Of a stretch of DNA of 64,000 bases, positions 1 through 64,000 are shown one piece after another (position 1 is the stretch's first letter; the number at the start of each line of letters is the position of its first letter). Source of the DNA: an uncultured Anaerolineae bacterium (GTDB lineage Bacteria > Chloroflexota > Anaerolineae > Anaerolineales > Villigracilaceae); assembly GCA_903875215.1 (NCBI GenBank), contig CAIQVH010000032.1:1-64000 (forward strand), written 5' to 3'. The notes beneath the pieces are model-generated. The model had not been told where the DNA came from. It saw only the letters and a list, made by a program, of their open reading frames with translations, and searched no databases. Position numbers and translations under genes: made by a program.

Positions 1-550
1 CCTGCAGGGTGTCGTTGTTCCACTGGGTGGAGAAGGGCGCCTGGGCCCAGATCAGGATATCGCCGAAGCCGTCGCGGTCGAGGTCGAGTTCGACGCCGTA
101 GCTGGCTTTATCAAGCGGGCTGCTTTTCATCTGGATGAAGGCATAGTTCCAGTCGGCGCTTTGCGCCAGTTGGAAGGTGACGATGTCGAGGCCGGGCTGG
201 TAGGTCATGTCGGCCTGGGTGAATGGGCGCTCGAGGCGGTTGAGGTCGTAGCTGTCGCCGTAAGGGGCGTAATGACTTCCTCCGGTGCCGGAGGAATTGA
301 CATCGTAGAAGGTGACCTCGCCGCTGACCGCCATGGCTTCATCGGGGGTGAGCTGGTGGGCGATTGGCTGGGGTTCTGCCGGGGCTTCCGTGGGCGGCAC
401 GGCGGTGGGGGGCACGGCGGTCGGCGGCAGGGGAATTGCAGTCGGCGCGGCGGCCTGGGGCAGGTTGCAGCCGCTTAAAAACAGCAGGATCAGGATAAGG
501 CTGAAGGCAGCGAGTCCGAAGATGGTCGTTGGTTTGCGTTGGGGGGTCAT
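1..550 (-). CDS. Lipoprotein with Pro/Thr/Ala-rich linker, 3' end outside window
   Basis: This is a partial minus-strand gene that reads without a stop off the left edge (about 183 codons visible). The ATG at 550 has a good GGAGG ribosome site six bases upstream. The protein starts MTPQRKPTTIFG, followed by a hydrophobic stretch and a lipobox ending LSGC (Cys about residue 27), so it should be lipid-anchored at the outside of the membrane. A linker rich in Pro, Thr and Ala follows to about residue 55. The visible globular part contains VELDLDRDGFGDILIWA, an acidic Asp-rich stretch like calcium-binding or repeat-type surface proteins. Function is unknown. It resembles the other two linker lipoproteins here (16042 and 53269) in build only. 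Confidence 0.8.
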   Translation of the reverse strand, partial: MTPQRKPTTIFGLAAFSLILILLFLSGCNLPQAAAPTAIPLPPTAVPPTAVPPTEAPAEPQPIAHQLTPDEAMAVSGEVTFYDVNSSGTGGSHYAPYGDSYDLNRLERPFTQADMTYQPGLDIVTFQLAQSADWNYAFIQMKSSPLDKASYGVELDLDRDGFGDILIWAQAPFSTQWNNDTLQ

Positions 551-683
551 CCACTGCCTCCATTTATATTTTTGTGAAAGAAAGGCGGGAAAAGATTTTT
601 TTATTATCCATCCGAAAACAGCAAAATACAAGAGGCTTTTATAAGAGATTTTGGAAGATTTTTCCCCGGTTCCCCCTGATTGG

Positions 684-718
684 AAAAAAGTCCCGCGCTC
701 GAGGTTGAACGCGGGACT
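684..718 (-). terminator. Rho-independent terminator of the EamA gene
   Basis: AGTCCCGCG (689-697) pairs with CGCGGGACT (710-718). On the minus strand the stem is followed by a run of six T (684-689). It lies directly after the EamA stop codon. Confidence 0.8.
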
Positions 719-726
719 GACAAGGC

Positions 727-1653
727 TTAATCGGCGATGGGGGTGGTCACTTCTTCCTGTTGGATGACTTGCGCCTGCCGCGAGAAATTGATCAGGATCA
801 CCGACCCGATGATGATGGTGGCGGCGATCAGGATGCGCGCTGTGACGACTTCACTCGCCAGCCAGGCGCCGAGAAAGATGGCGACGACCGGGTTGACATA
901 GGCGTAGGTGGCGATTAAGGCGATCGGGGCGTTGCGCAGCAACCAGGCATACGAGACGAAGGCGATTAATGAGCCGAAAGTGATCAGGTACAGCAATCCG
1001 AGCCAGGAGCGGGTGGAAACCGCAAGCAGGTTGAAGCGGGCAAATTCGCCGTTCAAAGCACTCATCGCAAACAAGCCGACCGTTCCGGCGGTCATTTCCA
1101 TCCCTGTCCACAGGATGGTGGAGGCGGGCATATCGGCATTTTTGCTGTAAATGGAACCAAGAGCCCATAAAATGGTTGCCGAGATGATGGCCATGGTGCC
1201 GATTGGCTCGAGGTGCAGGGAACCTCCAAATTGGTTGGGTCCGACCAGCAGGAAGATGCCGCCGAAACCGACCACCAGCCCGGCCAGAGTCTGCCAGCCG
1301 GGTTTGATCCCGCCGCGCCGCAGCGCCTCGAACAGCGTCAGCCAGAGCGGCACCGAGCCGACGACCAGGGCGGCCACGCCGGAGGGCAGGGTCATTTCAG
1401 CGTACGAAACCAGCCCGTTCCCGCCCACCAGCAGCAGCAAACCGACGATGGCGGCGTCGCGCCATTGGCGCGCGGTCGGCCAGGGGTCGCCGGCCAGTTT
1501 TCTCCAGCTTAAGATGATGATTGATGAAATCAGGAAGCGGATGGCGGCGGAGAGAAAGGGCGGAATGGTCTCGATGGCGAAGCGGATTCCCAGGTAAGTG
1601 GAACCCCAGATCAGGTAGATGGCCAGCATTGCCAGCCAGATTTTGGTTTTCAT
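727..1653 (-). CDS. EamA/DMT-family transporter (drug/metabolite exporter)
   Basis: Predicted inner-membrane permease of the drug/metabolite transporter superfamily, usually exporting small metabolites or amino acids; the substrate cannot be told from sequence. The 308-aa protein has about ten hydrophobic segments in two EamA repeats. The first repeat opens with MKTKIWLAMLAIYLIWGSTY, a classic EamA start (the WGSTY motif), and the second begins near residue 150 (ATILWALGSIYSK). The reading frame extends upstream to 1833, but that extension is charged and non-homologous, while the ATG at 1653 has an AAAGGAC site. It lies 79 bases after the Ada-like gene on the same strand, so cotranscription is possible; a terminator follows. 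Confidence 0.88.
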   Translation of the reverse strand: MKTKIWLAMLAIYLIWGSTYLGIRFAIETIPPFLSAAIRFLISSIIILSWRKLAGDPWPTARQWRDAAIVGLLLLVGGNGLVSYAEMTLPSGVAALVVGSVPLWLTLFEALRRGGIKPGWQTLAGLVVGFGGIFLLVGPNQFGGSLHLEPIGTMAIISATILWALGSIYSKNADMPASTILWTGMEMTAGTVGLFAMSALNGEFARFNLLAVSTRSWLGLLYLITFGSLIAFVSYAWLLRNAPIALIATYAYVNPVVAIFLGAWLASEVVTARILIAATIIIGSVILINFSRQAQVIQQEEVTTPIAD

Positions 1654-1732
1654 GAATGTCCTTTGTTTCAGGGTGCAATGCACCAGGTGAATGGGGAATT
1701 TGCTTTCGAAAAAACCCCTGAGAAAGCTGGTT

Positions 1733-2578
1733 TCAGCCAGCAAACGGGTGTAACGCCTCCTCGAGTTGGGCCGCTTCCCAGCCGAGGATGGCTTTTTTGC
1801 GCAGCGCGCCGTAGCGATAATTGCCAAACTCACCGGCTTGACGGATAACCCGGTGGCATGGGATTAGATACGCCAGCGGGTTGTGCCCCACCGCGCTGCC
1901 CACGGCGCGCGCGGCAGCCGGCTGCCCAAGCGCCGCGGCCAGGCTGCTATACGTGGTGGCGCTCCCGGCCGGCAGCTTCAACAGCGCCTCCCACACTTTT
2001 AATTGGAAATTTGTTCCGCTTAGAAAAATGGGCAGCGGCCCGCAGGGCGTCTCCGGCTTGAAAACGGGCGCCAGCACTCGGGGATTTCCCTCTGGAGCCT
2101 GCCTCAGTTGGGCAAGCGGCCATTGGCCCTGTAAAATTTCCAGCGTCGCCTCCCGGCTCTTTTCCACAAAACCCAAAAAGCAGATGCCCCGCGCCGTACT
2201 GCCGACCAGCGCCTCGCCGAAAGGCGTTGGCTCGAACCCGTAGCTGATTTCCAACCCTGCACCTTTCGTCCGCACCTGGCCGGGGGTTACCGCCTCGGTC
2301 GTCACCAATAAATCATGCAGGCGGCCCGGCCCGGAAAGGCCAACACCATGGGCGGTTTCAAGCACGCTGGCGCGTTGCAGCATTGCCTTGGCGCCTTCTT
2401 TGGTGAGATATTGCAGGAAACGCTTGGGGCTGATGCCGGCCCAACGGGTGAACAGGCGCTGGAAGTGGAACTCGCTCAATCCGACTGCGCTGGCGATTTC
2501 GGCCAGTTCGGGCTGGCGCTGGAAGTTATTTTCAATGTAGCCAATGGCTTGCTCAATGCGGTGATAATCGGTCTCCAT
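1733..2578 (-). CDS. Ada-like AraC regulator / O6-methylguanine-DNA methyltransferase
   Basis: 281-aa two-domain protein. Residues 1 to about 95 are an AraC-type helix-turn-helix (NNFQRQPELAEIASAVGLS, then FHFQRLFTRWAGISPKRF). Residues about 110-281 form an Ogt/Ada methyltransferase with the suicide-cysteine motif LIPCHRVI (Cys about 241), which removes alkyl groups from O6-guanine in DNA. The N-terminal phosphotriester-sensing Cys domain of E. coli Ada is missing, so activation by Cys methylation in the usual way is not possible. The frame opens at 2602, but the ATG at 2578 has a GGAGG site and begins the HTH fold. It is divergent from efp. Dual repair and regulatory function is inferred from domains. 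Confidence 0.87.
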   Translation of the reverse strand: METDYHRIEQAIGYIENNFQRQPELAEIASAVGLSEFHFQRLFTRWAGISPKRFLQYLTKEGAKAMLQRASVLETAHGVGLSGPGRLHDLLVTTEAVTPGQVRTKGAGLEISYGFEPTPFGEALVGSTARGICFLGFVEKSREATLEILQGQWPLAQLRQAPEGNPRVLAPVFKPETPCGPLPIFLSGTNFQLKVWEALLKLPAGSATTYSSLAAALGQPAAARAVGSAVGHNPLAYLIPCHRVIRQAGEFGNYRYGALRKKAILGWEAAQLEEALHPFAG

Positions 2579-2674
2579 ACTGCCTCCGTGACATGACCCC
2601 ATCTTACCCCCGGTTATTCCGCGCCGCCACCCGATTCTTGCGCAATCTTTGCGCCTGGCGGCGTTTTTCCGGCC

Positions 2675-2704
2675 TTGTCATTCCTGCCCCTCCAATGCTA
2701 TAAT
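2675..2704 (+). promoter_or_regulatory. Sigma-70 type promoter of efp
   Basis: TTGTCA (2675-2680), 18-base spacer, TATAAT (2699-2704), with an extended -10 TGC just before it. The start codon at 2751 follows a GAGGAAAG ribosome site. Confidence 0.75.
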
Positions 2705-2750
2705 CCCGCCGCTCAATTTCACCCGTAAGGCATTCTGAAAGAGGAAAGAC

Positions 2751-3308
2751 ATGATAGATGTAAACGAATTACGCAAAGGGGTCACTTTTGAATATGACGG
2801 CCAGCTGCTCAAGGTGTTGGAATACAGTCACCACAAGCCCGGCCGTGGTAACGCGACCATTAAAATCAAGGCGCGCAACCTGCGCACAGGCTCCAACATT
2901 GAAAAAACCTTCCAGTCCGGTGACCGGGTTCCAGACGCCTCGCTCGACTATCACAACGCCCAGTACCTGTACACCGATGGCGACTTTTACTATTTTATGG
3001 ATAATGACACCTTCGAGCAGCCTGCCGTCAAGGCCGATATTCTTGGCGAGAGCGCCGGCTTTCTTTCGGAAAGCATGGAATGCAAGCTGACCTTCTATAA
3101 TGGCGAAGCTCTGGACGTGGAATTGCCCCTGACCGTTGACCTGAAAGTGGAATATGCCGAAGTCGCTGTGCGCGGAGATACCGCCACTGGCGTCACCAAA
3201 AAGGTGCGCGTCTCGACCGGCGTCGAAGTGCAGGTGCCGAACTTTGTCAAAGAAGGCGACACCATCCGCGTCGACACCCGCACCGGCGAATACGTGACCC
3301 GCGTCTAG
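2751..3308 (+). CDS. efp: Elongation factor P
   Basis: 185-aa EF-P, the translation factor that enters the ribosomal E site and rescues ribosomes stalled at polyproline. The three-domain family pattern is complete: KOW-like N-terminal domain (MIDVNELRKG), central OB fold (about 65-125) and C-terminal OB fold ending VPNFVKEGDTIRVDTRTGEY, the family signature. The tip loop reads HHKPGRGNA, so the residue that is Lys34 in E. coli is Arg32 here. In some beta/gamma-proteobacteria such an Arg is rhamnosylated by EarP, but no modification gene is nearby. It has its own promoter and a terminator and appears monocistronic. Confidence 0.97.
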   Translation: MIDVNELRKGVTFEYDGQLLKVLEYSHHKPGRGNATIKIKARNLRTGSNIEKTFQSGDRVPDASLDYHNAQYLYTDGDFYYFMDNDTFEQPAVKADILGESAGFLSESMECKLTFYNGEALDVELPLTVDLKVEYAEVAVRGDTATGVTKKVRVSTGVEVQVPNFVKEGDTIRVDTRTGEYVTRV

Positions 3309-3333
3309 GCGCGTCTCTTGCTGCCACAAACCG

Positions 3334-3366
3334 AACCGGTGGCCGCCTGGCCGCCGGTTTGTTGTT
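3334..3366 (+). terminator. Rho-independent terminator after efp
   Basis: An 11-bp stem with one G-T pair, AACCGGTGGCC (3334-3344) with GGCCGCCGGTT (3349-3359), loop GCCT, followed by the T-rich TGTTGTT. The -35 of the next gene overlaps its tail. Confidence 0.75.
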
Positions 3367-3387
3367 AATGCCCGATCATGTTAAAAT
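3359..3387 (+). promoter_or_regulatory. Promoter of the Cys-rich/HAD-DinB pair
   Basis: TTGTTG (3359-3364), 17 bases, TAAAAT (3382-3387) with an extended -10 TGT. The start codon at 3430 has no clear Shine-Dalgarno site. Confidence 0.6.
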
Positions 3388-3429
3388 CAGGCACTGTTCC
3401 CATCCTTCTGCCAGAAAAGTCACCTGCCC

Positions 3430-3759
3430 ATGCGCACACCTACCGGTCAAGAATGTCAATATTTTTTTGGCGACTACTATCGCGGACGCAATGTCGAAGT
3501 ATGCCGTCTCTTAAAAGCCTCCGGCCAGGATTGGTCGCCGGATCTTTGCAAGAGCTGCCCGGTGCCGGGCATTCAACGCGCCAATTCCTGCCAGAATTTA
3601 CAACTGCGCGCCACGGTTGGCCGGCCACTGGACGCCATGTTCATGCGCCGCGTGCAAATTTCCGCTTTTTGCACCAAAACTGCGCGGACAGTTAAAGAAC
3701 CGCAGGTTGGCTGCGGCGAATGTCACCCTTTACCCCCCATCTTTAGCGTGCCAAAATGA
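3430..3759 (+). CDS. Small cysteine-rich protein, possible metal/Fe-S binder
   Basis: 109 aa, not recognised as a characterised family. Eight cysteines stand at about residues 9, 25, 40, 43, 54, 81, 95 and 98, including two CxxC pairs (CKSC and CGEC), a spacing that suits zinc or an iron-sulfur cluster. There is no signal peptide or membrane segment, so it should be cytoplasmic. Its stop overlaps the ATG of the HAD-DinB gene (ATGA at 3756-3759), so the two are translationally coupled and probably act together. The start lacks a visible ribosome site but is the first ATG in frame after a good promoter. Function unknown. Confidence 0.75.
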   Translation: MRTPTGQECQYFFGDYYRGRNVEVCRLLKASGQDWSPDLCKSCPVPGIQRANSCQNLQLRATVGRPLDAMFMRRVQISAFCTKTARTVKEPQVGCGECHPLPPIFSVPK

Positions 3760-4949
3760 CCTTTTCCCTGCTCTTTGATCTGGATGACACCCTGCTCGAT
3801 TCCAACATCGATTCGCTCATTCCGGCCTATTTCCAAAAACTGGCTGGCTACCTGGCGGAAAAAATCCCGCCCGAAAAAATGCTCCCGGAGTTGATGCGCG
3901 CCACCCGCACCATGTATACCAGCACCCGCCTCGACGCCACGCTCGAGCAAGTTTTCAGCGACCAGTTTTATCTGCCCCTGGGCACCACCCGCGCCGACCT
4001 GGCCGGTCAAATTGATCGGTTCTACGACGAAGTCTTTCCGACCCTCCAGCCGCTCACGCAACCGCGCCCCGCAGCAATCGCCCTGGTGGAATGGGCCCTG
4101 GCACAGGGCTGGCAGGTCAATGTAGCCACCGACCCGCTCTTTCCGCGCAAAGCCATACTTCACCGCCTGCGCTGGGCCGGTCTACCGCCCGAAAATGTGC
4201 CTTTTGGCCTGATCTCCGACTTCCAGACTTTTCATTTTGCCAAAGCCTCGGTGGCCTATTACCCGGAGTTCCTGGCCCACATGGATTGGGATGGGAACTC
4301 CCCGCTCCTGATGGTGGGTGACAGCCTCGAGCGGGATGTCATCCCCGCGCGCCGGGCTGGATTGCCCATCTTCTGGCTGAATCCGGATGGCCAGAGTGCT
4401 CCCGAAGCAGAGGGCGTGCCGCGCGGAACCCTTGCTGATTTGCGCGCATTCCTCGAATCAACCGAACTTTCCCTCCTCCAGCCAGATTTCTCCACCCCCG
4501 CGGCGCTGCTGGCGGCCTTGCAAGCCACCCCGGCAGTATTGCATACCCTGCTCCTCAACAGCCTGCCTGCTGATTGGTCCGCCCGCCCGGCGCAGGGCGA
4601 ATGGGCCATGACTGAAATTCTTTGCCATCTGCGCGATGTCGAAGTTGAAGTCAACCAGCCGCGCGTGGAGGCAATCCTGGCTGGCCCAAATCCCATCGTG
4701 ACTGGGCAGGATACCGACCCGTGGGCTGATGAACGGAAATACCACCAACAGGATGCCGCCGTGGCCTGGCAGGCCTTCCTTACAGCGCGCAGCCAGGTCA
4801 TCGAGCGGTTGCGAGCCCTTTCCGCAGCAGAGTGGGAGAGCCCGGCGCGGCATACCATCCTCGGCCCAACGCGCCTGCGTGAGTTGGTTGGCTTCATCGT
4901 CGAACATGACCGCACCCACCTGCGCCAGGCGCGTGCCGCGCTGACCTGA
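3756..4949 (+). CDS. HAD-family hydrolase fused to DinB-like domain
   Basis: 397-aa fusion. Residues 1 to about 230 are a HAD hydrolase with motif I FDLDDTLLD (nucleophile Asp8, acid/base Asp10) and motif IV VGDSLERDV. Such enzymes are usually phosphatases of small metabolites. After a short link, about 250-397 is a DinB/YfiT-like four-helix bundle with putative metal ligands CHLRDVE (His) and EHDRTHLRQ (HxxxH), a fold used by thiol-dependent S-transferases and hydrolases. I do not know this combination as a named family. It is coupled to the upstream Cys-rich protein. A terminator shared with convergent clpP follows. Substrate unknown. Confidence 0.85.
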   Translation: MTFSLLFDLDDTLLDSNIDSLIPAYFQKLAGYLAEKIPPEKMLPELMRATRTMYTSTRLDATLEQVFSDQFYLPLGTTRADLAGQIDRFYDEVFPTLQPLTQPRPAAIALVEWALAQGWQVNVATDPLFPRKAILHRLRWAGLPPENVPFGLISDFQTFHFAKASVAYYPEFLAHMDWDGNSPLLMVGDSLERDVIPARRAGLPIFWLNPDGQSAPEAEGVPRGTLADLRAFLESTELSLLQPDFSTPAALLAALQATPAVLHTLLLNSLPADWSARPAQGEWAMTEILCHLRDVEVEVNQPRVEAILAGPNPIVTGQDTDPWADERKYHQQDAAVAWQAFLTARSQVIERLRALSAAEWESPARHTILGPTRLRELVGFIVEHDRTHLRQARAALT

Positions 4950-4958
4950 GAAATAGCA

Positions 4959-4994
4959 AACGGCGACCGTCCGAAAGTGGCGGTCGCCGTTTTG
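4959..4994. terminator. Shared terminator between HAD-DinB (+) and clpP (-)
   Basis: AACGGCGACCG (4959-4969) pairs with CGGTCGCCGTT (4981-4991), followed by TTT on the plus strand; the minus side has a short T run. The two genes converge here. Confidence 0.75.
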
Positions 4995-5011
4995 ATTCCT
5001 GCGTTGGGGGG

Positions 5012-5617
5012 TTATTTCTTTTCGGGGGTGGCCAGCACCTGGTCAACCAGGCCGTATTCCACCGCCTGCGTGGCGTTCATATACAGGTCGCGGTCGGAAT
5101 CATGCTTGATTTTCTCGATCGTCTGCCCGGTGTGCTTGGACATGATCCCCAGCAGCAAATCTTTCAGGTGCAGAATCTGCTTGGCTGCGATTTCAATGTC
5201 TGTGGCCTGGCCCTGGGCGCCGCCCAGCGGCTGGTGCATGTGGATGGTGGCATTCGGCAGGGCGTAGCGGCGGCCCTTGGTGCCGGCCGTCAGTAGTACG
5301 GTGCCAAAAGAGGCGGTGACACCGACGGCCACGGTGCTGATCGGGTTGGAAATCATCTGCATCGTGTCGTAGATGGCCAGGCCGGCGTAGATGACTCCGC
5401 CGGGTGAGTTGATGTACATCTGGATCTCTTTTTCGGGGTCTTCATGATTCAGGTGCAAAAGCTGCGCAACAACGACGTTGGCGACCTGATCATCAATGCC
5501 GGTGCCGAGAAAGATGATGCGATCTTTCAGCAGACGCGTGAAAACGTCGTATGAACGCTCACCATAGTTGGATGATTCAATCACATAAGGGGTGACGCTT
5601 TTGAAGTTGGGGATCAT
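5012..5617 (-). CDS. clpP: ATP-dependent Clp protease proteolytic subunit
   Basis: 201-aa serine protease that forms the double-ring chamber of the ClpXP/ClpAP machine in the cytoplasm. The catalytic triad fits: Ser103 in VTASFGT, His128 in MHQPLGG, Asp177 in SDRDLYM, all shifted by +6 from the mature E. coli numbering. The residues around the active serine (TASFGT) differ from the usual AASMGA. The handle and hydrophobic axial regions are present. Start at 5617 has an AGGAGG site. It lies downstream of tig on the same strand, the common tig-clpP order, but clpX does not follow: a terminator and a convergent gene do. Confidence 0.96.
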   Translation of the reverse strand: MIPNFKSVTPYVIESSNYGERSYDVFTRLLKDRIIFLGTGIDDQVANVVVAQLLHLNHEDPEKEIQMYINSPGGVIYAGLAIYDTMQMISNPISTVAVGVTASFGTVLLTAGTKGRRYALPNATIHMHQPLGGAQGQATDIEIAAKQILHLKDLLLGIMSKHTGQTIEKIKHDSDRDLYMNATQAVEYGLVDQVLATPEKK

Positions 5618-5714
5618 TGGGTTCCTCCTGCGTTAATTAGAGTAATCATACTCGCTTTTTATTGGAATCACGTTAAAAGGCTGTCATAGAATTGTTGGGA
5701 AACCCGCCATAACA

Positions 5715-5745
5715 GTTGTGCCAGCAGACGGACTGCTGGCACAAC
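5715..5745. repeat. Perfect 13-bp inverted repeat between tig and clpP
   Basis: GTTGTGCCAGCAG (5715-5727), loop ACGGA, CTGCTGGCACAAC (5733-5745). There is no T run on the minus strand, so it may slow or process the tig-clpP transcript rather than end it. Confidence 0.6.
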
Positions 5746-5767
5746 GAGGAGCGTGGGCGTTGGGGAT

Positions 5768-7186
5768 TTATTCGGCTTTTTTGCGCGACTTTTTAGCGGG
5801 TTTGGCGGCAGGCGCTTCCGCTTCCTGGGCCGCGGCGGGTGTTTCTCCATCCGCGCTGGTGGCGATTGATTTGATGCGTGCCAGCACGCGGCGGGTCAGC
5901 AGGCGGTTGGCTGAATCCATGGCTACGGCATCGACAATCTCGCGCGAGACCTTGGTGCCGCCCTTCGTGCGGCGGGCAAATTCCTCATCGGAGGTCGCGA
6001 GCTGTGCCCAGGTGTTGCCGAATTCTTCTTCCAGTGACTGCTGGTCGATTTCGATTTTCTCGACCCGGGCGATTTCATCCATGATCAGTCCGCGCTCCAG
6101 ACGTTTTTGGGCAGTGGGGCGGGCCTGTTCTGTGATGAATTGCTCGCGGGTGGTATTGATCATGCCGAAGTATTTTTCCAGAGTTTCCAGGCCTTGTGCT
6201 TTCAGACGGTTTTCCATATCTTCGAGCACATGTTCGACTTCATGTTCGAGCACCTGGGGGGGGTACTTAATGGTTGCGCCGGCCTTGATTTGTTCCATGA
6301 CCGTTTCGTAGTATTGGTCATCGAATTTGTCCTGGGCGGTGGCATTGACGTTGGTGCGCATCTTTTCGCGCAACTCGGCCACCGTTTGGCCCAGACCGGT
6401 TTTCTGGGCGAAGGCATCATCCAGCTCGGGGGTGTTGACGCTGCGGATGGTTTTGATGGTCACCGCGATTTCGACCGTCTGGCCTTTCAGGCTCTCGTCT
6501 TCGTGGTCGCTGGCAAAGGTGTGAGTAAACTGGATCACAGCGCCTGGCGCGGCATCCAGCAGGCGAGAGGAGAACCCTGCGAAGGGCCACTCACCTGGCC
6601 GGCCTTCCTTGCGGACAACCACGGCGAAGCTGCTGCGCTCAAGCAGGGGGGCGGCTCCTTCTTCTTCGCCTGCTTTGGAGCCGGTCAGTGAGATCATGAC
6701 ATAGTCTCCAAGTTGTACGGGCCGTTCCACGCTTTCGGTGGTGGCATACATGCGCCGCAGGTTTTCGATCTCTTCATCGACTTCGGCGTCAGCAGGTTCG
6801 CTCCATTCGTACGGCAAGCGTACGGTCTGGTAATTGCCCAGGTCTACGGTCGGCTGGAGCGGGATGGTAAAGATAAATTTGGGAGGTTCGAGGCTTTCAA
6901 TATTTTCCAACGCCCCGGCGGCAGCGGGTTGAATGGCAGCTTCTTTAATCGCTTCGGGGTAGATTTCATCGACAAGCAGTTCCACCGCTTCTTCGGTGAT
7001 AACGCCGTCGCCGTATAGCCGGCGCACGACATCGAAGGGGGCTTTGCCGGGCCGGAAGCCGGGGATTTTGACTTTTTCGGCAATGCGGCGGGCAGCTTTG
7101 CGGCGGGCACCTTCCAGTTTTTCCTGTTCCAGTTCGACAACCAGGGTCATCTGGTGGTCGTCGCGGGGGTGGGTTTCAATCTTCAA
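5768..7186 (-). CDS. tig: Trigger factor (ribosome-associated chaperone, PPIase)
   Basis: 472-aa trigger factor that binds near the ribosome exit tunnel and shields nascent chains. The N-terminal ribosome-binding domain carries the GFRPGKAP signature (about 43-50). An FKBP-type PPIase domain follows at about 155-245 (LGDYVMISLTGSK), then the long helical C-terminal arms. It ends in a Lys-rich, Ala/Pro-rich tail (KPAKKSRKKAE), longer than in E. coli (432 aa). The start is TTG at 7186, reading MKIETHPRDD, with an AAAGGAT site upstream. It lies just downstream of tRNA-Leu and upstream of clpP, all on the minus strand. Confidence 0.95.
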   Translation of the reverse strand: MKIETHPRDDHQMTLVVELEQEKLEGARRKAARRIAEKVKIPGFRPGKAPFDVVRRLYGDGVITEEAVELLVDEIYPEAIKEAAIQPAAAGALENIESLEPPKFIFTIPLQPTVDLGNYQTVRLPYEWSEPADAEVDEEIENLRRMYATTESVERPVQLGDYVMISLTGSKAGEEEGAAPLLERSSFAVVVRKEGRPGEWPFAGFSSRLLDAAPGAVIQFTHTFASDHEDESLKGQTVEIAVTIKTIRSVNTPELDDAFAQKTGLGQTVAELREKMRTNVNATAQDKFDDQYYETVMEQIKAGATIKYPPQVLEHEVEHVLEDMENRLKAQGLETLEKYFGMINTTREQFITEQARPTAQKRLERGLIMDEIARVEKIEIDQQSLEEEFGNTWAQLATSDEEFARRTKGGTKVSREIVDAVAMDSANRLLTRRVLARIKSIATSADGETPAAAQEAEAPAAKPAKKSRKKAE

Positions 7187-7220
7187 GGCTAAAATCCTTT
7201 CTATTATTTGCGTGACGCTG

Positions 7221-7302
7221 TGGGGACAGAGGGACTTGAACCCTCACGCCTCGCGGCACATGATCCTAAGTCATGCCTGTCTGCCAGTTCCAGCATGTCC
7301 CC
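7221..7302 (-). tRNA. tRNA-Leu (anticodon TAG)
   Basis: The reverse strand folds as a class II tRNA. Acceptor GGGGACA (7302-7296) pairs with TGTCCCC (7228-7222) and A is the discriminator. The anticodon arm CATGA-CTTAGGA-TCATG gives anticodon TAG (7268-7266). A long variable arm (TGCCGCGAGGCG) identifies leucine, and the T arm contains GGTTCAAGTCC. CCA is not encoded. It decodes CUN leucine codons and sits just upstream of tig. Confidence 0.95.
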
Positions 7303-7430
7303 AGACAGGACGTTTTCAGCGGCGGAATTATACCGCAAAGTGTGCGGTACTTTACGCCTTGTTGGGGTTTTGGTAAATCAGTAAAGGGCAGGCCTGCCCG
7401 GTCGTGGAGAAATAAATCTCTGAAATACGA

Positions 7431-7436
7431 TATAAT
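7431..7436 (+). promoter_or_regulatory. -10 box of the 7446 gene
   Basis: A perfect TATAAT ends nine bases before the ATG at 7446, so the transcript would start at or within a few bases of the start codon. No -35 and no Shine-Dalgarno site are visible. Confidence 0.5.
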
Positions 7437-7445
7437 CGGCGCGCG

Positions 7446-7856
7446 ATGACGATCATAAATCCCGAATCCGCCGGGAAAGAGCGGACTCAACTCACGAAAG
7501 GCATCATCCTGGCAATCCGCGAATTGGCCAAACAGCAGGAACCGGGCCAGGAATTTCGCGATCTCGCGGCTTTTATTGTCCTGGCGCTGACGCAGATATC
7601 GGCGGGCATTGACGATTCAGTGGCGGCCTGGGAAAAGCGCGGTTACTGGGTCAAAGCTGACCGTTTCCGCATGGACTGGTTGTGGGCCGGTCAGTATGCC
7701 GAGAAGATGAAGATCGCATTGCTGGCAGATGATTGGGCCGGGGTGGCAGTTACTATGACGCAAATCGCCCAGAAATTGTCCAAGGTGGAAGTGGCACCCG
7801 GTCATCGGTTGGGCCGGCCCTGGGTTGGGGCTTATAAAAAACTGCAGCAGGGTTGA
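7446..7856 (+). CDS. Conserved hypothetical protein, 136 aa
   Basis: Soluble, helix-rich protein that I do not recognise. The middle (EFRDLAAFIVLALTQISAGI) looks like an amphipathic helix, and the next segment (AAWEKRGYWVKADRFRMDWLW) is rich in Trp, Arg and Lys, which suggests a binding surface for nucleic acid or a partner protein. No signal peptide, membrane segment, cysteine pair or known motif is visible. The -10 box directly before the ATG and lack of a ribosome site suggest a leaderless mRNA. It stands alone between tRNA-Leu (divergent) and hppA. Confidence 0.7.
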   Translation: MTIINPESAGKERTQLTKGIILAIRELAKQQEPGQEFRDLAAFIVLALTQISAGIDDSVAAWEKRGYWVKADRFRMDWLWAGQYAEKMKIALLADDWAGVAVTMTQIAQKLSKVEVAPGHRLGRPWVGAYKKLQQG

Positions 7857-7870
7857 GCAAAGCCCCCTGT

Positions 7871-7899
7871 TTGACGTTCCCCCGCTTGTTGGGTATACT
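7871..7899 (+). promoter_or_regulatory. Sigma-70 promoter of hppA
   Basis: TTGACG (7871-7876), 17 bases, TATACT (7894-7899). The predicted start near 7906 gives a leader of about 155 nt before hppA. Confidence 0.8.
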
Positions 7900-7905
7900 C
7901 AGGCA

Positions 7906-8060
7906 TCTTTAATGGTCCTTACATTTTGATATGGCTGCCTGGCAAGGGCTGGCCTGCACTTTGCCCGTTGCCGGAAGGGTAAGAGAAGCGATTTACTCTC
8001 TTAAGTTCAAGTGCGCTTTGCACTGAATGGTTCTAAAAATCCACTTTTCTTGGAGGTTGC
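7906..8060 (+). ncRNA. Structured 5' leader of hppA
   Basis: Three consecutive hairpins can form: GGCAAGGGC (7941-7949) with GCCCGTTGCC (7963-7972, one bulge); AAGAGA (7981-7986) with TCTCTT (7997-8002); AGTGC (8010-8014) with GCACT (8020-8024). None is followed by a T run. The ribosome site GGAGG lies at the end. I do not recognise a known riboswitch; a regulatory role is inference. Confidence 0.4.
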
Positions 8061-10394
8061 ATGGACATTCTCTTGTTGGGCAGTCGTCACGGCCTGAATG
8101 GCTTTGAACAGGTTGCCATCCTTTTGGTATTGGTGGCTGCGTTCATCAGCCTGGCGTATGCCTGGTGGTTACGCAGCACGGTGCTCAAGCACGATCAGGG
8201 CACAGCCAAGATGCAGGAAGTCTGGAACGCTATCCGCATCGGTGCCGATTCTTATCTCGGACAACAGCTAAGAACAATTTTGCCGTTGATCGCCGTGTTG
8301 ACGGTGGTGATGTTCTTGAGCGTGTATGTTGTTCCACCAAGTCTTGAAGCCCAGGAAGAGTTCAAGGCTTTTGGCCCTCAAGGAGTTACATTTATCATCG
8401 CGATTGGACGCACCATTGCTTTCATCATGGGTGCGTCTTTTTCGTTAATTGTCGGTCAGTGGGGCATGCGCATGGCCGTGCAGGCCAATGTGCGTGTGGC
8501 TTCCGCTTCCCGGCGGGGATTCAATGAAGCCCTTTCGATTGCCTATTATGCCGGTACATATACCGGGATGCTTACCGATGGTTTGGGCCTGTTGGGCGGT
8601 ACCGTCATCTTCATTGTCTTTGGCAAAGCCGCCCCGGATGCTCTCCTGGGCTTTGGGTTCGGCGGCACTCTGCTGGCGCTCTTTATGCGCGTCGGCGGCG
8701 GTATCTATACCAAGGCGGCAGATGTTGGCGCAGACCTGGTAGGGAAGGTCGAAAAAGATATTCCTGAAGATGATCCTCGCAACGCTGCCGTGATCGCCGA
8801 CCTGGTCGGTGACAACGTCGGTGACTGCGCTGGTATGGCGGCAGACATCTTCGAGTCTTACGAAGTTACGATTGTTTCCGGCCTGATCCTGGGTCTGGCC
8901 CTGGTGGCTGCCACTGGCGATTTAAAGTGGATTGTTTACCCGCTCATCATTCGTGCCGTCGGCGTGATTTCTTCCATCATCGGGACTTTCACGGTGCCGA
9001 TTTGGGAAAAGGTCAACCTGCCGTTGATCGGCCGCGCGCACGATGCGGAAGAGTCGATGTTCCGCTCTTACGAAGTCTCGAGCATTTTCACCATCGTGGT
9101 CTCCTTCTTCCTCGCCAACAGCTATGCACACGATTGGCGTCTGGCGGCGTTGACGGCGGTGGGCGTGGGTCTGGCGGTGGCTTTCAACCCGCTGACCTCC
9201 TACTTCACCTCGACCAAGAAAGCCCCGGTTAAGGAAATTGTCGCTTCCACCAATACTGGCCCGGCGACCACCATCCTCTCCGGTCTTTCGGTTGGCATGG
9301 AATCGAGCGTTTGGGCGCTGGTGGTGATTGTCATCAGCTTCATTGCAGGCATTCTGCTCTATAGCAGCGATGGCCCGCAGTACATTCTTTATGCGATCGC
9401 CATGATCGGTATCGGTATGCTCAGCCATACCGGCAACAACGTCGCCATGGACTCCTTCGGCCCGATCTCCGACAATGCCAACGGCATCGGCGAAATGGCC
9501 TGGCACGACATGGACGACCAGAACACCAAAGAAGCCCGCCAGATCATGGCGGACCTGGATGCGGTGGGAAATACCACCAAGGCCATTACCAAGGGCGTGG
9601 CGATTGCCTCGGCCGTCATCGCGGCGGTTTCATTGTTCGCTTCCTACATTACAGATGTTGGTCGCGTACAGCTTCAATTGGGCGCCACTGTGATGGACTC
9701 GATCCGCGTTTCGGATACCCGCGTCTTCGTTGGTCTGCTGCTGGGCGGCGCGTTGCCCTGGTTGTTCTCCTCGCTTTCCATCCGCGCCGTTTCCCGCGCG
9801 GCTGGCCAGATTGTGGAAGAAGTTCGCAACCAGTTCAAAATCCCCGGCATCATGGAAGGCACCCGCACTCCTGATTATGCCCGTGTGGTCGGCATTTCCA
9901 CCGCTTCGGCCCAGAAGGAACTCATTCCGCTCGCGACGATTGCAGTTCTGATGCCTTTGTTGGTTGGCCTGGTACTGCAAGTGGAAGCCCTTGGCGGTTT
10001 CCTGGTGGGCATCATTCTCTCTGGCCAATTGTTGGCAGTGTTCCTTTCCAATGCCGGCGGCGCCTGGGATAATGCCAAAAAAGCCATCGAAGATGAACCG
10101 CGCGACCTGGTCAAGAACACCGGCAAGGGTTCCGAACGCCACAAGGCGGGCGTGGTGGGTGATACCGTCGGCGACCCGATGAAGGATACTGCTGGCCCGG
10201 CGCTCAACCCGATGATCAAGGTGGCGAACCTGGTTTCGCTTCTGGCTGCCCCGATCATTGTCAAGTACCCGATCATCAAGGCTGATGGCTCGGCCGATGT
10301 CGTGGTGGTGATTGTGGCCGTCGCTCTGCTGGCCGCCACAGTCTGGGCCATTTCTCGCTCCAAAACCCCGGTTGAAGAACTCAAGGCCGCCTAG
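8061..10394 (+). CDS. hppA: Membrane-bound proton-pumping pyrophosphatase, K+-independent type
   Basis: 777-aa integral membrane enzyme with about 15-16 membrane segments. It hydrolyses pyrophosphate and pumps H+ across the cytoplasmic membrane. The catalytic loop motif DVGADLVGKVEKDIPEDD is intact, followed by DNVGDCAGMAADIFES, and the C-terminal metal-binding loop GDTVGDPMKDTAGPALNP is present. The K+-dependence site reads GNTTKAITKG: Lys507 where K+-dependent enzymes have Ala, and Thr510 where they have Gly, so this should be the K+-independent class. Start ATG 8061 has a strong GGAGG site. It is monocistronic, with its own promoter, a structured leader and a strong terminator. Confidence 0.97.
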   Translation: MDILLLGSRHGLNGFEQVAILLVLVAAFISLAYAWWLRSTVLKHDQGTAKMQEVWNAIRIGADSYLGQQLRTILPLIAVLTVVMFLSVYVVPPSLEAQEEFKAFGPQGVTFIIAIGRTIAFIMGASFSLIVGQWGMRMAVQANVRVASASRRGFNEALSIAYYAGTYTGMLTDGLGLLGGTVIFIVFGKAAPDALLGFGFGGTLLALFMRVGGGIYTKAADVGADLVGKVEKDIPEDDPRNAAVIADLVGDNVGDCAGMAADIFESYEVTIVSGLILGLALVAATGDLKWIVYPLIIRAVGVISSIIGTFTVPIWEKVNLPLIGRAHDAEESMFRSYEVSSIFTIVVSFFLANSYAHDWRLAALTAVGVGLAVAFNPLTSYFTSTKKAPVKEIVASTNTGPATTILSGLSVGMESSVWALVVIVISFIAGILLYSSDGPQYILYAIAMIGIGMLSHTGNNVAMDSFGPISDNANGIGEMAWHDMDDQNTKEARQIMADLDAVGNTTKAITKGVAIASAVIAAVSLFASYITDVGRVQLQLGATVMDSIRVSDTRVFVGLLLGGALPWLFSSLSIRAVSRAAGQIVEEVRNQFKIPGIMEGTRTPDYARVVGISTASAQKELIPLATIAVLMPLLVGLVLQVEALGGFLVGIILSGQLLAVFLSNAGGAWDNAKKAIEDEPRDLVKNTGKGSERHKAGVVGDTVGDPMKDTAGPALNPMIKVANLVSLLAAPIIVKYPIIKADGSADVVVVIVAVALLAATVWAISRSKTPVEELKAA

Positions 10395-10410
10395 GCGGGC
10401 ACAAACTCAA

Positions 10411-10448
10411 ATAAAAAAGGACGTCCGGCTAACGGGCGTCCTTTTTTT
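10411..10448. terminator. Bidirectional terminator between hppA (+) and rnj (-)
   Basis: AAAAAAGGACG pairs with CGTCCTTTTTT around a short inner stem (CCG/CGG); T run on the plus side and A run (T on minus) on the other. Serves both convergent genes. Confidence 0.85.
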
Positions 10449-10471
10449 GTGTGGAGGCAGGTCTGCCAGGC

Positions 10472-12109
10472 TCAAACTTTTGTCAGTGTGACAAATACCA
10501 TTGGCTTGCGGCGCGTTTCGTTGTACAGGAAGGTGCGCACCACGTCGACGATATCTTTTTGCATATCCAGCCCACCGTTGTGGATGACATCCACGACGCG
10601 TTTGCGCACCGCGGGCACCAGTGTTTCAGCGTCCTCGGTGGAGACGAAACCGCGCGTGATAATTTCCGGGTTATCGAGCAGGCGGCTGGTGTACTTGTCC
10701 ATGCTCAGGTTGACCACGAAAATGCCCGAGCGAGCCAGTTGTTCACGTTCGCGCATCACTTCGGGGTCGGCCTCGCCAATTGAGCTGCCTTCGACAATCA
10801 CATATCCGCCGGGAATGCGCTCGCCGAGCGAAATTTCACCATTTTCCAGTTCGACAATCTGCCCATTTTCGACGACAATGATCTTTTCGGGCGGGATGCC
10901 GACTTGCTCGGCCAGCCAGGCATGGCGCTTGAGCTGGCGAAGTTCGCCATGAATGGGCATAAAATGACGCGGGCGCACCAGGTTGAGCATCAATTTTTGC
11001 TCTTCCTGGCTGGCGTGCCCTGAAACGTGCACCGGAGCCAGATTGTCGTAGATGACGTTGGCGTTCAGACGCAGCATGCGGTTGATGGTCTTGCTGATCG
11101 TTTCCTCGTTGCCGGGAATCGGGTGCGAGGAGAGCACCACCGTATCGAGCGGCATCAGGTCAAACTGGCGGTTGGTCCCGGCTGAAAGCCGGCCGATGAT
11201 CGAGGAGGGTTCGCCCTGCGAGCCGGTGCACATCAATACCACCTGTTCGGGGGGCAGGTGCAGCGCGGCTTCGACGGTTACCAGTGTGTCGTCGGGAACG
11301 ATCAGGTAGCCCAGTTTGCGCGCCATTTTGGCGTTATCCACCATGCTTGTGCCGACAAAGGCCAGTTTGCGGCGGTGGCGCACGGCTGCATCGGCCACTT
11401 GCTGCATGCGCGAGATGAGCGATGCGAAGGTGGCGATGATGACGCGTCCGGGGGCGTTCTTGATGACGTCGTCGAAGGCTGGACCAATTACTCGCTCGGA
11501 GGGTGTCCAGCCGGGGCGTTCGGCGTTGGTCGAATCGCTTAGCAGCAGGTCTACGCCGCGGCTGGAGAGTTCTGCCAGCTTGGTGTAATCGGTTGGCCAG
11601 TTGTCGACCGGGGTGTGATCGAGTTTGAAATCGCCAGTGTGGACGACCAGCCCGGCCGGTGTGGTGATGCCCAGTCCAACCGCATCTGGAATTGAGTGAC
11701 AGACGTGAAAGAATTCGACCTTGAATGGCCCGATCTGGACTGTTTCGCCGGCGTTGATGCGGCGGAGATTGGCTTTTGAGCTCAGGCCGTTGCGGGCCAG
11801 TTTCACTTCCACCAGGCCGAGGGTTAGTTGGGTACCAAAGATGGGAGCAGGCACCTGTGAAATGACATGTTGAATTGCACCGATATGGTCTTCATGACCA
11901 TGGGTGATGATCAACCCGACGACCTGGTCACCTTTGCCTGCCAGGTATTCAAAGTCGGGGATGATGTAATCGACCCCGATCATGTCGTTTTCCGGGAACA
12001 TCAGGCCGGCGTCGACCACCAGGATCTTGTTGTCGAATTCATAGGCCATCATGTTTTTGCCCACTTCCCCCAGGCCCCCCAGAGGAATGATCTTCAATTT
12101 TTGACTCAT
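10472..12109 (-). CDS. rnj: Ribonuclease J
   Basis: 545-aa metallo-beta-lactamase/beta-CASP nuclease that degrades and matures RNA (5'-exonuclease and endonuclease). The zinc motif HGHEDH is at residues 70-75, with later ligands in VCHSIPDAVG, HTGDFKLDHT and the beta-CASP part (LLSDSTNAERPG, SSHPIPGNE, HVSGHASQEE). The C-terminal domain (about 445-545) is the typical oligomerisation region. Start ATG at 12109 opens MSQKLKIIPLGGLGEVGKNM, the family start; the nearest GGAG is about 14 bases away. Upstream lies a terminator for the GGDEF gene, so it likely has its own promoter in 12110-12176. Confidence 0.96.
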   Translation of the reverse strand: MSQKLKIIPLGGLGEVGKNMMAYEFDNKILVVDAGLMFPENDMIGVDYIIPDFEYLAGKGDQVVGLIITHGHEDHIGAIQHVISQVPAPIFGTQLTLGLVEVKLARNGLSSKANLRRINAGETVQIGPFKVEFFHVCHSIPDAVGLGITTPAGLVVHTGDFKLDHTPVDNWPTDYTKLAELSSRGVDLLLSDSTNAERPGWTPSERVIGPAFDDVIKNAPGRVIIATFASLISRMQQVADAAVRHRRKLAFVGTSMVDNAKMARKLGYLIVPDDTLVTVEAALHLPPEQVVLMCTGSQGEPSSIIGRLSAGTNRQFDLMPLDTVVLSSHPIPGNEETISKTINRMLRLNANVIYDNLAPVHVSGHASQEEQKLMLNLVRPRHFMPIHGELRQLKRHAWLAEQVGIPPEKIIVVENGQIVELENGEISLGERIPGGYVIVEGSSIGEADPEVMREREQLARSGIFVVNLSMDKYTSRLLDNPEIITRGFVSTEDAETLVPAVRKRVVDVIHNGGLDMQKDIVDVVRTFLYNETRRKPMVFVTLTKV

Positions 12110-12176
12110 GTTGTTCAGAAATTCTCCTAAAGTTGGATTTTAATTATCCGCCCAGGGCGGTTGAGTTCGAGAAAAC

Positions 12177-12200
12177 AAAAAAAGTCTCCAAGCTTGGAGA
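12177..12200 (-). terminator. Terminator of the GGDEF gene
   Basis: On the minus strand TCTCCA-AGCT-TGGAGA (12200-12185) is followed by C and seven T (12183-12177). It separates the GGDEF protein gene from rnj. The rest of 12201-12325 is an untranslated stretch with a second small inverted repeat (CCTGCCCGCAGGCAGG). Confidence 0.7.
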
Positions 12201-12325
12201 GCGGTGATGAAGCAGATTTGAGTGGCGTGCTGCTGCAAACCTGCCCGCAGGCAGGAAAAGTCTTCTCTAAGGTTAAAAGTCAGTATAGCACAGGGCGGGG
12301 ATTTGTCAAACGTTCCTGGCGGGGG

Positions 12326-15300
12326 TTATTGGGAGCTGGTGGCGAGGCTGGTTTTGTTGCGGCCGGTCTGTTTGGCTTCGTACAATGCGCGGTCGGCCGA
12401 GTGCAGGACTTCCTGGCCAGAGAAGCCATGATCGGGGAAAACTGCCACCCCGATGGAGACTGTGGCGCGCATTGTGTGGTTTTTGTAGGTGAAGCTGTGA
12501 TTTTCAAACGCTTTGCGCCAGTCTTCGGCGCGCTGGCTGGCGATGGAACTGGGGGCGCCGGGCAGGATCATGCAAAACTCTTCGCCTCCATAGCGGCAGG
12601 CAATATCTGAGCGGCGGCTTTCTTTGAGCAGGATATGGGCCAGACCGCGCAGGACGACATCTCCGCCGTCGTGGCTGTAAGAGTCGTTGATATTCTTGAA
12701 ATAGTCAATGTCAAACATCAAGATTGAGATGGGCATACCGTCGCGTTCGGCGCGGGCCACTTCGCGGCCCAGGGTTTCTTCCAGGAAGCGGCGGTTGTAC
12801 AGGCCGGTCAACGGGTCGCGGATGGCTTGCTCGCGTAGTTCATCCTGAAGTTGGGCGATCTCTTCCAGCTGGGTTTGCAGGCGTTTGTTGGCGCGCCGCA
12901 GGCTGGCCTGCGCCTGGCGGCGTTCCTCCAGTTCGTGGCGGGCGCTTTCGAACAGGCGGGCATTTTCGATGGCCACGGCGGCCTGGACACTGAAGGTTTG
13001 CAGCCGTTCGGCATGGGCCTGGGTGTAATAATTGACCTGTTCGCTGCCGATGCTGATGAAGCCGACGACCTTGTTTTTTACCAGGATGGGTGCCCCAAGA
13101 TACGATTTGACCCTGGCGGTTTCTGGTGTGACGATCCATTTTGGTTCGTTGTGGGTATCGGGGATGATCACGGTTTTCTTGGTTTCAAACAGCTGGCGCA
13201 ACGCGTAAAAACGCTTGAAATTGACGTAGTGAACTTTCAGGGTTTCCCGGTCTGAGACGTCTTGTGAATATTCATGACTATGGAAAAAACTTACATCTTG
13301 GCCTTTGAGCAGACCGATGTCGACCCGGTCGTGCGGAACCACCTTGCCGACGTTTTCGATGATGTGGTGCAGAATCTCATCAAGGTTCAGGGTTGAGGCC
13401 AGTGCGCTGGATGCGTCGGTGAGTGATTCGGCCAACAGGCGCTGAAGCAGTTCGCTTTCGTAGGCGCGGCGGAGCTGGGTGATGTCTTCGCCCAGGCTGG
13501 CCATGCCGATGCTGATTCCGTTTTCGTCGCGCAGCGGGATATTGCTCCACGAGATGAGCAATTGGTTGCCGCTGCGAGTCTGGATGGTGCTTTCATAGCG
13601 TGAAACGACGGTGCCGTGACGGATGGCGCGCAGAAAATCCTGCCTGTCTTTTTCATCCTGGTCAAGGGTCCAATTGAACCAGTTTTGGCCGAGAACTTCA
13701 GCGCGCCGCCAGCCGGTGACGGTCTGGATGTGGTTGTTGAAAAAGGTGATATTGCCGTCCATGTCGAGCATGACAGCCAGCATCTGGATGTTTTCCAGGA
13801 TGTCGCGCAGTTGGCGCTCTTTTTCGAGCAGCGCCTGTTCGGCCTGTTTGCGGCGGCTGATGTCGATTACGAAGCCGATGATGGAATCCACCTCGCCGGT
13901 GTCTTTTCGGGTGGCTGAGACGTTTAATTCACCCCAAAAGGTGGAACCATTGGCGCTGAAATAACGATTTTCGATGTGGTAGTTGGAAATTTCCCCGGCG
14001 ATCAGCGCGCGTTGTTGTGAGCGGTTGAGGTAGATATCGTTGGGATGCAGGTAGGAGGCTTCTTCTGCGCCGATCAATTCTTCGGGAGTTTGGCCCAGCA
14101 TTGCGGCCCAATACTCGTTTACCATCTGGTAGCGTCCCTGCGAGTCCGAAACCCAGATGCCCAGCCCGGCATAATCAAAGACCAATTTGAGCTGGGCGCG
14201 GCCCTGGCGAATCTCTTCTTCCATTTTTTTGCGTTCGTTGATATCAACGTGAGCACTTAAAATGGCGGGTTTGCCGTAATACTTGAGCTTGCGGAAGGAG
14301 GCCATGATCCAGCGGCTGTTGCCCCGGGCAGTTTGCATGTGTAATTCCTGGTTGGTGACTGCCGTGTTGTTCATCAGTTTTTCCAGCAGCGCTGCCCGGG
14401 CCTGCGGGTCTTTGTAAAATGAACTGGTTCGGAGAGTGCCGAGGGTGGCTTCTTCAACTTCGTAGGATTCCCGGGCCACCGGGTTGGTGTAGATGATGCG
14501 GCCTTCCGGCAGGGTGGAGATGACCAGGGAGAAGGGCAGCGTCTCGAGCACGTTCTGGAGGGTGGACTGGCTCTCGAACAAATCGTCGGCGATGCGCTGT
14601 TGGGCGGTGATGTCATTCAATACGATCATGCGCCCGCGCTGCACGCCCTGCCTATCCAGAATTGGGGTGATCTCAGCGCTGTAGCTGGTTTCCTCGTCGC
14701 TGGCAATGTGGATGGAGTGGGGTGTACCGGTTGTCAGTAAATCGAGCAGGGCTGGATAATTCGCCAGAACATTCGTGGCAGGCTGCCCGAAGGCATTGCT
14801 GGGCTGGATCTCCAGCAGAGATTGGGCGGTGCGATTTATATCGAGGATCTGGTCATGCATATCCAGGGTGAGGATACCCTGGCGTAAATTCTCAAAGGCC
14901 AGTTCGCGGGCGAGTGGCACGATTTCCAGCAGGCGATAGCGGAGAATGCCCCAGCCCAGGGCCAGCCCGCTGAGAGAATAAGCCAGCGGCTGCAGGTCTA
15001 AATAATTATACTGGTGCCCAAACGGTCTGGAAGCGGTCAGGCTCATGATCAGGATGCCCAGCCAGGGGGCGACCATCCCGTAGATCAGGGGCAAGATTTG
15101 CGCGTTGGAAACCTTATATCTCAGCGTGTGACGCGCCAGGATAAATGTGGCCAGGGTCTGGGCCAGGTAATAGTAAACCTGCAGCCCGAGTAAGACTTTG
15201 GGGTCTTCGAAAAACAGATCGAGTATATGTGGCGGCACCTGGCCGGAAGGGGAGATGTGATGTGCCTGGCTGATGAATGCGGTCAGCACCAGCCCGCTCA

Positions 15301-15610
15301 TGGTGCCTGCCAGCAATGAAAGGAGCCAGCGCGTGGAAAACTTTTTTTGGCGGACGAATTCGACCACGTATACCAGGTATATGCTGACCATGGTGCCGGC
15401 GGCCAGAGATTCAATTGAATTCAGGGTTGGTACTGTTTCCCCGGCCAACAAGTCCTTAACTCCTGCTATCAGGCCCCCAAACGCCACCGTCAGCATCAAA
15501 ATAGTGAGCGGATAGCTCCCGGGTTGGTCCCGTCTTTGCCAGGCTAGCAGCGCGGTGAAGAGCGCAATGGCAGCGCCTAAGAACTGGGCGAGGATGAGAA
15601 GGTTTTGCAT
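12326..15610 (-). CDS. Multi-PAS/GAF diguanylate cyclase with 7TM input domain
   Basis: 1094-aa membrane-bound signalling protein. Residues 1 to about 225 form a seven-helix input domain like that of 7TM histidine kinases (ending LGWGILRYRLLEIVPLAREL). About four PAS domains (240-715) follow, then a GAF domain (about 720-890), a coiled-coil link and a C-terminal GGDEF domain (930-1094) that should make c-di-GMP from GTP. The active site is GGEEF (1008-1012). RRSD lies five residues before it, matching the RxxD inhibitory site for product feedback. There is no EAL domain. No clear ribosome site precedes the ATG at 15610. Its signal is unknown; its product is the ligand for the aptamers at 58378-58632. 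Confidence 0.93.
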   Translation of the reverse strand: MQNLLILAQFLGAAIALFTALLAWQRRDQPGSYPLTILMLTVAFGGLIAGVKDLLAGETVPTLNSIESLAAGTMVSIYLVYVVEFVRQKKFSTRWLLSLLAGTMSGLVLTAFISQAHHISPSGQVPPHILDLFFEDPKVLLGLQVYYYLAQTLATFILARHTLRYKVSNAQILPLIYGMVAPWLGILIMSLTASRPFGHQYNYLDLQPLAYSLSGLALGWGILRYRLLEIVPLARELAFENLRQGILTLDMHDQILDINRTAQSLLEIQPSNAFGQPATNVLANYPALLDLLTTGTPHSIHIASDEETSYSAEITPILDRQGVQRGRMIVLNDITAQQRIADDLFESQSTLQNVLETLPFSLVISTLPEGRIIYTNPVARESYEVEEATLGTLRTSSFYKDPQARAALLEKLMNNTAVTNQELHMQTARGNSRWIMASFRKLKYYGKPAILSAHVDINERKKMEEEIRQGRAQLKLVFDYAGLGIWVSDSQGRYQMVNEYWAAMLGQTPEELIGAEEASYLHPNDIYLNRSQQRALIAGEISNYHIENRYFSANGSTFWGELNVSATRKDTGEVDSIIGFVIDISRRKQAEQALLEKERQLRDILENIQMLAVMLDMDGNITFFNNHIQTVTGWRRAEVLGQNWFNWTLDQDEKDRQDFLRAIRHGTVVSRYESTIQTRSGNQLLISWSNIPLRDENGISIGMASLGEDITQLRRAYESELLQRLLAESLTDASSALASTLNLDEILHHIIENVGKVVPHDRVDIGLLKGQDVSFFHSHEYSQDVSDRETLKVHYVNFKRFYALRQLFETKKTVIIPDTHNEPKWIVTPETARVKSYLGAPILVKNKVVGFISIGSEQVNYYTQAHAERLQTFSVQAAVAIENARLFESARHELEERRQAQASLRRANKRLQTQLEEIAQLQDELREQAIRDPLTGLYNRRFLEETLGREVARAERDGMPISILMFDIDYFKNINDSYSHDGGDVVLRGLAHILLKESRRSDIACRYGGEEFCMILPGAPSSIASQRAEDWRKAFENHSFTYKNHTMRATVSIGVAVFPDHGFSGQEVLHSADRALYEAKQTGRNKTSLATSSQ

Positions 15611-15854
15611 ACCGGGTGGGTTGATTCGTCAGCTTGTTCCAGGCTTGTATGGCAGGGATGGACACATTCTATGGAGGCAAGACAGAATGTGAAGGCTTTC
15701 GACGGCTTTCTGGAGCGGCGCGGCTCCTATTGTCAGACTTATGAAGACAATATAATACCATGCCTGTTTCTGATATTTAATGAGACTTTAATACCATTTC
15801 CATTGCGAAAAGTTTCTTTTCCCCCGATTTTTGTGTCTGGTGGCCAAAAATAAA

Positions 15855-15888
15855 CCTGCGGAGAGCTCAATTTTGAGCTCTCCGCAGG
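15855..15888. repeat. 16-bp perfect palindrome (cruciform-like hairpin)
   Basis: CCTGCGGAGAGCTCAA (15855-15870) and TTGAGCTCTCCGCAGG (15873-15888) are exact complements around TT. It lies between the 3' end of the PLD gene and the 5' end of the GGDEF gene. No T run on the plus strand; on the minus strand TTTATTTTTGG follows, so it may end the minus-strand PLD transcript. Confidence 0.65.
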
Positions 15889-15940
15889 TATCCATTGTGG
15901 GAGAGGTTACTACAGCGTAAATTAAGTGTTCCGTAAAACT

Positions 15941-15985
15941 CCCTCACCTTAACCCTCCCCCAAAGGGAGAGGGGAGGGGTGAGGG
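15941..15985. repeat. Dispersed CCCTCACC-type palindromic repeat
   Basis: CCCTCACC (15941-15948) and CCCTCCCC (15953-15960) pair with GGGGAGGG and GGTGAGGG (15971-15985). This resembles the widespread intergenic repeat family CCCTCACCC-AACCCTCTCCC seen in many genomes. A related copy is at 45081. Confidence 0.55.
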
Positions 15986-16041
15986 TGAAAGTCTGCGCGA
16001 TCTCATGTTTGAAAACTCGCAAGACTTGCTTTGCGGTGTAG

Positions 16042-17421
16042 TTACTGGCACTTGATTTTTACAGGGTCGGGGTTTTTGGCAATTTGCCAGACGCGTTGGA
16101 ATTCTTCGAGGTAGAGCCGCGCGATTTCGGGGTTGTCTAGGATGATGACGTTTTCGTTGTTGGTCTGCGAGGCGTTATCGGTGAAGTTCAATGAACCGGT
16201 TACCACGTAGCGCTCGTCGATGATGATTACTTTGTGGTGAAGAAATTCAGGGTTTCCATCCTGGCGCACGGGTAAATTGGCGCAGAAGAGGGGTTTGAGC
16301 TGGCTGTAGTTTGAATCGGATCCGAGGGTTTCAAAAACGCCTGTCACGACCACGTTGCGTTGGGCGGCTTGCAGCATGGCCTGGCCGAGCTGGGGCTGGG
16401 TGTAGGTGAAGGCCATGAAATAGATGCTGCTCTGGGCGTTTTGGACATAGGGGATGAGCTTCTCGATGGCTTTATCTTCCGGTGAGAACAGCACCTGGAT
16501 GTTGGTGTCTTTGATGGTGAGTTTTTGCTGGTCGACGGTGGAGGGTGATTTGGAGTTGAATTTTCCGCTCCACATATCGGCCCACTGGCGTTCGTAGATG
16601 GCGGCCAGTTCGGGCGATTCGATCACAATCACGTTATTGTTTTGCTTGATGGCGCCGCTGACGGTGACATTTGTCGAGCCGGTCCAGACGGTGGCGCTGT
16701 CAAAGATCCAGAACTTGTCGTGCATCAGGCCGCCGCGCTTGTCGTCAATCACGCCGATGCCGGCATCGGTCAGCAATTTAAATTTTCCATGCCCGGGCTG
16801 GGAGTCTTTGGCGGTGCCGGCTTCGTCGTCGGTGATCCAGCGCACATCCACGCCGCGCTGCTGGGCGCGAATGAGAGCCTGGGTTACTTCCAGCAAGTCG
16901 GTTTCAAAGGAGGCAATGTGGATGCTGGTCTGGGCTGCATCAATGCGTTGGACGAGCTTTTCCACGATCGAGCCGGTGTAGATGCTGGCTGGCAATCCGT
17001 TGGTGGCGTAGGCGGTCTCATCTTTGTCGCCAAATTTGAGCGGAGTGACGAAATAGACCTGCCACCACGGGACGGGGGTTGCGGTGGGGGTCAGCGTGGG
17101 GGGTTCCGGGCTGGCAGTTGGGGTTTCGCTGGGAGTCAGGGTGGGGGTATCGCTGGGCGGCAGGGCGGTGGCGGTATCTTCCAGGGCAGGCGTAGCCGGG
17201 GCGGGAGTTTCCGAGGCGGGAGTTTCCGAGGCGGCGACGATTTCAACGGTTGGGAGGGCTGTTTCGGTGACCTTGATCAGGCCTGGGATGGTTTCCGGCC
17301 CGCTTTCGATTGGGGCGCAGCTGCTGGAGATGAAAAGAATGGCCAGTGCCAGCGTCATCCCGAGCGGGATCAAAATGGCGGATGGGTTCTTTCTGGGTGA
17401 GAGCTTCAATGTGGATGACAT
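16042..17421 (-). CDS. Phospholipase D-like lipoprotein (two HKD motifs)
   Basis: 459-aa exported protein. After a signal segment the lipobox SSSC anchors it. A Thr/Pro/Ser-rich linker runs from about residue 50 to 120. Two PLD repeats follow, with HDKFWIFD plus GSTN and HHKVIIID plus GSLNFTD, so both HxKxxxxD catalytic motifs are intact. Members are phospholipases, phosphatidyltransferases or nucleases; an extracytoplasmic nuclease or lipase role fits here. The frame opens at 17541 but that part overlaps the upstream gene and is not signal-like; ATG 17421 follows GAGAGGGG. It lies just downstream of the small gene at 17438. Confidence 0.9.
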   Translation of the reverse strand: MSSTLKLSPRKNPSAILIPLGMTLALAILFISSSCAPIESGPETIPGLIKVTETALPTVEIVAASETPASETPAPATPALEDTATALPPSDTPTLTPSETPTASPEPPTLTPTATPVPWWQVYFVTPLKFGDKDETAYATNGLPASIYTGSIVEKLVQRIDAAQTSIHIASFETDLLEVTQALIRAQQRGVDVRWITDDEAGTAKDSQPGHGKFKLLTDAGIGVIDDKRGGLMHDKFWIFDSATVWTGSTNVTVSGAIKQNNNVIVIESPELAAIYERQWADMWSGKFNSKSPSTVDQQKLTIKDTNIQVLFSPEDKAIEKLIPYVQNAQSSIYFMAFTYTQPQLGQAMLQAAQRNVVVTGVFETLGSDSNYSQLKPLFCANLPVRQDGNPEFLHHKVIIIDERYVVTGSLNFTDNASQTNNENVIILDNPEIARLYLEEFQRVWQIAKNPDPVKIKCQ

Positions 17422-17437
17422 GGTTTTCCCCTCTCTT

Positions 17438-17860
17438 TTAAATGCTTTTGGGTTCAAGGATGGCGCGCAAATTGCGGATTTTTTCTCCCGTGTTGCCGGT
17501 TTGCAGGGCGGTGCGCGCTGCGCTGGTCTGTGCGACGGCAATTTCGGGTGGATGATGGTAAATGAGGGCGGCGTGGCTGGCTAGTTCGTTCAGCAGTTCT
17601 TCCTGCTGGCTGGGGTCGTCTGAGCTGGCCAGCTGTTGGATGGAACTGAGCAGCCCGCGCAGGGCGCGCAGGCGCGGATAGGCGCTTTCTTCGGCCTCGT
17701 CCTCATCTTCAAGCTCTGCCGTGGCCGCGGCGATTTGCTCGGCGCAGGCAGTACCCCATTCCAGCAGCACGGCAGCGCCGTCTTCTTCCAGGCCATGCCG
17801 CAGTGATTCGTTTTCGAGGATTGATTCGGCGGCCATACGTTTGCGTTTTTCAAGATCCAT
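17438..17860 (-). CDS. Small acidic helical protein of unknown function
   Basis: 140 aa, hypothetical. It opens MDLEKRKRMAAESILENESL and contains an acidic stretch (ATAELEDEDEAEESAY). Predicted mostly helical, no membrane segment, no cysteine pair. The frame opens at 17920, but ATG 17860 has an AGAAAGGAT ribosome site and the upstream part is Arg-rich and unlike the rest. Its stop is 16 bases before the PLD lipoprotein start on the same strand, so both are likely one transcript. Confidence 0.75.
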   Translation of the reverse strand: MDLEKRKRMAAESILENESLRHGLEEDGAAVLLEWGTACAEQIAAATAELEDEDEAEESAYPRLRALRGLLSSIQQLASSDDPSQQEELLNELASHAALIYHHPPEIAVAQTSAARTALQTGNTGEKIRNLRAILEPKSI

Positions 17861-17995
17861 GGGAAAATCCTTTCTCCGGACATTGAAAGTATACCCTGTT
17901 CTTTTTCTTCGCAAGGCCAACCTGGGCCGGAATTTTCAGATTTTCCTCTCTGTTTGGGCAAATTGAAGTAAACTCTACCCAACCAGGAGCCAGAC

Positions 17996-18715
17996 ATGAC
18001 CTTAACCCTCTACCAAGCGGATGCATATCTCAAGGAATTTTCTGCCACGGTCAGCGCCGTGGATGAAGCCGCCCGCTCGATCGTGCTCGACCAGACGGCA
18101 TTTTACCCGGGCGGGGGCGGGCAGCCCTGCGATTACGGCGTGCTGACAGTTGACGGGGCAGTCTACCCGGTGACACGGGTCAAAAAGCAGGGGGCCGATG
18201 TTCTGCATTTTCTTGGCGGAGAGGCGCCCCTGCCGCTAGTGGGTGCAGCCGCGACCGGGGTTCTCGACTGGGAGCGCCGTCACCAGCTGATGCGCACGCA
18301 CACCGCCCTGCACATCCTGTGTGGCTGCGTCTTCCGTGATTACGGGGCGCTGGTCACGGGCGGGAATATGGATCCGCTCGAAGGGCGCATGGATTTTGAA
18401 TTTGCCACCCTGCGCGCAGAATTGGTCGGCGAGATCGAAGCCGCCGTCAACCGCGAGATTGCAGCTGCCCGCGAGGTGCGTGTCCGGATTCTGCCCCGCG
18501 AACAGGCCTTCCAGATCCCCGACCTGATCCGCACCAAGATCAATCTGCTGCCCGAAGGCATTCTCGAAGTCCGCACAGTCGAAATTGTCGGGCTTGACCT
18601 GCAGGCCGATGGCGGCACGCACGTCAGCAACAGCGCGGACGTTGGCGTGGTCAAAGTGGTTGACTATAAATCCAAAGGCGCCATCAACAAGCGCATTTAC
18701 ATTCAAATCTCCTGA
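17996..18715 (+). CDS. alaX: AlaX-type alanyl-tRNA editing protein
   Basis: 239-aa free-standing homologue of the AlaRS editing domain, which removes Ser or Gly wrongly attached to tRNA-Ala. The N-terminal beta-barrel carries TAFYPGGGGQP (about 34-44). Zinc ligands His102 and His106 lie in THTALH, and His209 in DGGTH. In many homologues the last motif is CxGTH; here Asp205 replaces that Cys, so one zinc ligand is missing or altered. GGAG ribosome site before ATG 17996. It heads a row of plus-strand genes (lipid kinase, GNAT). Confidence 0.9.
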   Translation: MTLTLYQADAYLKEFSATVSAVDEAARSIVLDQTAFYPGGGGQPCDYGVLTVDGAVYPVTRVKKQGADVLHFLGGEAPLPLVGAAATGVLDWERRHQLMRTHTALHILCGCVFRDYGALVTGGNMDPLEGRMDFEFATLRAELVGEIEAAVNREIAAAREVRVRILPREQAFQIPDLIRTKINLLPEGILEVRTVEIVGLDLQADGGTHVSNSADVGVVKVVDYKSKGAINKRIYIQIS

Positions 18716-18738
18716 GTCGCACCGCAGCCGGAGGAACC

Positions 18739-19635
18739 ATGCCCGCAAAAGTAATTCTGAACCCCTATTCGAACCGCTGGAACGCGCAAAAACGCTGGCC
18801 CGAAGCCGAAGCCGCCCTGCGCGCCGCCGGGGTTGAGTATGAATTGGCCGTATCTGAGCGCCCGAAAGGCTCGGTGGAACTGGCCGCGCAGGCCGCGCGC
18901 GACGGCTTTTCGCCCATCATTGCTGCCGGCGGCGATGGCACCGTCGGCGACGTGGTCAACGGCCTGGCCCAGGCCCGGCCCGAGCAAGCTCTGGGCCAAC
19001 TCGGCATCCTGCCGCTGGGCACCGCCAATGATCTGGTTGCCAATCTCGGCCTGCCCGCCAGCCTGGAAGAAGCCGCCCGCGTCATCGCCGCCGGCCGGAC
19101 GCGCACCATAGATGTGGGCTGTGTCAACGGGCTGTATTTCGCCAACAACTCGGCCATCGGCCTCGAGCCCTACGTCACCACCAAGCAGATCAAGATCACG
19201 CGCATCAAGGGCATCCTGCGTTATCTCGTCGCTGCTGTGCAGGGCATTCTCGATCACCCCACCTGGCAGGCGCAGGTCGAGTGGGAGGAAGGCCGCTATG
19301 CAGGCCCGATCTCGCTCGTCACGGTGGGCAACGGCGCCCGCACCGGCGGCCTGTTCTTCATGTCTCCGCATGCCGACCCGGCGGATGGCCGGCTGACTTT
19401 TGTGCTGGCCTATCGCCCTACCCGCCTGAGCACTTTCGCCATTCTGCCAAAAACCATGGATCCAAAGGGCGATTTTGTCCACGACGCTGGCGTGCAGGAA
19501 GTGCACACCCGCTGGCTCAAAATCCAGCTCGACCGGCCCTCCCCGGCACATACCGATGGAGAACTGTTCGCTGAACCGGTCAGCCAGCTCGACTACCGCG
19601 TGATCCCCGCCTGTTTGCAGGTTCTGGCCCCATGA
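18739..19635 (+). CDS. Diacylglycerol/lipid kinase family protein
   Basis: 298-aa member of the DAGK catalytic family, which phosphorylates diacylglycerol or related lipids with ATP at the membrane face. The nucleotide motif AAGGDGTVGDVVNG is at about residue 73-86 and PLGTANDLV follows near residue 93. The C-terminal beta-sandwich ends with an HTDGE motif. Start ATG 18739 has GGAGG. The stop overlaps the GNAT start (ATGA, 19632-19635). A second family member is at 44009; the two differ clearly, so they probably have different lipid substrates. Confidence 0.9.
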   Translation: MPAKVILNPYSNRWNAQKRWPEAEAALRAAGVEYELAVSERPKGSVELAAQAARDGFSPIIAAGGDGTVGDVVNGLAQARPEQALGQLGILPLGTANDLVANLGLPASLEEAARVIAAGRTRTIDVGCVNGLYFANNSAIGLEPYVTTKQIKITRIKGILRYLVAAVQGILDHPTWQAQVEWEEGRYAGPISLVTVGNGARTGGLFFMSPHADPADGRLTFVLAYRPTRLSTFAILPKTMDPKGDFVHDAGVQEVHTRWLKIQLDRPSPAHTDGELFAEPVSQLDYRVIPACLQVLAP

Positions 19636-20201
19636 GCGATTCCACGCTGGTCATTCATCCGCTCACCCCCGAACGCTTTTCCGATTTCGAACAGCTGTTT
19701 GGCCCGCGCGGGGCCTGCGGAGGCTGCTGGTGCATGTTCTGGAAAATCCCCGGGCGGGAGTACCACCAAAAAACCGGTGACGTGACTTACGCAATGCAGA
19801 AAACATTGGTCGAGCAGGGTCTGGTTCCAGGGTTGATCGCCTACGCAGACGGAATCCCCTGCGGCTGGATCGCAGTGGAGCCCCGCAGCGCCTATCCGCG
19901 CCTGGCGCGCTCACGCGTGCTCAAGCCGGTGGATACTGCCGAGGTGTGGTCGGTGCCTTGTTTTTTTACCGCCAGAAGTCACCGGCGGCAGGGCATCACG
20001 GTCGCCCTGCTCAAAGCCGCCATTGAATATGTCGCCGCTCAGGGTGGCAAAATCGTGGAGGGCTATCCCGTTCAACCCAAAGGGCAGCAGGCTCCCGACG
20101 CCTTTGTTTTCACCGGACTTCCGGCGGCCTTCCTTAAGGCTGGTTTTCAGGAAGTGGCGCGCTTTTCTCCCACCCGCCCGATTTTCCGATATTCCATTTA
20201 G
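19632..20201 (+). CDS. GNAT-family N-acetyltransferase
   Basis: 189-aa acyl-CoA transferase of the GNAT fold. The acetyl-CoA loop is near SHRRQGITVALLKAAIEY (about 116-133). An unusual Cys/Trp cluster, GGCWCMFW, lies near residue 31-38 and is typical of a subfamily in Firmicutes and Chloroflexota with unknown substrates. It is translationally coupled to the lipid kinase by a 4-bp overlap. Confidence 0.85.
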   Translation: MSDSTLVIHPLTPERFSDFEQLFGPRGACGGCWCMFWKIPGREYHQKTGDVTYAMQKTLVEQGLVPGLIAYADGIPCGWIAVEPRSAYPRLARSRVLKPVDTAEVWSVPCFFTARSHRRQGITVALLKAAIEYVAAQGGKIVEGYPVQPKGQQAPDAFVFTGLPAAFLKAGFQEVARFSPTRPIFRYSI

Positions 20202-20223
20202 CCGTCAGGTGGAATTTCTGACT

Positions 20224-20231
20224 GGTACAAT
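20224..20231 (+). promoter_or_regulatory. Extended -10 of the glycosyltransferase operon
   Basis: TG-g-TACAAT ends six bases before the ATG at 20238. No -35 and no ribosome site are seen; the mRNA would start at the codon itself (leaderless). Confidence 0.5.
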
Positions 20232-20237
20232 ACACTG

Positions 20238-21464
20238 ATGCGCAATTCTCTTCGCACCTTGTTGCTGGTCATGTTCTGCCTCGTTCTGATCGTGGGGCTG
20301 GGTGGAGGCCTGTTTTGGGGAAATCTAAAATTTGTGCGCGCCGTACCCGCCGGGGTTGATTTTTTTGCGCTTTGGAAGCCGGCGCAAAATCTCATCATGC
20401 AGGGTGTGATGCCCTACGACCAGGTGAACACGCTCCAGGTGCAGCGTTGGGTCTATGGCCGGGCGGCGCTCGCCGCGGAACAATCCTACCAGTTCAACAT
20501 GCCTTTTTATGTCATTCTGCTGGTATTGCCGGTCGGTTGGATCGGGGATTTTGCAATTGCCCGTTCATTGTGGATGGTTGCCCTCGAATTGGTCAGTGTT
20601 GGGTTGGCAGGGGTGGCCCTGCAGCTCAGTGGTTGGAGGCCATCCTGGTTCATCCTCTTGCTGGCGGCCCTGTTTGGCCTGTTCTGGGCACCCGGCGCGC
20701 TGTCCATTTTGCATGGCAGCCTGGTACTTTTCCAGGCGTTGCTGGTCTTTGGCGCAATTCGCGCCCTGGCTCGTGAAGCCGACGAACTAGCCGGCGCCTT
20801 CCTGGCGCTTGGGCTGATGTATATCAGCGTCACCGGTCTTTCCATTCTTCTGATTGGCATCTGGGTGGTTTCGCTGCGCCGCTGGAGGGTGCTGGCTGGC
20901 TTCCTGATGACTCTCACTGTTCTTGGAGCAATTTCGTTCCTGGTTTCCCCATCCTGGTTCAGTGACTTTTTCTTCAGCATTTTGCGCACCTGGCGCGAAC
21001 ATGCCCTGCCTTCTACGTTTACCCTGCTGGAGGGCTGGTTCCCGGGTTTGGGCGTTCAGCTTGGGCAGGCCGTGCGCGCTCTGGCCATCATTGTGCTATT
21101 TTTCGAGTGGCAGGCGGTGCGGGGCAAGGGGACGCCATGGCTATTCTGGACCACCGGGCTGACGGCTGTACTGACGCCCTACTTCGGACTGCGTTTCTCT
21201 CCGGTCTGGCTGGCTTTCACTCTGCCGGCTGTGTTGCTCGTCTTCTCGGTCATGGGACAACGCTGGGGTTTGTTCGGTCATCTGATGGCGTTCATTACCC
21301 TGGCGGGAGTCTTTATCGGGTTGTGGGTGGCAGAATTGGCAGTCCTTGAATCCGTCTTTCTATTCATTTATCCTCTATTCATGACGATCATGCTCTACTG
21401 GGTGCGCTGGTGGGTGACGCGCCCCCCGCGGCTCTGGATTGACATGATCGCGCAGGAAAATTAA
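20238..21464 (+). CDS. GT87-like integral membrane glycosyltransferase
   Basis: 408-aa membrane protein with about ten segments, of the DUF2029/GT87 type (mannosyltransferases that use polyprenyl-phosphate sugars in Actinobacteria). The first extracytoplasmic loop holds the acidic site GVDFFALWKPAQ with Asp about residue 39, the expected catalytic position in GT-C enzymes. The start ATG at 20238 lies six bases behind an extended -10. It is the first of three GT-C type genes that follow with almost no gap. Sugar donor and acceptor unknown; a surface glycan or glycolipid role is inference. Confidence 0.8.
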   Translation: MRNSLRTLLLVMFCLVLIVGLGGGLFWGNLKFVRAVPAGVDFFALWKPAQNLIMQGVMPYDQVNTLQVQRWVYGRAALAAEQSYQFNMPFYVILLVLPVGWIGDFAIARSLWMVALELVSVGLAGVALQLSGWRPSWFILLLAALFGLFWAPGALSILHGSLVLFQALLVFGAIRALAREADELAGAFLALGLMYISVTGLSILLIGIWVVSLRRWRVLAGFLMTLTVLGAISFLVSPSWFSDFFFSILRTWREHALPSTFTLLEGWFPGLGVQLGQAVRALAIIVLFFEWQAVRGKGTPWLFWTTGLTAVLTPYFGLRFSPVWLAFTLPAVLLVFSVMGQRWGLFGHLMAFITLAGVFIGLWVAELAVLESVFLFIYPLFMTIMLYWVRWWVTRPPRLWIDMIAQEN

Positions 21465-21465
21465 C

Positions 21466-23013
21466 TTGACTCGCCGTGACCTTCTGTCTCTATTCCTGGC
21501 AGGAATACTCTTCTTCAGCGTGGTAGCCTGGTTCCAGCATGCGCCGGGCTACATGGACGCCGATTATTACTTCGCCGGCGGCCTGCGACTGGCGCAGGGG
21601 CAGGGTTTCACTGAGATCGCGCTCTGGAATTATCTCGATAATCCGCAGGTTTTGCCGCACCCTTCGCATGGCTACTGGTTTCCGCTGGCCTCACTGCTCG
21701 CCGCCGCAGGCATGGTTTTGACCGGTGCCCGCGCCTTTTGGGCGGGCCGCCTCGGTTTTCTGCTGGTGGCCGGGCTGATTCCGCCCGTCAGCGCCGCGCT
21801 GGCTTTTTCCTTCACCCAAAAACGAGAGTTGGCCCTTGCCTCCGGCTGCCTGGCCATTTTCTGCGGCTATTACGCGCCTTTCCTCTCTACTACTGACAAT
21901 TTCGGCCTGTTCATGCTCCTGGGAGCGCTCTTCTTTCTGTTGATCGAACGCCCGGGCCTCGGCGCTGCCTTTGCCCTCGGCCTGGTCTCCGGGCTGATGA
22001 ATCTCGCCCGCTCCGATGGCATCCTCTGGCTGGCAATTGGGTGGGGTGGCCTATTCCTGCGCTGGCGGGCGCAGAAAACCCCGCTGCTGGCCTCCTTCCT
22101 TTTCCCCCTCCTGCTTTTTTCCGCCGGGTACGCGCTCATCATGGCGCCCTGGATGGCGCGCAATCTATCCATCTGGGGCACTCCACTCACCCCGGCTGGC
22201 AGCCGCGTGCTGTGGATGACCCGCTACGACGAAACCTTCGCCTGGCCCGCCGACCGTATCAACCGCGCCAACTGGCTGTCCGCCGGCTGGCAGTCGGCGT
22301 TGCAAGCGCGCCTGGAAGCCTTGAAGCTGAACCTGATCAATTCCATCGCCGCGCAAGGCGCAGTCCTGCTGGCGCTGTGCGCGCCAATCGGGCTGTGGGT
22401 TTTACGGCGGCAGTGGCGCGTGCGCCTGGCCCTGCTGACCTGGCTGGCGCTCTTCTTCGTGCTGACCTTCATCTTTCCTTTCGCCGGGTCGCGCGGTAGT
22501 TTCTTTCACTCCGCCGCTGCCCTCCAGCCCATTGGGTGGCTGGCCGCGCCCGTCGCGGTGGAGCATCTCGTCAGCCAGGCCCGTCAGCGCGGACGCTTCA
22601 CCCCCGCCGCGCCGCGCATCTTTCGCTTTGCGTTGGTCGCCTTTATGGCCATGCTGACCCTCGTTCTGCTGTACATCGCCGTCATCGAAAAAGACTGGAA
22701 CCAATTCCAGCGCACCTACCAGCGCGCCGAACAGTATCTACTGCAACATGGCGCCCAGCCTGCCGACGTAGTCATGGTGGCCAATGCGCCTGGCTATTAC
22801 GTCTCCACCGGGCGGGCTGCCATCATCGTGCCCGACGAAAGCCTCGAGCGCACCCGCGCACTGGCCAGACAGTTCGGCGCGCGCTTCCTCATCCTCGAAA
22901 AAACCTACTACACCGACCCGCTCATCCCGGTTTATCAAAATCCCCACGCCCAGCCCGGGCTGACCTACCTGGGAGAGTTCGATGAAGTCCGCCTCTTTGC
23001 CATCCAGCCCTGA
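21466..23013 (+). CDS. GT-C type membrane glycosyltransferase
   Basis: 515-aa protein with about ten to twelve membrane segments, like dolichyl-phosphate-mannose/ArnT-type transferases. The first loop after helix 1 holds APGYMDADYYFAGGLRLAQG, with the acidic pair expected at the active site, and HPSHGYWFPLASLLAA follows. The C-terminal 110 residues are a soluble domain. The start is a TTG one base after the upstream stop, with GGA seven bases away; no better start exists. It overlaps the next gene by 32 bases. Confidence 0.8.
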   Translation: MTRRDLLSLFLAGILFFSVVAWFQHAPGYMDADYYFAGGLRLAQGQGFTEIALWNYLDNPQVLPHPSHGYWFPLASLLAAAGMVLTGARAFWAGRLGFLLVAGLIPPVSAALAFSFTQKRELALASGCLAIFCGYYAPFLSTTDNFGLFMLLGALFFLLIERPGLGAAFALGLVSGLMNLARSDGILWLAIGWGGLFLRWRAQKTPLLASFLFPLLLFSAGYALIMAPWMARNLSIWGTPLTPAGSRVLWMTRYDETFAWPADRINRANWLSAGWQSALQARLEALKLNLINSIAAQGAVLLALCAPIGLWVLRRQWRVRLALLTWLALFFVLTFIFPFAGSRGSFFHSAAALQPIGWLAAPVAVEHLVSQARQRGRFTPAAPRIFRFALVAFMAMLTLVLLYIAVIEKDWNQFQRTYQRAEQYLLQHGAQPADVVMVANAPGYYVSTGRAAIIVPDESLERTRALARQFGARFLILEKTYYTDPLIPVYQNPHAQPGLTYLGEFDEVRLFAIQP

Positions 23014-24475
23014 GAATCGCCTTTCCCGCCGGGATATATTCGTGCTGGCCCTGGCGGTCTTGCTCACACTGGCCGTCTACCTCCTGGCCAGCGCGTATTT
23101 TTTTCGCCCCGGCTTCCCGCTCGATGACGCCTGGATCCATCAGACCTACGCCCGCAACCTGGCCCTGCGCGGCGAATGGGCCTTCCTCCCCGGCCAGACT
23201 TCCGGCGGGTCAACCTCCCCGCTGTGGACATTAATCCTCGTTCCCGGATTTTGGCTCAGGCTTTCCCCCCTGCTTTGGGCAGATTTCCTGGGCGCAAGCC
23301 TGTTATTGATCCTGGGAATTACTGTCGAGCTGATTCTCAGACGGATATTTTCCACCTATCACCCAACCTACCCGTGGGCTGGATTGCTGTTCATCCTGGA
23401 ATGGCACCTCGCCTGGGCCGCTTTCTCCGGCATGGAGACGCTACTCCACATCCTGCTGATCACCCTGGTCTGTGGCCTGCTGTTGACCGGCTCGCGCCGC
23501 TACCTGTTGATGGGACTGCTCACCGGCATAGCCCTCTGGGTGCGCCCGGATGGCAGCACACTGCTGGGGCCGCTGGTCCTGACCTTGATACTGGAAGAAA
23601 AGCCCCTTGCAGTGCGGTTGAATGGCCTTGTCCGTCTGCTGATCGGTTTCGGCGCTTTACTGGCTCCCTACCTGCTATTTAACCTCGTGATCGCCGGAAC
23701 GCCCCTGCCGAATACTTTCTACGCCAAACAGACGGAATACGCCAGCTGGCAGGCCTCCCCCGCGCTGGATAAACTGCTGACCTTCGCCCTGCAGTTCTTC
23801 AGCGGAATAACCTTGCCGCTCCTGCCCGGCATTTGGCAGAGCCTGGTTCGCGCCTGGCGCAGCCGAAACGGTCGTGTCCTCGCCGTGCTGCTCTGGCTGA
23901 CGGGATACATCACCCTATACGTGGCACGGTTACCCGTCTACCAGCATGGACGCTACATCATGCCTGCCCTGGCAGTCTATCTTCTCCTGGCGCTGACCGG
24001 CTGGCTGTCGAATCCGCCGCCGCTTCAGCCTGGTCTTTCGCGGCTGGCCTATTCCTTCGCCTTGGTATTTCTCGTGGTGGCCTTGTTGGCCGGGTTCTTA
24101 TTTGGAGCAGTTTCGTTTGGCACCGATACCGCCCTGATCGAGAGCCAGATGGTTGAGATATCCCAGTGGGTCAACCAGAACCTGCCCGCGGGGGCGCTCG
24201 TCGCCGCCCATGATATCGGCGCGCTGGGATACTTCAGCCAGGTCAACCTGTTTGACCTGGCCGGGTTGATCTCACCGGAAATCGTCCCCATTATGATGGA
24301 AGATGGCCCTCTGCAAGCCGCCATGGACACGCGTGGTGTTGCCTACCTGATCATTTTTCCGGGCTGGCGCCCAGCCCTCACTGCGCGCGGAGAATTTCTG
24401 TATTCTGCCGGAAGCCAATTCCAACCGCGTGCCGGGTTGGGCAGCCTGTCGGTGTATCGCTGGAAACAGCCATAA
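22982..24475 (+). CDS. GT-C type membrane glycosyltransferase
   Basis: 497-aa polytopic membrane protein. After the first helix comes FPLDDAWIHQTYARNLA with the acidic pair DD, the hallmark of GT-C transferases using polyprenyl-phosphate sugars, then GGSTSPLW. Its first 32 bases lie inside the end of the preceding gene, so translation is coupled. The C-terminal soluble part (about 380-497) is rich in hydrophobic beta strands. It is the third gene of the glycosyltransferase set. Substrate unknown. Confidence 0.8.
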   Translation: MKSASLPSSPENRLSRRDIFVLALAVLLTLAVYLLASAYFFRPGFPLDDAWIHQTYARNLALRGEWAFLPGQTSGGSTSPLWTLILVPGFWLRLSPLLWADFLGASLLLILGITVELILRRIFSTYHPTYPWAGLLFILEWHLAWAAFSGMETLLHILLITLVCGLLLTGSRRYLLMGLLTGIALWVRPDGSTLLGPLVLTLILEEKPLAVRLNGLVRLLIGFGALLAPYLLFNLVIAGTPLPNTFYAKQTEYASWQASPALDKLLTFALQFFSGITLPLLPGIWQSLVRAWRSRNGRVLAVLLWLTGYITLYVARLPVYQHGRYIMPALAVYLLLALTGWLSNPPPLQPGLSRLAYSFALVFLVVALLAGFLFGAVSFGTDTALIESQMVEISQWVNQNLPAGALVAAHDIGALGYFSQVNLFDLAGLISPEIVPIMMEDGPLQAAMDTRGVAYLIIFPGWRPALTARGEFLYSAGSQFQPRAGLGSLSVYRWKQP

Positions 24476-24512
24476 AAGCCAAAAAACCGAATAGCATCAT
24501 CGGCTTAACCTA

Positions 24513-24521
24513 TGCTATACT
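24513..24521 (+). promoter_or_regulatory. Extended -10 before the response regulator
   Basis: TG-c-TATACT, 27 bases before the ATG at 24549; no clear -35 or Shine-Dalgarno site. Confidence 0.5.
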
Positions 24522-24548
24522 CAAAAAACAAACCTTCGGACAAATGCC

Positions 24549-25247
24549 ATGGACCAAATAACTCTTGTTGTAATCGATGATCATCCGTTGTTTCGTCAGG
24601 GCGTCGCCGATGCCCTGACAATTGATCCGCGACTCAAAGTAGTCGGGCAGGAAGCTCACGGCGATAAAGGCCTCGCGCTGATCCAGGCAACTCGTCCGCG
24701 CATTGCAGTGGTGGATGTCAACCTGCCAGGCATGAATGGCCAGCAAATCACGCATGAAATCACGCTTGAGCGGCTGCCCACGCGGGTCATCCTGATGACT
24801 GCCTATGACGATGCTGAACAAATGCTGCATGCGGCTATCGCCGGAGCGGCCTCCTTCTGCTCCAAGGACATTCAGCCGGATGAGTTGACCAAGATCATTT
24901 TCCATGTTGCCGATGGAAAATACGTCATGGGCCAGCAAGTGATGACCAAGCTCGAGTTTGAAAGCTGGCTTGCCCGCCAGCTCGATTCAGTCCGCAGATC
25001 TTATAGCGAACCTGGCAGCCCCTTCCATCCGCTCTCAGACCGGGAAATGGAAGTTTTACAACTGGTTGTGGAGGGGAATAGCAATAAAGAAATCGCTGCC
25101 ATGCTGGGGATCAGTCACCAAACGGTGAAAAATCATATCACTTCCATCTTGCGTAAATTTGGTGTTGAAGACCGCACCCAGGCCGTCGTTTATGCGCTGA
25201 AACGGGGTTGGGTGAAGCTCAATAACCGTACACAGATGCAGGAGTAA
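24549..25247 (+). CDS. NarL/DegU-family response regulator
   Basis: 232-aa transcription regulator. Receiver domain (1-125) with acidic pocket IDDH (Asp10, Asp11), phospho-acceptor Asp56 in VVDVNLPG, Thr in LMTAYDD and a Lys in CSKDI. A LuxR-type helix-turn-helix at about 165-225 (LSDREMEVLQLVVEG, then VKNHITSILRKFG) binds DNA. It lies two bases before the kinase gene and should be its partner. Directly upstream of the Tad operon, it is a candidate regulator of those genes. Confidence 0.93.
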   Translation: MDQITLVVIDDHPLFRQGVADALTIDPRLKVVGQEAHGDKGLALIQATRPRIAVVDVNLPGMNGQQITHEITLERLPTRVILMTAYDDAEQMLHAAIAGAASFCSKDIQPDELTKIIFHVADGKYVMGQQVMTKLEFESWLARQLDSVRRSYSEPGSPFHPLSDREMEVLQLVVEGNSNKEIAAMLGISHQTVKNHITSILRKFGVEDRTQAVVYALKRGWVKLNNRTQMQE

Positions 25248-25249
25248 GA

Positions 25250-26287
25250 ATGACCGTCCTCGAAGAACAAAACACCCCGCTTGAAAGCGCCCGAAAGGGT
25301 ATTCAATCAGAATTTGAAGAAGCCTCCCGTGCACTGCGCGAAGTGACCCTGATGTTGGAACAAAGCCAGGTGGAAGTTGCCAAGCTGGCTCAAAGAAACA
25401 CTGCCATCACCGCCCACCTGCAGCAAATTCAATCACAAGGCGCTAATGTGGCCTTGGATGAAATGAAAATGTCATACGACTCTGCGTTGGATGCCCAGCA
25501 GCGCCTGTTTGTTATGCGCGGCCAACTGGAAAAACTTCAGAGTGACCAGGCGCATCTGCAACGCTATCGCACTTCACTTGAGAAGGTGATCACCCTGCTC
25601 GACCAGCCCGGCGAAACCGGGAAAGGGACTCCTCGGAGTGCGCAGGCCAGCATCGAGAGCATTATCAAAGCCCAGGAAGCCGAACGTCAGCGCCTGTCAC
25701 GACAAATGCACGATGGCCCGGCCCAAGCCTTATCCAACTTCATCCTTCAGACCGAGATCGCGATGCGATTAATGGATGTGGATGTGGCCCAGGCCCGCGA
25801 GGAATTAAATAACCTCAAGGCCTCTGCCATGGGAACCTTTCAAAAAGTGCGAAATTTTATCTTTGAACTGCGCCCAATGATGCTTGATGACCTGGGCCTG
25901 GTGCCCACCATCCAGCGCTATGCAGATACCTTCAAAGAGCAGACCAGCCTCGAAATCGCGGTGACGATCTCAGGCCAGGAGCGGCGGCTGGAATCCTACA
26001 TCGAAGTGATGATTTTCCGCGCTCTGCAGGAACTGCTCGGGAATGCCTCCCGCCACAGTCAGGCCAGCCTGATTAAAGTCATGGTCGAGATGACCGATGT
26101 TTCGGTCAAAATGACGGTGAGTGATAACGGCAAGGGCTTTAATCCTGAAATCCTGGCGCAGGGCCATAGCCTGGGCCTGAATCTGATCCGGGATCGGGTT
26201 GAAATGTTGGGCGGAAGTTTTGAATTGCATGCCTCCATCGGCAATGGCACGCGGGTGACCTTCACACTGCCAGCCAAACAAATTTGA
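25250..26287 (+). CDS. DegS-like cytoplasmic sensor histidine kinase
   Basis: 345-aa kinase without membrane segments. Residues 20-120 form a long coiled coil, as in Bacillus DegS. The HisKA_3 box is RLSRQMHDGPAQAL with phospho-His154, and the ATP-binding domain (about 230-345) has NASRHS (N box), DNGKGF and GLNLIRDRVEMLGG. It phosphorylates the response regulator encoded just upstream. The sensed signal must be cytoplasmic or come from a partner protein; the gene order (regulator then kinase) is reversed compared with degSU. Confidence 0.92.
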   Translation: MTVLEEQNTPLESARKGIQSEFEEASRALREVTLMLEQSQVEVAKLAQRNTAITAHLQQIQSQGANVALDEMKMSYDSALDAQQRLFVMRGQLEKLQSDQAHLQRYRTSLEKVITLLDQPGETGKGTPRSAQASIESIIKAQEAERQRLSRQMHDGPAQALSNFILQTEIAMRLMDVDVAQAREELNNLKASAMGTFQKVRNFIFELRPMMLDDLGLVPTIQRYADTFKEQTSLEIAVTISGQERRLESYIEVMIFRALQELLGNASRHSQASLIKVMVEMTDVSVKMTVSDNGKGFNPEILAQGHSLGLNLIRDRVEMLGGSFELHASIGNGTRVTFTLPAKQI

Positions 26288-26317
26288 TTTACCGCATCCC
26301 TTTCTGGCTACCCTGGC

Positions 26318-26348
26318 AGGACTCTATCGAGGATAGAGTCCTACTTTT
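26318..26348 (+). terminator. Terminator after the DegSU-like pair
   Basis: AGGACTCTATC (26318-26328), loop GAG, GATAGAGTCCT (26332-26342), then ACTTTTAT. Separates the two-component genes from the Tad operon. Confidence 0.7.
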
Positions 26349-26373
26349 ATACCATTCGTTTCAACGGAAGCAA

Positions 26374-26403
26374 TTCTTGCTTTGTTGTTTTTTACTGTAT
26401 AAT
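26374..26403 (+). promoter_or_regulatory. Promoter of the Tad operon
   Basis: TTCTTG (26374-26379), 18 bases, TATAAT (26398-26403). The start at 26442 has AGGAG six bases upstream. Confidence 0.6.
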
Positions 26404-26441
26404 CATGTAGAACAAATAAGCAAGAAATGAAGGAGAATATA

Positions 26442-27527
26442 ATGAAACGTGGCAGCCGAATTTTGATATTTCTGGTGCTGATCATCGTCATCCTGATCGC
26501 GGTCGCTTTCTTGGTGATAGGCCGCGGAGCTCTAAGTACAACGCCCAAAGTTGAGTTCACGCCGACCCCACCGCTGGTGGGAATTGTCTCGGTCGGTCAG
26601 CCAATCCAGCGCGATGCACCGATCAAGATCGAAGCCCTGAGCACCATGGTGATCCCACAGAACTATCAAACCGAGAAAATGATCACCAATGCTGAAGACG
26701 TTGTCGGGAAATACGCCACCTATCCGCTTGAGCAAGGGCTACCCATTACGACGGATATGATCTCAGACCGGCCCGGCATCAACCAGCTCGGCTCTGAAGC
26801 TGCCCGCGTTATCAATCCTGGCCTGGTGGCAATCACACTTCCGTTAAATCTGCAAAGCGGCGTGGCTTACGCGCTGCGTGACGGGGACCGGATCAACGTT
26901 ATTGCCACGACCATGTTTGTGGATGTCGATTCCAATTTCCAATCCATCCTGCCGAATAACTTTGGCCAGGTGGTGGCGGCTGGGTTGCAGCCCGATGCCT
27001 CCACGTTGGTGACACTTGGGATGAATAACGGCGCTGGAGAACGGTCGGTTGGCCGCGCTGAGCTGGACCCGGTTTTGAACCAGGCTGTGTACTTCATCCC
27101 TGCCGAATCGCAGCGCCCACGCCTGGTTTCGCAGATGATTTTGCAAGATGTACAGGTTCTCCACGTTGGGAAATTTTCTCTGGCAAGCACTGTCGACACG
27201 GCAGCGGTGGCAACGCCGGTTGACCAAACGCCCATTCCGGCAACCGTGGTTCCCACTGAAAAGCCCGAAGTGATCACCGTCATTGTCTCTCCGCAGGATG
27301 CTGTGGCATTGACTTATCTGCTCTATGGCGGTGCAAAATTCACCTTCACCCTGCGCGCGCCCGATGACAGCACCCGCATTGAAACGGAAGCAGCCACGCT
27401 CCAATATATTTTAAGCCAGTATGCGATCCCGGTTCCGGCGAAACTCCCATACTCGTTCCAACCGCGCATTGATAATTTACAGGATCTCTCCTCCGTCGGA
27501 GCGGGCACCCCAACTCCGATCCCATAA
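26442..27527 (+). CDS. cpaB: CpaB/RcpC-like Flp pilus assembly protein
   Basis: 361-aa protein with one N-terminal membrane anchor (ILIFLVLIIVILIAVAFLVI) and an extracytoplasmic SAF-type domain (about 50-120; RDAPIKIEALSTMVIPQNY), typical of CpaB/RcpC in Tad (Flp) pilus systems, where it is a periplasmic scaffold. The C-terminal part is Pro/Thr-rich (AVATPVDQTPIPATVVPTEK, then a short tail GAGTPTPIP). An in-frame ATG lies at 26427, but ATG 26442 has AGGAG at a perfect distance. First gene of the operon cpaB-cpaE-tadA-tadB-tadC. Confidence 0.87.
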   Translation: MKRGSRILIFLVLIIVILIAVAFLVIGRGALSTTPKVEFTPTPPLVGIVSVGQPIQRDAPIKIEALSTMVIPQNYQTEKMITNAEDVVGKYATYPLEQGLPITTDMISDRPGINQLGSEAARVINPGLVAITLPLNLQSGVAYALRDGDRINVIATTMFVDVDSNFQSILPNNFGQVVAAGLQPDASTLVTLGMNNGAGERSVGRAELDPVLNQAVYFIPAESQRPRLVSQMILQDVQVLHVGKFSLASTVDTAAVATPVDQTPIPATVVPTEKPEVITVIVSPQDAVALTYLLYGGAKFTFTLRAPDDSTRIETEAATLQYILSQYAIPVPAKLPYSFQPRIDNLQDLSSVGAGTPTPIP

Positions 27528-27569
27528 GACCCAGCGCATCGTAGAAAGAATTATTGGAGACCTAGTTGC

Positions 27570-28775
27570 ATGGCGGAAAAAACTCGAGTCCTGGTTGTCG
27601 ACGATATCGCCGAAACACGCGAGAATGTTCGCAAATTGCTGCAGTTCGAATCTGACATCGAAGTGGTCGGCACCGCGCGCTCTGGCAAGGAAGCAATCCA
27701 ATTAGCTGATGAATTAAAGCCGGATGTGGTTTTGATGGACATCAACATGCCGGATATGGATGGGATTACCGCCACTGGAACGATCCGTCAGCGCAATCCC
27801 ATTGCCCAGATTATTATGCTTTCTGTACAGGGCGACCCCAATTACATGCGGCGCGCCATGTTGGCTGGCGCACGGGATTTTCTCACCAAGCCACCCATGG
27901 CCGACGAATTGATTTCGGCTGTTCGGCGGGCGGGCGAAATGGCGCATGTTGAACGCGCCAAAACCGCCCAGGTAGCTGCCTCGGTTGCGGCAGCTACTGC
28001 CCAGCCAGCCATGGGCGCCGGCTTTGTCAATGGCCGGGTAATCATGGTTTACAGCCCCAAGGGCGGGACGGGGGTGACAACCCTGGCTGTCAATCTGGCG
28101 ATTACACTCCATAACGAAGAGACTCGAACCGTTCTCGTTGACGGCAATCTCCAATTTGGAGATGTGGCCATTTTCCTCAATGAGCAGGGAAAAAATACCA
28201 TCCTGGATTTGGCCCCGCGCGCCGATGAACTGGACGCCGATGTCGTAGATGGTGTTCTGCTCAAACATCCCAGCTCGGGGATCAGGGTTTTGGCTGCGCC
28301 TTCCAAGCCTGAACACGCCGATCATGTCTCCAGCGATCAGTTTGGTAAATTATTGGATTATTTGCGCAAAGTATATGCGTATGTGATTGTAGACACCTCG
28401 CATGCCTTGAATGAAATCACGTTGACTGCATTGGATGCGAGCGACATCCTCGTACTGGTTGGGACACAGGATATCCCGGCCATCAAGAATATCCGATTAT
28501 TTCTGGATTTGTTGAATACGATTGGCGTGCAACGTGACCGTCTGTGTTTGGTGATGAATAAATACGATAAGCGGATTTCAATCACCCCGGAGAAAATAGG
28601 CGAAAACTTGAAACAGCCGGTGGCGGGAGTAATTCCCCTCGAAGAGGCAGTGGTGATCCCCTCAGTCAACCGGGGCATTCCGTTCATGGTTGACAATAAG
28701 ACCAAAACTGTTGCGCGCGCTGTCTTTGCGCTGGCTGAATCGATCCGTGCGCAACTCTCTAGAACAGGTGAATAG
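27570..28775 (+). CDS. cpaE: CpaE/TadZ-like protein with receiver and MinD-type ATPase
   Basis: 401-aa protein that should place the Tad machine at its site in the cell. Residues 1-125 are a complete receiver domain, with VDDI acidic pocket, phospho-acceptor Asp57 in LMDINMPDMDG, and Lys in TKPPM. Many CpaE/TadZ receivers have lost these residues, so this one may really be phosphorylated. An Ala-rich linker leads to a MinD/ParA-type ATPase (about 155-401) with deviant Walker A PKGGTGVTTLA and DGNLQFGD. Ribosome site GGAG. A kinase candidate is the one at 25250. Confidence 0.9.
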   Translation: MAEKTRVLVVDDIAETRENVRKLLQFESDIEVVGTARSGKEAIQLADELKPDVVLMDINMPDMDGITATGTIRQRNPIAQIIMLSVQGDPNYMRRAMLAGARDFLTKPPMADELISAVRRAGEMAHVERAKTAQVAASVAAATAQPAMGAGFVNGRVIMVYSPKGGTGVTTLAVNLAITLHNEETRTVLVDGNLQFGDVAIFLNEQGKNTILDLAPRADELDADVVDGVLLKHPSSGIRVLAAPSKPEHADHVSSDQFGKLLDYLRKVYAYVIVDTSHALNEITLTALDASDILVLVGTQDIPAIKNIRLFLDLLNTIGVQRDRLCLVMNKYDKRISITPEKIGENLKQPVAGVIPLEEAVVIPSVNRGIPFMVDNKTKTVARAVFALAESIRAQLSRTGE

Positions 28776-28801
28776 CTTTATGGTTATGCAGGAGGTAAGC
28801 G

Positions 28802-30247
28802 ATGTCTTTACTCAAGCGCATTGAACAAGGTCAGGGTCGTAGCAACGACCCGGGCCAGCCTCAACCGCAGCGGCCGGCCCAGATTCCTGCCCAACCTTCC
28901 GGCAATGGCGAGCAGGGCGGCGGTCTATCTGCCTTACAGGCCCGCCGCGTGAGCGCTCCTACGACCGCTCCCCAGGCGGGAACTTATTTTGATTTGAAAA
29001 CCCGCGTTCAAAACAAACTTCTGACTGAACTCGACCCTTCGATGGATATTTCCAAGACGGAAGATGTTCGCCGGACAATCATGGAGTTGTTTGAACAGAT
29101 TTTGAGTGAAGAAAACATTGTTTTATCCCGGCCCGAACGCCAACGCCTGTTTGAACAAATCACCGCTGAAATCCTGGGTTTTGGCCCCCTACAACCTTTA
29201 CTCGACGACGAATCGATCACTGAAATCATGGTCAACGGCCCGAAGAATATCTACGTTGAACGCAAGGGCAAAATCGTACGCGTGCCGGTGACTTTTGAAG
29301 GCAATGACCATGTCATGAGAGTCATTGACCGGATTGTGGCACCGCTTGGCCGGCGTATCGACGAGTCCAGCCCGTACGTGGATGCCCGCTTGCCGGATGG
29401 ATCACGTGTAAACGCTGTCATCCCACCGATTTCTCTCGTTGGCCCGACGCTGACTATTCGTAAGTTTGCCAAGACGCCTATCACCATCGACCAGATGGTT
29501 GGCTACGGCTCGATCACCCCTGAAGCCGTGGAATTCCTGAAAGCATGCGTCATAGCCCGGTTGAATATCGTGATTTCGGGCGGCACAGGCTCGGGGAAAA
29601 CGACCCTGCTGAACGTTCTCTCCGGGTTTATTCCGGCCGATGAACGCATTTTGACCATTGAAAACGCTGCGGAATTACAACTGCGACAGGAACATGTGGT
29701 CACCCTCGAATCACGGCCTGCCAACATTGAAGGCCGGGGCGAAATCACGATCCGCCAGTTGGTGGTGAACGCCCTGCGTATGCGTCCCGACCGGATTGTG
29801 GTTGGAGAAATTCGCGATGAAGCGGCGCTGGACATGCTGCAGGCGATGAACACTGGCCACGATGGCTCGATGACCACCGCGCACTCGAACAGCCCGCGGG
29901 ATACACTGGCTCGTCTCGAAACGATGACCTTGATGGCCGGGATGGATTTACCGGTTCGGGCGATCCGAGAGCAAATTACCGCCGCTGTGGACATTGTGTG
30001 TCACCAGGAACGTTTGCGGGATGGCACCCGCAAAGTTGTCGCCATTACTGAAGTAAGCGGTATGGAAGGGGATGTGATCACCACCACCGATATCTTTGTT
30101 TTTGAGCAGACAGGCATCGAAAACGGCAAAATCGTTGGACGATTGCGCCCGACCGGGCTGCGCCCCAAATTTATGGATAAAATCGAAGCCGCTGGTATCC
30201 ATCTCCCCCCAACCATCTTCGGGGTGGGGAGTGGTCGCCGCTATTAG
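28802..30247 (+). CDS. tadA: TadA/CpaF secretion ATPase
   Basis: 481-aa hexameric AAA-like ATPase of the type II/IV secretion superfamily that drives Flp pilus assembly. An N-terminal disordered Gln/Pro-rich part (1-60) precedes the N-domain. Walker A is GGTGSGKTTLLNVL, the Asp box is TIENAAELQL (Asn where most have Asp), Walker B is RIVVGEIRDEAALDML and the His box is GHDGSMTTAHSNSPRD. AGGAGG ribosome site. Third gene of the Tad operon. Confidence 0.95.
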   Translation: MSLLKRIEQGQGRSNDPGQPQPQRPAQIPAQPSGNGEQGGGLSALQARRVSAPTTAPQAGTYFDLKTRVQNKLLTELDPSMDISKTEDVRRTIMELFEQILSEENIVLSRPERQRLFEQITAEILGFGPLQPLLDDESITEIMVNGPKNIYVERKGKIVRVPVTFEGNDHVMRVIDRIVAPLGRRIDESSPYVDARLPDGSRVNAVIPPISLVGPTLTIRKFAKTPITIDQMVGYGSITPEAVEFLKACVIARLNIVISGGTGSGKTTLLNVLSGFIPADERILTIENAAELQLRQEHVVTLESRPANIEGRGEITIRQLVVNALRMRPDRIVVGEIRDEAALDMLQAMNTGHDGSMTTAHSNSPRDTLARLETMTLMAGMDLPVRAIREQITAAVDIVCHQERLRDGTRKVVAITEVSGMEGDVITTTDIFVFEQTGIENGKIVGRLRPTGLRPKFMDKIEAAGIHLPPTIFGVGSGRRY

Positions 30248-30274
30248 GCGCTGGCTTCATCTGGCAAGGAGTCT

Positions 30275-31246
30275 ATGTCATCACTCGCTATCTTGTTAAT
30301 CGGCATCATTATCATTCTCATCCTGATCGCGGTTGGGGTCTACATTTCATCCAATAGCGAACGAAATCTGGTCGAAGACCGTCTCGGCCGGTATCTGGAG
30401 GCTGAGAAGAAGGCCGACAAAGATAAGGGCGAGTCATCTGCTGCCCTGACAGACTGGGTTAACAAACGGGTTGAAAAATCCTCGCTGGGTGATCGCATTA
30501 CGAACAATCTAAGCCGGGCCGATTTGAAGTTTAAGGCTGGCGAGTTTATCTTCTTCATCATCATTTTGGCGACTGTGTTGGGGGGCATGGCATTTCTCTT
30601 TGGCGGAACCTCCCTGCCGGCCAAGTTCCTTTCTCTTTTTCTGGGAGTTTCAGCCGGGGTGGCGGGACCGATCATCTACTTGCGCTCCCAGCAGGGTAAA
30701 CGTCTCCGAAAATTTAGCGAGCAGCTACCAGATATGCTGAATCTGATGGTGAATGGTCTGCGTGCCGGTTATTCGACTATGCAGGCCATGGAAGCGGTCA
30801 GCAAAGAACTCCCGGCGCCGATCTGTGATGAATTCCGGCGTGTTGTGCAGGAAATGCAGTTGGGTTTGCCCATGGATAAATCGCTGGATAACCTGATCCG
30901 GCGCATTCCCAGCGAAGATCTGGATTTCGTAGTAACGGCCATCAACGTTCAGCGCGAAGTCGGCGGCCCGCTGGCAGAAATCCTGGATACGATTGCTTTT
31001 ACCATTCGGGAACGCATCCGTATCAAGGGCGAAATCCGCGTAATGACTTCGCAGGTGGTCATGTCCGGGCGCATTCTTTCCGCGGTTCCGTTCGTCGTCT
31101 TTGTGCTGTTGTGGTTCATTAACCAGGAATACATGAGCGAATTCTTTAACAACATCGTCTGCGGCGGGACGGCCCTGGTCGTTGGGATGATTATGATTGC
31201 CGTGGGGTATTTCGTGATGATGAAAATCGCGGATATCGAGGTGTAA
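30275..31246 (+). CDS. tadB: TadB pilus assembly membrane protein
   Basis: 323-aa GspF/T2SSF-type inner membrane protein. One helix at the N terminus, a pair at about 85-135, the T2SSF domain at about 155-285 (LPDMLNLMVNGLRAGYSTMQAMEAV) and a helix pair at the end. It forms the platform with TadC that couples TadA to pilin extrusion. AGGAG ribosome site; the next gene starts two bases after the stop. Confidence 0.92.
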   Translation: MSSLAILLIGIIIILILIAVGVYISSNSERNLVEDRLGRYLEAEKKADKDKGESSAALTDWVNKRVEKSSLGDRITNNLSRADLKFKAGEFIFFIIILATVLGGMAFLFGGTSLPAKFLSLFLGVSAGVAGPIIYLRSQQGKRLRKFSEQLPDMLNLMVNGLRAGYSTMQAMEAVSKELPAPICDEFRRVVQEMQLGLPMDKSLDNLIRRIPSEDLDFVVTAINVQREVGGPLAEILDTIAFTIRERIRIKGEIRVMTSQVVMSGRILSAVPFVVFVLLWFINQEYMSEFFNNIVCGGTALVVGMIMIAVGYFVMMKIADIEV

Positions 31247-31248
31247 AA

Positions 31249-32202
31249 ATGGATTGGTCGCTGATTGTCATTTTAGTGGTGGTTGGAATTGTGCTCCTGG
31301 CGGGAGCGTTGATTTATGTCGGACAGCGCATGCCTCAACCGGATGATGATCCGCTGAATCAGCGTCTGGCGGATTTTTCGCAGCGCGGCGAGACCGTTTC
31401 GCTCGAAGAAATCGAAATGTCTCAGCCTTTTGTGGAGCGGGTCATTTATCCACTTATGCGGCAGTTTGGTGAAATGGCGGCAAAAAATACGCCGCAGAAT
31501 GCGCTGCAGGATACCACGCGCAAACTGGAGCTGGCCGGGAAAGCCGGTTTTATTGATGCCCCGATGTTTTTGGCTTCGCGGTTTGTCGGCGGAGGGGTGT
31601 TTGCCGTCCTGGTATTTTCGGTAGCGAAATTTTCGATCTTTGCCCAAACTTTTTCGCGTTCTTTCCTTTACGGCATTATTGCCGCTGCGCTGGGTTTTTT
31701 CCTACCGCAGATCTGGCTGAGCGAACAGATCAAGAAGCGCCAGTTGGAAATCCGTAAGGCGATGCCGGATGCGCTTGACCTGCTGACTATTTGTGTGGAA
31801 GCAGGCCTGGGGTTTGATGCCGCCATGTCAAATGTGGCTGAAAAATGGGATAACGAACTCTCGATGGCTTTCGGGCGCGCCATTCGCGAAATCCAACTTG
31901 GAAAGGTGCGTCGCGAAGCTCTGAAAACCATGGCAGATCGGATCGACCTGGCTGAAATGACCAGTTTTGTAGCGGCCATTATCCAAAGCGAACAGCTCGG
32001 CGTGAGTATGGCCAAGGTGCTACGGATTCAGGCCGAGCAGATGCGCATGCGCCGTCGTCAATATGCCGAGGAATTGGCGCATCAGGCTCCTGTCAAAATG
32101 CTGATTCCGATGATTGTCTTCATTTTTCCGTCCATTTTCATTGTACTGATGACCCCTGCCGTTTTGCGGATCATGGCATCCAATGTCTTTGGTGGCAAAT
32201 AA
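31249..32202 (+). CDS. tadC: TadC pilus assembly membrane protein
   Basis: 317-aa second GspF-like platform protein. T2SSF domain at about 165-290 (MPDALDLLTICVEAGLGFDAAM, EQLGVSMAKVLRIQAEQMR), with membrane helices at 1-20, 110-150 and 285-310. The ribosome site GAGGTG lies in the end of tadB. No pilin gene, prepilin peptidase or TadE/F gene follows, so the rest of the system must lie elsewhere in the genome. Confidence 0.92.
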   Translation: MDWSLIVILVVVGIVLLAGALIYVGQRMPQPDDDPLNQRLADFSQRGETVSLEEIEMSQPFVERVIYPLMRQFGEMAAKNTPQNALQDTTRKLELAGKAGFIDAPMFLASRFVGGGVFAVLVFSVAKFSIFAQTFSRSFLYGIIAAALGFFLPQIWLSEQIKKRQLEIRKAMPDALDLLTICVEAGLGFDAAMSNVAEKWDNELSMAFGRAIREIQLGKVRREALKTMADRIDLAEMTSFVAAIIQSEQLGVSMAKVLRIQAEQMRMRRRQYAEELAHQAPVKMLIPMIVFIFPSIFIVLMTPAVLRIMASNVFGGK

Positions 32203-32204
32203 AC

Positions 32205-32972
32205 TTGACCATTAAACCAGGCCTGTCTTACTACGTCTCCCATTTGCTATGGAGCGGGCTGGATGTATTGTTCCCGCCCCACTGTGGAGGTTGCGGCAAG
32301 CTGGGGGAACGCTGGTGCACAACCTGCCGCCAATCTTTAACGCCGCTGGCAGAACCGATTTGCGAAAGCTGTGGTGAGCCGCAACCTAAGCCAGGAATCT
32401 GCAAGCAATGTACCGAATCACGACCTGCGTATTATGCCCTCAGGTCGTGTGCTGTTTTCATGGAACCCCTGCGTCCGGCATTGCATCGGCTTAAATATCG
32501 CAGCGATATCGCCCTCGGCGAGGCGCTGGCCTGGAGTTTGGCTGGCTTTTTGGATGGGTTGGGATGGCAGGCAGAGTTGGTGATCCCAATCCCTCTCAGC
32601 CGCCAACGTCTTCAGGAAAGGGGCTATAATCAAGTTGGGCTGATTGCCAAACCGCTGGCACAGATGATGCGTTGGCAGTATTCAGAAGAAGCTTTGAAGC
32701 GTGCGCGGCATACCCGATCGCAGGTGGGCCTGACTGCCGCACAGCGCCGCACAAACACCCTGGGAGCATTCCAGGCGCAGGCACCCAGAGTGCAAGGAAA
32801 AACAATTTTATTGATCGATGATGTCGCCACGACCGGCGCCACCCTGAGCGCCGCTTCCGCCTCGCTGGTATCAGCAGGCGCCCGGCGCGTTTACGCGCTG
32901 ACCATGGCCAAAGCCCTGCCAAAATATGGGTTCGACCGCGTGGAGCAACCATCTTTTCACCCGCCGCGTTGA
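32205..32972 (+). CDS. comF: ComF-family phosphoribosyltransferase-like protein
   Basis: 255 aa. N-terminal zinc ribbon with four CxxC-type pairs (CGGCG, CTTC, CESCG, CKQC; about 25-75) and a type I phosphoribosyltransferase domain ending in ILLIDDVATTGATL (PRPP motif, about 200-213). ComF proteins act in DNA uptake in naturally competent bacteria. Position at the end of a type IV-like pilus operon fits such a role. The start is TTG two bases after tadC; no ATG alternative keeps the zinc ribbon. Confidence 0.88.
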   Translation: MTIKPGLSYYVSHLLWSGLDVLFPPHCGGCGKLGERWCTTCRQSLTPLAEPICESCGEPQPKPGICKQCTESRPAYYALRSCAVFMEPLRPALHRLKYRSDIALGEALAWSLAGFLDGLGWQAELVIPIPLSRQRLQERGYNQVGLIAKPLAQMMRWQYSEEALKRARHTRSQVGLTAAQRRTNTLGAFQAQAPRVQGKTILLIDDVATTGATLSAASASLVSAGARRVYALTMAKALPKYGFDRVEQPSFHPPR

Positions 32973-33013
32973 CGGGCAACAATTTCTTTACTCACCCTTT
33001 TTAAGGAGGCACT

Positions 33014-33583
33014 ATGGCGCACAATCTAGAGATATCAGGACGTGAGTTGGAAGTGACCGATCGCATCAGCGAGTACGTCACCAAGAAGGTGGCAAAACTA
33101 GACCGCTACCTGAATACCATTGATGAAATATTCGTTGACCTGGCCCATGATAAGGCGGCCCGCAGCGCAATCGACCGTTATGTGGCCCAATTGACCGTGC
33201 GCGGCAAAGGCTTCATCCTGCGCTCGGAGGAACGCGCTGATGACATTCGCACGGCCCTGGATGCTGCCCTGGAGAAACTAACCCGCCAGGTGGCGCGCTA
33301 CAAGGGCAAACACCAGCGCGGGCGTGGAGATGGAAAACCCACCGCGGCAATTTCTCCAGAAACCGAACCCCTGCCAGAGCTGGAAGCTGAAGAACCCGCC
33401 ACCATTATCCGCCGCAAAAAATTTGATCTGATCCCAATGGCCGAAGAAGAAGCCATCGAACAAATGAAACTGCTTGGCCACGACAACTTCTTTATCTTCT
33501 TCAATGCCAAAGCCAGCATGATTAACGTCCTTTACCGCCGCCGTGATGGCACCTATGGTTTGATCGAGCCGCATATCCGGTAA
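33014..33583 (+). CDS. hpf: Ribosome hibernation promoting factor, long form
   Basis: 189-aa protein. The S30AE/YfiA domain (1-105) binds the decoding region of the 30S subunit, and the C-terminal dimerisation domain (about 130-189, IIRRKKFDLIPMAEEEAIEQ and NVLYRRRDGTYGLIEP) joins two ribosomes into inactive 100S dimers. A short acidic/Pro linker lies between them. AAGGAGG ribosome site before the ATG. A terminator follows directly. Confidence 0.95.
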   Translation: MAHNLEISGRELEVTDRISEYVTKKVAKLDRYLNTIDEIFVDLAHDKAARSAIDRYVAQLTVRGKGFILRSEERADDIRTALDAALEKLTRQVARYKGKHQRGRGDGKPTAAISPETEPLPELEAEEPATIIRRKKFDLIPMAEEEAIEQMKLLGHDNFFIFFNAKASMINVLYRRRDGTYGLIEPHIR

Positions 33584-33612
33584 ACGCACACTTCTCCAGA
33601 ATTGAGTACAAT

Positions 33613-33645
33613 AGACTGGCCTCGTGAAGAGGCCAGTCTGTTTTT
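33613..33645 (+). terminator. Terminator between hpf and folE
   Basis: AGACTGGCCTC (33613-33623), loop GTGAA, GAGGCCAGTCT (33629-33639), then GTTTTT. It ends only 10 bases before the folE start codon region, so it may also act as an attenuator. Confidence 0.75.
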
Positions 33646-33655
33646 GGAGAACCTT

Positions 33656-34288
33656 ATGGAAAACCTTGACTTCGATGATGCCATTCTTGAACCTGGCTGG
33701 CAGGACAAGATAGATTATGGCAATCTCGAAACAGCCGTAGCGCAGATCCTAAAATCCATTGGCGAAGACCCCGCCCGCGAAGGCCTGCAAAAAACCCCGG
33801 CCCGCGTCAGCCGTATGTATGCCGAACTGCTCGCGGGATACCGTGTCGATCCTGAAGCCCTGGTAAACGGCGCCATCTTTAACGTCAAATATGATGAAAT
33901 GGTGATCGTACGTGACATTGAATTTTACAGCCTGTGTGAACACCACATGCTGCCCTTCATTGGCCGCGCCCATGTCGCCTATATTCCCGATGGAAAAATC
34001 CTGGGCCTCTCAAAAATCCCCCGCATTGTAGATATGTTCGCCCGCCGCCTGCAGATTCAGGAACGCATGACCCGCCAGATTGCCGATAGCCTGCGCGACT
34101 TGCTTGCTCCACAAGGAGTCGCGGTCGTGGTCGAGGCCATGCACCTGTGCTCGATGATGCGTGGCGTCAAAAAGCATGATGCGCGCATGACCACCTCGGC
34201 CATGCATGGCGCCTTCCGCGCCAACCTCGCCACTCGCGAAGAATTCCTTCAAAATATCGCTCGCGGCACCTCCGAACTGCGCATTTAA
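33656..34288 (+). CDS. folE: GTP cyclohydrolase I
   Basis: 210-aa enzyme that converts GTP to 7,8-dihydroneopterin triphosphate, first step of folate (and queuosine/pterin cofactor) synthesis. Zinc ligands are in [10 protein letters not shown] and HLCSMMRG; the signature [12 protein letters not shown] and [17 protein letters not shown] are complete. An in-frame TTG at 33602 would put the terminator hairpin inside the gene, so ATG 33656 with GGAG six bases upstream is preferred. It converges with folB, the enzyme two steps later. Confidence 0.95.
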
Positions 34289-34308
34289 AAAAAAGGCCAG
34301 CATGCAGA

Positions 34309-34680
34309 TTAAGACGGCGATCCATCTCCGGTTCGCCGCCTTTCAATTTCCACGCCTACTGCCGCCGTCCACGGAATCGCCTGGGTTTTTTCCACCCTGA
34401 CACAGACCTTCTGCACTCCGCGGGTTACCAGGCATAACCGTGCCAGATCCTCCGCCAGGGCTTCCACCGTCATTCGATGGGAAGTTTCTGTATGCGCCCG
34501 GAGTTTTATGGCCACCTGCTCATAATCCACGCAATCTGCAATCGCATCTGTTTGTGCGGCCTTGCGAATATCTGTCAGCAGGGTCACATTGATGATCATT
34601 TCTTGCGGCGTGACACGCTCGTGTTCATAAATGCCGATGATGGCAGTCACCCGCAAATCCTTGATGATGATTTTGTCCAT
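34309..34680 (-). CDS. folB: Dihydroneopterin aldolase
   Basis: 123-aa enzyme of folate synthesis that cleaves dihydroneopterin to hydroxymethyl-dihydropterin and glycolaldehyde. The family pattern is clear: IIIKDLRVTAIIGIYEHER, then DCVDYEQVA and the conserved Glu in TVEALAEDLARLCL. It is the last gene of a minus-strand set with the Lgt-like and TlpA-like genes, but its stop faces folE only 20 bases away. Confidence 0.93.
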   Translation of the reverse strand: MDKIIIKDLRVTAIIGIYEHERVTPQEMIINVTLLTDIRKAAQTDAIADCVDYEQVAIKLRAHTETSHRMTVEALAEDLARLCLVTRGVQKVCVRVEKTQAIPWTAAVGVEIERRRTGDGSPS

Positions 34681-35439
34681 TTAGTTTCCTTTCAACCGGG
34701 CCTCTGGGGGCCTGGCACTTGATTCCAGTTTATGCAACAGCACCAGCGCTGCTGCCAAAGCCAGCCAGGCCAGCACTTGCGCAGAGCGGATCCCGCCGGG
34801 GAGCAGGGTGCTATCGCCGCGAAAGGCTTCCAGAAAGAGGCGCAGGCCGGCCGTCAGCGCCACGAAAATGGCAAACAGAGATCCCGCCGCTGCATCCGCC
34901 TGTTGAGAGCGCCGGCCAAGGCTCAACAGGATCAGGGTTGCGGCGGCCAGTTCGTAAAATTGGGATGGGTGCCGGCGCGCGCCCCATAGCTCAATCGACC
35001 AGGGCAGGCTGGTGACCGCTCCATATGCCTGCCCGGAGGCGATGTGAGCCAGCGCCAGCCCCAGCATTCCCATTGCAAGGAGTGGGGTCAGGGCATCCAG
35101 TGTTGCCCACCCGGGGAGATGGTTCCGTTTTCCGTACCACAGGCTGGCAGCCAGCCCTGCCGCGACTCCGCTGATGGGGTCGAGCAGGGCCGGGTTCAGC
35201 GAGAAGAGGCTGAGCGGGGAGGCCCAAAAGGCCTGGGGCGCTTGCAGCAAGCTTCCGAGCCGGGCACCAACCAATCCAACGGTCAGCGCGCTGAAGACCA
35301 GGTTGTACAGGCTCTCGACCGGAAAATGCCGTTTAATGGCAAATTTCTCGGCCAGTGAAAGCCCCATCCATATCCCCAGGAGAATCAGCAATCCGGGCAG
35401 TTGCAGCGCCAGGGGGCCAAGTTGCAGAACGGGCAGCAT
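34681..35439 (-). CDS. Divergent Lgt-like (prolipoprotein diacylglyceryl transferase family) protein
   Basis: 252-aa polytopic membrane protein with seven helices. It shows parts of the Lgt pattern: GARLGSLLQ in the second helix region, HPSQFYELAAA (compare HPTQLYE) and IRSAQV. But the core signature GGRxGNFIN is replaced by LALAHIASGQAYGA, so the Arg/Asn active-site residues of true Lgt are missing. It may be a paralogue with a new acceptor or donor, or an inactive relative. Its ATG overlaps the stop of the thioredoxin gene by one base (TGATG), so the two are coupled. Confidence 0.8.
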   Translation of the reverse strand: MLPVLQLGPLALQLPGLLILLGIWMGLSLAEKFAIKRHFPVESLYNLVFSALTVGLVGARLGSLLQAPQAFWASPLSLFSLNPALLDPISGVAAGLAASLWYGKRNHLPGWATLDALTPLLAMGMLGLALAHIASGQAYGAVTSLPWSIELWGARRHPSQFYELAAATLILLSLGRRSQQADAAAGSLFAIFVALTAGLRLFLEAFRGDSTLLPGGIRSAQVLAWLALAAALVLLHKLESSARPPEARLKGN

Positions 35440-35999
35440 CAGCGCACCTCCTTTAGCAGGTTCTCGACCCGGCTGCGCAGCAACGCTTCAGACATTGGCC
35501 CGCCGATCACCACCTCGCGGATCATTCCGTCTGGGCCGATGAAAAAAGTTGTTGGCAGCGATTGCACCCGGTAGAGTCGCGTGACTTCACCCTGGGTGTC
35601 GAGCGGTACCGGAAAGGTCAGCTGGTTGGCCTCCATAAATGTTTGTGCAGCGGAGCGCGTGTCCTGAATGGTCGAATTCACTGCCAGCACGACCAACCCC
35701 TGGTCTTTGTAGGCCTGGTAGGTGCGTTCGAGGGCTGGCATTTCGGCTTTGCAGGGCGGGCACCAGCTGGCCCACAGGTTGAGCAGGATGACCTTTCCGC
35801 GCAGCTCGGAGAGTCTGACGGGTTGGTTATCCAGCGTGGTCAGTGAAAAATCGGGGGCGAGGAAGCCGGTTTGCGGGGCGGAAATTTCTTGGGTGGTGGA
35901 GGCTGATGAGGGGATGGCGGATGCTCCGATCCAGAGTAATCCGGCCAGAAGGATCATTCCGTAGAAAACAAACTTCTTTTCCGGTTGCATAAATTTCAT
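35439..35999 (-). CDS. TlpA/ResA-like membrane-anchored thioredoxin
   Basis: 186-aa extracytoplasmic thiol-disulfide protein. One N-terminal hydrophobic segment (about 10-30) anchors it. The AlkC-TSA/redoxin fold follows, with WASWCPPCKAEM (Cys80, Cys83). Such proteins reduce disulfides in cytochrome c maturation or in surface proteins. Coupling to the Lgt-like gene suggests a role in handling exported proteins; this is inference. Confidence 0.9.
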   Translation of the reverse strand: MKFMQPEKKFVFYGMILLAGLLWIGASAIPSSASTTQEISAPQTGFLAPDFSLTTLDNQPVRLSELRGKVILLNLWASWCPPCKAEMPALERTYQAYKDQGLVVLAVNSTIQDTRSAAQTFMEANQLTFPVPLDTQGEVTRLYRVQSLPTTFFIGPDGMIREVVIGGPMSEALLRSRVENLLKEVR

Positions 36000-36013
36000 T
36001 TTGCCTCTATAGT
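35985..36013 (+). promoter_or_regulatory. Promoter of the DUF429 gene (leaderless)
   Basis: TTGCAT (35985-35990), 17 bases, TATAGT (36008-36013), and the ATG at 36020 starts six bases behind the -10. Confidence 0.65.
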
Positions 36014-36019
36014 TAATGC

Positions 36020-36856
36020 ATGGCGACTGGGTCGCCGTATGAAGTCAAATTTTACTTGATTCGATGCGCAGCCATGTCATTTGATGCAGACCTTTTTGTT
36101 GGAATTGATCCATGCGGAGCACGCAAGCCGTTCACCTATGCCGCGCTGGATAAAAATGGCCGCCTGGTAATGCTTGGGGCGGGAGAGGTGGAGGATGTGC
36201 TGGCATATGCTGGCAGTCAGCGTGCGCTGTTGGCGGCGGTCAATTCCCCGGTCCGGCCCAATATGGGACTGGTCAGCGGCCGGGTGGATGCCGGGCAACT
36301 GCCGGCACTGCGTGAACTGGCCCGTAATCTGAACATGCGCCGGGTGGAGTTTGAGTTGCATGAGCGCGGAATCAATGTCGCGCATACCCCGGCGCGGCGT
36401 GAACTGTGTGCCACCTGGGCTCAACTCGGCTTTGAGCTGTACCGGCGGCTGGAGAGGCTCGGGTTTCGTCCGCGTCTGAACGAGCCGCTGGAGTTGAGTT
36501 GGATTGAAACTCAGCCGCATGCGATCTATTGTGCGCTGCTCGGGCAGCTGCCGCTGGCGCGCTCCACGCTGGAAGGGCGGTTGCAACGTCAGCTGGCGCT
36601 TTATGAAACCGGCCTGGGCATTCGTGACCCGATGAATTTTTTTGAGGAATTGACCCGCCACAAGCTGTTGAAGGGAAATCTGCCGCTGGAAGAACTCTAC
36701 ACCCCTGAGCAGTTGGATGCGCTGGCAGCTGCCTGCACCGCCTGGATATTTTCCCGGCATCCAGAGCGTAGCTGTCGGCTGGGTGATCCTGCAGAAGGCC
36801 AGATCCTGCTCCCCGTGGCTGGTCTGAAGGAAAAGTATACGCCGGGCGGTGGCTGA
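36020..36856 (+). CDS. DUF429-like protein (RNase H-fold predicted nuclease)
   Basis: 278-aa soluble protein. FVGIDPCGARKPFTYAALD near residue 27-45 looks like the first strand of an RNase H-like fold, as in DUF429 proteins, where the Asp is a metal ligand. Helices dominate after residue 90. Function unproven. Two starts are possible, ATG 36020 and ATG 36074; I prefer 36020 because a good promoter lies exactly where a leaderless transcript would begin. A terminator follows. Confidence 0.75.
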   Translation: MATGSPYEVKFYLIRCAAMSFDADLFVGIDPCGARKPFTYAALDKNGRLVMLGAGEVEDVLAYAGSQRALLAAVNSPVRPNMGLVSGRVDAGQLPALRELARNLNMRRVEFELHERGINVAHTPARRELCATWAQLGFELYRRLERLGFRPRLNEPLELSWIETQPHAIYCALLGQLPLARSTLEGRLQRQLALYETGLGIRDPMNFFEELTRHKLLKGNLPLEELYTPEQLDALAAACTAWIFSRHPERSCRLGDPAEGQILLPVAGLKEKYTPGGG

Positions 36857-36858
36857 TG

Positions 36859-36895
36859 AAAACTGGCGGGCCTCGCAAGGCCCGCCAGTTTTTTC
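36859..36895. terminator. Strong bidirectional terminator
   Basis: 15-bp perfect stem, AAAACTGGCGGGCCT (36859-36873), loop CGCA, AGGCCCGCCAGTTTT (36878-36892), then more T. Between the convergent DUF429 and small membrane gene. Confidence 0.88.
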
Positions 36896-36908
36896 GAAAG
36901 GGAGGTGA

Positions 36909-37190
36909 TTATCTGGTGATAGTACGAATCCAAAGTACCAGGAAAAACAGGAAGGAAAATCCGCCCAGGATGGCGATGATGGTGGCTGTCTGGGCATCCC
37001 GGATGTGGAGAAAGGCTGCCATGCCCAGCAGCACCCAGGTCAGCGGGTGCAGGTGATGCAGGCCCATGTTCAGCCACATACTACGATTTTCGCGCGCTTT
37101 CGGCTTTGGCCACACATACACAAACACTGCCGCCAGGATGAAACAGGCAAAACCGATCAGGGGCATCGGAATTCCAAAAAGATTATCCAT
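36909..37190 (-). CDS. Small membrane protein, 93 aa
   Basis: Three predicted membrane helices (about 7-27, 50-62, 67-90) with a charged loop KPKARENRSMW between the first and second. The sequence HHLHPLTWVLL in the second helix contains two His that could bind a metal or haem, but there is no known motif. The start at 37190 is ATG behind GGAGACTC. It may be cotranscribed with the coiled-coil gene at 37222. Function unknown. Confidence 0.7.
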   Translation of the reverse strand: MDNLFGIPMPLIGFACFILAAVFVYVWPKPKARENRSMWLNMGLHHLHPLTWVLLGMAAFLHIRDAQTATIIAILGGFSFLFFLVLWIRTITR

Positions 37191-37221
37191 TAAAGAGTCT
37201 CCTTATTTTATTAAAGTCCTT

Positions 37222-38286
37222 TTATAAGCGGATGACGTATCCGCAGTATTCGCATTTCAAGCTGTCGGTGCCGCGCAGCACCACCTGGGTGATGTTCGCG
37301 CCGCAGGATGGGCACTGGCTGGGGGCCGATTTGACCTTTTCCACCTCGGCCTGGTCTATGGCGATGGCGCGGCTCTTGTCAAACTCCTTGCTTTTGGCGC
37401 GGTTGAGCAGCTGCACCCATTCGTTCCCCTCCTGCCAGATGTGCAGGTGGATGGTTTCCAGCGGGGCGCCTTCGCCGAAGCGCAGGTCAAGATGATCTTC
37501 GTTTTTTAACAGGCCCTGTTTGGAGGCTTTGCTCTCCTCAATCAGCGCCACTGGAGCTTCCCATTTAAGGGCCTGCACCTTTTCTTTGGCTGTGGTAATG
37601 AACAGGATCTTCTTGGTAGCGATTTCTTCTTTTTGCTCGAAGATCAGGCGCTGGTCGGTCAGGTAAAGTACGCCTTCAGGATCATCCTTGTTCTCTTTCA
37701 CATCCGGGCACCAGACAGCCTTGACGGCCATGATCCCGCTTTCAGTGGGGAGCAGGGTAAATTTGGCTTCTGCCAGCTGCGAATACAGCCATTCGAGTTG
37801 ATCGACATGGCTGTCCAGGCTGCCCACCTGGCTACGGAATGCGTCATACATGCCAACGATCTGCCGCTCGGCCGCTTTGACCTTGTCTTCCATGGTTTCC
37901 ATGCCGGCTTCCAGGCTGGCCAGGAGTGGGCGCGCAGCCGCCACGTTCGTCTTCACCGTGGCCAACTGACTCATCTGCATTTCGAGCGGCCGCATGGCAT
38001 TTTGCAGTAGGGCGGCCTGCTGATTGGCTGCCGCAGTCACTGAAGGCTGGAGCTTTGCCCATTGGTCGGCAAAATCCGTGGCGCGCGGTTCCAGATCTTT
38101 TTCAAAGGCATAACCACGTTCCCGCAGGCTTTGAATCCGCCCGGGCAGGCCTCTGGCGAGCGTATCAAAATCTTCCAGGGCGTCACGCACGCTGTTCAGC
38201 CGGGCGTTGTCTTGCAACCAGCCAAGCCTGGTTTTCAGGGAAAAAATGTCACTTTCGATTTTTTCAGCGGGGGAAGGCGTTGTCAT
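37222..38286 (-). CDS. Coiled-coil protein with PH/GRAM-like region and zinc ribbon
   Basis: 354-aa cytoplasmic protein. Residues 1-170 are long helices with heptad pattern (coiled coil). About 175-300 looks like a beta-rich PH or GRAM-like domain (GVLYLTDQRLIFEQKEE, a pattern seen in membrane-binding PH-like domains). The C terminus is a zinc ribbon, CPSCGAN and CEYCGYV. ATG 38286 has AAGGAG; the longer frame to 38358 is not supported. The -10 TATACT (38323-38328, minus strand) nearly overlaps the tkt promoter. A membrane- or protein-binding scaffold is inferred. Confidence 0.8.
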   Translation of the reverse strand: MTTPSPAEKIESDIFSLKTRLGWLQDNARLNSVRDALEDFDTLARGLPGRIQSLRERGYAFEKDLEPRATDFADQWAKLQPSVTAAANQQAALLQNAMRPLEMQMSQLATVKTNVAAARPLLASLEAGMETMEDKVKAAERQIVGMYDAFRSQVGSLDSHVDQLEWLYSQLAEAKFTLLPTESGIMAVKAVWCPDVKENKDDPEGVLYLTDQRLIFEQKEEIATKKILFITTAKEKVQALKWEAPVALIEESKASKQGLLKNEDHLDLRFGEGAPLETIHLHIWQEGNEWVQLLNRAKSKEFDKSRAIAIDQAEVEKVKSAPSQCPSCGANITQVVLRGTDSLKCEYCGYVIRL

Positions 38287-38343
38287 GCAGGCTCCTTTTA
38301 TATTCTGGTGAACGTATGTAAAAGTATATCCCAAAAACTCGCG

Positions 38344-38352
38344 TGGTAAAAT
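38344..38352 (+). promoter_or_regulatory. Extended -10 of the tkt operon
   Basis: TG-g-TAAAAT, 43 bases before the start codon at 38396, which has AGAGG upstream. No clear -35. Confidence 0.5.
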
Positions 38353-38395
38353 AGCCAACGTGTTTTCTCAATCAATAAATTTGTAAGAGGTTCCC

Positions 38396-40399
38396 ATGAG
38401 TTCCGCATTACAACAGCGTGCCATTACCACCATCCGATTCCTCGCCGCGGATGCCGTCCAACAGGCGAATTCCGGGCATCCCGGGTTACCGATGGGGGCC
38501 GCGGCGCTCGCTTATACCCTATGGACCCGTCACCTGAAGCACAGCCCGCACAATCCAGCCTGGCCAAACCGTGACCGGTTTATTCTCTCCGGCGGCCACG
38601 GGTCGGCATTGCTCTATGCCTTGCTGTATCTGACAGGGTACAACCTGCCGCTCGAAGAATTGAAAAGATTTCGCCAATGGGGCAGTCTTACCCCCGGCCA
38701 CCCGGAATTTGGGCTGACCCCAGGCGTGGAAACTACCACCGGCCCGCTTGGCGCTGGTTTTTCCAACGGAGTCGGGATGGCCATTGCTGAAGCGCATCTG
38801 GCCGCCGAAATTAACACCCCGGAACATCTGCTGATTGACCATTTCATCTATGCCATCGTCACAGACGGCGATTTGATGGAAGGCGTGGCCTCGGAAGCCG
38901 CCTCTTTGGCCGGGCACCTGCGCCTTGGAAAGTTGATTTACCTCTACGACGACAACCACATCTCGATTGACGGCTCCACCGACCTGGCTTTTACCGAAGA
39001 CCGCCTGGCGCGCTTTTCTGCATACGGTTGGCACACCCAGTCGGTGGAGGATGGTAACGACGTGGACGCCATTGACGCCGCCATTTGGGCCGCTAGGGCT
39101 GATCCGCGCCCTTCGTTGATTGCGGTGCGTACTACCATCGGGTTTGGCGCGCCCAACCGCCAGGGGACTTCCAAGGCACATGGTGAACCACTCGGCGAGG
39201 AGGAACTGTCTCTGGCCAAACAAAACCTCAACTGGCCGCTCGAACCGCGCTTTATCATTCCACCCGATGCCCTGGCCTATTTCAGAGAGGCAATCAACCG
39301 CGGTGATGAATATGAAATTGACTGGAACTGCAACTTCAGCCTGTACCGCCAGGCCTATCCCGACCGGGCGCAGGAGTTTGAGCGCCGCCTGGCCGGAGAA
39401 CTGCCCCCCGGCTGGGATGCTGATCTGCCGGTTTTTCCCGCCGACACAAAAGGCCTGGCGACACGCGCAGCCTCCGGCAAGGCGCTCAACTTCTTTGCCG
39501 CACGTCTCCCCGAACTGCTTGGGGGCTCGGCTGACCTGGCGCCCTCCAACAATACCAAACTCGAAGGCCAGGCCGCTTTCCAGGCGGATTCTCCGGCTGG
39601 GCGGAATTTCCACTTTGGTGTACGTGAACACGGCATGGGCGGCGCCATCAATGGAATGGCCTATCATGGCGGGCTGCGCCCGTTTGGCGCCACCTTCCTC
39701 GTCTTTGCCGATTATCTGCGCCCGGCCATCCGGCTGGCTGCCATTTCGCACCTGCCCTCCATTTGGGTCTTTACCCACGATTCGATCGGCGTTGGCGAAG
39801 ATGGACCAACCCATCAGCCGGTGGAACAGGTTGTTTCTTTGCGCGCAATTCCCAACCTGGTGACCCTGCGCCCGGCGGATGCGAATGAGACGGTCCACGC
39901 CTGGCGTTTAGCCCTGGCCCGCACCCACGCCCCGACCGCCTTGATCCTGACCCGACAAAATTTGCCCACCCTGGACCGTTCCATCTACTCCGACGCGGCG
40001 CTGGTGGAAAAAGGCGCTTACGTCCTGGCTGACCTGGGCGATGGGCAGCCGGAACTGATCTTGATGGCTTCCGGCTCGGAAGTGAGCCTGATCGTCGCTG
40101 CCGGGGTGCGTCTGGCGGCGGAGGGTGTCAATGTACGGCTGGTTTCTGTTCCCAGCTGGGAATTGTTCCGGGCCCAGGAGGCGGGCTACCGCGAGTCGGT
40201 TTTCCCGGCACATGTGACGGCGCGGGTGGCTGTCGAGGCGGGTCTTGGCCTGGGCTGGGAGCGTTTTGTCGGCACGGCTGGCGCAATTATCAGTATGGAG
40301 CATTATGGCGCTTCAGCCCCGGCGGCGCGTTTATTCCAGGAATTTGGCTTCACTGTCGAAAATGTGATTGCAACCGCCCAGAGGGTGCTGCACCCATGA
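38396..40399 (+). CDS. tkt: Transketolase
   Basis: 667-aa thiamine-diphosphate enzyme of the non-oxidative pentose phosphate pathway that moves two-carbon units between sugar phosphates. Signature parts are complete: [50 protein letters not shown] (ThDP/Mg site), [12 protein letters not shown] and [11 protein letters not shown] with the catalytic Glu. Its stop overlaps the rpiB start (ATGA). First gene of tkt-rpiB-tal. Confidence 0.97.
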
Positions 40400-40854
40400 A
40401 AATCGCCGTCGCCTGTGACCACGCCGGTTTTCCGTTGAAAGCCACCATCCTCGAAGTCGTCCGTGCCGCCGGGTTTGAACCGCTTGACCTGGGCACTGAC
40501 AGCTCGGCCGCGGTGGATTATCCCGATCAGGCTGAAAAGCTGGGGCGCGCTGTGCTTCAGGGCCAGGCCTGGCGCGGGATTTTGCTGTGCGGCTCGGGTG
40601 TTGGGGCCTGCATTGCGGCCAATAAGCTCAAGGGCATTTATGCCGGAGTCTGCCATGATACCTATTCGGCGCATCAGGCTGTCGAGCATGATGATATGAA
40701 TGTCTTGTGCCTGGGCGCGCGCATCATCGGCCCCGAACCGGCGCGCGAGATTGTGCTGGCTTTTTTGGGCGCGCGCTTTTTGGGCGATGACCCGGGCCAG
40801 GAACGCCACCAGCGCCGTGTTGGCAAAGTGCGCCAGTTGGAACGCGCAGGCTAA
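40396..40854 (+). CDS. rpiB: Ribose-5-phosphate isomerase B
   Basis: 152-aa isomerase that interconverts ribose 5-phosphate and ribulose 5-phosphate. [10 protein letters not shown] at the start holds the substrate Asp8 and His9. The catalytic Cys65 lies in [13 protein letters not shown]; the usual sequence is CGTGIGMSIAANK, with Thr replaced by Ser. [16 protein letters not shown] and the C-terminal RHQRRVGKV are typical. Coupled to tkt by a 4-bp overlap. Confidence 0.95.
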
Positions 40855-40903
40855 CCTGCGCTTGCCAGCCCCAGGTTTATCATTTCTTTTTCAGGAAAAT
40901 AAC

Positions 40904-41992
40904 ATGAGCAACCCAATTGCGGAATTGACAGCCCTTGGGCAGTCGATCTGGTATGACAACATTCAGCGCCGCCTGCTCGAAAATGGCGACCTGGCGGCAA
41001 TGATTGAGCGCGGCGAGATTCGCGGCGTGACCTCCAATCCGTCCATTTTTCACAACGCCATCGCCAAATCGAGCGATTACGATGCCGCCCTGGCGCCACT
41101 GGCGCGGGCCGGACTGACCAGCGAGCAGATTTTTTGGCAGCTGGCCGGCGCAGACATCTCTGCCGCCTGTGATCTGTTTCTGCCGCTTTATCGCGCCAGC
41201 GAAGGCACGGATGGCTACGTCAGCCTCGAAGTCAGCCCAACCCTGGCAAACGATACCGCCGGAACCGTGGCACAGGCCCAGGAATTGTGGGCGCAGCTGG
41301 CGCGGCCCAACCTGATGATCAAAATCCCCGCCACGCTGGCGGGTATTCCGGCCATCCGGCAGGTTATCGCCGCGGGCATCAACGTCAATGTCACGTTGAT
41401 CTTTTCGCTGGAGCGTTATCGCGCCGTCATGGAAGCCTACCTGTCTGGCCTGGAAGACCGCCTGCTGGCCGGCGGCGATATCGAAAACATCCATTCGGTG
41501 GCCTCCTTTTTCGTCTCGCGCGTCGACAGCAAGATCGACCCGCAGCTGCCAGCCCACTCGCCCCTGGCAGGAAAATCCGCCATCGCCAACGCCCGGCTGG
41601 CCTACGACGAATTCCGCCAGGTCTTTGGCGGATCCCGCTTCGGAAAATTGCAGCTGGCGAAAGCCAACCTGCAGCGCCCGCTGTGGGCCTCCACCAGCAC
41701 CAAGAACCCGGCCTACCCCGACACGATTTACATCGACAACCTGATCGGCGCGGCCACCGTCAACACCGTCCCGCCTGCCACGCTGGAAGCCTTCAAAGAT
41801 CACGGTCAGGCCGCCGAAACCCTGCTTTCTGGCCTGGAATCGGCCCGGCAGCAGGTCGCCGCGCTCGAGCAGGCTGGTATCTCCATGGCGGAAGTCACCC
41901 GGCAGCTTGAACAGGAAGGCGTCAAGGCGTTTGTGGAGGCCTTCACTGCGCTGCTCGAAAGCCTGGAAGCCAGGCGCCAGGGCCTGGCCTGA
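40904..41992 (+). CDS. tal: Transaldolase
   Basis: 362-aa enzyme that moves the dihydroxyacetone unit between sugar phosphates; the Schiff-base Lys140 lies in LMIKIPAT. The length and GVTSNPSIFHNAI start put it with the longer, mycobacterial/cyanobacterial type. The frame runs back to 40700 inside rpiB, but ATG 40904 has AGGAAA and begins the family pattern. It is the last gene of the pathway operon, 49 bases after rpiB. Confidence 0.95.
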   Translation: MSNPIAELTALGQSIWYDNIQRRLLENGDLAAMIERGEIRGVTSNPSIFHNAIAKSSDYDAALAPLARAGLTSEQIFWQLAGADISAACDLFLPLYRASEGTDGYVSLEVSPTLANDTAGTVAQAQELWAQLARPNLMIKIPATLAGIPAIRQVIAAGINVNVTLIFSLERYRAVMEAYLSGLEDRLLAGGDIENIHSVASFFVSRVDSKIDPQLPAHSPLAGKSAIANARLAYDEFRQVFGGSRFGKLQLAKANLQRPLWASTSTKNPAYPDTIYIDNLIGAATVNTVPPATLEAFKDHGQAAETLLSGLESARQQVAALEQAGISMAEVTRQLEQEGVKAFVEAFTALLESLEARRQGLA

Positions 41993-42051
41993 CCCACCCC
42001 AACTGAAATCTGAAGTAACAACCCTTTGCAGTAAACCAAAAGGAGTAGGCG

Positions 42052-42774
42052 ATGAAAAACAATCTTTTCGTACGGAAATCATTGGCCATGGGGGTGCATC
42101 TCTTTACTGCCACTGGCGCGATATGGGGCTTGCTGGCGTTGATTGCCGTCTTTCATCACGAATGGCGTCAAGCCATCCTGTGGATGATCCTGGCCATGCT
42201 GGTTGACGGGTTTGACGGTATGCTGGCGCGTTGGGCCAAAGTGAAAACCTACGCCGCCCATATTGACGGCGAATTGCTCGATAACATTCTCGATTACCTG
42301 AATTACGTTGTCGTCCCGGCCCTGTTCCTGCTCGAAGCAGATTTCCTGCCGGCGGGCTGGCGCTGGATCGGCGCCTTCGCCATTCTGCTGACCTCGGCGT
42401 ACCAGTTCACCCAGGTGGACGCCAAAACGGATGAAAGCAACGATTACTTCTTCAAGGGCTTCCCTTCCTATTGGAACGTGATGGTGCTTTATATGCTCGT
42501 CATGCAGCTCAACCCCTGGCTGAATCTGGCCTTTCTGTTGACTTTCAATCTGCTTGTCTTCATACCGATCAAGTGGATTTACCCCACCCGAACTCCACAC
42601 TTGCGACGTCTGACCCTGATATTTTCCTACATTTATGGGTTTGTCGGCATTTGGGGCGTGCTCCAGTACCCGAACGTGCCCTCCTGGGTGGTCTGGTCTT
42701 CCTTCCTATACGTTGGCTATTATGCCATCCTGAGCCTGTGGCCGCGCAAGCCGGCTGAAATGGTGGCAGGCTGA
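42052..42774 (+). CDS. pcs: CDP-alcohol phosphatidyltransferase, phosphatidylcholine synthase type
   Basis: 240-aa membrane enzyme with about eight helices. The CDP-alcohol motif is DG-x2-AR-x12-G-x3-D-x3-D (Asp55, Asp77, Asp81); the usual spacing after AR is x8, and x12 is what I recall for bacterial phosphatidylcholine synthases (Pcs). More Pcs-like parts are VHLFTATGAIWGLLAL, KTDESNDYFFKGFPSYWN (compare KTDEYFFSGFPVVWN) and FIPIKWIYPTR. It would join CDP-diacylglycerol and choline into phosphatidylcholine. AAAGGAG ribosome site. Neighbours make and phosphorylate lipids. The substrate is inferred from similarity by memory. Confidence 0.82.
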   Translation: MKNNLFVRKSLAMGVHLFTATGAIWGLLALIAVFHHEWRQAILWMILAMLVDGFDGMLARWAKVKTYAAHIDGELLDNILDYLNYVVVPALFLLEADFLPAGWRWIGAFAILLTSAYQFTQVDAKTDESNDYFFKGFPSYWNVMVLYMLVMQLNPWLNLAFLLTFNLLVFIPIKWIYPTRTPHLRRLTLIFSYIYGFVGIWGVLQYPNVPSWVVWSSFLYVGYYAILSLWPRKPAEMVAG

Positions 42775-42784
42775 ACGGGTGGTC

Positions 42785-43228
42785 ATGTTTATTGAACCGG
42801 TCACAGCCGTCACGCCCGAACTGGAGGAGGCCTTCTCGCGACTGATTCCGCAGCTGACGCGGGCCAGTATCCCCAGCGCGGAAGACCTTCAGCGCCTGAT
42901 CGATTCTCCCAGCCGGCTGATCATTGCCCGCCACCCCGACGCAGCCGGGGGCATTGTAGGTGCCGCCTGCCTGGGCGTTTTTCGCACCCCAAGCGGAGTT
43001 CATGCCCACCTGGAAGATATCATCGTGGACGAGGCGTTTCGCGGCCAGGGGCTGGGCGAGGCGCTGGTGGGGGCGCTGCTGACACTGGCGCGCGAATTGG
43101 GTCTGCCGGGTGTTTCGCTGACCTGTAATCCGCGCCGGGTTGCGGCGAATGCCCTGTATCGCAAGCTGGGCTTCCAGGAGTGGCAGACCAATGTCTATTG
43201 GTTTGATCTGGGCCCGGGCGGCGGGTGA
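42785..43228 (+). CDS. GNAT-family acetyltransferase
   Basis: 147-aa acetyltransferase. Typical parts: LEDIIVDEAFRGQGLGEALVGALL (acetyl-CoA binding loop, about 75-98) and NPRRVAANALYRKLGFQEW at the C-terminal end. The frame can also start at GTG 42779, two codons earlier; neither start has a strong ribosome site. It follows the Pcs-like gene by a few bases and is probably cotranscribed. Substrate unknown. A bidirectional terminator follows. Confidence 0.87.
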   Translation: MFIEPVTAVTPELEEAFSRLIPQLTRASIPSAEDLQRLIDSPSRLIIARHPDAAGGIVGAACLGVFRTPSGVHAHLEDIIVDEAFRGQGLGEALVGALLTLARELGLPGVSLTCNPRRVAANALYRKLGFQEWQTNVYWFDLGPGGG

Positions 43229-43251
43229 GTGCTGGAGTGAAGTTAACAATC

Positions 43252-43286
43252 AAAAACCGGAGGCTGTGGCAGCTTCCGGTTTTTTG
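43252..43286. terminator. Bidirectional terminator between GNAT (+) and plsC (-)
   Basis: CCGGAGGCTG pairs with CAGCTTCCGG (one G-T pair), flanked by AAAAA on the left and a T run on the right. Confidence 0.85.
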
Positions 43287-43316
43287 TATCGGGAGTGGCA
43301 AATGCCCGGGCGGGGG

Positions 43317-43991
43317 TCATCCTACAAAACGCAGATATTTTTCCGTTGCGTTTTCCAGGTCAGCATATTCGCCGCGCAGGTCTTCCGGCAGCAGCTTTGA
43401 CAGTTGGTACATCATCTCGTCGGCCATCTGCTGGCGGATTTCGCGGGTGATTTTTTCGCCGCGGGCATCCAGGCAGAAGGGCCGCCCGACATTGAGTTGG
43501 ACGTGGGTGCGTTTTAGCTTTTTAATGTTGGAGCCGAAATCCTGGCAGCCGGTCTGGCCGATGGGCACCAGGGCTGCGCCGCTTTTTAAGGCCAGCAACG
43601 CCATGCCGCCGTGGGCGCGTAGCAGGGCGCCGCTTTTGCTGCGCGTGCCTTCGGGCGACATACCGAGGAAGTATCCTTTGTCGAGCATTTCCAGGCAGCG
43701 CCGCATGGCTTCCATATCGGCTTCGCCCCGGTGGATCGGGATGATTTCCCACAGGTTGAAGACCCAGCCCAAAAACCAGTTGTCCCAGGTTTCGATTTTT
43801 GCCAACCCGGTGGCTTTGCGCGGCATCATTTGGGTGAAGACCAGCGGCGCTTCGAGCGTGCCGGTGTGGTTGACGTAGGTGATGAGCGGCCCGATTTGCG
43901 GCAGCGCGCTCCAGTTTTGTTTTTCGATTCGGCACAGGATTTCCAGACCGAGTTTGCAGCCGTAGGTGACGATCCAGCGGGTGAGATTCAT
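43317..43991 (-). CDS. plsC: 1-acyl-sn-glycerol-3-phosphate acyltransferase-like protein
   Basis: 224-aa PlsC-family membrane-associated acyltransferase, adding the second fatty acid to lysophosphatidic acid. Motif I is NHTGTLEAP, an Hx4E instead of the classic Hx4D. Motif III is SPEGTRSKSG. Frame extends to 44240 within the neighbouring gene, but ATG 43991 follows the DAG kinase stop by 17 bases and starts the family fold. Coupled by position with the lipid kinase at 44009. Confidence 0.88.
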   Translation of the reverse strand: MNLTRWIVTYGCKLGLEILCRIEKQNWSALPQIGPLITYVNHTGTLEAPLVFTQMMPRKATGLAKIETWDNWFLGWVFNLWEIIPIHRGEADMEAMRRCLEMLDKGYFLGMSPEGTRSKSGALLRAHGGMALLALKSGAALVPIGQTGCQDFGSNIKKLKRTHVQLNVGRPFCLDARGEKITREIRQQMADEMMYQLSKLLPEDLRGEYADLENATEKYLRFVG

Positions 43992-44008
43992 GGTGGCTGG
44001 AGGCTGTT

Positions 44009-44932
44009 TCACTGGCTGATAATCTCGATGGCTTCTGGAAGCAGTTCCACGTTCAGCTCCGAACCCTGGACGCATAACATTTCCCCGTCGGCGTGTGCGG
44101 GCAGGGAGCCTTTTAGCGCGGTGATGGTCACCCGTTTGGCCTTCAACATTTTGATTTCGGGTTGGCTGGCTTGCGTGCCTTTCAGGAAATAGGGAATCAA
44201 CTGGAAGAGGCGCATCCGGCTGGCTTCGCTGGCGATGCACAGGTTGAACCAGCCATCATCCATCACGCCCTCTGGCGCCATGATGAAGCCGCCGCCCATT
44301 CGGCGGCCGTTCATGATCGAAGTCATTAGGGCAGGCTGCTCAAACGTCTGGTCATCCAGCGTCAGGCGCACAAACGGCGAGGTGAAATAGAGCGAAATCG
44401 TCTTGACGACGCCGATCAGATAAGGAACCAGTCCGACCGCCCAGCGCACCTTGACCGCCTCGAAGCCGACCATGGCGTCAAAACCGATCCCGATCCCGTT
44501 GCCGAAATAGCGCTCGGTCAGATTCTCGCCCTCGCGCACCGTCACGCGTCCAATATCAATGCGGCGGCGCTTGTTCTCGTTCAGCACTTTGAGAGACTCT
44601 TCCAGCGTGCCGGGGATATTGGCCCCTGCTGCGAAGTCATTTCCCGTGCCGAGCGTCAACACACCCAACGCGGTGCTGGTGTAGCCCTGTTGGCGCGCGC
44701 GCATCAGCCCGTTCAACGTCTCGTTGAACGTGCCATCGCCGCTGGCGGTCACAACAACGTTGTAGCCATCCACGGCGGCCTTCTGAGCCAGGTCGGCAGC
44801 CTGCCAGGGCCGTTCGGTGCGCGCCAGGGTGAAATCCATGTTACAGGCGTGCAACCATTTTTCGATGATGGGAATGGACTTCTCCCCCGTTCCGCGTCCT
44901 GAAAGCGGGTTAACAATGACAAAATAGCGCAT
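44009..44932 (-). CDS. Diacylglycerol kinase family lipid kinase
   Basis: 307-aa soluble lipid kinase (YegS/DgkB-like). IVNPLSGRGTGEKSIP opens the fold; TASGDGTFNETLNGL is the nucleotide motif (GDGT) and LGTGNDFA follows near residue 94-101. The C-terminal part holds LPAHADGEML. Start at ATG 44932 with GGAGG; the longer frame to 45073 covers a repeat and is rejected. It lies upstream of plsC on the same strand, a pairing that suits recycling of diacylglycerol to phosphatidic acid. Confidence 0.92.
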   Translation of the reverse strand: MRYFVIVNPLSGRGTGEKSIPIIEKWLHACNMDFTLARTERPWQAADLAQKAAVDGYNVVVTASGDGTFNETLNGLMRARQQGYTSTALGVLTLGTGNDFAAGANIPGTLEESLKVLNENKRRRIDIGRVTVREGENLTERYFGNGIGIGFDAMVGFEAVKVRWAVGLVPYLIGVVKTISLYFTSPFVRLTLDDQTFEQPALMTSIMNGRRMGGGFIMAPEGVMDDGWFNLCIASEASRMRLFQLIPYFLKGTQASQPEIKMLKAKRVTITALKGSLPAHADGEMLCVQGSELNVELLPEAIEIISQ

Positions 44933-45080
44933 ATGGTCTCCTCCGGTGCGGCAAAGTGTAACACAAAAACAGCCCCATCCCGCAGCATGCCCGCGCCTCG
45001 CATTAACTGAAAAGGTTGCCTCGGAACTTCTCCGCCATCCCCCGGCAGGCGATTGGACTCTGAAACTCGTCAAACGAAAA

Positions 45081-45103
45081 CCCTTCTCCCGCGGGGAGAA
45101 GGG
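45081..45103. repeat. Palindromic repeat, related to the 15941 copy
   Basis: CCCTTCTCCC (45081-45090), loop GCG, GGGAGAAGGG (45094-45103), followed by CAGGGTGGAGG. Same build as dispersed CCCTCACCC-type repeats. The surrounding 44933-45136 has no gene. Confidence 0.5.
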
Positions 45104-45136
45104 CAGGGTGGAGGCAAAAAGCGCCGGCCTGAGCCG

Positions 45137-45430
45137 TTATCTTTCATCTTCTTTCAACGGATAATGTGGAATGCGATGATAACTCTGCGTACCGGTATTC
45201 AGCGTACGGTTCAGTGCGTCAGCGATCTCATCCATCGTGTACGTGTTTTCATGCTCCAAAATCTGCTTCATCAACCGCAGATGTTCTTCCAGCTCCTTCA
45301 TCCGCGCCTGAAAATGAGCCAGCGTCTCCCCGTTGATCTTCACCTGGAGCGTCTCTTTGGCTTCGTGAGCCTTGTCCACGGCCTGCATGGCATTCTGAAT
45401 GCGTTCGACCATCAAATCCCAGTCCGTCAT
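45137..45430 (-). CDS. Small coiled-coil protein, 97 aa
   Basis: Hypothetical. Nearly all helix, with a heptad-like pattern in QARMKELEEHLRLMKQILE (about 41-59). No cysteines. The frame opens at 45469, but ATG 45430 follows GGGAGG at a good distance and MTDWDLMVERI is a natural start. It lies downstream of the MocA gene on the same strand. Function unknown. Confidence 0.7.
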   Translation of the reverse strand: MTDWDLMVERIQNAMQAVDKAHEAKETLQVKINGETLAHFQARMKELEEHLRLMKQILEHENTYTMDEIADALNRTLNTGTQSYHRIPHYPLKEDER

Positions 45431-45478
45431 CTCGACCTCCCGGAAGTGAGAACGCGCTTCCACACTCACAATAGCACG

Positions 45479-46072
45479 CTAACAGCGGTTTTTCAAGGCC
45501 TTTGCATAATCGTCAGGGGTATCCAGGTCTTTCAACACACTCTCATCACAATCCACATACATGATCTCGGCGGGCCGGGCCTGTAAAAAATCTCGGGCAG
45601 TATGGGCCGCGCCCAGCTCTATCCACAACTCGCGCGCCACCAGCCAGGGATGACCGCGCCGGAACTGAAAACTTGGCAGGATTAAGCGCGCCCGCGAGGT
45701 TTCCCACGCTGAAACAACTCTCCGCGCCGAATCCAGACTCAGCTGGGGCTGATCTCCCAGGCCAATCAGCGCCGCCTCGCTCTGCGAGCTGAGTGCCGCC
45801 AGCCCGGTTTTCAGGCTGCTGATCATTTCTCCTGCTTCGAACTGCGCATTAAAAACCGCCCGCACCGGAAAATCCCCCGCCAACCGGGCCACTTCGGCTT
45901 CCACAGCCCTCCGCGCGCCCCCGCTGACCACCACCAGCTCGGTTGCTCCGGCCTGCGCAAGGATCGTCACCACCTGTCCCAGCACACTCGTCGCGCCCCA
46001 GGGCAGCAGCATTTTAGGTTGTCCCATGCGCCGCGAAAGCCCCGCCGCCAGGATGACCGCTGCCAGGCTCAT
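45479..46072 (-). CDS. MocA-like molybdenum cofactor nucleotidyltransferase
   Basis: 197-aa nucleotidyltransferase of the MobA/MocA family. The nucleotide loop is VILAAGLSRRMGQPKMLLPW (about 6-25), and DQPQLS and DCDESVL are in place. It should attach CMP to molybdopterin to form the MCD cofactor used by xanthine-dehydrogenase-type enzymes. Its ATG overlaps the stop of the YqeC-MocA gene (ATGA). It is the second MocA domain in this operon. Confidence 0.87.
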   Translation of the reverse strand: MSLAAVILAAGLSRRMGQPKMLLPWGATSVLGQVVTILAQAGATELVVVSGGARRAVEAEVARLAGDFPVRAVFNAQFEAGEMISSLKTGLAALSSQSEAALIGLGDQPQLSLDSARRVVSAWETSRARLILPSFQFRRGHPWLVARELWIELGAAHTARDFLQARPAEIMYVDCDESVLKDLDTPDDYAKALKNRC

Positions 46073-47409
46073 GGTTCCACGCCCCAGGCCAACAATTTGC
46101 GGTAATCAGATTCATTATCCACATCGAATAACAGGCTTTCATCATGCCAGGGCAAATACTCCAGCGGATGATTGCGCATCACCGCCCGCCCGCCCACATC
46201 GCCGCTCAAGCCCTGCAATTCCGAAAAAACCTCCCGGTCGAATAACACCGGGTTGCCACGCCGGTCGGCTACCAGCGGCAGCACCACCGGGAACAAGCCC
46301 TGCGCATGGCGGCTGACCAGAGCTTCCAGCACATGCACCGTCACCTGCGGCTGATCCACCAGCAGGAAAATTGCCCCGCCCACAGCGGGAACATCCGCAC
46401 TCGTGAGCGTAGTCAGCCCCGCTCGCACCGAAGAACTCTGGCCTTCTGCCCAGTCGGCATTGCGCGCTAGCAGCACGGGCAGATCGCGCACGGCCGCTTC
46501 GACCGCTTCTGCCTGTGCTCCGGTCACCACCACCACCGGTGAAAGGCCCGCCGCCAGGGCGGTTTTGGCCACCCTCCGCACGAAGGGCTCGCCACGATAG
46601 TCCAGCAGCTGCTTTGGTTGCCCGTAACGGGATGAACTTCCAGCGGCCAGGACGATGCCCGCAATCCTCTCGTGCGCCGCATGAATTTCATCGTGCGCCA
46701 GGCTGGAGATTACCACCGCGGAGAAACAGGATAACAATTTTTCAGCCAGGCGGCTGGCGCGAGCTTGCAGCTCGGGAGTATCGGCCTGGTTGAGCAGGGC
46801 GATACGGCGCGCCTGGGCCGGGATATTTTTCAGCCCACCCTGTGGGTGAGTCAGAACCCGCGCCAGGGCGTCTGCGCTGACGGCTTCTCCCAGGGGCAGG
46901 CCGCTCAGTGCGCTGAATATTTCTGGCCGGTGGATGAATTGCTCCTCCAGTGGACGATCTAGCCCGCGCATTCCGGCTGTGACGATGACTGTATCGGCGA
47001 AAGACGGGATGGCTGGTTCGTGTTTTGCCGGAGCTTTGAGCGGTTTTTGGCGCGAGCCATCCGCTTCGATCAGCAGCGGCAGGTGGTGTTCGGCGGCAAA
47101 CTGATGAAGGGTGTGCAGTTGCGCTTCCGTCAGCGCCGTGACGCGGGCAATGTCCTCGCGCAGAGGGCCGGTGAGTAGAGTCACACCGTTTTGCCGGGCG
47201 GAATCAAGATCGGGTAGAGGGGTATCCGGCATCCAGAGCAGGTGGCGGTCTGCCAGCGTTACCTGGCGCGCTGCCAGATGCGTGGAAGTGGTCACCAGTG
47301 CGGGGGCGAGTTCCCGGGCGGCCATGAAAACTGCCGCCGTTTTGCCGCCCCCGCCTGTAAAAGCAGTTACCCCGGAAGGAACCAGGCGTAGCGCTTGCGA
47401 AATGTTCAT
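46069..47409 (-). CDS. yqeC: YqeC-MocA fusion protein (Mo-hydroxylase maturation)
   Basis: 446-aa fusion. Residues 1-245 are YqeC, a putative nucleotide-binding protein of selenium-dependent molybdenum hydroxylase maturation, with loop FTGGGGKTAAVF (17-28) and EADGSRQKPLKAP near 115-127. Residues about 248-446 are a MocA nucleotidyltransferase (IVLAAGSSSRYGQPKQLLD). Joining both in one chain implies a direct hand-over of the cofactor. It is coupled by ATGA overlaps to yqeB upstream and to the second MocA gene downstream. Confidence 0.88.
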   Translation of the reverse strand: MNISQALRLVPSGVTAFTGGGGKTAAVFMAARELAPALVTTSTHLAARQVTLADRHLLWMPDTPLPDLDSARQNGVTLLTGPLREDIARVTALTEAQLHTLHQFAAEHHLPLLIEADGSRQKPLKAPAKHEPAIPSFADTVIVTAGMRGLDRPLEEQFIHRPEIFSALSGLPLGEAVSADALARVLTHPQGGLKNIPAQARRIALLNQADTPELQARASRLAEKLLSCFSAVVISSLAHDEIHAAHERIAGIVLAAGSSSRYGQPKQLLDYRGEPFVRRVAKTALAAGLSPVVVVTGAQAEAVEAAVRDLPVLLARNADWAEGQSSSVRAGLTTLTSADVPAVGGAIFLLVDQPQVTVHVLEALVSRHAQGLFPVVLPLVADRRGNPVLFDREVFSELQGLSGDVGGRAVMRNHPLEYLPWHDESLLFDVDNESDYRKLLAWGVEP

Positions 47410-48230
47410 CTGGCTGGCTCGGCCTGATGCGCGGCGGTTTGCTGGGTCAGGAGGGCTTCCAACACGCCGCCGCCGATGGCCAGGGCTTTGTCAGAGGCCA
47501 GGAAGCAGTATTCGCGCTGGTTGCGCTCGTCAATATCGCCTATTTTTAGTCCTGCCGTAACCTGGATGCCAGGCCGGATCAACCCACGCAGCACACCGGG
47601 GAAGGGGGCTGGGATGTCATGCAGGCTGCCATCGGGTTCACTGATGGCGGCAACCAGTTGGCCAGCCGTGATGTGATCGCCAATATTCGCGTAACCGATT
47701 AGCGTGCCCCTGGATGGGGCGCGCAGTACGCGGCGCGAATCTCCATCGGGTTGGCCGGTGTCCTGGCTGGCGGTGCCGTTCCAGTAGACGCGTCCGAGGG
47801 TGTGTCCGCGCTGGGTTTCAACGAAGGCATGGCAGTTGTGGCCGGCGCTGAAGCCGGGGCCAAGGCCGATGGTGAAGGGGCAGGCGGGGGGGAGGTTGGG
47901 GGCGGGGGTTTTGATCAGGCGGGCGTCAATGATGGCGGCAGGCTGCCAGCCGAAGGTGGTGAATTGTTCCAGGCTGGGGTCGATCAGGACGGCGATTTCG
48001 CGCTGGGCCAGCAGGGTTTCGATCTGCGCGCGGTTGGTTGTGAGGCGCGCGCGGATGTTTTCCACGGTCCATTCGTTCTCGTATACGGCTTCGCAGAAGG
48101 CGACTGCCCGGCGGACTGCCAGCGGTTGGGGGAGTTCGGTGATGAGGATGGGGTAGCCGGCGTGATGGAGGCGGAGGGCGATGCCGGAGGCCAGGTCGCC
48201 GCCGCCGCGCAGAAGGATGAGATTGTTCAT
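47406..48230 (-). CDS. yqeB: YqeB, selenium-dependent molybdenum hydroxylase accessory protein
   Basis: 274-aa EF2563/YqeB family protein. It starts with a Rossmann-like motif LLRGGGDLASGIALRLHHAGY and contains GLGPGFSAGHNCHAFVET near the middle. A biotinyl/lipoyl-like beta-rich segment is seen at about 170-225 (GYANIGDHITAGQLVA). YqeB with YqeC marks genomes with selenium-dependent molybdenum hydroxylases, whose labile selenium is not selenocysteine. No selD or selenium transport gene is in this window. Coupled to yqeC by 4 bases. Confidence 0.88.
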   Translation of the reverse strand: MNNLILLRGGGDLASGIALRLHHAGYPILITELPQPLAVRRAVAFCEAVYENEWTVENIRARLTTNRAQIETLLAQREIAVLIDPSLEQFTTFGWQPAAIIDARLIKTPAPNLPPACPFTIGLGPGFSAGHNCHAFVETQRGHTLGRVYWNGTASQDTGQPDGDSRRVLRAPSRGTLIGYANIGDHITAGQLVAAISEPDGSLHDIPAPFPGVLRGLIRPGIQVTAGLKIGDIDERNQREYCFLASDKALAIGGGVLEALLTQQTAAHQAEPAR

Positions 48231-48274
48231 GTCTCGATTAAACCACAGTTTGTTTTTGGTTGGTTGTTTTGGGT

Positions 48275-50977
48275 TTATCCGGTGTTTTTGAGGCCGGCGG
48301 CGATGCCGTTGATGGTCATAACGATGCCTTCGCGCAGGGCTTCGGCGGCGGGGCTGTTGGGGTCTGGCAGGGCGCGCAGGCGGCGCAGCATTTCGACCTG
48401 GATGAAGTTGAGTGGGTCGATGTAGGGGTTGCGCAGGCGGACGGCGTTCTGGGTGTAGGGTTCGGCTTCAAGCAGGTCGCGGTGGCCGCTGATGGTGAGG
48501 ATGTGTTGACGGGTCTGGTCGTATTCGAGGCGGATGGTGGCAAACAGTTGGGCCGAGAGGGTCTGGTTGGGGAGCAGGTCGGCATAGAGGGCGGCGATGT
48601 CCATATCGGCTTTGAGCAGGGAGATTTCGCTGTTGTTGAGCAGGGTTTGGAAGAAGGGCCAGCCGGTGTACATTTCGCGCAGCAGGCCGGTATCGGGGAT
48701 GGAGGCCAGGCCGCTGCCGAGGCCGTACCAGCCGGGCAGATTAAAGCGGCTTTGCATCCAGGAAAAGACCCAGGGAATGGCGCGAATTTTGCTGACTTCG
48801 GCGGTGCTGGCGCGGGAGGCGGGGCGCGAGCCGATTTGGAGGCGTTTGATTTCGTCGATGGGTGTGGCGGCCTGCCAGAAATCGAGGAAGCCGGGGGTTT
48901 CGTAGACGAGTTCGCGGTAGGTGTGGTGCGCGGAGGCGGCCATGCGGTTCAGGGCGGTGCGCCATTCGGTGGGGATGGGGGCGCTGTTTTGTGGGGCGGA
49001 GGCCAGCAGGACGGCGTTGGCGATTTGTTCGAGGTGGCGGTGGGCCAGGGTGGGGTTGGCGTAGCGCGAGGCGATGACTTCGCCTTGCTCTGTGACGCGG
49101 AATCGGCCGTGGATGCTTCCGGCAGGTTGGGCGCGGATGGCGCGGTTGGCGGGGCCGCCGCCGCGGGCGACGGTTCCGCCGCGTCCGTGGAAGATGGTCA
49201 GCTTTAGTTGGTGGCGCTGGGCGGTCTGGGTGATGGCTTCCTGGCCCTGATACAGGCTCCAGTTGGCCATCAGGTAGCCGCCATCTTTGTTACTGTCGGA
49301 GTAGCCGATCATGATCATTTGTTCGGCGCGGCAGGTGAGCAGGTGTTGGCGGTAGACCGGGTTGGTGAACAGGGTTTCGAGGGTTTGGGCGGCGTCATGC
49401 AGGTCGTCTACGGATTCAAATAGCGGGCAGATGTGCAGGCTGTCTGAGTTGCCGGTCCAGCGGGCGAGCAGGAGGACGGTGAGAACGTCGGCGGCGGAGT
49501 GGGTCATGGAGATGATGACGGGGCCGAGTAGTTCGGGGCCGTAGACGGCGCGGACGTGGTGGATGAGTTGGAATACGGCCCAGGTTTCGGATGTTTCTGT
49601 GGTGACGCCAGGGCGGGTGGCCAGCTCGGGTAATGGCGAGGTGAGCAGGCGCGTGAGCAGGTCGAGGCGTTCGGGGGCGGGGAGAGTTTCAAAGTGGGGG
49701 GCCAGGCCGAGGGCGCGCAGGATTTCTCCAAGGGCGGCGTTCAGACGCCCTGAATCTTCACGGATATCGAGGCGGGCGGCGTGCAAGCCGAAGATTTCGA
49801 TCTGGTGGCGCAGGATTTGCAGCCGGTCTTGGGCGATGCGCGGCGGGATGGCGCCGGCGATGATCTGGAGCGGCTGTTTGAGGTGATCGAGAGTGATGCG
49901 CGCCGGGCGTGGGTGTTGGCGCAGCAGGTTGGATTTCATGTCTTCAGTGGAGGCTTCAGCCAGTTCGGTGGCGAGCAGAGACATGACCAGCCGGTAGGGT
50001 TCGGCGGCGTAGCGTTCTTCGATGTAGGCGACATGTTCGGGGAGCGGCCGGCGGCTTTCAATCCATTCTTTCAGCAAGTCGGGGGTGGGCAGACGACTGG
50101 AGCTGAGGCTGAGGCTGCGTCCAACTTCCTGGATGGCGCGCCGGTGGGTTTCGATGGCCAGGCCGCGATGCAGACGCAGGGTTTCGGCGGTGACTTCGCG
50201 CGTGACGTTGGGATTGCCGTCGCGGTCGCCACCCATCCACGAGCCGAGGCTGAACCAGGGGCGGTTTATGTTGAGGCCGGGGTAGTGCTGTGCCAGGGCG
50301 TGGTCGAGGTCGGTGTAGAGTTTGGGGATGGCGTTCCAAAAGACGGTTTCGACGAAGTACAGGCCGGTGCGAACCTCGTCGGTGACGGCCAGTTTTGCGG
50401 TGCGCGCCCGGTCGGTCAGCCAGAGGGCGCTGATTTCGGCGCGCAGCGAGGCGGTCAGTTCGGCCTGTTCGCGGGGCAGGCTGTTTTCTTGGGAGAGTTG
50501 GGAAAGCAGGGTGGAAATGCTTTGGATGCGGGTCAGGACCGTGCGGCGGCGGGCTTCGGTGGGGTGGGCGGTCAGCACCAGTTCGATGGACAGGTTTTCC
50601 AGCAGATTGGACATCTGTTCGGGTGTGACGCCGCGTGTTTTGAGCGTGGCAATGGCTTCTGCAATCGAGTCTTGGACCGGGGCTGGGTCCAGCTCGGCTT
50701 CCTGCTGGCGCAGAATGTCCATGCGTTGATTTTCTTCCGCCAGGTTGACCAGGTCGAAGTAGGTGGCGAAGGCGGCGGCGATGCCCCGGGCCTGGTCGGC
50801 GTCGAACGCGGCGATGGCTTTTCTCAGACGGGCTTCTGCCCCGCTTTCGCCTGCTCGCCGGGCTTTGGCCTCGGCGCGAATTTTCTCCTCGATTTCGAAG
50901 AGTGCCGGGGATTCTAGTTCTGAGATCGTCTCGCCCAGCAGGTCGCCGAGCAGATGGATGGTTTCGGAAATGTCCAT
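48275..50977 (-). CDS. ppc: Phosphoenolpyruvate carboxylase
   Basis: 900-aa cytoplasmic enzyme that makes oxaloacetate from PEP and bicarbonate, replenishing the TCA cycle. Active-site motifs are present: VLTAHPTEARRRTVL (catalytic His), GGDRDGNPNV, MIGYSDSNKDGGYL and FHGRGGTVARGGGP. It ends in the conserved ...NTG. ATG 50977 starts MDISETIHLLG; the frame runs to 51010 but adds only a short tail. It lies between rlmI-like and yqeB genes on the minus strand, without a clear metabolic link to them. Confidence 0.97.
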   Translation of the reverse strand: MDISETIHLLGDLLGETISELESPALFEIEEKIRAEAKARRAGESGAEARLRKAIAAFDADQARGIAAAFATYFDLVNLAEENQRMDILRQQEAELDPAPVQDSIAEAIATLKTRGVTPEQMSNLLENLSIELVLTAHPTEARRRTVLTRIQSISTLLSQLSQENSLPREQAELTASLRAEISALWLTDRARTAKLAVTDEVRTGLYFVETVFWNAIPKLYTDLDHALAQHYPGLNINRPWFSLGSWMGGDRDGNPNVTREVTAETLRLHRGLAIETHRRAIQEVGRSLSLSSSRLPTPDLLKEWIESRRPLPEHVAYIEERYAAEPYRLVMSLLATELAEASTEDMKSNLLRQHPRPARITLDHLKQPLQIIAGAIPPRIAQDRLQILRHQIEIFGLHAARLDIREDSGRLNAALGEILRALGLAPHFETLPAPERLDLLTRLLTSPLPELATRPGVTTETSETWAVFQLIHHVRAVYGPELLGPVIISMTHSAADVLTVLLLARWTGNSDSLHICPLFESVDDLHDAAQTLETLFTNPVYRQHLLTCRAEQMIMIGYSDSNKDGGYLMANWSLYQGQEAITQTAQRHQLKLTIFHGRGGTVARGGGPANRAIRAQPAGSIHGRFRVTEQGEVIASRYANPTLAHRHLEQIANAVLLASAPQNSAPIPTEWRTALNRMAASAHHTYRELVYETPGFLDFWQAATPIDEIKRLQIGSRPASRASTAEVSKIRAIPWVFSWMQSRFNLPGWYGLGSGLASIPDTGLLREMYTGWPFFQTLLNNSEISLLKADMDIAALYADLLPNQTLSAQLFATIRLEYDQTRQHILTISGHRDLLEAEPYTQNAVRLRNPYIDPLNFIQVEMLRRLRALPDPNSPAAEALREGIVMTINGIAAGLKNTG

Positions 50978-51006
50978 GGGTTCACCGTGATTGGGTCCCG
51001 CAACAG

Positions 51007-52068
51007 TCAACCGCGAGGGTGAGATGGGGCTGGTTTGGTTTTGTGCACACGCAACAAGGTGATCTTGGTGGGGTGGTTGTAGGGGGTTGGGTCAACTGGC
51101 GGGGTGCGGAGGCAGGTGGCAGGGTAGCCGGTGATGTCCTCCGGGACCGGGATCAGACTTTCTATGGACAGGTAGCCGCTGCCGCATAGTGACTCAAACA
51201 TCCCCAGCAGGTCGCGCCCGCGGACGAACAGGGCATTGTTGATGACAACCAGCCAGCCGCCATTGCTGACCAGCGGGCGGACTTTGTTGATCAGCCGCTC
51301 GCTCTCGCCTTCCAGGTCTACTTTGCCTTTGCCGGTTACCGAAAAAAAAGGCGGGTCGAGGAAGACGCAGTCGAAGGTCTGGCCTTCGCGCTTCAGACGG
51401 CTGATTGCCGGAAAAAAGTCTTCGGCCAGGAAATCGCGTTTGTCGATCGGGAAGCCGTTCAGGGTGTAGGAGGATTTCGCCAGGTTGAGAAATTCCCGGT
51501 TCCGATCGACGTGCAGCACCCGGGCCGCGCCGGCCCCTCGCGCGGCGATGCCCAGGCTGCCAGTGTAGGCAAACGTATTCAGGACGGTTTTCCCGGCGAG
51601 AGCATTTAGCGCCCACCCGCGCAGGGTGCGCGTATCGAGGTACAGGCTGGCATCCTGATTCATCGTCAGATCAACACTGTAGCGCAGACCGTGCTCCACA
51701 ATTCGCGTATCGGCCTGCGTGCCGTACACCAGCCCGCCGCGTTTTTCTGCCGGGCTGCCGTGGCGCGTCTTGACGATGGCCGACGTCACCCAGGGCAGCT
51801 CCTGGCGCAGGGTTTCCAGCGCCGTGCGGACGGCGCCCACGCCGGCCAGGGGCGCCTCGGCGTAGTTGTAAATCAGCGCGGTGGTGGCGTAAACATCCAC
51901 CACCAGGTCTGGTTCGCCTTCGTAAAAGCCGTTGAACAGCCGGCAGGCGGATTGGTGCCGCGCATCCAGGCAGGCGGCGCGTGCGGCGAAGGCATGCTGG
52001 AGCAGGGGTTTCAGGTTCATTGGAAGTGTTAACCATCTTGGGGCCAAAACGATGCGCACGCCGCCCAT
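51007..52068 (-). CDS. RlmI-like class I SAM-dependent rRNA methyltransferase
   Basis: 353-aa enzyme that transfers a methyl group to RNA (m5C) from SAM. Motif I is LNTFAYTGSLGIAARGAG (about 160-177), the catalytic DPPFFSVTG motif follows. The N-terminal 100 residues look like a PUA-like RNA-binding part but are reduced. Two starts are possible, ATG 52068 and ATG 52020; the first lies 20 bases after the upstream stop. The exact rRNA position modified cannot be told. Confidence 0.88.
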   Translation of the reverse strand: MGGVRIVLAPRWLTLPMNLKPLLQHAFAARAACLDARHQSACRLFNGFYEGEPDLVVDVYATTALIYNYAEAPLAGVGAVRTALETLRQELPWVTSAIVKTRHGSPAEKRGGLVYGTQADTRIVEHGLRYSVDLTMNQDASLYLDTRTLRGWALNALAGKTVLNTFAYTGSLGIAARGAGAARVLHVDRNREFLNLAKSSYTLNGFPIDKRDFLAEDFFPAISRLKREGQTFDCVFLDPPFFSVTGKGKVDLEGESERLINKVRPLVSNGGWLVVINNALFVRGRDLLGMFESLCGSGYLSIESLIPVPEDITGYPATCLRTPPVDPTPYNHPTKITLLRVHKTKPAPSHPRG

Positions 52069-52088
52069 TTCGGAAAAGAAGCGCCTCT

Positions 52089-52370
52089 TCAGGCGGCGGA
52101 GTGGCTCGGTTTCAGCTTGTTGAAGAGCGTGGCATTGTCTGGTTCGGTCAGCGTGGAGCCATCCAGGAACACGATGGTGGGCACACTGCGGCTTCCGCGG
52201 TTGATCTTCCGGACAAATTGCTCGGCCTGTGAGTCGGCATCGATGTCAATATCGAGATATTGAACGCCCAATTCGGCAAAGACGCTCCGGGCGCGGCGGC
52301 AGTCACCGCACCAGCTGGTGCCGTAGAGCACGATCTGGCCGGGTTGAAGGGTATAAAGATCAGTCGTCAT
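52089..52370 (-). CDS. Glutaredoxin-like / mycoredoxin-type protein
   Basis: 93-aa redox protein with active site CGDC (Cys21, Cys24) after LYGTSWCG, then the Val-Pro turn SVPTIVFLDG (cis-Pro) and a GSTL surface. This CxxC pattern resembles mycoredoxins and NrdH-like proteins. Start ATG 52370 overlaps the flavin-protein stop by 4 bases; the longer frame to 52598 is not supported. Confidence 0.87.
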   Translation of the reverse strand: MTTDLYTLQPGQIVLYGTSWCGDCRRARSVFAELGVQYLDIDIDADSQAEQFVRKINRGSRSVPTIVFLDGSTLTEPDNATLFNKLKPSHSAA

Positions 52371-52963
52371 TCTGGCATTCCTTGGGGTGATGGAGTGAGA
52401 AATTCGGCGGGCAGGGGCGGCCAGTCGGCAAGTTGTTCGGCTTGCTCGGCCCAGTTTTCCTTGCCGCTCCAAGAATCGATTTGTAGGGCATAAACGCTCG
52501 TGCGGGCCAGTTCCTGGTCGCTGATGGGACGAAATTCCTGTCCAGGCCTCAGGCGTGGAAAATACTTCTTCAACAGTCCATACAGCGCGGCGCGGCACTC
52601 TTCCGCATCGGTCAGCACCTCCACACGCCCATAGACCATTACCGAACGGTACTGCGTGCTGAATTCCAGCGCGGTATTGGCCGGCAGGAAGCGGCCATAT
52701 TCGCTGGCTTCCAGGCAGACGCGTGGGTTGTGGGCCAGGTTGTCGCGCAGGCGTCCGCTGCGGTTGGAGTGAAAAATGAGGCGGTGCCGGGCTTCATCAA
52801 ACCAAAAATTGGTTGGCGTGATGAATGGCTGCTCTTCCCGGCTGTGGGCCAGATGCCCGATCTCGGCGCGCTGTAAAAAAGCGCGGATCCAGGCTTCGGG
52901 GCGGGTGAATTCTGGGAGACGCTGGTGCTGCTCTGGGCTGCTGTGTGTGTAATCTCTGGTCAT
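52367..52963 (-). CDS. Pyridoxamine 5'-phosphate oxidase-family flavin protein
   Basis: 198-aa split-barrel FMN-binding protein. The core (about 30-125) reads AEIGHLAHSREEQPFITPTNFWFD and LIFHSNRSGRLRDNLAHNPRVCLEASE. The N-terminal 25 residues are a short charged extension. Members of this group bind FMN, haem or F420 and usually act as oxidoreductases of unknown substrate. It is coupled with the glutaredoxin gene, which suggests a redox role. Confidence 0.85.
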   Translation of the reverse strand: MTRDYTHSSPEQHQRLPEFTRPEAWIRAFLQRAEIGHLAHSREEQPFITPTNFWFDEARHRLIFHSNRSGRLRDNLAHNPRVCLEASEYGRFLPANTALEFSTQYRSVMVYGRVEVLTDAEECRAALYGLLKKYFPRLRPGQEFRPISDQELARTSVYALQIDSWSGKENWAEQAEQLADWPPLPAEFLTPSPQGMPE

Positions 52964-53002
52964 GGTTCCTCGCTGGGAAGTTATTCTCTGGGCTGGCTGC
53001 GC

Positions 53003-53272
53003 CTAGCGGGGCCGCAAATTTTTCCAGGCCGATTCTGCGTCCGGGATCTCCATCGCTGCTCGGCGCAGCATTTCAAAACTGTGCTCGATGAGCAAGTCCA
53101 ACTGCTCATCTGCAAGCTCCTGCCCGGCCTCCTCGGCCTCGATGGATTTGATCAGCGCACGGCGCATACCGCTGGCGCGCCGCGCCCAGATAGAATCGAC
53201 CGAGAGCCGTTCCATGCGCGCCGCCAGCAGGCGGATCAGGTTCATGCGGGCGTTGGAAGACATGGGTTTCAC
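53003..53272 (-). CDS. Small hypothetical protein, 89 aa
   Basis: Helical, acidic in the second half (SIEAEEAGQELADEQLDLLIEH), with basic first part (NARMNLIRLLAARMERL). Unknown function. The start is GTG 53272, overlapping the lipoprotein stop by 4 bases (GTGA); the ATG at 53263 is an alternative. No strong ribosome site, so translation may depend on coupling to the upstream gene. Confidence 0.65.
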   Translation of the reverse strand: MKPMSSNARMNLIRLLAARMERLSVDSIWARRASGMRRALIKSIEAEEAGQELADEQLDLLIEHSFEMLRRAAMEIPDAESAWKNLRPR

Positions 53273-54039
53273 TGACAGGTGGCGGTCACTGCGCTGCTGC
53301 GGGCCTGCTGCCCAAGCGCATTGTAGACTTCGATCACGTAGCTGAGCGACTGCCCCGCGCTGACGAAAGCCACCTCGGAAAAGGTGGTGGTATCGGGCCC
53401 GAGGGTGGCCACCTGCCCCTCGTTGCGGTAGATGTTGTAGCCGCTTTCGTTCCGGTTTGTATCGGTCCAGGCCAGGCTGATGGTCACATCGCTGCCGCCA
53501 GGGGCGAAGGCGCAGGTGTAGCTCCAGTCCTTCCAGGCCGGGGCTTTGAGCGGTTCGGGAGTGGGGGTTGGCGGGGCGGTCATTGTTGGCAGCAGGTGCA
53601 GACTGCCGCTGGCTTCTGTATAATCGCCGGCCACCCAGCAGGCGCCCTCGCCGTTGGGGTTTTGGATGATCCAGTAATTGCCTTGTTCGGCCTTGCCGAG
53701 GATGGGCGCTTTTTGGCCGCTGCGTACCACCGTGCGGATTTCGTAGCCGGTGCCGGGGCCAAGGCGGCAGTTGGTATCGCCGGTGAAGCGCGCCAGCGGG
53801 GGTTCAAAGGTGGGGGTCAATGTGGGGGTGGTTGTTCCGGTTGGGGTGCGGGTGGTGGTGAGGGCCGGGGTTGGGCTGGCGGCTGAAGGCGGCGTACCCA
53901 GGGCGGACAGGGTTTGAGCGGCGATGGTGCCCACCAGCGCGGGATCAGGCGTCGGCGGCGCGATGGGCAGGTTGCAGGCTGCCAGGAGAAGAATCAGCAG
54001 TGCGGATGTGGTCAACAGGGCAAGCGGGCGCATGTTCAT
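53269..54039 (-). CDS. Lipoprotein with SH3-like and fibronectin-like domains
   Basis: 256-aa exported lipoprotein: lipobox LLAAC (Cys about 22), Pro/Thr-rich linker (about 25-80), an SH3b-like domain (NCRLGPGTGYEIRTVVRSGQ to CWVAGDYTE, about 90-140), a second Thr/Pro linker and a fibronectin III-like domain (about 175-250, WTDTNRNESGYNIYRNEG). Such SH3 and FnIII parts usually bind cell wall or polysaccharide. Overlaps the hydrolase stop by 4 bases (ATGA 54036-54039). Confidence 0.87.
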   Translation of the reverse strand: MNMRPLALLTTSALLILLLAACNLPIAPPTPDPALVGTIAAQTLSALGTPPSAASPTPALTTTRTPTGTTTPTLTPTFEPPLARFTGDTNCRLGPGTGYEIRTVVRSGQKAPILGKAEQGNYWIIQNPNGEGACWVAGDYTEASGSLHLLPTMTAPPTPTPEPLKAPAWKDWSYTCAFAPGGSDVTISLAWTDTNRNESGYNIYRNEGQVATLGPDTTTFSEVAFVSAGQSLSYVIEVYNALGQQARSSAVTATCQ

Positions 54040-55433
54040 CCGCTGATCTTGGGGTGCAGGCGTCCGCCGAGGCGCATCAGGCTGATCTGGCCGTTGGCGT
54101 CGCGCAGAAATTCGCAGCGTGCGCCCAGGCGCGGCTCATCCAGCCCGATGACGCGGTCGGTGTCGTAGAAGGCGAAGCGCACATCGGGTTCGGGCGGGTT
54201 GGGAGGGCTATCGGGGGTGGGAAATCCGCCGCGCGGGATGTCTTTGCAGCGCAGGATGCCGTTTTCGGCACTCAGCTCAAAGCTGGAGAGTGGCAGGTCG
54301 TAACGGCCGGTGTATTCGGTCAGTTCTTCCTCCGTTTTCTGAACCGTTGTTGGGCTGGGCAGGGCGGCTCCAAAGTAGATTTCCAGCACCCACTGGAGAA
54401 GTTTGTCGGTCAGGATGCCGCCTTCGTCGCTGTTGGTCAGCAGGGCCACGACAAAATTCTTTTGCGGGATGAAGTGGAGCGCCGCCTGTTGGCCATTCGT
54501 CGCGCCGCCGTGCCCGTAGATTTGCAGGTCTTCGGCCTGGCCTGGGGCGGTGTGGCGGATGAACCAGGTCAGGCCCATCTGGCCGCGCCCGCCGGCATCG
54601 ACCTGTGGGACGCGCATGGCGGCCAGGGTTTCGGCTTGCATCAGCGCCTGTCCGGCTGCGGTGGTGCCGTTGCCCATGTGGAAGTGGGCATAGCGCAGCA
54701 GGTCGCGCACGCTGGTGATGATCCCGCCCACGCAGTTCCCAGCCCGGCCAATGGCCCACGGACGCGCCACCTGCACCTTTTTGCCGACCTTCTTGTGTCC
54801 GCTGACAAAGCGGTGGGTGATCATGATGTCGTTGGGGAAGAAGAAGGTCATCTCCAGGCCGAGCGGTTCGAGCAGCAGTTCGCGCGCGGCGCGTTCATAG
54901 GGCAGGCCGGTGACGATTTCAATAATCCGCCCGGCCAGGTTGAAGCCGGTGTTGTTGTAGGACCAGGCCTGCCCGAGCGGGGTGATTTGCGGCAGTTTAC
55001 GAATTCGTTTGACCATTTTTTGCAGGGCGTCGTCGCCATCGCCAAAGGTTTCGAAGTAGTCGCCGATCCAGCCGCCGGTGTGGGTGAGCAGGTGGCGGGT
55101 GGTGAGATGTTTTTCCACCTCGTGATCAGACATTTTGAATTTGGGCAGAATCTTGCGGATGGGGGTATCCAACTCCAGCCGACCCTGTTCTACCAGGCGC
55201 ATCAGCAGGGTGCCGGTGAAGGTCTTGGTGATGGAACCGGCCTGAAACAGCGTTTCGGGGGTGACGGGGAGCGGATGTTCCAGGCTGGTTTTGCCAAACC
55301 CGGCGCTGAACTCCTGCCCATTCAGCGCCAGGCCGAGGGCGGCGCCGGGAATTTTCAGGCGTTTCATTTCTGCGCGGATTCTTTCGCAGAGCAGTTGAAA
55401 TTGCTGGTCGGGGAGCATTTCGAGCGGGAGCAT
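54036..55433 (-). CDS. Serine beta-lactamase-like hydrolase (class C/LACTB fold)
   Basis: 465-aa hydrolase with the penicillin-binding/beta-lactamase fold: SxxK is Ser67-ITK70, YxN is Tyr159-Asn160-Asn161 (YNN), and the third motif reads GHGGATNG. No signal peptide, so it is probably cytoplasmic or released by another route. A C-terminal lipocalin-like beta domain (about 360-465) follows. Could be an esterase or peptidase. ATG 55433 has AAAGGATGG; the longer frame to 55565 is rejected. Confidence 0.87.
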   Translation of the reverse strand: MLPLEMLPDQQFQLLCERIRAEMKRLKIPGAALGLALNGQEFSAGFGKTSLEHPLPVTPETLFQAGSITKTFTGTLLMRLVEQGRLELDTPIRKILPKFKMSDHEVEKHLTTRHLLTHTGGWIGDYFETFGDGDDALQKMVKRIRKLPQITPLGQAWSYNNTGFNLAGRIIEIVTGLPYERAARELLLEPLGLEMTFFFPNDIMITHRFVSGHKKVGKKVQVARPWAIGRAGNCVGGIITSVRDLLRYAHFHMGNGTTAAGQALMQAETLAAMRVPQVDAGGRGQMGLTWFIRHTAPGQAEDLQIYGHGGATNGQQAALHFIPQKNFVVALLTNSDEGGILTDKLLQWVLEIYFGAALPSPTTVQKTEEELTEYTGRYDLPLSSFELSAENGILRCKDIPRGGFPTPDSPPNPPEPDVRFAFYDTDRVIGLDEPRLGARCEFLRDANGQISLMRLGGRLHPKISG

Positions 55434-55515
55434 GGGCCATCCTTTCGGGTTGGAACTTTCGTTGCCGAGTATTGTACACCTTTCGGCCAGGGGATTAAAT
55501 GGGTTTTGTGTTAAG

Positions 55516-55551
55516 AAAAAAGCGGAAGGCTGGCCACGGCCCTTCCGCTTT
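55516..55551 (-). terminator. Terminator after the NYN gene
   Basis: AAAGCGGAAGG (55519-55529) pairs with CCTTCCGCTTT (55541-55551); T-rich tail on the minus strand. Separates the NYN gene from the hydrolase operon. Confidence 0.8.
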
Positions 55552-55571
55552 ATTGTTCTCTGCAACCGGTC

Positions 55572-56327
55572 TTATTCTTTCATCTTGACGTAGAATAGCG
55601 TGGAGCCGTCAATTTCCTGCGTTTTCATTTCGAAGTATTCCTTCAGGCTGATCACCAGCCGCGATAGCTGCCGCTGGCCATAGGTGCGCGGATCGAAGCC
55701 CGGATCCAGCTGATAGAGGGCGTTGCCCATGTGATCCAGCCGCGCCCAGCCATCTTCCTGTACGGCAATATCAAATGCTTTTTCGAGCATCGGCATTGGA
55801 TCGGGTTCTTCCTTCTCGGTCTTTTTCTTTTCCGTTGGCTTGCGGATGCGTTCTTTGGCTTTTTTCGTTTCGCTGACCAGGTTCTCGGTATAGACAAACA
55901 CATCGCAGGCGTTCACGAAGGGCTTTGGGGTTTTCTTTTCGCCGATGCCCATCACAAAAACACCCGATTCTCGGATGCGGGTTGCCAGGCGAGTGTAATC
56001 ACTGTCGCTGGAAACCAGGCACAGGCCTTCGACAACCCCGCTGTGCAGGATGTCCATCGCATCGATGATCATGGCGCTGTCGGTGGCATTTTTACCGATG
56101 GTGTAGCGGAACTGCTGGATGGGCTGAATGGCATGGAAGTTGAGCACATCCTTCCAGGAATTCATGTTGGGGGTGGTCCAGTCCCCGTAAATGCGCCGCA
56201 CGGTGACAATGCCGTATTTCCCGGCTTCTACTAACATCTGCGGCAACAGGCTCGATTGGGCATTATCGCCGTCAATCAGGATGGCAATTTTATGGCGTGC
56301 TAAGGAGGTAATTTGTTCTTCAGGCAT
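55572..56327 (-). CDS. NYN-domain (LabA/DUF88-like) protein with C-terminal OST-HTH
   Basis: 251-aa protein. Residues 12-150 are a PIN-like NYN domain with acidic metal site ILIDGDN (Asp19, Asp21, Asn22) and LVSSDSDYTRLATRI, the expected ribonuclease signature. A Lys/Glu-rich link (about 160-178) leads to a winged helix-like OST-HTH/LOTUS domain (about 180-251; GWARLDHMGNALYQLDP), which can bind RNA. RNA-processing function is likely but unproven. Has its own promoter region and terminator. Confidence 0.88.
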   Translation of the reverse strand: MPEEQITSLARHKIAILIDGDNAQSSLLPQMLVEAGKYGIVTVRRIYGDWTTPNMNSWKDVLNFHAIQPIQQFRYTIGKNATDSAMIIDAMDILHSGVVEGLCLVSSDSDYTRLATRIRESGVFVMGIGEKKTPKPFVNACDVFVYTENLVSETKKAKERIRKPTEKKKTEKEEPDPMPMLEKAFDIAVQEDGWARLDHMGNALYQLDPGFDPRTYGQRQLSRLVISLKEYFEMKTQEIDGSTLFYVKMKE

Positions 56328-56499
56328 ATATTAATTATACATGACTCTGTCAAAAAAACCTGGTTACCCGCCAATCCCTTCTCCCTCCACCTCCTCACAA
56401 CCGTGCCGCAGGCCACTTAACCGGGTTTTTCTCAGCTCGCGGGCTTTACAAAACCTTTAAGATTGCTTTATCCCCCATATATTTTCCCCCGGCCGCTTC

Positions 56500-56508
56500 T
56501 GCTAAAAT
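56500..56508 (+). promoter_or_regulatory. Extended -10 of the OmpR/BaeS-like pair
   Basis: TG-c-TAAAAT ends six bases before ATG 56515, without a Shine-Dalgarno site, so the mRNA is probably leaderless. Confidence 0.5.
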
Positions 56509-56514
56509 AGGGAC

Positions 56515-57195
56515 ATGGCTAAAATCCTGATCATTGATGACGAACCCTCGATTGTCAACCTCGTTTCTGCCTACCTTAAACCGGAAGGCTACGAGGTGTA
56601 TACCGCCACCGATGGCCCGGCCGGGCTGAAGGCGGCCAAAACCTATAAACCCGATCTGCTCGTGCTGGATATCATGTTGCCCGGCATGGATGGGCTGGAA
56701 TTGCTATCGCGCCTGCGCCGCGAATCGGAGGTGTACGTCATCTTGTTGACAGCGCGCACCGAGGAAACCGACAAAATCGTCGGCCTCTCGGTGGGAGCCG
56801 ATGACTACGTTACCAAGCCGTTCAGCCCGCGTGAGCTGGTGGCACGCATCAAGGCAGCGCTGCGCCGTCTGAATGCGGGATCCAGCCCGGGCGGAGCGGA
56901 AATTCTGTCGTTTAAGCGGGTTCGCCTCGATGCCGGCGCGCGCATGGTGACGGTGGATGATCATCCAATTGACCTCACTGCCATTGAATTTGATCTGCTT
57001 AAGGCTTTGGCCGAAAACCGCGGGCGTGTGCTGACGCGCGAACAGCTGCTCGACAAGGTTTGGGGCGGTACCTATTTTGGCGAAATGCGCGTTGTGGATG
57101 TGCATCTGGGCCATGTCCGCCAGAAATTGGGTCATGAATCCCTGATTACCACCGTGCGCGGCGTTGGTTATCGTTTCGAGGATGAGCCGCTGTGA
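56515..57195 (+). CDS. OmpR-family response regulator
   Basis: 226-aa regulator: receiver (1-120) with IDDEP, phospho-acceptor Asp52 in VLDIMLPGMDG, LLTAR and TKPFSPREL; winged-helix DNA-binding domain (about 130-226; LTAIEFDLLKALAENRGRVLTR and VVDVHLGHVRQKLG, RGVGYRFE). The gene overlaps the kinase gene by GTGA. It stands directly behind an extended -10 box. Target genes unknown. Confidence 0.95.
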   Translation: MAKILIIDDEPSIVNLVSAYLKPEGYEVYTATDGPAGLKAAKTYKPDLLVLDIMLPGMDGLELLSRLRRESEVYVILLTARTEETDKIVGLSVGADDYVTKPFSPRELVARIKAALRRLNAGSSPGGAEILSFKRVRLDAGARMVTVDDHPIDLTAIEFDLLKALAENRGRVLTREQLLDKVWGGTYFGEMRVVDVHLGHVRQKLGHESLITTVRGVGYRFEDEPL

Positions 57196-58289
57196 AATCG
57201 ATCCGGGTCAAGCTGTTACTTTCCTACCTGGTTGTGCTGGTTGTCGGTGTGCTGGTGATGGTGGCGGCGGTGCAATTTGCGGCTCCCACGGCCTATACCC
57301 GTTATATGATGAGCGAGGACGGTATGGGGATGGGCATGTCCGGGCACGGGCCGGGCCTCGGTCTGTCGAATTTTCGCGCCGGAATGTTCCTGGCCTTGGG
57401 CTACGCCATTCTGGCTGCGTTTCTGGCCGCTATTGCCGTGAGCCTGTTTTTCAGCCGTCGCATCGTTGCCCCGCTGCAAGAAATGACCAACGCCTCACAA
57501 CGCATCGCCGAAGGCCGCTATGACGAGCGCGTCGCCATCAGCGGCCAGGATGAGCTAGCCAGCCTGGGAGAAAGCTTCAACCAGATGGCTGAAAAACTCG
57601 AAACCACTGAAAGCATGCGGCGGCGCTTGCTGGGTGATGTCAGCCACGAACTGCGTACCCCGCTGACCGCCATCAAGGGCTACATGGAAGCCCTGATGGA
57701 TGGTGTTCTGCCCGCCAGCCCCGAAACCTTTGACCAGGTTCGCCGCGAAGCCGACCGCCTGAGCCGCCTGGTGGATGATTTGCAGGAACTCAGCCGGGTG
57801 GAGGCTGGAGCTTTTCCGCTGGATCTTCACCCCGTGAGCCTGTCCATGCTGGTGCAGACCACCGCCAAACGGCTTTCACCGGCCTACGAGAGCAAGAATG
57901 TCCACCTTACCCTGAACCTGCCGGCAGATCTGCCGCAGGTCCTGGCGGATGAAGACCGGCTGATCCAGGTCCTGACCAACCTGCTCGGTAACGCGCTGAT
58001 GTACACCCCCTCGTCTGGGGAAGTGACCGTGCTGGCTGAACGCGCCGGCAATGTGGTGCAGGTTCTCGTCCGCGATACTGGCCTCGGCATCCCGGCTGAG
58101 AATCTTCCCCATATTTTTGATCGCTTCTACCGCGTGGACAAATCCCGTTCGCGGCAGGCGGGAGGCGGTTCCGGTATCGGCCTGACGATTGCCCGGGCGC
58201 TTGTCGAAGCCCACGGCGGGAAGCTGAGCGCTGACTCAGGTGGCAGTGGTTTGGGTAGCACGTTTACGTTCACGGTGAAAATCGCCTGA
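57192..58289 (+). CDS. BaeS-like sensor histidine kinase with Met-rich sensor loop
   Basis: 365-aa membrane kinase. Two membrane helices (about 7-29 and 64-88) border a short extracytoplasmic loop that is very rich in Met, Gly and His (SEDGMGMGMSGHGPGLGLSN), suggestive of soft-metal (copper/silver) sensing. HAMP (about 89-140), HisKA with phospho-His152 in VSHELRTPLTA, and an ATPase domain with DNLGNAL-like N box, DTGLGIP and GGSGIGLTIA. The start is GTG. It phosphorylates the regulator encoded upstream. Confidence 0.93.
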   Translation: MKSIRVKLLLSYLVVLVVGVLVMVAAVQFAAPTAYTRYMMSEDGMGMGMSGHGPGLGLSNFRAGMFLALGYAILAAFLAAIAVSLFFSRRIVAPLQEMTNASQRIAEGRYDERVAISGQDELASLGESFNQMAEKLETTESMRRRLLGDVSHELRTPLTAIKGYMEALMDGVLPASPETFDQVRREADRLSRLVDDLQELSRVEAGAFPLDLHPVSLSMLVQTTAKRLSPAYESKNVHLTLNLPADLPQVLADEDRLIQVLTNLLGNALMYTPSSGEVTVLAERAGNVVQVLVRDTGLGIPAENLPHIFDRFYRVDKSRSRQAGGGSGIGLTIARALVEAHGGKLSADSGGSGLGSTFTFTVKIA

Positions 58290-58331
58290 AGCGGGCCACC
58301 TTACAATCAGCTTAAAACCCTCCCCAAAGAC

Positions 58332-58360
58332 TTGTAATCCATCCCGGTCTGTGTGAGAAT
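58332..58360 (+). promoter_or_regulatory. Promoter of the tandem GEMM RNA
   Basis: TTGTAA (58332-58337), 17 bases, TG-t-GAGAAT (58352-58360, extended -10). Predicted start near 58367, just before the first aptamer. Confidence 0.6.
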
Positions 58361-58377
58361 GAAATTGCACACGAGAA

Positions 58378-58457
58378 GAGGCAAAACCAGAGTAATCTGG
58401 CGACGCAAAGTCATAGGGTCAGACGAGAGTACGATTTCGCTGACAGCCTGACTGCCG
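58378..58457 (+). ncRNA. Cyclic-di-GMP-I (GEMM) aptamer, copy 1 of 3
   Basis: Elements in GEMM order: GGCAAAACC, hairpin CCAGA-GTAA-TCTGG (58387-58400, GNRA loop), GACGCAAAG (58402-58410), a P3 arm from AGGGTCAG to CTGACAGCCTGAC, and closing TGCC which pairs with GGCA. The tetraloop receptor of the P3 arm is less typical than in copies 2 and 3. Confidence 0.75.
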
Positions 58458-58459
58458 AA

Positions 58460-58539
58460 AAAAGCAAAACCGGGGAAACCCGGCGGCACAAAGCCAGAGG
58501 GTCTAAAGTCCGACTGTGACCAGGATCGCCCGGCTGCCG
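58460..58539 (+). ncRNA. Cyclic-di-GMP-I (GEMM) aptamer, copy 2 of 3
   Basis: AGCAAAACC, hairpin CCGGG-GAAA-CCCGG (58470-58483), GGCACAAAG (58485-58493; consensus GACGCAAAG differs at two places), GGGTCTAAAG receptor arm, closing CCCGGCTGCC. Copy 1 ends only two bases upstream and copy 3 begins directly behind it. Confidence 0.78.
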
Positions 58540-58632
58540 AAAAGCAAACCCGGTGAAAACCGGCGACGCAAAGCTATGGGTCTAAAATCAGTGAACCTTT
58601 AACTAGAACCTGATCAGATTGCCAGGCTGCCG
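58540..58632 (+). ncRNA. Cyclic-di-GMP-I (GEMM) aptamer, copy 3 of 3
   Basis: AAGCAAACC, hairpin CCGGT-GAAA-ACCGG (58550-58563), perfect GACGCAAAG (58565-58573), arm GGGTCTAAAATCAG with CTGATCAGATTGCC around a longer loop, closing AGGCTGCC. This is the closest copy to the consensus. The terminator lies 15 bases downstream. Confidence 0.82.
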
Positions 58633-58647
58633 AACGTGCAAAGTATC

Positions 58648-58695
58648 CCTGCCGATGGACCGTTATCGCCCAGTCCATCGGCAGGTCTTTTATTT
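58648..58695 (+). terminator. Strong terminator of the GEMM RNA
   Basis: CCTGCCGATGGAC (58648-58660) pairs with GTCCATCGGCAGG (58673-58685), followed by TCTTTTATTT. No plus-strand gene follows within several kilobases. Confidence 0.88.
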
Positions 58696-58712
58696 CCCGC
58701 GGCGGTTGGTAG

Positions 58713-58753
58713 AAAAAAACGTGGGCTGGCCTGTTTTGAGCAGGGCAGCCCAC
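58713..58753 (-). terminator. Terminator of the molybdenum hydroxylase operon
   Basis: GTGGGCTG (58721-58728) pairs with CAGCCCAC (58746-58753) with an inner CTG/CAG stem; seven T on the minus strand (58719-58713). It lies behind the large subunit gene. Confidence 0.82.
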
Positions 58754-58781
58754 ATTTGTGGTTAACTGGTCAGCGCTAGGG

Positions 58782-60980
58782 TTAGATCCGGCCCAGGCCG
58801 CGTAAAATCCTTTCGGGGGTGAGCGGAAATTCATCAAACCAGACGCCGGTGGCGTCGTAAAGAGCGGCGGTGATGGCCGGAGCGAGCGGCAGGTAGGGAA
58901 GTTCGCCTACGCCTTTTGCGCCCCATGGCCCGATTTCGACCGGCACTTCGACGAAGACTGATTCAACCTGCTCGGGGATGTCGCGCACGGTGGGGATGAG
59001 ATAAGTGCTGAACTGGTCTGTCAGCACGCGTCCGCCACGGGTGATGAAGTTTTCCTGGATGACATAGCCCTGCGCCTGGACGATTCCGCCTTCGATTTGG
59101 CCTTCAAGCAGATTGGGGTTGATGGCTTTGCCAACATCGTCGGCAGAGACGACTCGCAGCAGCCGCAGCTGGCCGGTTTCGACATCTACTTCCACTTCCA
59201 CTGCCTGGGCCACATAGGTGTACAGGAAGTTGGGCATCGAATAGCCGGTTTCCTTATCCATGGGCGTGGTGGGCGGGGCGTAGTAGACGTATTCTGCCAC
59301 GGCTGGGCGTTCTTCGCTGTTCCATTTTTCCAGCGCCTGCTCGGCCGCGCCTTTCACGGCGTTGCCCGACATGAAAGTCAGACGCGAAGCCGAAGCCGAC
59401 CCGGCGTTGCCCATGTTGAGCGTATCCATCCCGATCACATGAACTTTATCAAGCGTGACGCCGGTAACTTCGGCGGCCATTTGCGCCAGGATGGTGTGAT
59501 TGCCTTGCCCTACTTCGGCCGAGGCGCACCACAGCGTGACGGTGTCAATCTTGACCGACCCGTGGATTTCCACACGCGCCCAGCAGTTTTCTTTGTAACC
59601 AAAGCTGAAGCCGACGTTTTTGAACCCGGCGGCAAAGCCGCGACCGCGCCGCACGGCGCCCTGCCGTTGGCTGCCGATGTAATGCTCCCAGCCGAATTTT
59701 TCCAGGGCCGCCGCGGTCACTTCCAGCACCGTCGGTTTGTTGGGCGGTGGCGTACCAACTGCCAGGGTGTCGGTCTCCTTCAAGGCGTTGATGCGCCGAA
59801 ACTCGATCGGGTCCATGCCCAGTTTTTCCGCCAGCTTGTTCATCTGACCCTCGACCATGAAGGCCGCCTGTGGCGCGCCAAAGCCACGGAAGGCTGCGCC
59901 GGGCACCTGGTTGGTGTACACCCCGATCACATCCGCCTTATTGCTCGGAATGAAATACGGCCCGCTCTGAGTAATGGTGGAGTTGCCCAGCACCTTGTTG
60001 GTCGTGTACATATACGCGCCGCCATCGGCGATGAAGGTGTTCTCGGCAGCCACCAGTTTCCCGTCGCGAGTAGCTGCCCACTTGGCGCGGATCACCATCG
60101 GGTGACGCTTCCCGTGCCCGATCAGCGATTCCTGCCGGGTCCAGATAATTTTCACCGGCCGGTTCAACTTCCAGGCTGCCAGCGCCAGCACAATCTGCAC
60201 CGACATATCTTCGCGCCCGCCAAAGGCCCCGCCAATGGCCGGGTATTGGACGCGCACCTGCTCGACGGGCAGCCCCAGCGAGTGCGCGATTTGCTTCTGG
60301 TCAACATGCGTCCACTGCCCGGCCGCCTTGACCGTCAACAGACCATTTTCATCTATGTAAGCCAGACCCGCCTCCGGCTGAAGGTAGGCATGTTCCTGCG
60401 CCGGGACGCGGTACTCGCTCTCGACGATGACATCGGCCTGCGCGAAGCCTTTTTCTACATCGCCTTTGCGGATCCGGTCGAAGACGCAGATATTGCTCTG
60501 ACTGATTTCCGGGTGGAGCGGATACGCCCCCGGCTGCATCGCCGCCTCGGCATCCGTCAACACTGGCAGATCTTCATACTCCACCTCGATCAGCTTGCGG
60601 GCCTGGGCGGCAATTTCTTCGCTTTCGGCCACAATCAAGGCCACCTGGTCGCCCACAAAACGTACGATGGCTGGGTCGACCATACGTCGTTCGCCCTGCA
60701 TGCCTGGTTGAACCGGCCCGCACAGCACTGGCTGGTCGTTAATTTGTAGACCATATTCATTCACCGGCACATCGCGGGCGGTAAATACCGCCACCACACC
60801 GGTCACCTGCTCGGCCCGCGAAGTATCCAGTTTTAAAATGCGGGCATGGGGGCGCCCGGCGAACAATATCTTCATGTGAAGCATGCCCGGCATTACCAGG
60901 TCACCCGAATATTCGGTTTCCCCGGTAACCTTGCCGATGGCATCAATTCTTACAGCAGGTTGTCCTACTATGGTTGTCAT
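58782..60980 (-). CDS. Xanthine dehydrogenase-family molybdenum-binding subunit
   Basis: 732-aa large subunit of a molybdenum hydroxylase (xanthine dehydrogenase/aldehyde oxidase/CO dehydrogenase family). N-terminal a/b hammerhead domain (about 15-125; GKVTGETEYSGDLVMPGMLH) and two molybdopterin-binding domains. Motifs: GGAFGGREDM, VPGAAFRGFGAPQ, and the catalytic Glu in AKGVGELPYLPLAPAI. The substrate channel cannot be assigned; a purine or aromatic N-heterocycle is possible. Given yqeB/yqeC nearby, it may be the selenium-dependent type. Cotranscribed with 61055 and 61496 on the minus strand. Confidence 0.92.
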   Translation of the reverse strand: MTTIVGQPAVRIDAIGKVTGETEYSGDLVMPGMLHMKILFAGRPHARILKLDTSRAEQVTGVVAVFTARDVPVNEYGLQINDQPVLCGPVQPGMQGERRMVDPAIVRFVGDQVALIVAESEEIAAQARKLIEVEYEDLPVLTDAEAAMQPGAYPLHPEISQSNICVFDRIRKGDVEKGFAQADVIVESEYRVPAQEHAYLQPEAGLAYIDENGLLTVKAAGQWTHVDQKQIAHSLGLPVEQVRVQYPAIGGAFGGREDMSVQIVLALAAWKLNRPVKIIWTRQESLIGHGKRHPMVIRAKWAATRDGKLVAAENTFIADGGAYMYTTNKVLGNSTITQSGPYFIPSNKADVIGVYTNQVPGAAFRGFGAPQAAFMVEGQMNKLAEKLGMDPIEFRRINALKETDTLAVGTPPPNKPTVLEVTAAALEKFGWEHYIGSQRQGAVRRGRGFAAGFKNVGFSFGYKENCWARVEIHGSVKIDTVTLWCASAEVGQGNHTILAQMAAEVTGVTLDKVHVIGMDTLNMGNAGSASASRLTFMSGNAVKGAAEQALEKWNSEERPAVAEYVYYAPPTTPMDKETGYSMPNFLYTYVAQAVEVEVDVETGQLRLLRVVSADDVGKAINPNLLEGQIEGGIVQAQGYVIQENFITRGGRVLTDQFSTYLIPTVRDIPEQVESVFVEVPVEIGPWGAKGVGELPYLPLAPAITAALYDATGVWFDEFPLTPERILRGLGRI

Positions 60981-61054
60981 GGTAAATCCTTTGCGTTAGC
61001 AGGTTTTGGAAAGCAGGTTTCGCAGCCTGGTGAAGCTTCTGGCTCTCAGCCGTT

Positions 61055-61483
61055 TTAGCGCGTGTAACGCTTGCCCTTATTCTTGGCAGCCGGGGCATCC
61101 AGAGGCGTGTAGCGCGGCGGGCCTATCAGCCGGTAAATCAGTGCGTAAAGCAGAGACATGATGCTCGAAAACACCACCAGGAGCACAAAGAAAAACAACA
61201 GTAAAACCGGCAGATCATAAATTCCCGAAATCCAGTGCGCCAGGGATGAAATCACCGGCAGCGCGTAGAAAATCTCTGGTAATTGCAGAGTTGGGCTCAA
61301 TTCGCGCATGAAAGCCCAGCCCTGGCGCCGGCCCAGGTCGCGCGTCACCTGGGCGCCCGCCCAGGAGATGATCGGTACAATCAGCATCATCAAAAAACCG
61401 ATGCCGCGCCAGACCGGGTGGATTTTGTATGGCCGCGTAAACTCTTTTTCATGAACTTGAAAATACGATTTACTGGTAGGCAT
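61055..61483 (-). CDS. Small membrane protein within the Mo-hydroxylase operon
   Basis: 142 aa, with about three membrane helices (25-45, 75-90, 95-120; LLFFFVLLVVFSSIMSLLYALIY) and basic ends (KNKGKRYTR tail). I do not know the family. It lies between the FAD/Fe-S subunit (12 bases upstream) and the molybdenum subunit (about 75 bases downstream), all on one strand, so it is likely part of the operon. It could anchor the complex at the membrane; that is inference. Confidence 0.75.
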   Translation of the reverse strand: MPTSKSYFQVHEKEFTRPYKIHPVWRGIGFLMMLIVPIISWAGAQVTRDLGRRQGWAFMRELSPTLQLPEIFYALPVISSLAHWISGIYDLPVLLLFFFVLLVVFSSIMSLLYALIYRLIGPPRYTPLDAPAAKNKGKRYTR

Positions 61484-61495
61484 ACAACTCCTCGT

Positions 61496-62905
61496 TTAGA
61501 GCTTGCTGGCATCCTCGATGGCCTGGATGATCTTGTAATAGCCTGTACAGCGGCACAGGTTGCCGGTGATGGCCTGCTCAATTTCATTCCGGGTAGGCTG
61601 GGGGCGCTCCTTCAGCAGCTTGGCCGCGGACATGATAAAGCCTGGCGAACAATAACCACATTGCACCGCGCCATCTTGCACAAACGCCTGCTGCACCGGG
61701 TGAAGCTGTTCGCCCTGTGCCAGCCCCTCCACCGTCACAATTTCCGCGCCATCCGCGCGGGGCGCAGGCACCAGGCAGGCCATCACTGCTGTGCCATCCA
61801 GGAATATCGTGCAGGCTCCACACTCGCCTTCTGCGCACCCTTCCTTGGTGCCAATCAGCCCGGCTTCCTCGCGCAGCAGGCGCAGCAGGGTTTTCTCAAA
61901 TCCTGAAGTGAATGTAAACTCCTGGCCGTTGATTTTTGTTTTGATGGAGGCGCCGTGAGTATATGCGCCGCCCGAAAAGCGCACTCCACCCGCAGCGTGG
62001 TCACTGCCCATCAGCGTGACGGGCTCCGCCGGCATTCCAGCCTGCTCCTGACCATCGCGTAGGGCACACAGCCCGCGCCGGGTAAACACCCGCACCATCT
62101 CCCGGCGGTAATCGGCCGAGCCGCGAATGTCATCGATCGGCTTTGCCGCCTGCTGCGCCAGTTCGGCGGCCTGGTCAATCACCTCGTCCGAGAGCTGTTT
62201 CCCGGCGAGAAAAGCCTCCGCTTCTGGGGCATGGATGATCGTTGGGGCCACCGCGCCGAGCGTGATGGCGGCTTGTTTAATGGTGGCTGCTTCGAGCGTG
62301 AGCACGATCGCCAGGTTGACGACCGAAATGGCCTGGGCACGGCGCAAGGCCACTTTGACGAACGTCCCTTTTTGCGTCGCATCCAGCCCGTGAAAGGCAA
62401 TTTCAACCAGCATTTCATCGGGCTGCAGGACGTTTTTGCGCACGCCGGTGTAAAACTCGGCCAGCCGCACTTTGCGTTCGCCGCGCACCGATTTGAGCAC
62501 CACCCAGGCGTCGAGCGCCATCAGCGGCGTGATGGTATCGTTGGCCGGCGAGGCGGTGATCAGGTTGCCGGCTACCGTGCCGCGGTTACGGATCTGCGGC
62601 GCACCGACTTCCCAGGCGGCGCGCGCCAATGGGTAAGCTTTCTCGCGGATCAGTTTGCTGGAGGCGCAGGCGTTGTGTGTGACGAGCGCGCCGAGGTGAA
62701 TGATGCCATCTTCGTCGAGCGTGATCTGGTCGAGGCCGGGGATGCGGGTGATATCGATGACGGTTTCGATTCCGGTCCGGGCGCCGCGCTCCAATTCAAG
62801 GATCAGGTCGGTGCCTCCGGCTACGAGGCGTGCCTGGGAGCGTTTTTCGGCCAGGATCTGGGTAACTTGGTCAACGCTGGTGGCGTTGATGTATTGATTC
62901 CACAT
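61496..62905 (-). CDS. Fused FAD-binding and [2Fe-2S] subunit of Mo-hydroxylase
   Basis: 469-aa protein that carries two subunits usually made separately. Residues 1 to about 300 are a CoxM-type FAD domain (LVAGGTDLILELERG; NRGTVAGNLITASPANDT). From about 321 a CoxS-type [2Fe-2S] domain follows: plant-type cluster Cys357, 362, 365, 377 and second cluster Cys416, 419, 451, 453 (CGYC and CRCTGY). The order FAD then Fe-S is opposite to that of xanthine dehydrogenase (Fe-S then FAD). Electrons should pass from Mo via the two clusters to FAD. First gene of the operon; a possible operator lies upstream. Confidence 0.93.
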   Translation of the reverse strand: MWNQYINATSVDQVTQILAEKRSQARLVAGGTDLILELERGARTGIETVIDITRIPGLDQITLDEDGIIHLGALVTHNACASSKLIREKAYPLARAAWEVGAPQIRNRGTVAGNLITASPANDTITPLMALDAWVVLKSVRGERKVRLAEFYTGVRKNVLQPDEMLVEIAFHGLDATQKGTFVKVALRRAQAISVVNLAIVLTLEAATIKQAAITLGAVAPTIIHAPEAEAFLAGKQLSDEVIDQAAELAQQAAKPIDDIRGSADYRREMVRVFTRRGLCALRDGQEQAGMPAEPVTLMGSDHAAGGVRFSGGAYTHGASIKTKINGQEFTFTSGFEKTLLRLLREEAGLIGTKEGCAEGECGACTIFLDGTAVMACLVPAPRADGAEIVTVEGLAQGEQLHPVQQAFVQDGAVQCGYCSPGFIMSAAKLLKERPQPTRNEIEQAITGNLCRCTGYYKIIQAIEDASKL

Positions 62906-62988
62906 TGAGGGGTCTCCTGTGTAGATTTTTGTCGTGAGTGATAAGTTGATTTAGAACTTTCACTTGTTAATTAAAGCACAGAATCAGG

Positions 62989-62999
62989 TTGTCATACAA
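62989..62999. promoter_or_regulatory. Possible GntR/FadR-type operator upstream of the Mo-hydroxylase
   Basis: TTGTCATACAA within the perfect palindrome GTTGT-CAT-ACAAC (62988-63000) fits the TNGTNNNACNA consensus of FCD-type GntR regulators. On the minus strand TTGTAT overlaps a possible -35 with a TTTAAT -10 18 bases later. No regulator gene of that family is in this window. Confidence 0.5.
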
Positions 63000-63013
63000 C
63001 TAAATATCCTGGC

Positions 63014-63050
63014 AAAATAAAAACCCTAAAGGCTGGGAACCTTTAGGGTT
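63014..63050 (-). terminator. Terminator after the 63068 gene
   Basis: AACCCTAAAGG (63022-63032) pairs with CCTTTAGGGTT (63040-63050); the minus strand continues TTTTATTTT. Confidence 0.82.
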
Positions 63051-63067
63051 GGGGGTTTCCGGTCAGG

Positions 63068-63589
63068 TTATTTGACCCCGACGATGACTTCATAACGCCG
63101 GTCAAAGGTGGTGACGGCCTGGCGTGTGAGACTGTTCAGGTTGCGAATGGCTGCCGGGAGGCCGTCACTATTTCCCAGCGATTGTTCGATGGTGTCGATG
63201 GCGTTGCTGATTTGCTGAGCCAGGTCGAAGAAGGCGTTGTCAAAGGCGTACAGTTGGGCCAGTTCGCCTTCATTGATCTTGACGGCATCAAACAGGCCGG
63301 AATATCCGTAGGTGGCGTTGCGGATTTTGTCGGCGAAGGTGCGCATCAACACGGCGGATTTTTCCATGTCATCCATGAATTCGAGGCCGCCCTGGCTGAT
63401 GAGCTCGGTTTGCAGGGCGGAGAGGCGTTTGACGAGTTCATCGAAACGGCGGGCGACGGTGTCGCGCAACAGTTTGTCGGCGGCGCGGCGATTCTGTCGT
63501 TCAATGTATCCGCTAAAGCCGGGAATGTATGACGCCAGTTTTTTCAATGGGTCCTGGTCGTCGGTTACTTGGCCAAAAAAATCGCTCAT
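63068..63589 (-). CDS. Hypothetical helical protein, 173 aa
   Basis: Soluble, alpha-helical, not recognised. Opens MSDFFGQVTDDQDPLKKLASY, then a basic section IERQNRRAADKLLRDTVARRF and a region with hydrophobic heptads through about 125. It has no cysteine, signal peptide or membrane segment. AGGAGG ribosome site before ATG 63589, own terminator behind. Divergent from fba. Confidence 0.75.
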   Translation of the reverse strand: MSDFFGQVTDDQDPLKKLASYIPGFSGYIERQNRRAADKLLRDTVARRFDELVKRLSALQTELISQGGLEFMDDMEKSAVLMRTFADKIRNATYGYSGLFDAVKINEGELAQLYAFDNAFFDLAQQISNAIDTIEQSLGNSDGLPAAIRNLNSLTRQAVTTFDRRYEVIVGVK

Positions 63590-63648
63590 GGTTCCTCCTG
63601 AAATGGGTGGCTGGCAGGATTTTGTTCATTATAGCCTGAGTTTATAGG

Positions 63649-63654
63649 TATAAT
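63649..63654 (+). promoter_or_regulatory. -10 box of fba
   Basis: TATAAT; no clear -35. The start codon is 93 bases further with an AGAGG ribosome site. Confidence 0.45.
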
Positions 63655-63747
63655 CAAGCTGCATATATCATCATTTACGCAACGTGGATTTTAAAGTTGC
63701 ATTTCTTTCCGCAAATATTGCGGGTCGATTCTTGAAGAGAGGAAACT

Positions 63748-64000
63748 ATGATCGTTACCACCAAAAAGCTTTTTGAAGCCGCTTATGGCAAGTATGCCGT
63801 TGGCGCGTACAACATTAATAACCTCGAGCAAACCATGGGGTTGTTCCGCGGGAATGTTGAGAGCCAGGCGCCGTTTATCATCCAGATCAGCAAGGGCGCG
63901 CGCTCTTACACCCACAAGAAGATGCTGGAAGGTCTGATTCGCGCTGCAGATGAGGTTTTCCCTGAGGCAATTTTTGCCGTCCATCTTGATCACGGCGACG
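63748..64000 (+). CDS. fba: Class II fructose-bisphosphate aldolase, 3' end outside window
   Basis: 84 codons visible before the right edge. The translation reads MIVTTKKLFEAAYGKYAVGA, then YNINNLEQTMGLFRG, PFIIQISKGAR and HLDHGD, the start of the zinc site of class II aldolases. The enzyme cleaves fructose 1,6-bisphosphate in glycolysis and works backwards in gluconeogenesis. ATG 63748 has AGAGG seven bases upstream. No further genes can be seen. Confidence 0.93.
   Translation, partial: MIVTTKKLFEAAYGKYAVGAYNINNLEQTMGLFRGNVESQAPFIIQISKGARSYTHKKMLEGLIRAADEVFPEAIFAVHLDHGD

Follow-up and report, generated by a model that had tools for sequence, protein, structure and literature searches.

Riboswitch aptamers are almost always interpreted as switches that act in cis, and the idea of a free-standing c-di-GMP aptamer appears once in the literature that we found, as a proposal in Bdellovibrio. 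According to passages of that report, merRNA of Bdellovibrio bacteriovorus is a gene-less, massively expressed RNA of 445 nt with one c-di-GMP riboswitch, which was proposed to act as an intracellular c-di-GMP reservoir; these passages state that it has no conserved downstream ORF and that no conservation was found outside the Bdellovibrio lineage (PMC3627812). Three c-di-GMP-I aptamers in a row are known from Bc3-5, a set that regulates cspABCDE and in which every aptamer is served by an expression platform of its own (PMC4759541). Contiguous aptamers are also found in surveyed tandem c-di-GMP-I riboswitches, for which main-text passages give 347 doublets and 12 triplets (PMC9481103); in these passages and in those of PMC12452182, the tandems are cis regulators with several expression platforms, and adjacent aptamers served by one platform are mainly glycine aptamers (PMC12452182). 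Finally, excerpts on the GEMM-Ib (c-AMP-GMP) riboswitches of Geobacter describe cis gene regulation in hosts that contain a Hypr GGDEF enzyme (PMC6456294).

The window analyzed here, a stretch of 64,000 nucleotides from an uncultured Anaerolineae bacterium, contains an array that is built from RF01051 aptamers but appears to lack the coupled expression platform that defines a cis riboswitch. In comparison with Bc3-5, the array has no terminator between its aptamers, a single uncoupled terminator at its end, and no evident target gene. It likewise differs from the surveyed tandems described in the above passages, as it has neither internal terminators nor a coupled platform. The closest precedent is merRNA, as described in the passages of PMC3627812, since the array, too, is probably a stand-alone RNA with c-di-GMP-I aptamers, and it may work like merRNA and be a further example of its type. 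However, the array fuses three aptamers, adds a closing helix, has mixed specificity bases, and occurs in another phylum; furthermore, merRNA comes with expression data, whereas the array is known from sequence alone. The preliminary description of this locus held that the GEMM switches known so far act in cis on a gene, which overlooks this precedent. We saw no description of a triple-aptamer array of this kind in the main-text passages of PMC9481103 and PMC12452182, and the accessible parts of the literature on GEMM-I in Chloroflexi and Anaerolineae yielded no description of this RNA. If our reading is true, bacteria also use aptamers as free-standing binders of second messengers.

A cmscan search over the whole window returned exactly three RF01051 matches, all on the plus strand between 58370 and 58634 and each exceeding the gathering score of 35. 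This is the number that the preliminary description had expected from the Rfam model, and it confirms the three c-di-GMP-I aptamers. Aptamer 1 spans 58370 to 58459 (59.5 bits), aptamer 2 spans 58460 to 58541 (47.7 bits), and aptamer 3 spans 58544 to 58634 (53.5 bits); when the search was run on the window's own genome, aptamers 2 and 3 began a few bases earlier and scored 59.5 and 62.2. A linker (58537 to 58543, plus strand) that consists of CCGAAA and position 20 (A58543) connects aptamers 2 and 3. The form CCGAAA-N20-G was present in 15/15 arrays of our first set, with exceptions in the larger set of arrays, for example, L164. All three cores belong to RF01051 as described earlier, but they are not uniform: aptamer 2 reads GGCACAAAG and not GACGCAAAG, and aptamer 1 is devoid of the usual CUAA after GGGUC.

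In the window's genome and 60 relatives, an RF01051 match was found in 37 of the 61 genomes, several of which carry three matches in a row with almost no spacing. Arrays were gathered from RF01051 matches and with a covariance model of the junction, and were read with their flanks. We thus read the array in 48 genomes from 12 genera, all in the GTDB family of the window and with one array per genome; as these 48 were picked as array matches and 26 of them come from one genus, they are no random sample and the counts are not independent. A strict pattern of the junction between aptamers 2 and 3 matched once in the window and never in 100 shuffles. This pattern was present in 49/152 genomes of the family, always once per genome, and 49 is a lower bound since the pattern misses arrays that we read (e.g., those of G003, G005, G007, G010, G097, and G099). 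A 400-genome sample of the phylum contained the strict pattern in eight genomes, all in the window's family, and none of the 375 genomes outside the family in the phylum sample had a match. Consistently, when the junction model was run at an E value of 1e-7 or better on 396 genomes of the class, adjacent match pairs occurred only in the window's family. The viral contigs searched with the junction pattern gave 0 matches. The unit is not universal, as RF01051 gave no match in genome G006, a member of the window's genus with a listed completeness of 100%. The array is also present in the metagenome-assembled genome Chloroflexi bacterium isolate NC_groundwater_774, of which the fetched stretch covers the last part of aptamer 1 and the whole of the other two aptamers.

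The array is preceded by a putative promoter with a -35 element, TTGTAA (58332 to 58337, plus strand), and a -10 element, GAGAAT (58355 to 58360, plus strand), separated by 17 bp and identified by comparison of the conserved promoters; these positions, as well as those of the terminator, are the ones given in the preliminary description. From the position of the -10 element, we infer a transcription start near G58367. In all 45 uncut arrays, a TTGAAA-like -35 element was followed by a 16- to 17-bp spacer and a -10 element ending 10 to 12 nt before the CGA of aptamer 1, with at least 8 of the 12 consensus bases. This set of 45 omits L069, L134, and L149, which are cut by contig ends; of the duplicates L130 and L166, only L166 was kept. 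With 8/12 bases, the window's promoter is among the three lowest of the 45 (two others share its score), shuffled upstream sequence reaches this score in 11% of cases, and a generic scan with a limit of 9 missed it. Just upstream of the -35 element, 54 to 56 nt before the CGA of aptamer 1, 34/45 arrays have a conserved box, TAGAACAnnTG, that is perhaps an activator site. The box is absent from the eight arrays of the window's genus and from L060, L067, and L158.

The 5' end of the RNA is predicted to pair with the bases that follow aptamer 3. In the window, UUGCAC (58365 to 58370) pairs with GUGCAA (58636 to 58641, directly after the CCGAA of aptamer 3), both on the plus strand, and we call this closing helix P0. 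A P0 of at least 4 bp was found in 44 of the 45 uncut arrays, whereas shuffled tails gave 2.5 out of 45 on average and never more than 8. The helix covaries: among the 42 arrays that share the commonest register, 35 have C-G as the innermost pair, 5 have U-A, and 2 have A-U, and the fourth pair is G-C in 33, A-U in 7, C-G in 1, and G-U in 1.

The preliminary description had made conservation of the core in relatives a test of its reading, and the core is indeed kept in our first 16 arrays, with C44 present in 45/47 aptamers and A47 in 47/47. These counts, together with the linker (15/15) and P0 (44/45), argue against a degenerating remnant of an earlier tandem riboswitch, which we regard as very improbable even though the core of the middle aptamer is lost in G003 and G005 and the window's aptamer 1 has no CUAA. 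The middle aptamers of G003 (L071) and G005 (L072) look like ghosts, with the hairpin and spacing kept and the core lost. As the search gave no match to them, their bounds were set by hand, and the bounds of the middle aptamer of G001 were lengthened.

Downstream of aptamer 3, an intrinsic terminator (58648 to 58694, plus strand) is formed by a 13-bp stem with a 12-nt loop and a U tract (-26.1 kcal/mol). Its fold has a z score of -5.7, none of 200 shuffles was as good, and the generic scan missed it because the loop exceeds the limit of 8. In 42 of the 45 arrays with a terminator found, the terminator starts 8 to 17 nt past aptamer 3. Since a cis riboswitch is defined by an expression platform coupled to its aptamer, we compared the 5' arm of the terminator with the 3' segment of the aptamer in arrays and in controls. 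The controls were 84 of the 102 non-array RF01051 matches in the relatives searched (the other 18 were not fetched), reduced to 63 by the 21 for which no terminator was found; they come from these relatives rather than from the whole set of array genomes, and tandem copies as well as an adjacent pair (G056) are among them. At least six contiguous Watson-Crick pairs between the two segments occurred in 0/45 arrays against 25/63 control aptamers, and the mean duplex energy was -5.5 kcal/mol in arrays versus -11.4 kcal/mol in controls. The scanner found no terminator in L069, which lies at a contig end, or in L071 and L072, which have visible hairpins with loops beyond its limit, and in L062, L158, and L160, it passed over the nearest hairpin and chose one 57 to 144 nt away. 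In the window, the 5' arm forms four contiguous pairs with the 3' segment of aptamer 3 and the 3' arm forms six; the 3' arm matches aptamer 3 over 6 to 7 bases in the window, L057, and L059 and over at most 5 in the other 42 arrays. The suggestion that the terminator reports the ligand thus finds no support in the arrays, none of which showed coupling, and cis attenuation was rejected by this comparison.

Cis attenuation could nevertheless be envisaged from the genes around the arrays: the array would attenuate the gene that follows it, which in much of the family is ruvB, and would have been orphaned by rearrangement in the window's genus. Indeed, ruvB is the commonest next gene (directly next in about 26 of the 48 arrays, from six genera), and a same-strand ORF begins within 600 nt downstream in 37/47 arrays, compared to 63 of the 76 control aptamers with enough flank (11 of the 76 have a convergent next gene and 2 have no ORF). 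However, all 25 of the downstream ruvB genes examined have their own TATAAT -10 box 6 to 7 nt before the ATG, which points to a separate and nearly leaderless ruvB transcript. In the window's genome, ruvB sits elsewhere, on contig C3, with the same TATAAT box and without an aptamer match on that contig, and the array is retained in the 10/47 cases in which the next gene is convergent. With the lack of coupling, these observations make an attenuator quite unlikely.

In the window, the gene next to the array is convergent rather than a same-strand gene that could be regulated, and the next plus-strand candidate in the list of ORFs, taken for fba in the preliminary description, starts at 63748. 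The earlier statement that no gene lies downstream is therefore right for the window, but not for the family, given the same-strand ORFs near most arrays; similarly, the array that was to be looked for in related genomes was read in 48 genomes, but its gene-less setting is confined to the genus of the window and a small number of other genera. What the family has in common appears to be the independence of the unit and not the absence of a downstream gene. Read-through into the antisense of the molybdenum hydroxylase gene, another earlier suggestion, is not supported, as an opposed terminator-like hairpin of that convergent gene (58717 to 58757, minus strand, -25.3 kcal/mol, followed by T7), outside the RNA gene, intervenes and most relatives have another gene at this place.

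Six of the eight arrays of the window's genus lie between an upstream two-component pair and a downstream convergent molybdenum hydroxylase gene; of the exceptions, L061 is without the two-component pair and L057 has the pair downstream. In other genera, the upstream neighbors include HlyD, MacB/FtsX, or IMPDH genes and the downstream neighbors include ruvB, adenylosuccinate synthetase, GH25 lysozyme, MBOAT, and response-regulator-like genes. The downstream ORF differs between genera, but ruvB recurs. Because the array starts only 81 nt past the end of the window's histidine kinase gene, which has the same orientation, it might be taken for a 3' untranslated region (3' UTR) element of the upstream gene. 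We consider this extremely improbable, since a promoter is found just upstream of the array in 45/45 cases and the upstream gene varies by genus. Moreover, it is on the opposite strand in L061, where it has homologs; L057 and L069 show the same arrangement, although there the gene is no more than a called ORF. The unit is therefore more than a 3' UTR.

Across the arrays compared, the promoter, closing helix, aptamer cores, and terminator are conserved while the neighbors change. The conserved promoter, P0, uncoupled terminator, single copy, and changing neighbors support the view, put forward in the preliminary description, of a stand-alone RNA with three sites, and we consider it highly likely that the locus is an autonomous RNA gene. 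With a promoter and a terminator of its own, the RNA probably binds cyclic dinucleotide signals in its own right instead of switching a neighboring gene.

Which signals the three sites would bind depends on their pockets. The ligand contacts are positions 20, 47, and 92 in Vc2 numbering. The spacings that we used agree with those of PMC4744006. In the window, site 1 reads G20/A47/C92, a c-di-GMP-type pocket, and sites 2 and 3 read A20/A47/C92; the earlier assignment of all three to c-di-GMP therefore fits site 1 and is put in question for the other two. G20 was present in 19/45 scorable aptamers of the first 16 arrays, a count that excludes the degenerate middle aptamers of G003 and G005, versus 74/84 control aptamers. 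Of the 40 arrays parsed in full, 27 have A20/C92 in site 1, 8 have G20/C92, and 5 have A20/U92, which amounts to A20 in 32; site 2 is A20/C92 in 35, with A20 overall in 36, and site 3 is G20/C92 in 25. Parsing yielded one or more G20/C92 sites in 37 of the 48 arrays. A change of G20 lowers c-di-GMP binding by Vc2 about 30,000-fold but does not abolish binding in Vc1 (PMC4744006). This loss in Vc2 and the low share of G20 make a pure c-di-GMP sponge doubtful. In passages on Geobacter, A20, the base found at sites 2 and 3, marks c-AMP-GMP binding and an A20G change converts the aptamer to c-di-GMP (PMC6456294), while an engineered G20A/C92U pocket binds c-di-AMP (PMC7288161). In aptamer 1 of G001, G004, G005, G010, G020, and G033, all six U92 copies also have A20, a pair that resembles this engineered pocket, and U92 is absent from all six G20 copies.

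We then considered the enzymes that could supply these ligands. The window's genome contains nine GGDEF matches and one DAC-domain c-di-AMP synthase, and a search of it for SMODS nucleotidyltransferases gave 0 matches. From four relatives, 30 of 91 GGDEF matches were fetched, and 35 of the 39 loci, covering five genomes, could be parsed by alignment: none of the 35 domains has the Ser or Thr of Hypr enzymes, 34 having Asp and 1 having Asn, in contrast to the Geobacter hosts of GEMM-Ib, whose Hypr GGDEF is described in the passages cited above. The GGDEF domain of a multisensor protein encoded in the window itself (12353 to 12826, minus strand) reads GGEEF and has Asp at the base-specificity position. 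The synthase search, with no Hypr GGDEF parsed and no SMODS match, did not support c-AMP-GMP as the obvious ligand. A20 pockets without a recognized c-AMP-GMP synthase leave several candidates for the A20 sites, which may bind c-AMP-GMP made by an unrecognized enzyme, bind c-di-GMP with low affinity, or have no ligand. The mixed bases at position 20 thus pose a direct and testable question about the ligands of the sites.

The transcription, fold, and cyclic dinucleotide binding of the RNA are predictions, from which we propose the following model. The single-copy gene would yield a noncoding RNA of about 325 nt (approximately 58367 to 58692), in which P0 would shut three back-to-back GEMM-I aptamers into one unit, followed by a terminator without ligand control. 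With its 5' end paired and its 3' end in a hairpin, the RNA could build up and take up to three cyclic dinucleotide molecules, and the mixed position 20 bases might give the three sites different specificities or affinities. It would thus act as a sink or a releasable store that shifts the free level available to the ordinary, gene-linked riboswitches and to the receptor proteins of its cell. A sponge role is possible and has a published precedent in merRNA, as proposed in passages of PMC3627812; a sink requires the RNA to be abundant. We favor a sink or store as the main role only tentatively, and the explanation as a whole, a stand-alone triple-aptamer RNA with this mechanism, is in our view about as apt to be right as wrong.

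Riboswitch-derived trans-acting small RNAs are known in principle in Firmicutes. By analogy, ligand binding could alter a loop, a linker, or P0 of the array RNA, which would then pair with mRNAs or hold a protein. Such a ligand-gated RNA, the main rival to the sink or store, would fit the autonomy of the unit, the constant length of the linker between aptamers 2 and 3 (15/15 arrays of the first set), the sites of differing signature, which suggest integration, and a hexaloop, GAACUG, in P3 of aptamer 1. This loop recurs in 26 of the 48 arrays, which belong to only four genera, and is absent from the window's genus. Nevertheless, almost the whole RNA is aptamer, helix, or terminator; conservation in a 15-array alignment lies mainly within the known aptamer core, and the loop of P3 differs between genera in aptamers 1 and 3. 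As this alignment and the nonsystematic comparison of P3 loops revealed no free segment conserved across genera, a sink or store is the simplest role, and we view the trans-acting RNA as possible but less probable. A broader version, in which three rigidly joined pockets of different specificity, conserved across much of the family, make the RNA a trans integrator or buffer of several second messengers, is rather unlikely in our estimation; its pockets would be for c-di-GMP, c-AMP-GMP, and, in some genomes, the A20/U92 type that resembles the engineered c-di-AMP binder.

Besides the stand-alone array, the window's genome contains other c-di-GMP-I aptamers, as its seven RF01051 matches are made up of the triple, a spaced pair on contig C7, and two singles on contig C33. 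The pair on C7 and those of G023, G017, and G016 (L073 to L076) are tandem c-di-GMP-I switches of the ordinary kind, in which a terminator separates the aptamers, and such switches coexist with the fused triple array in G023, in G017, and in the window's genome.
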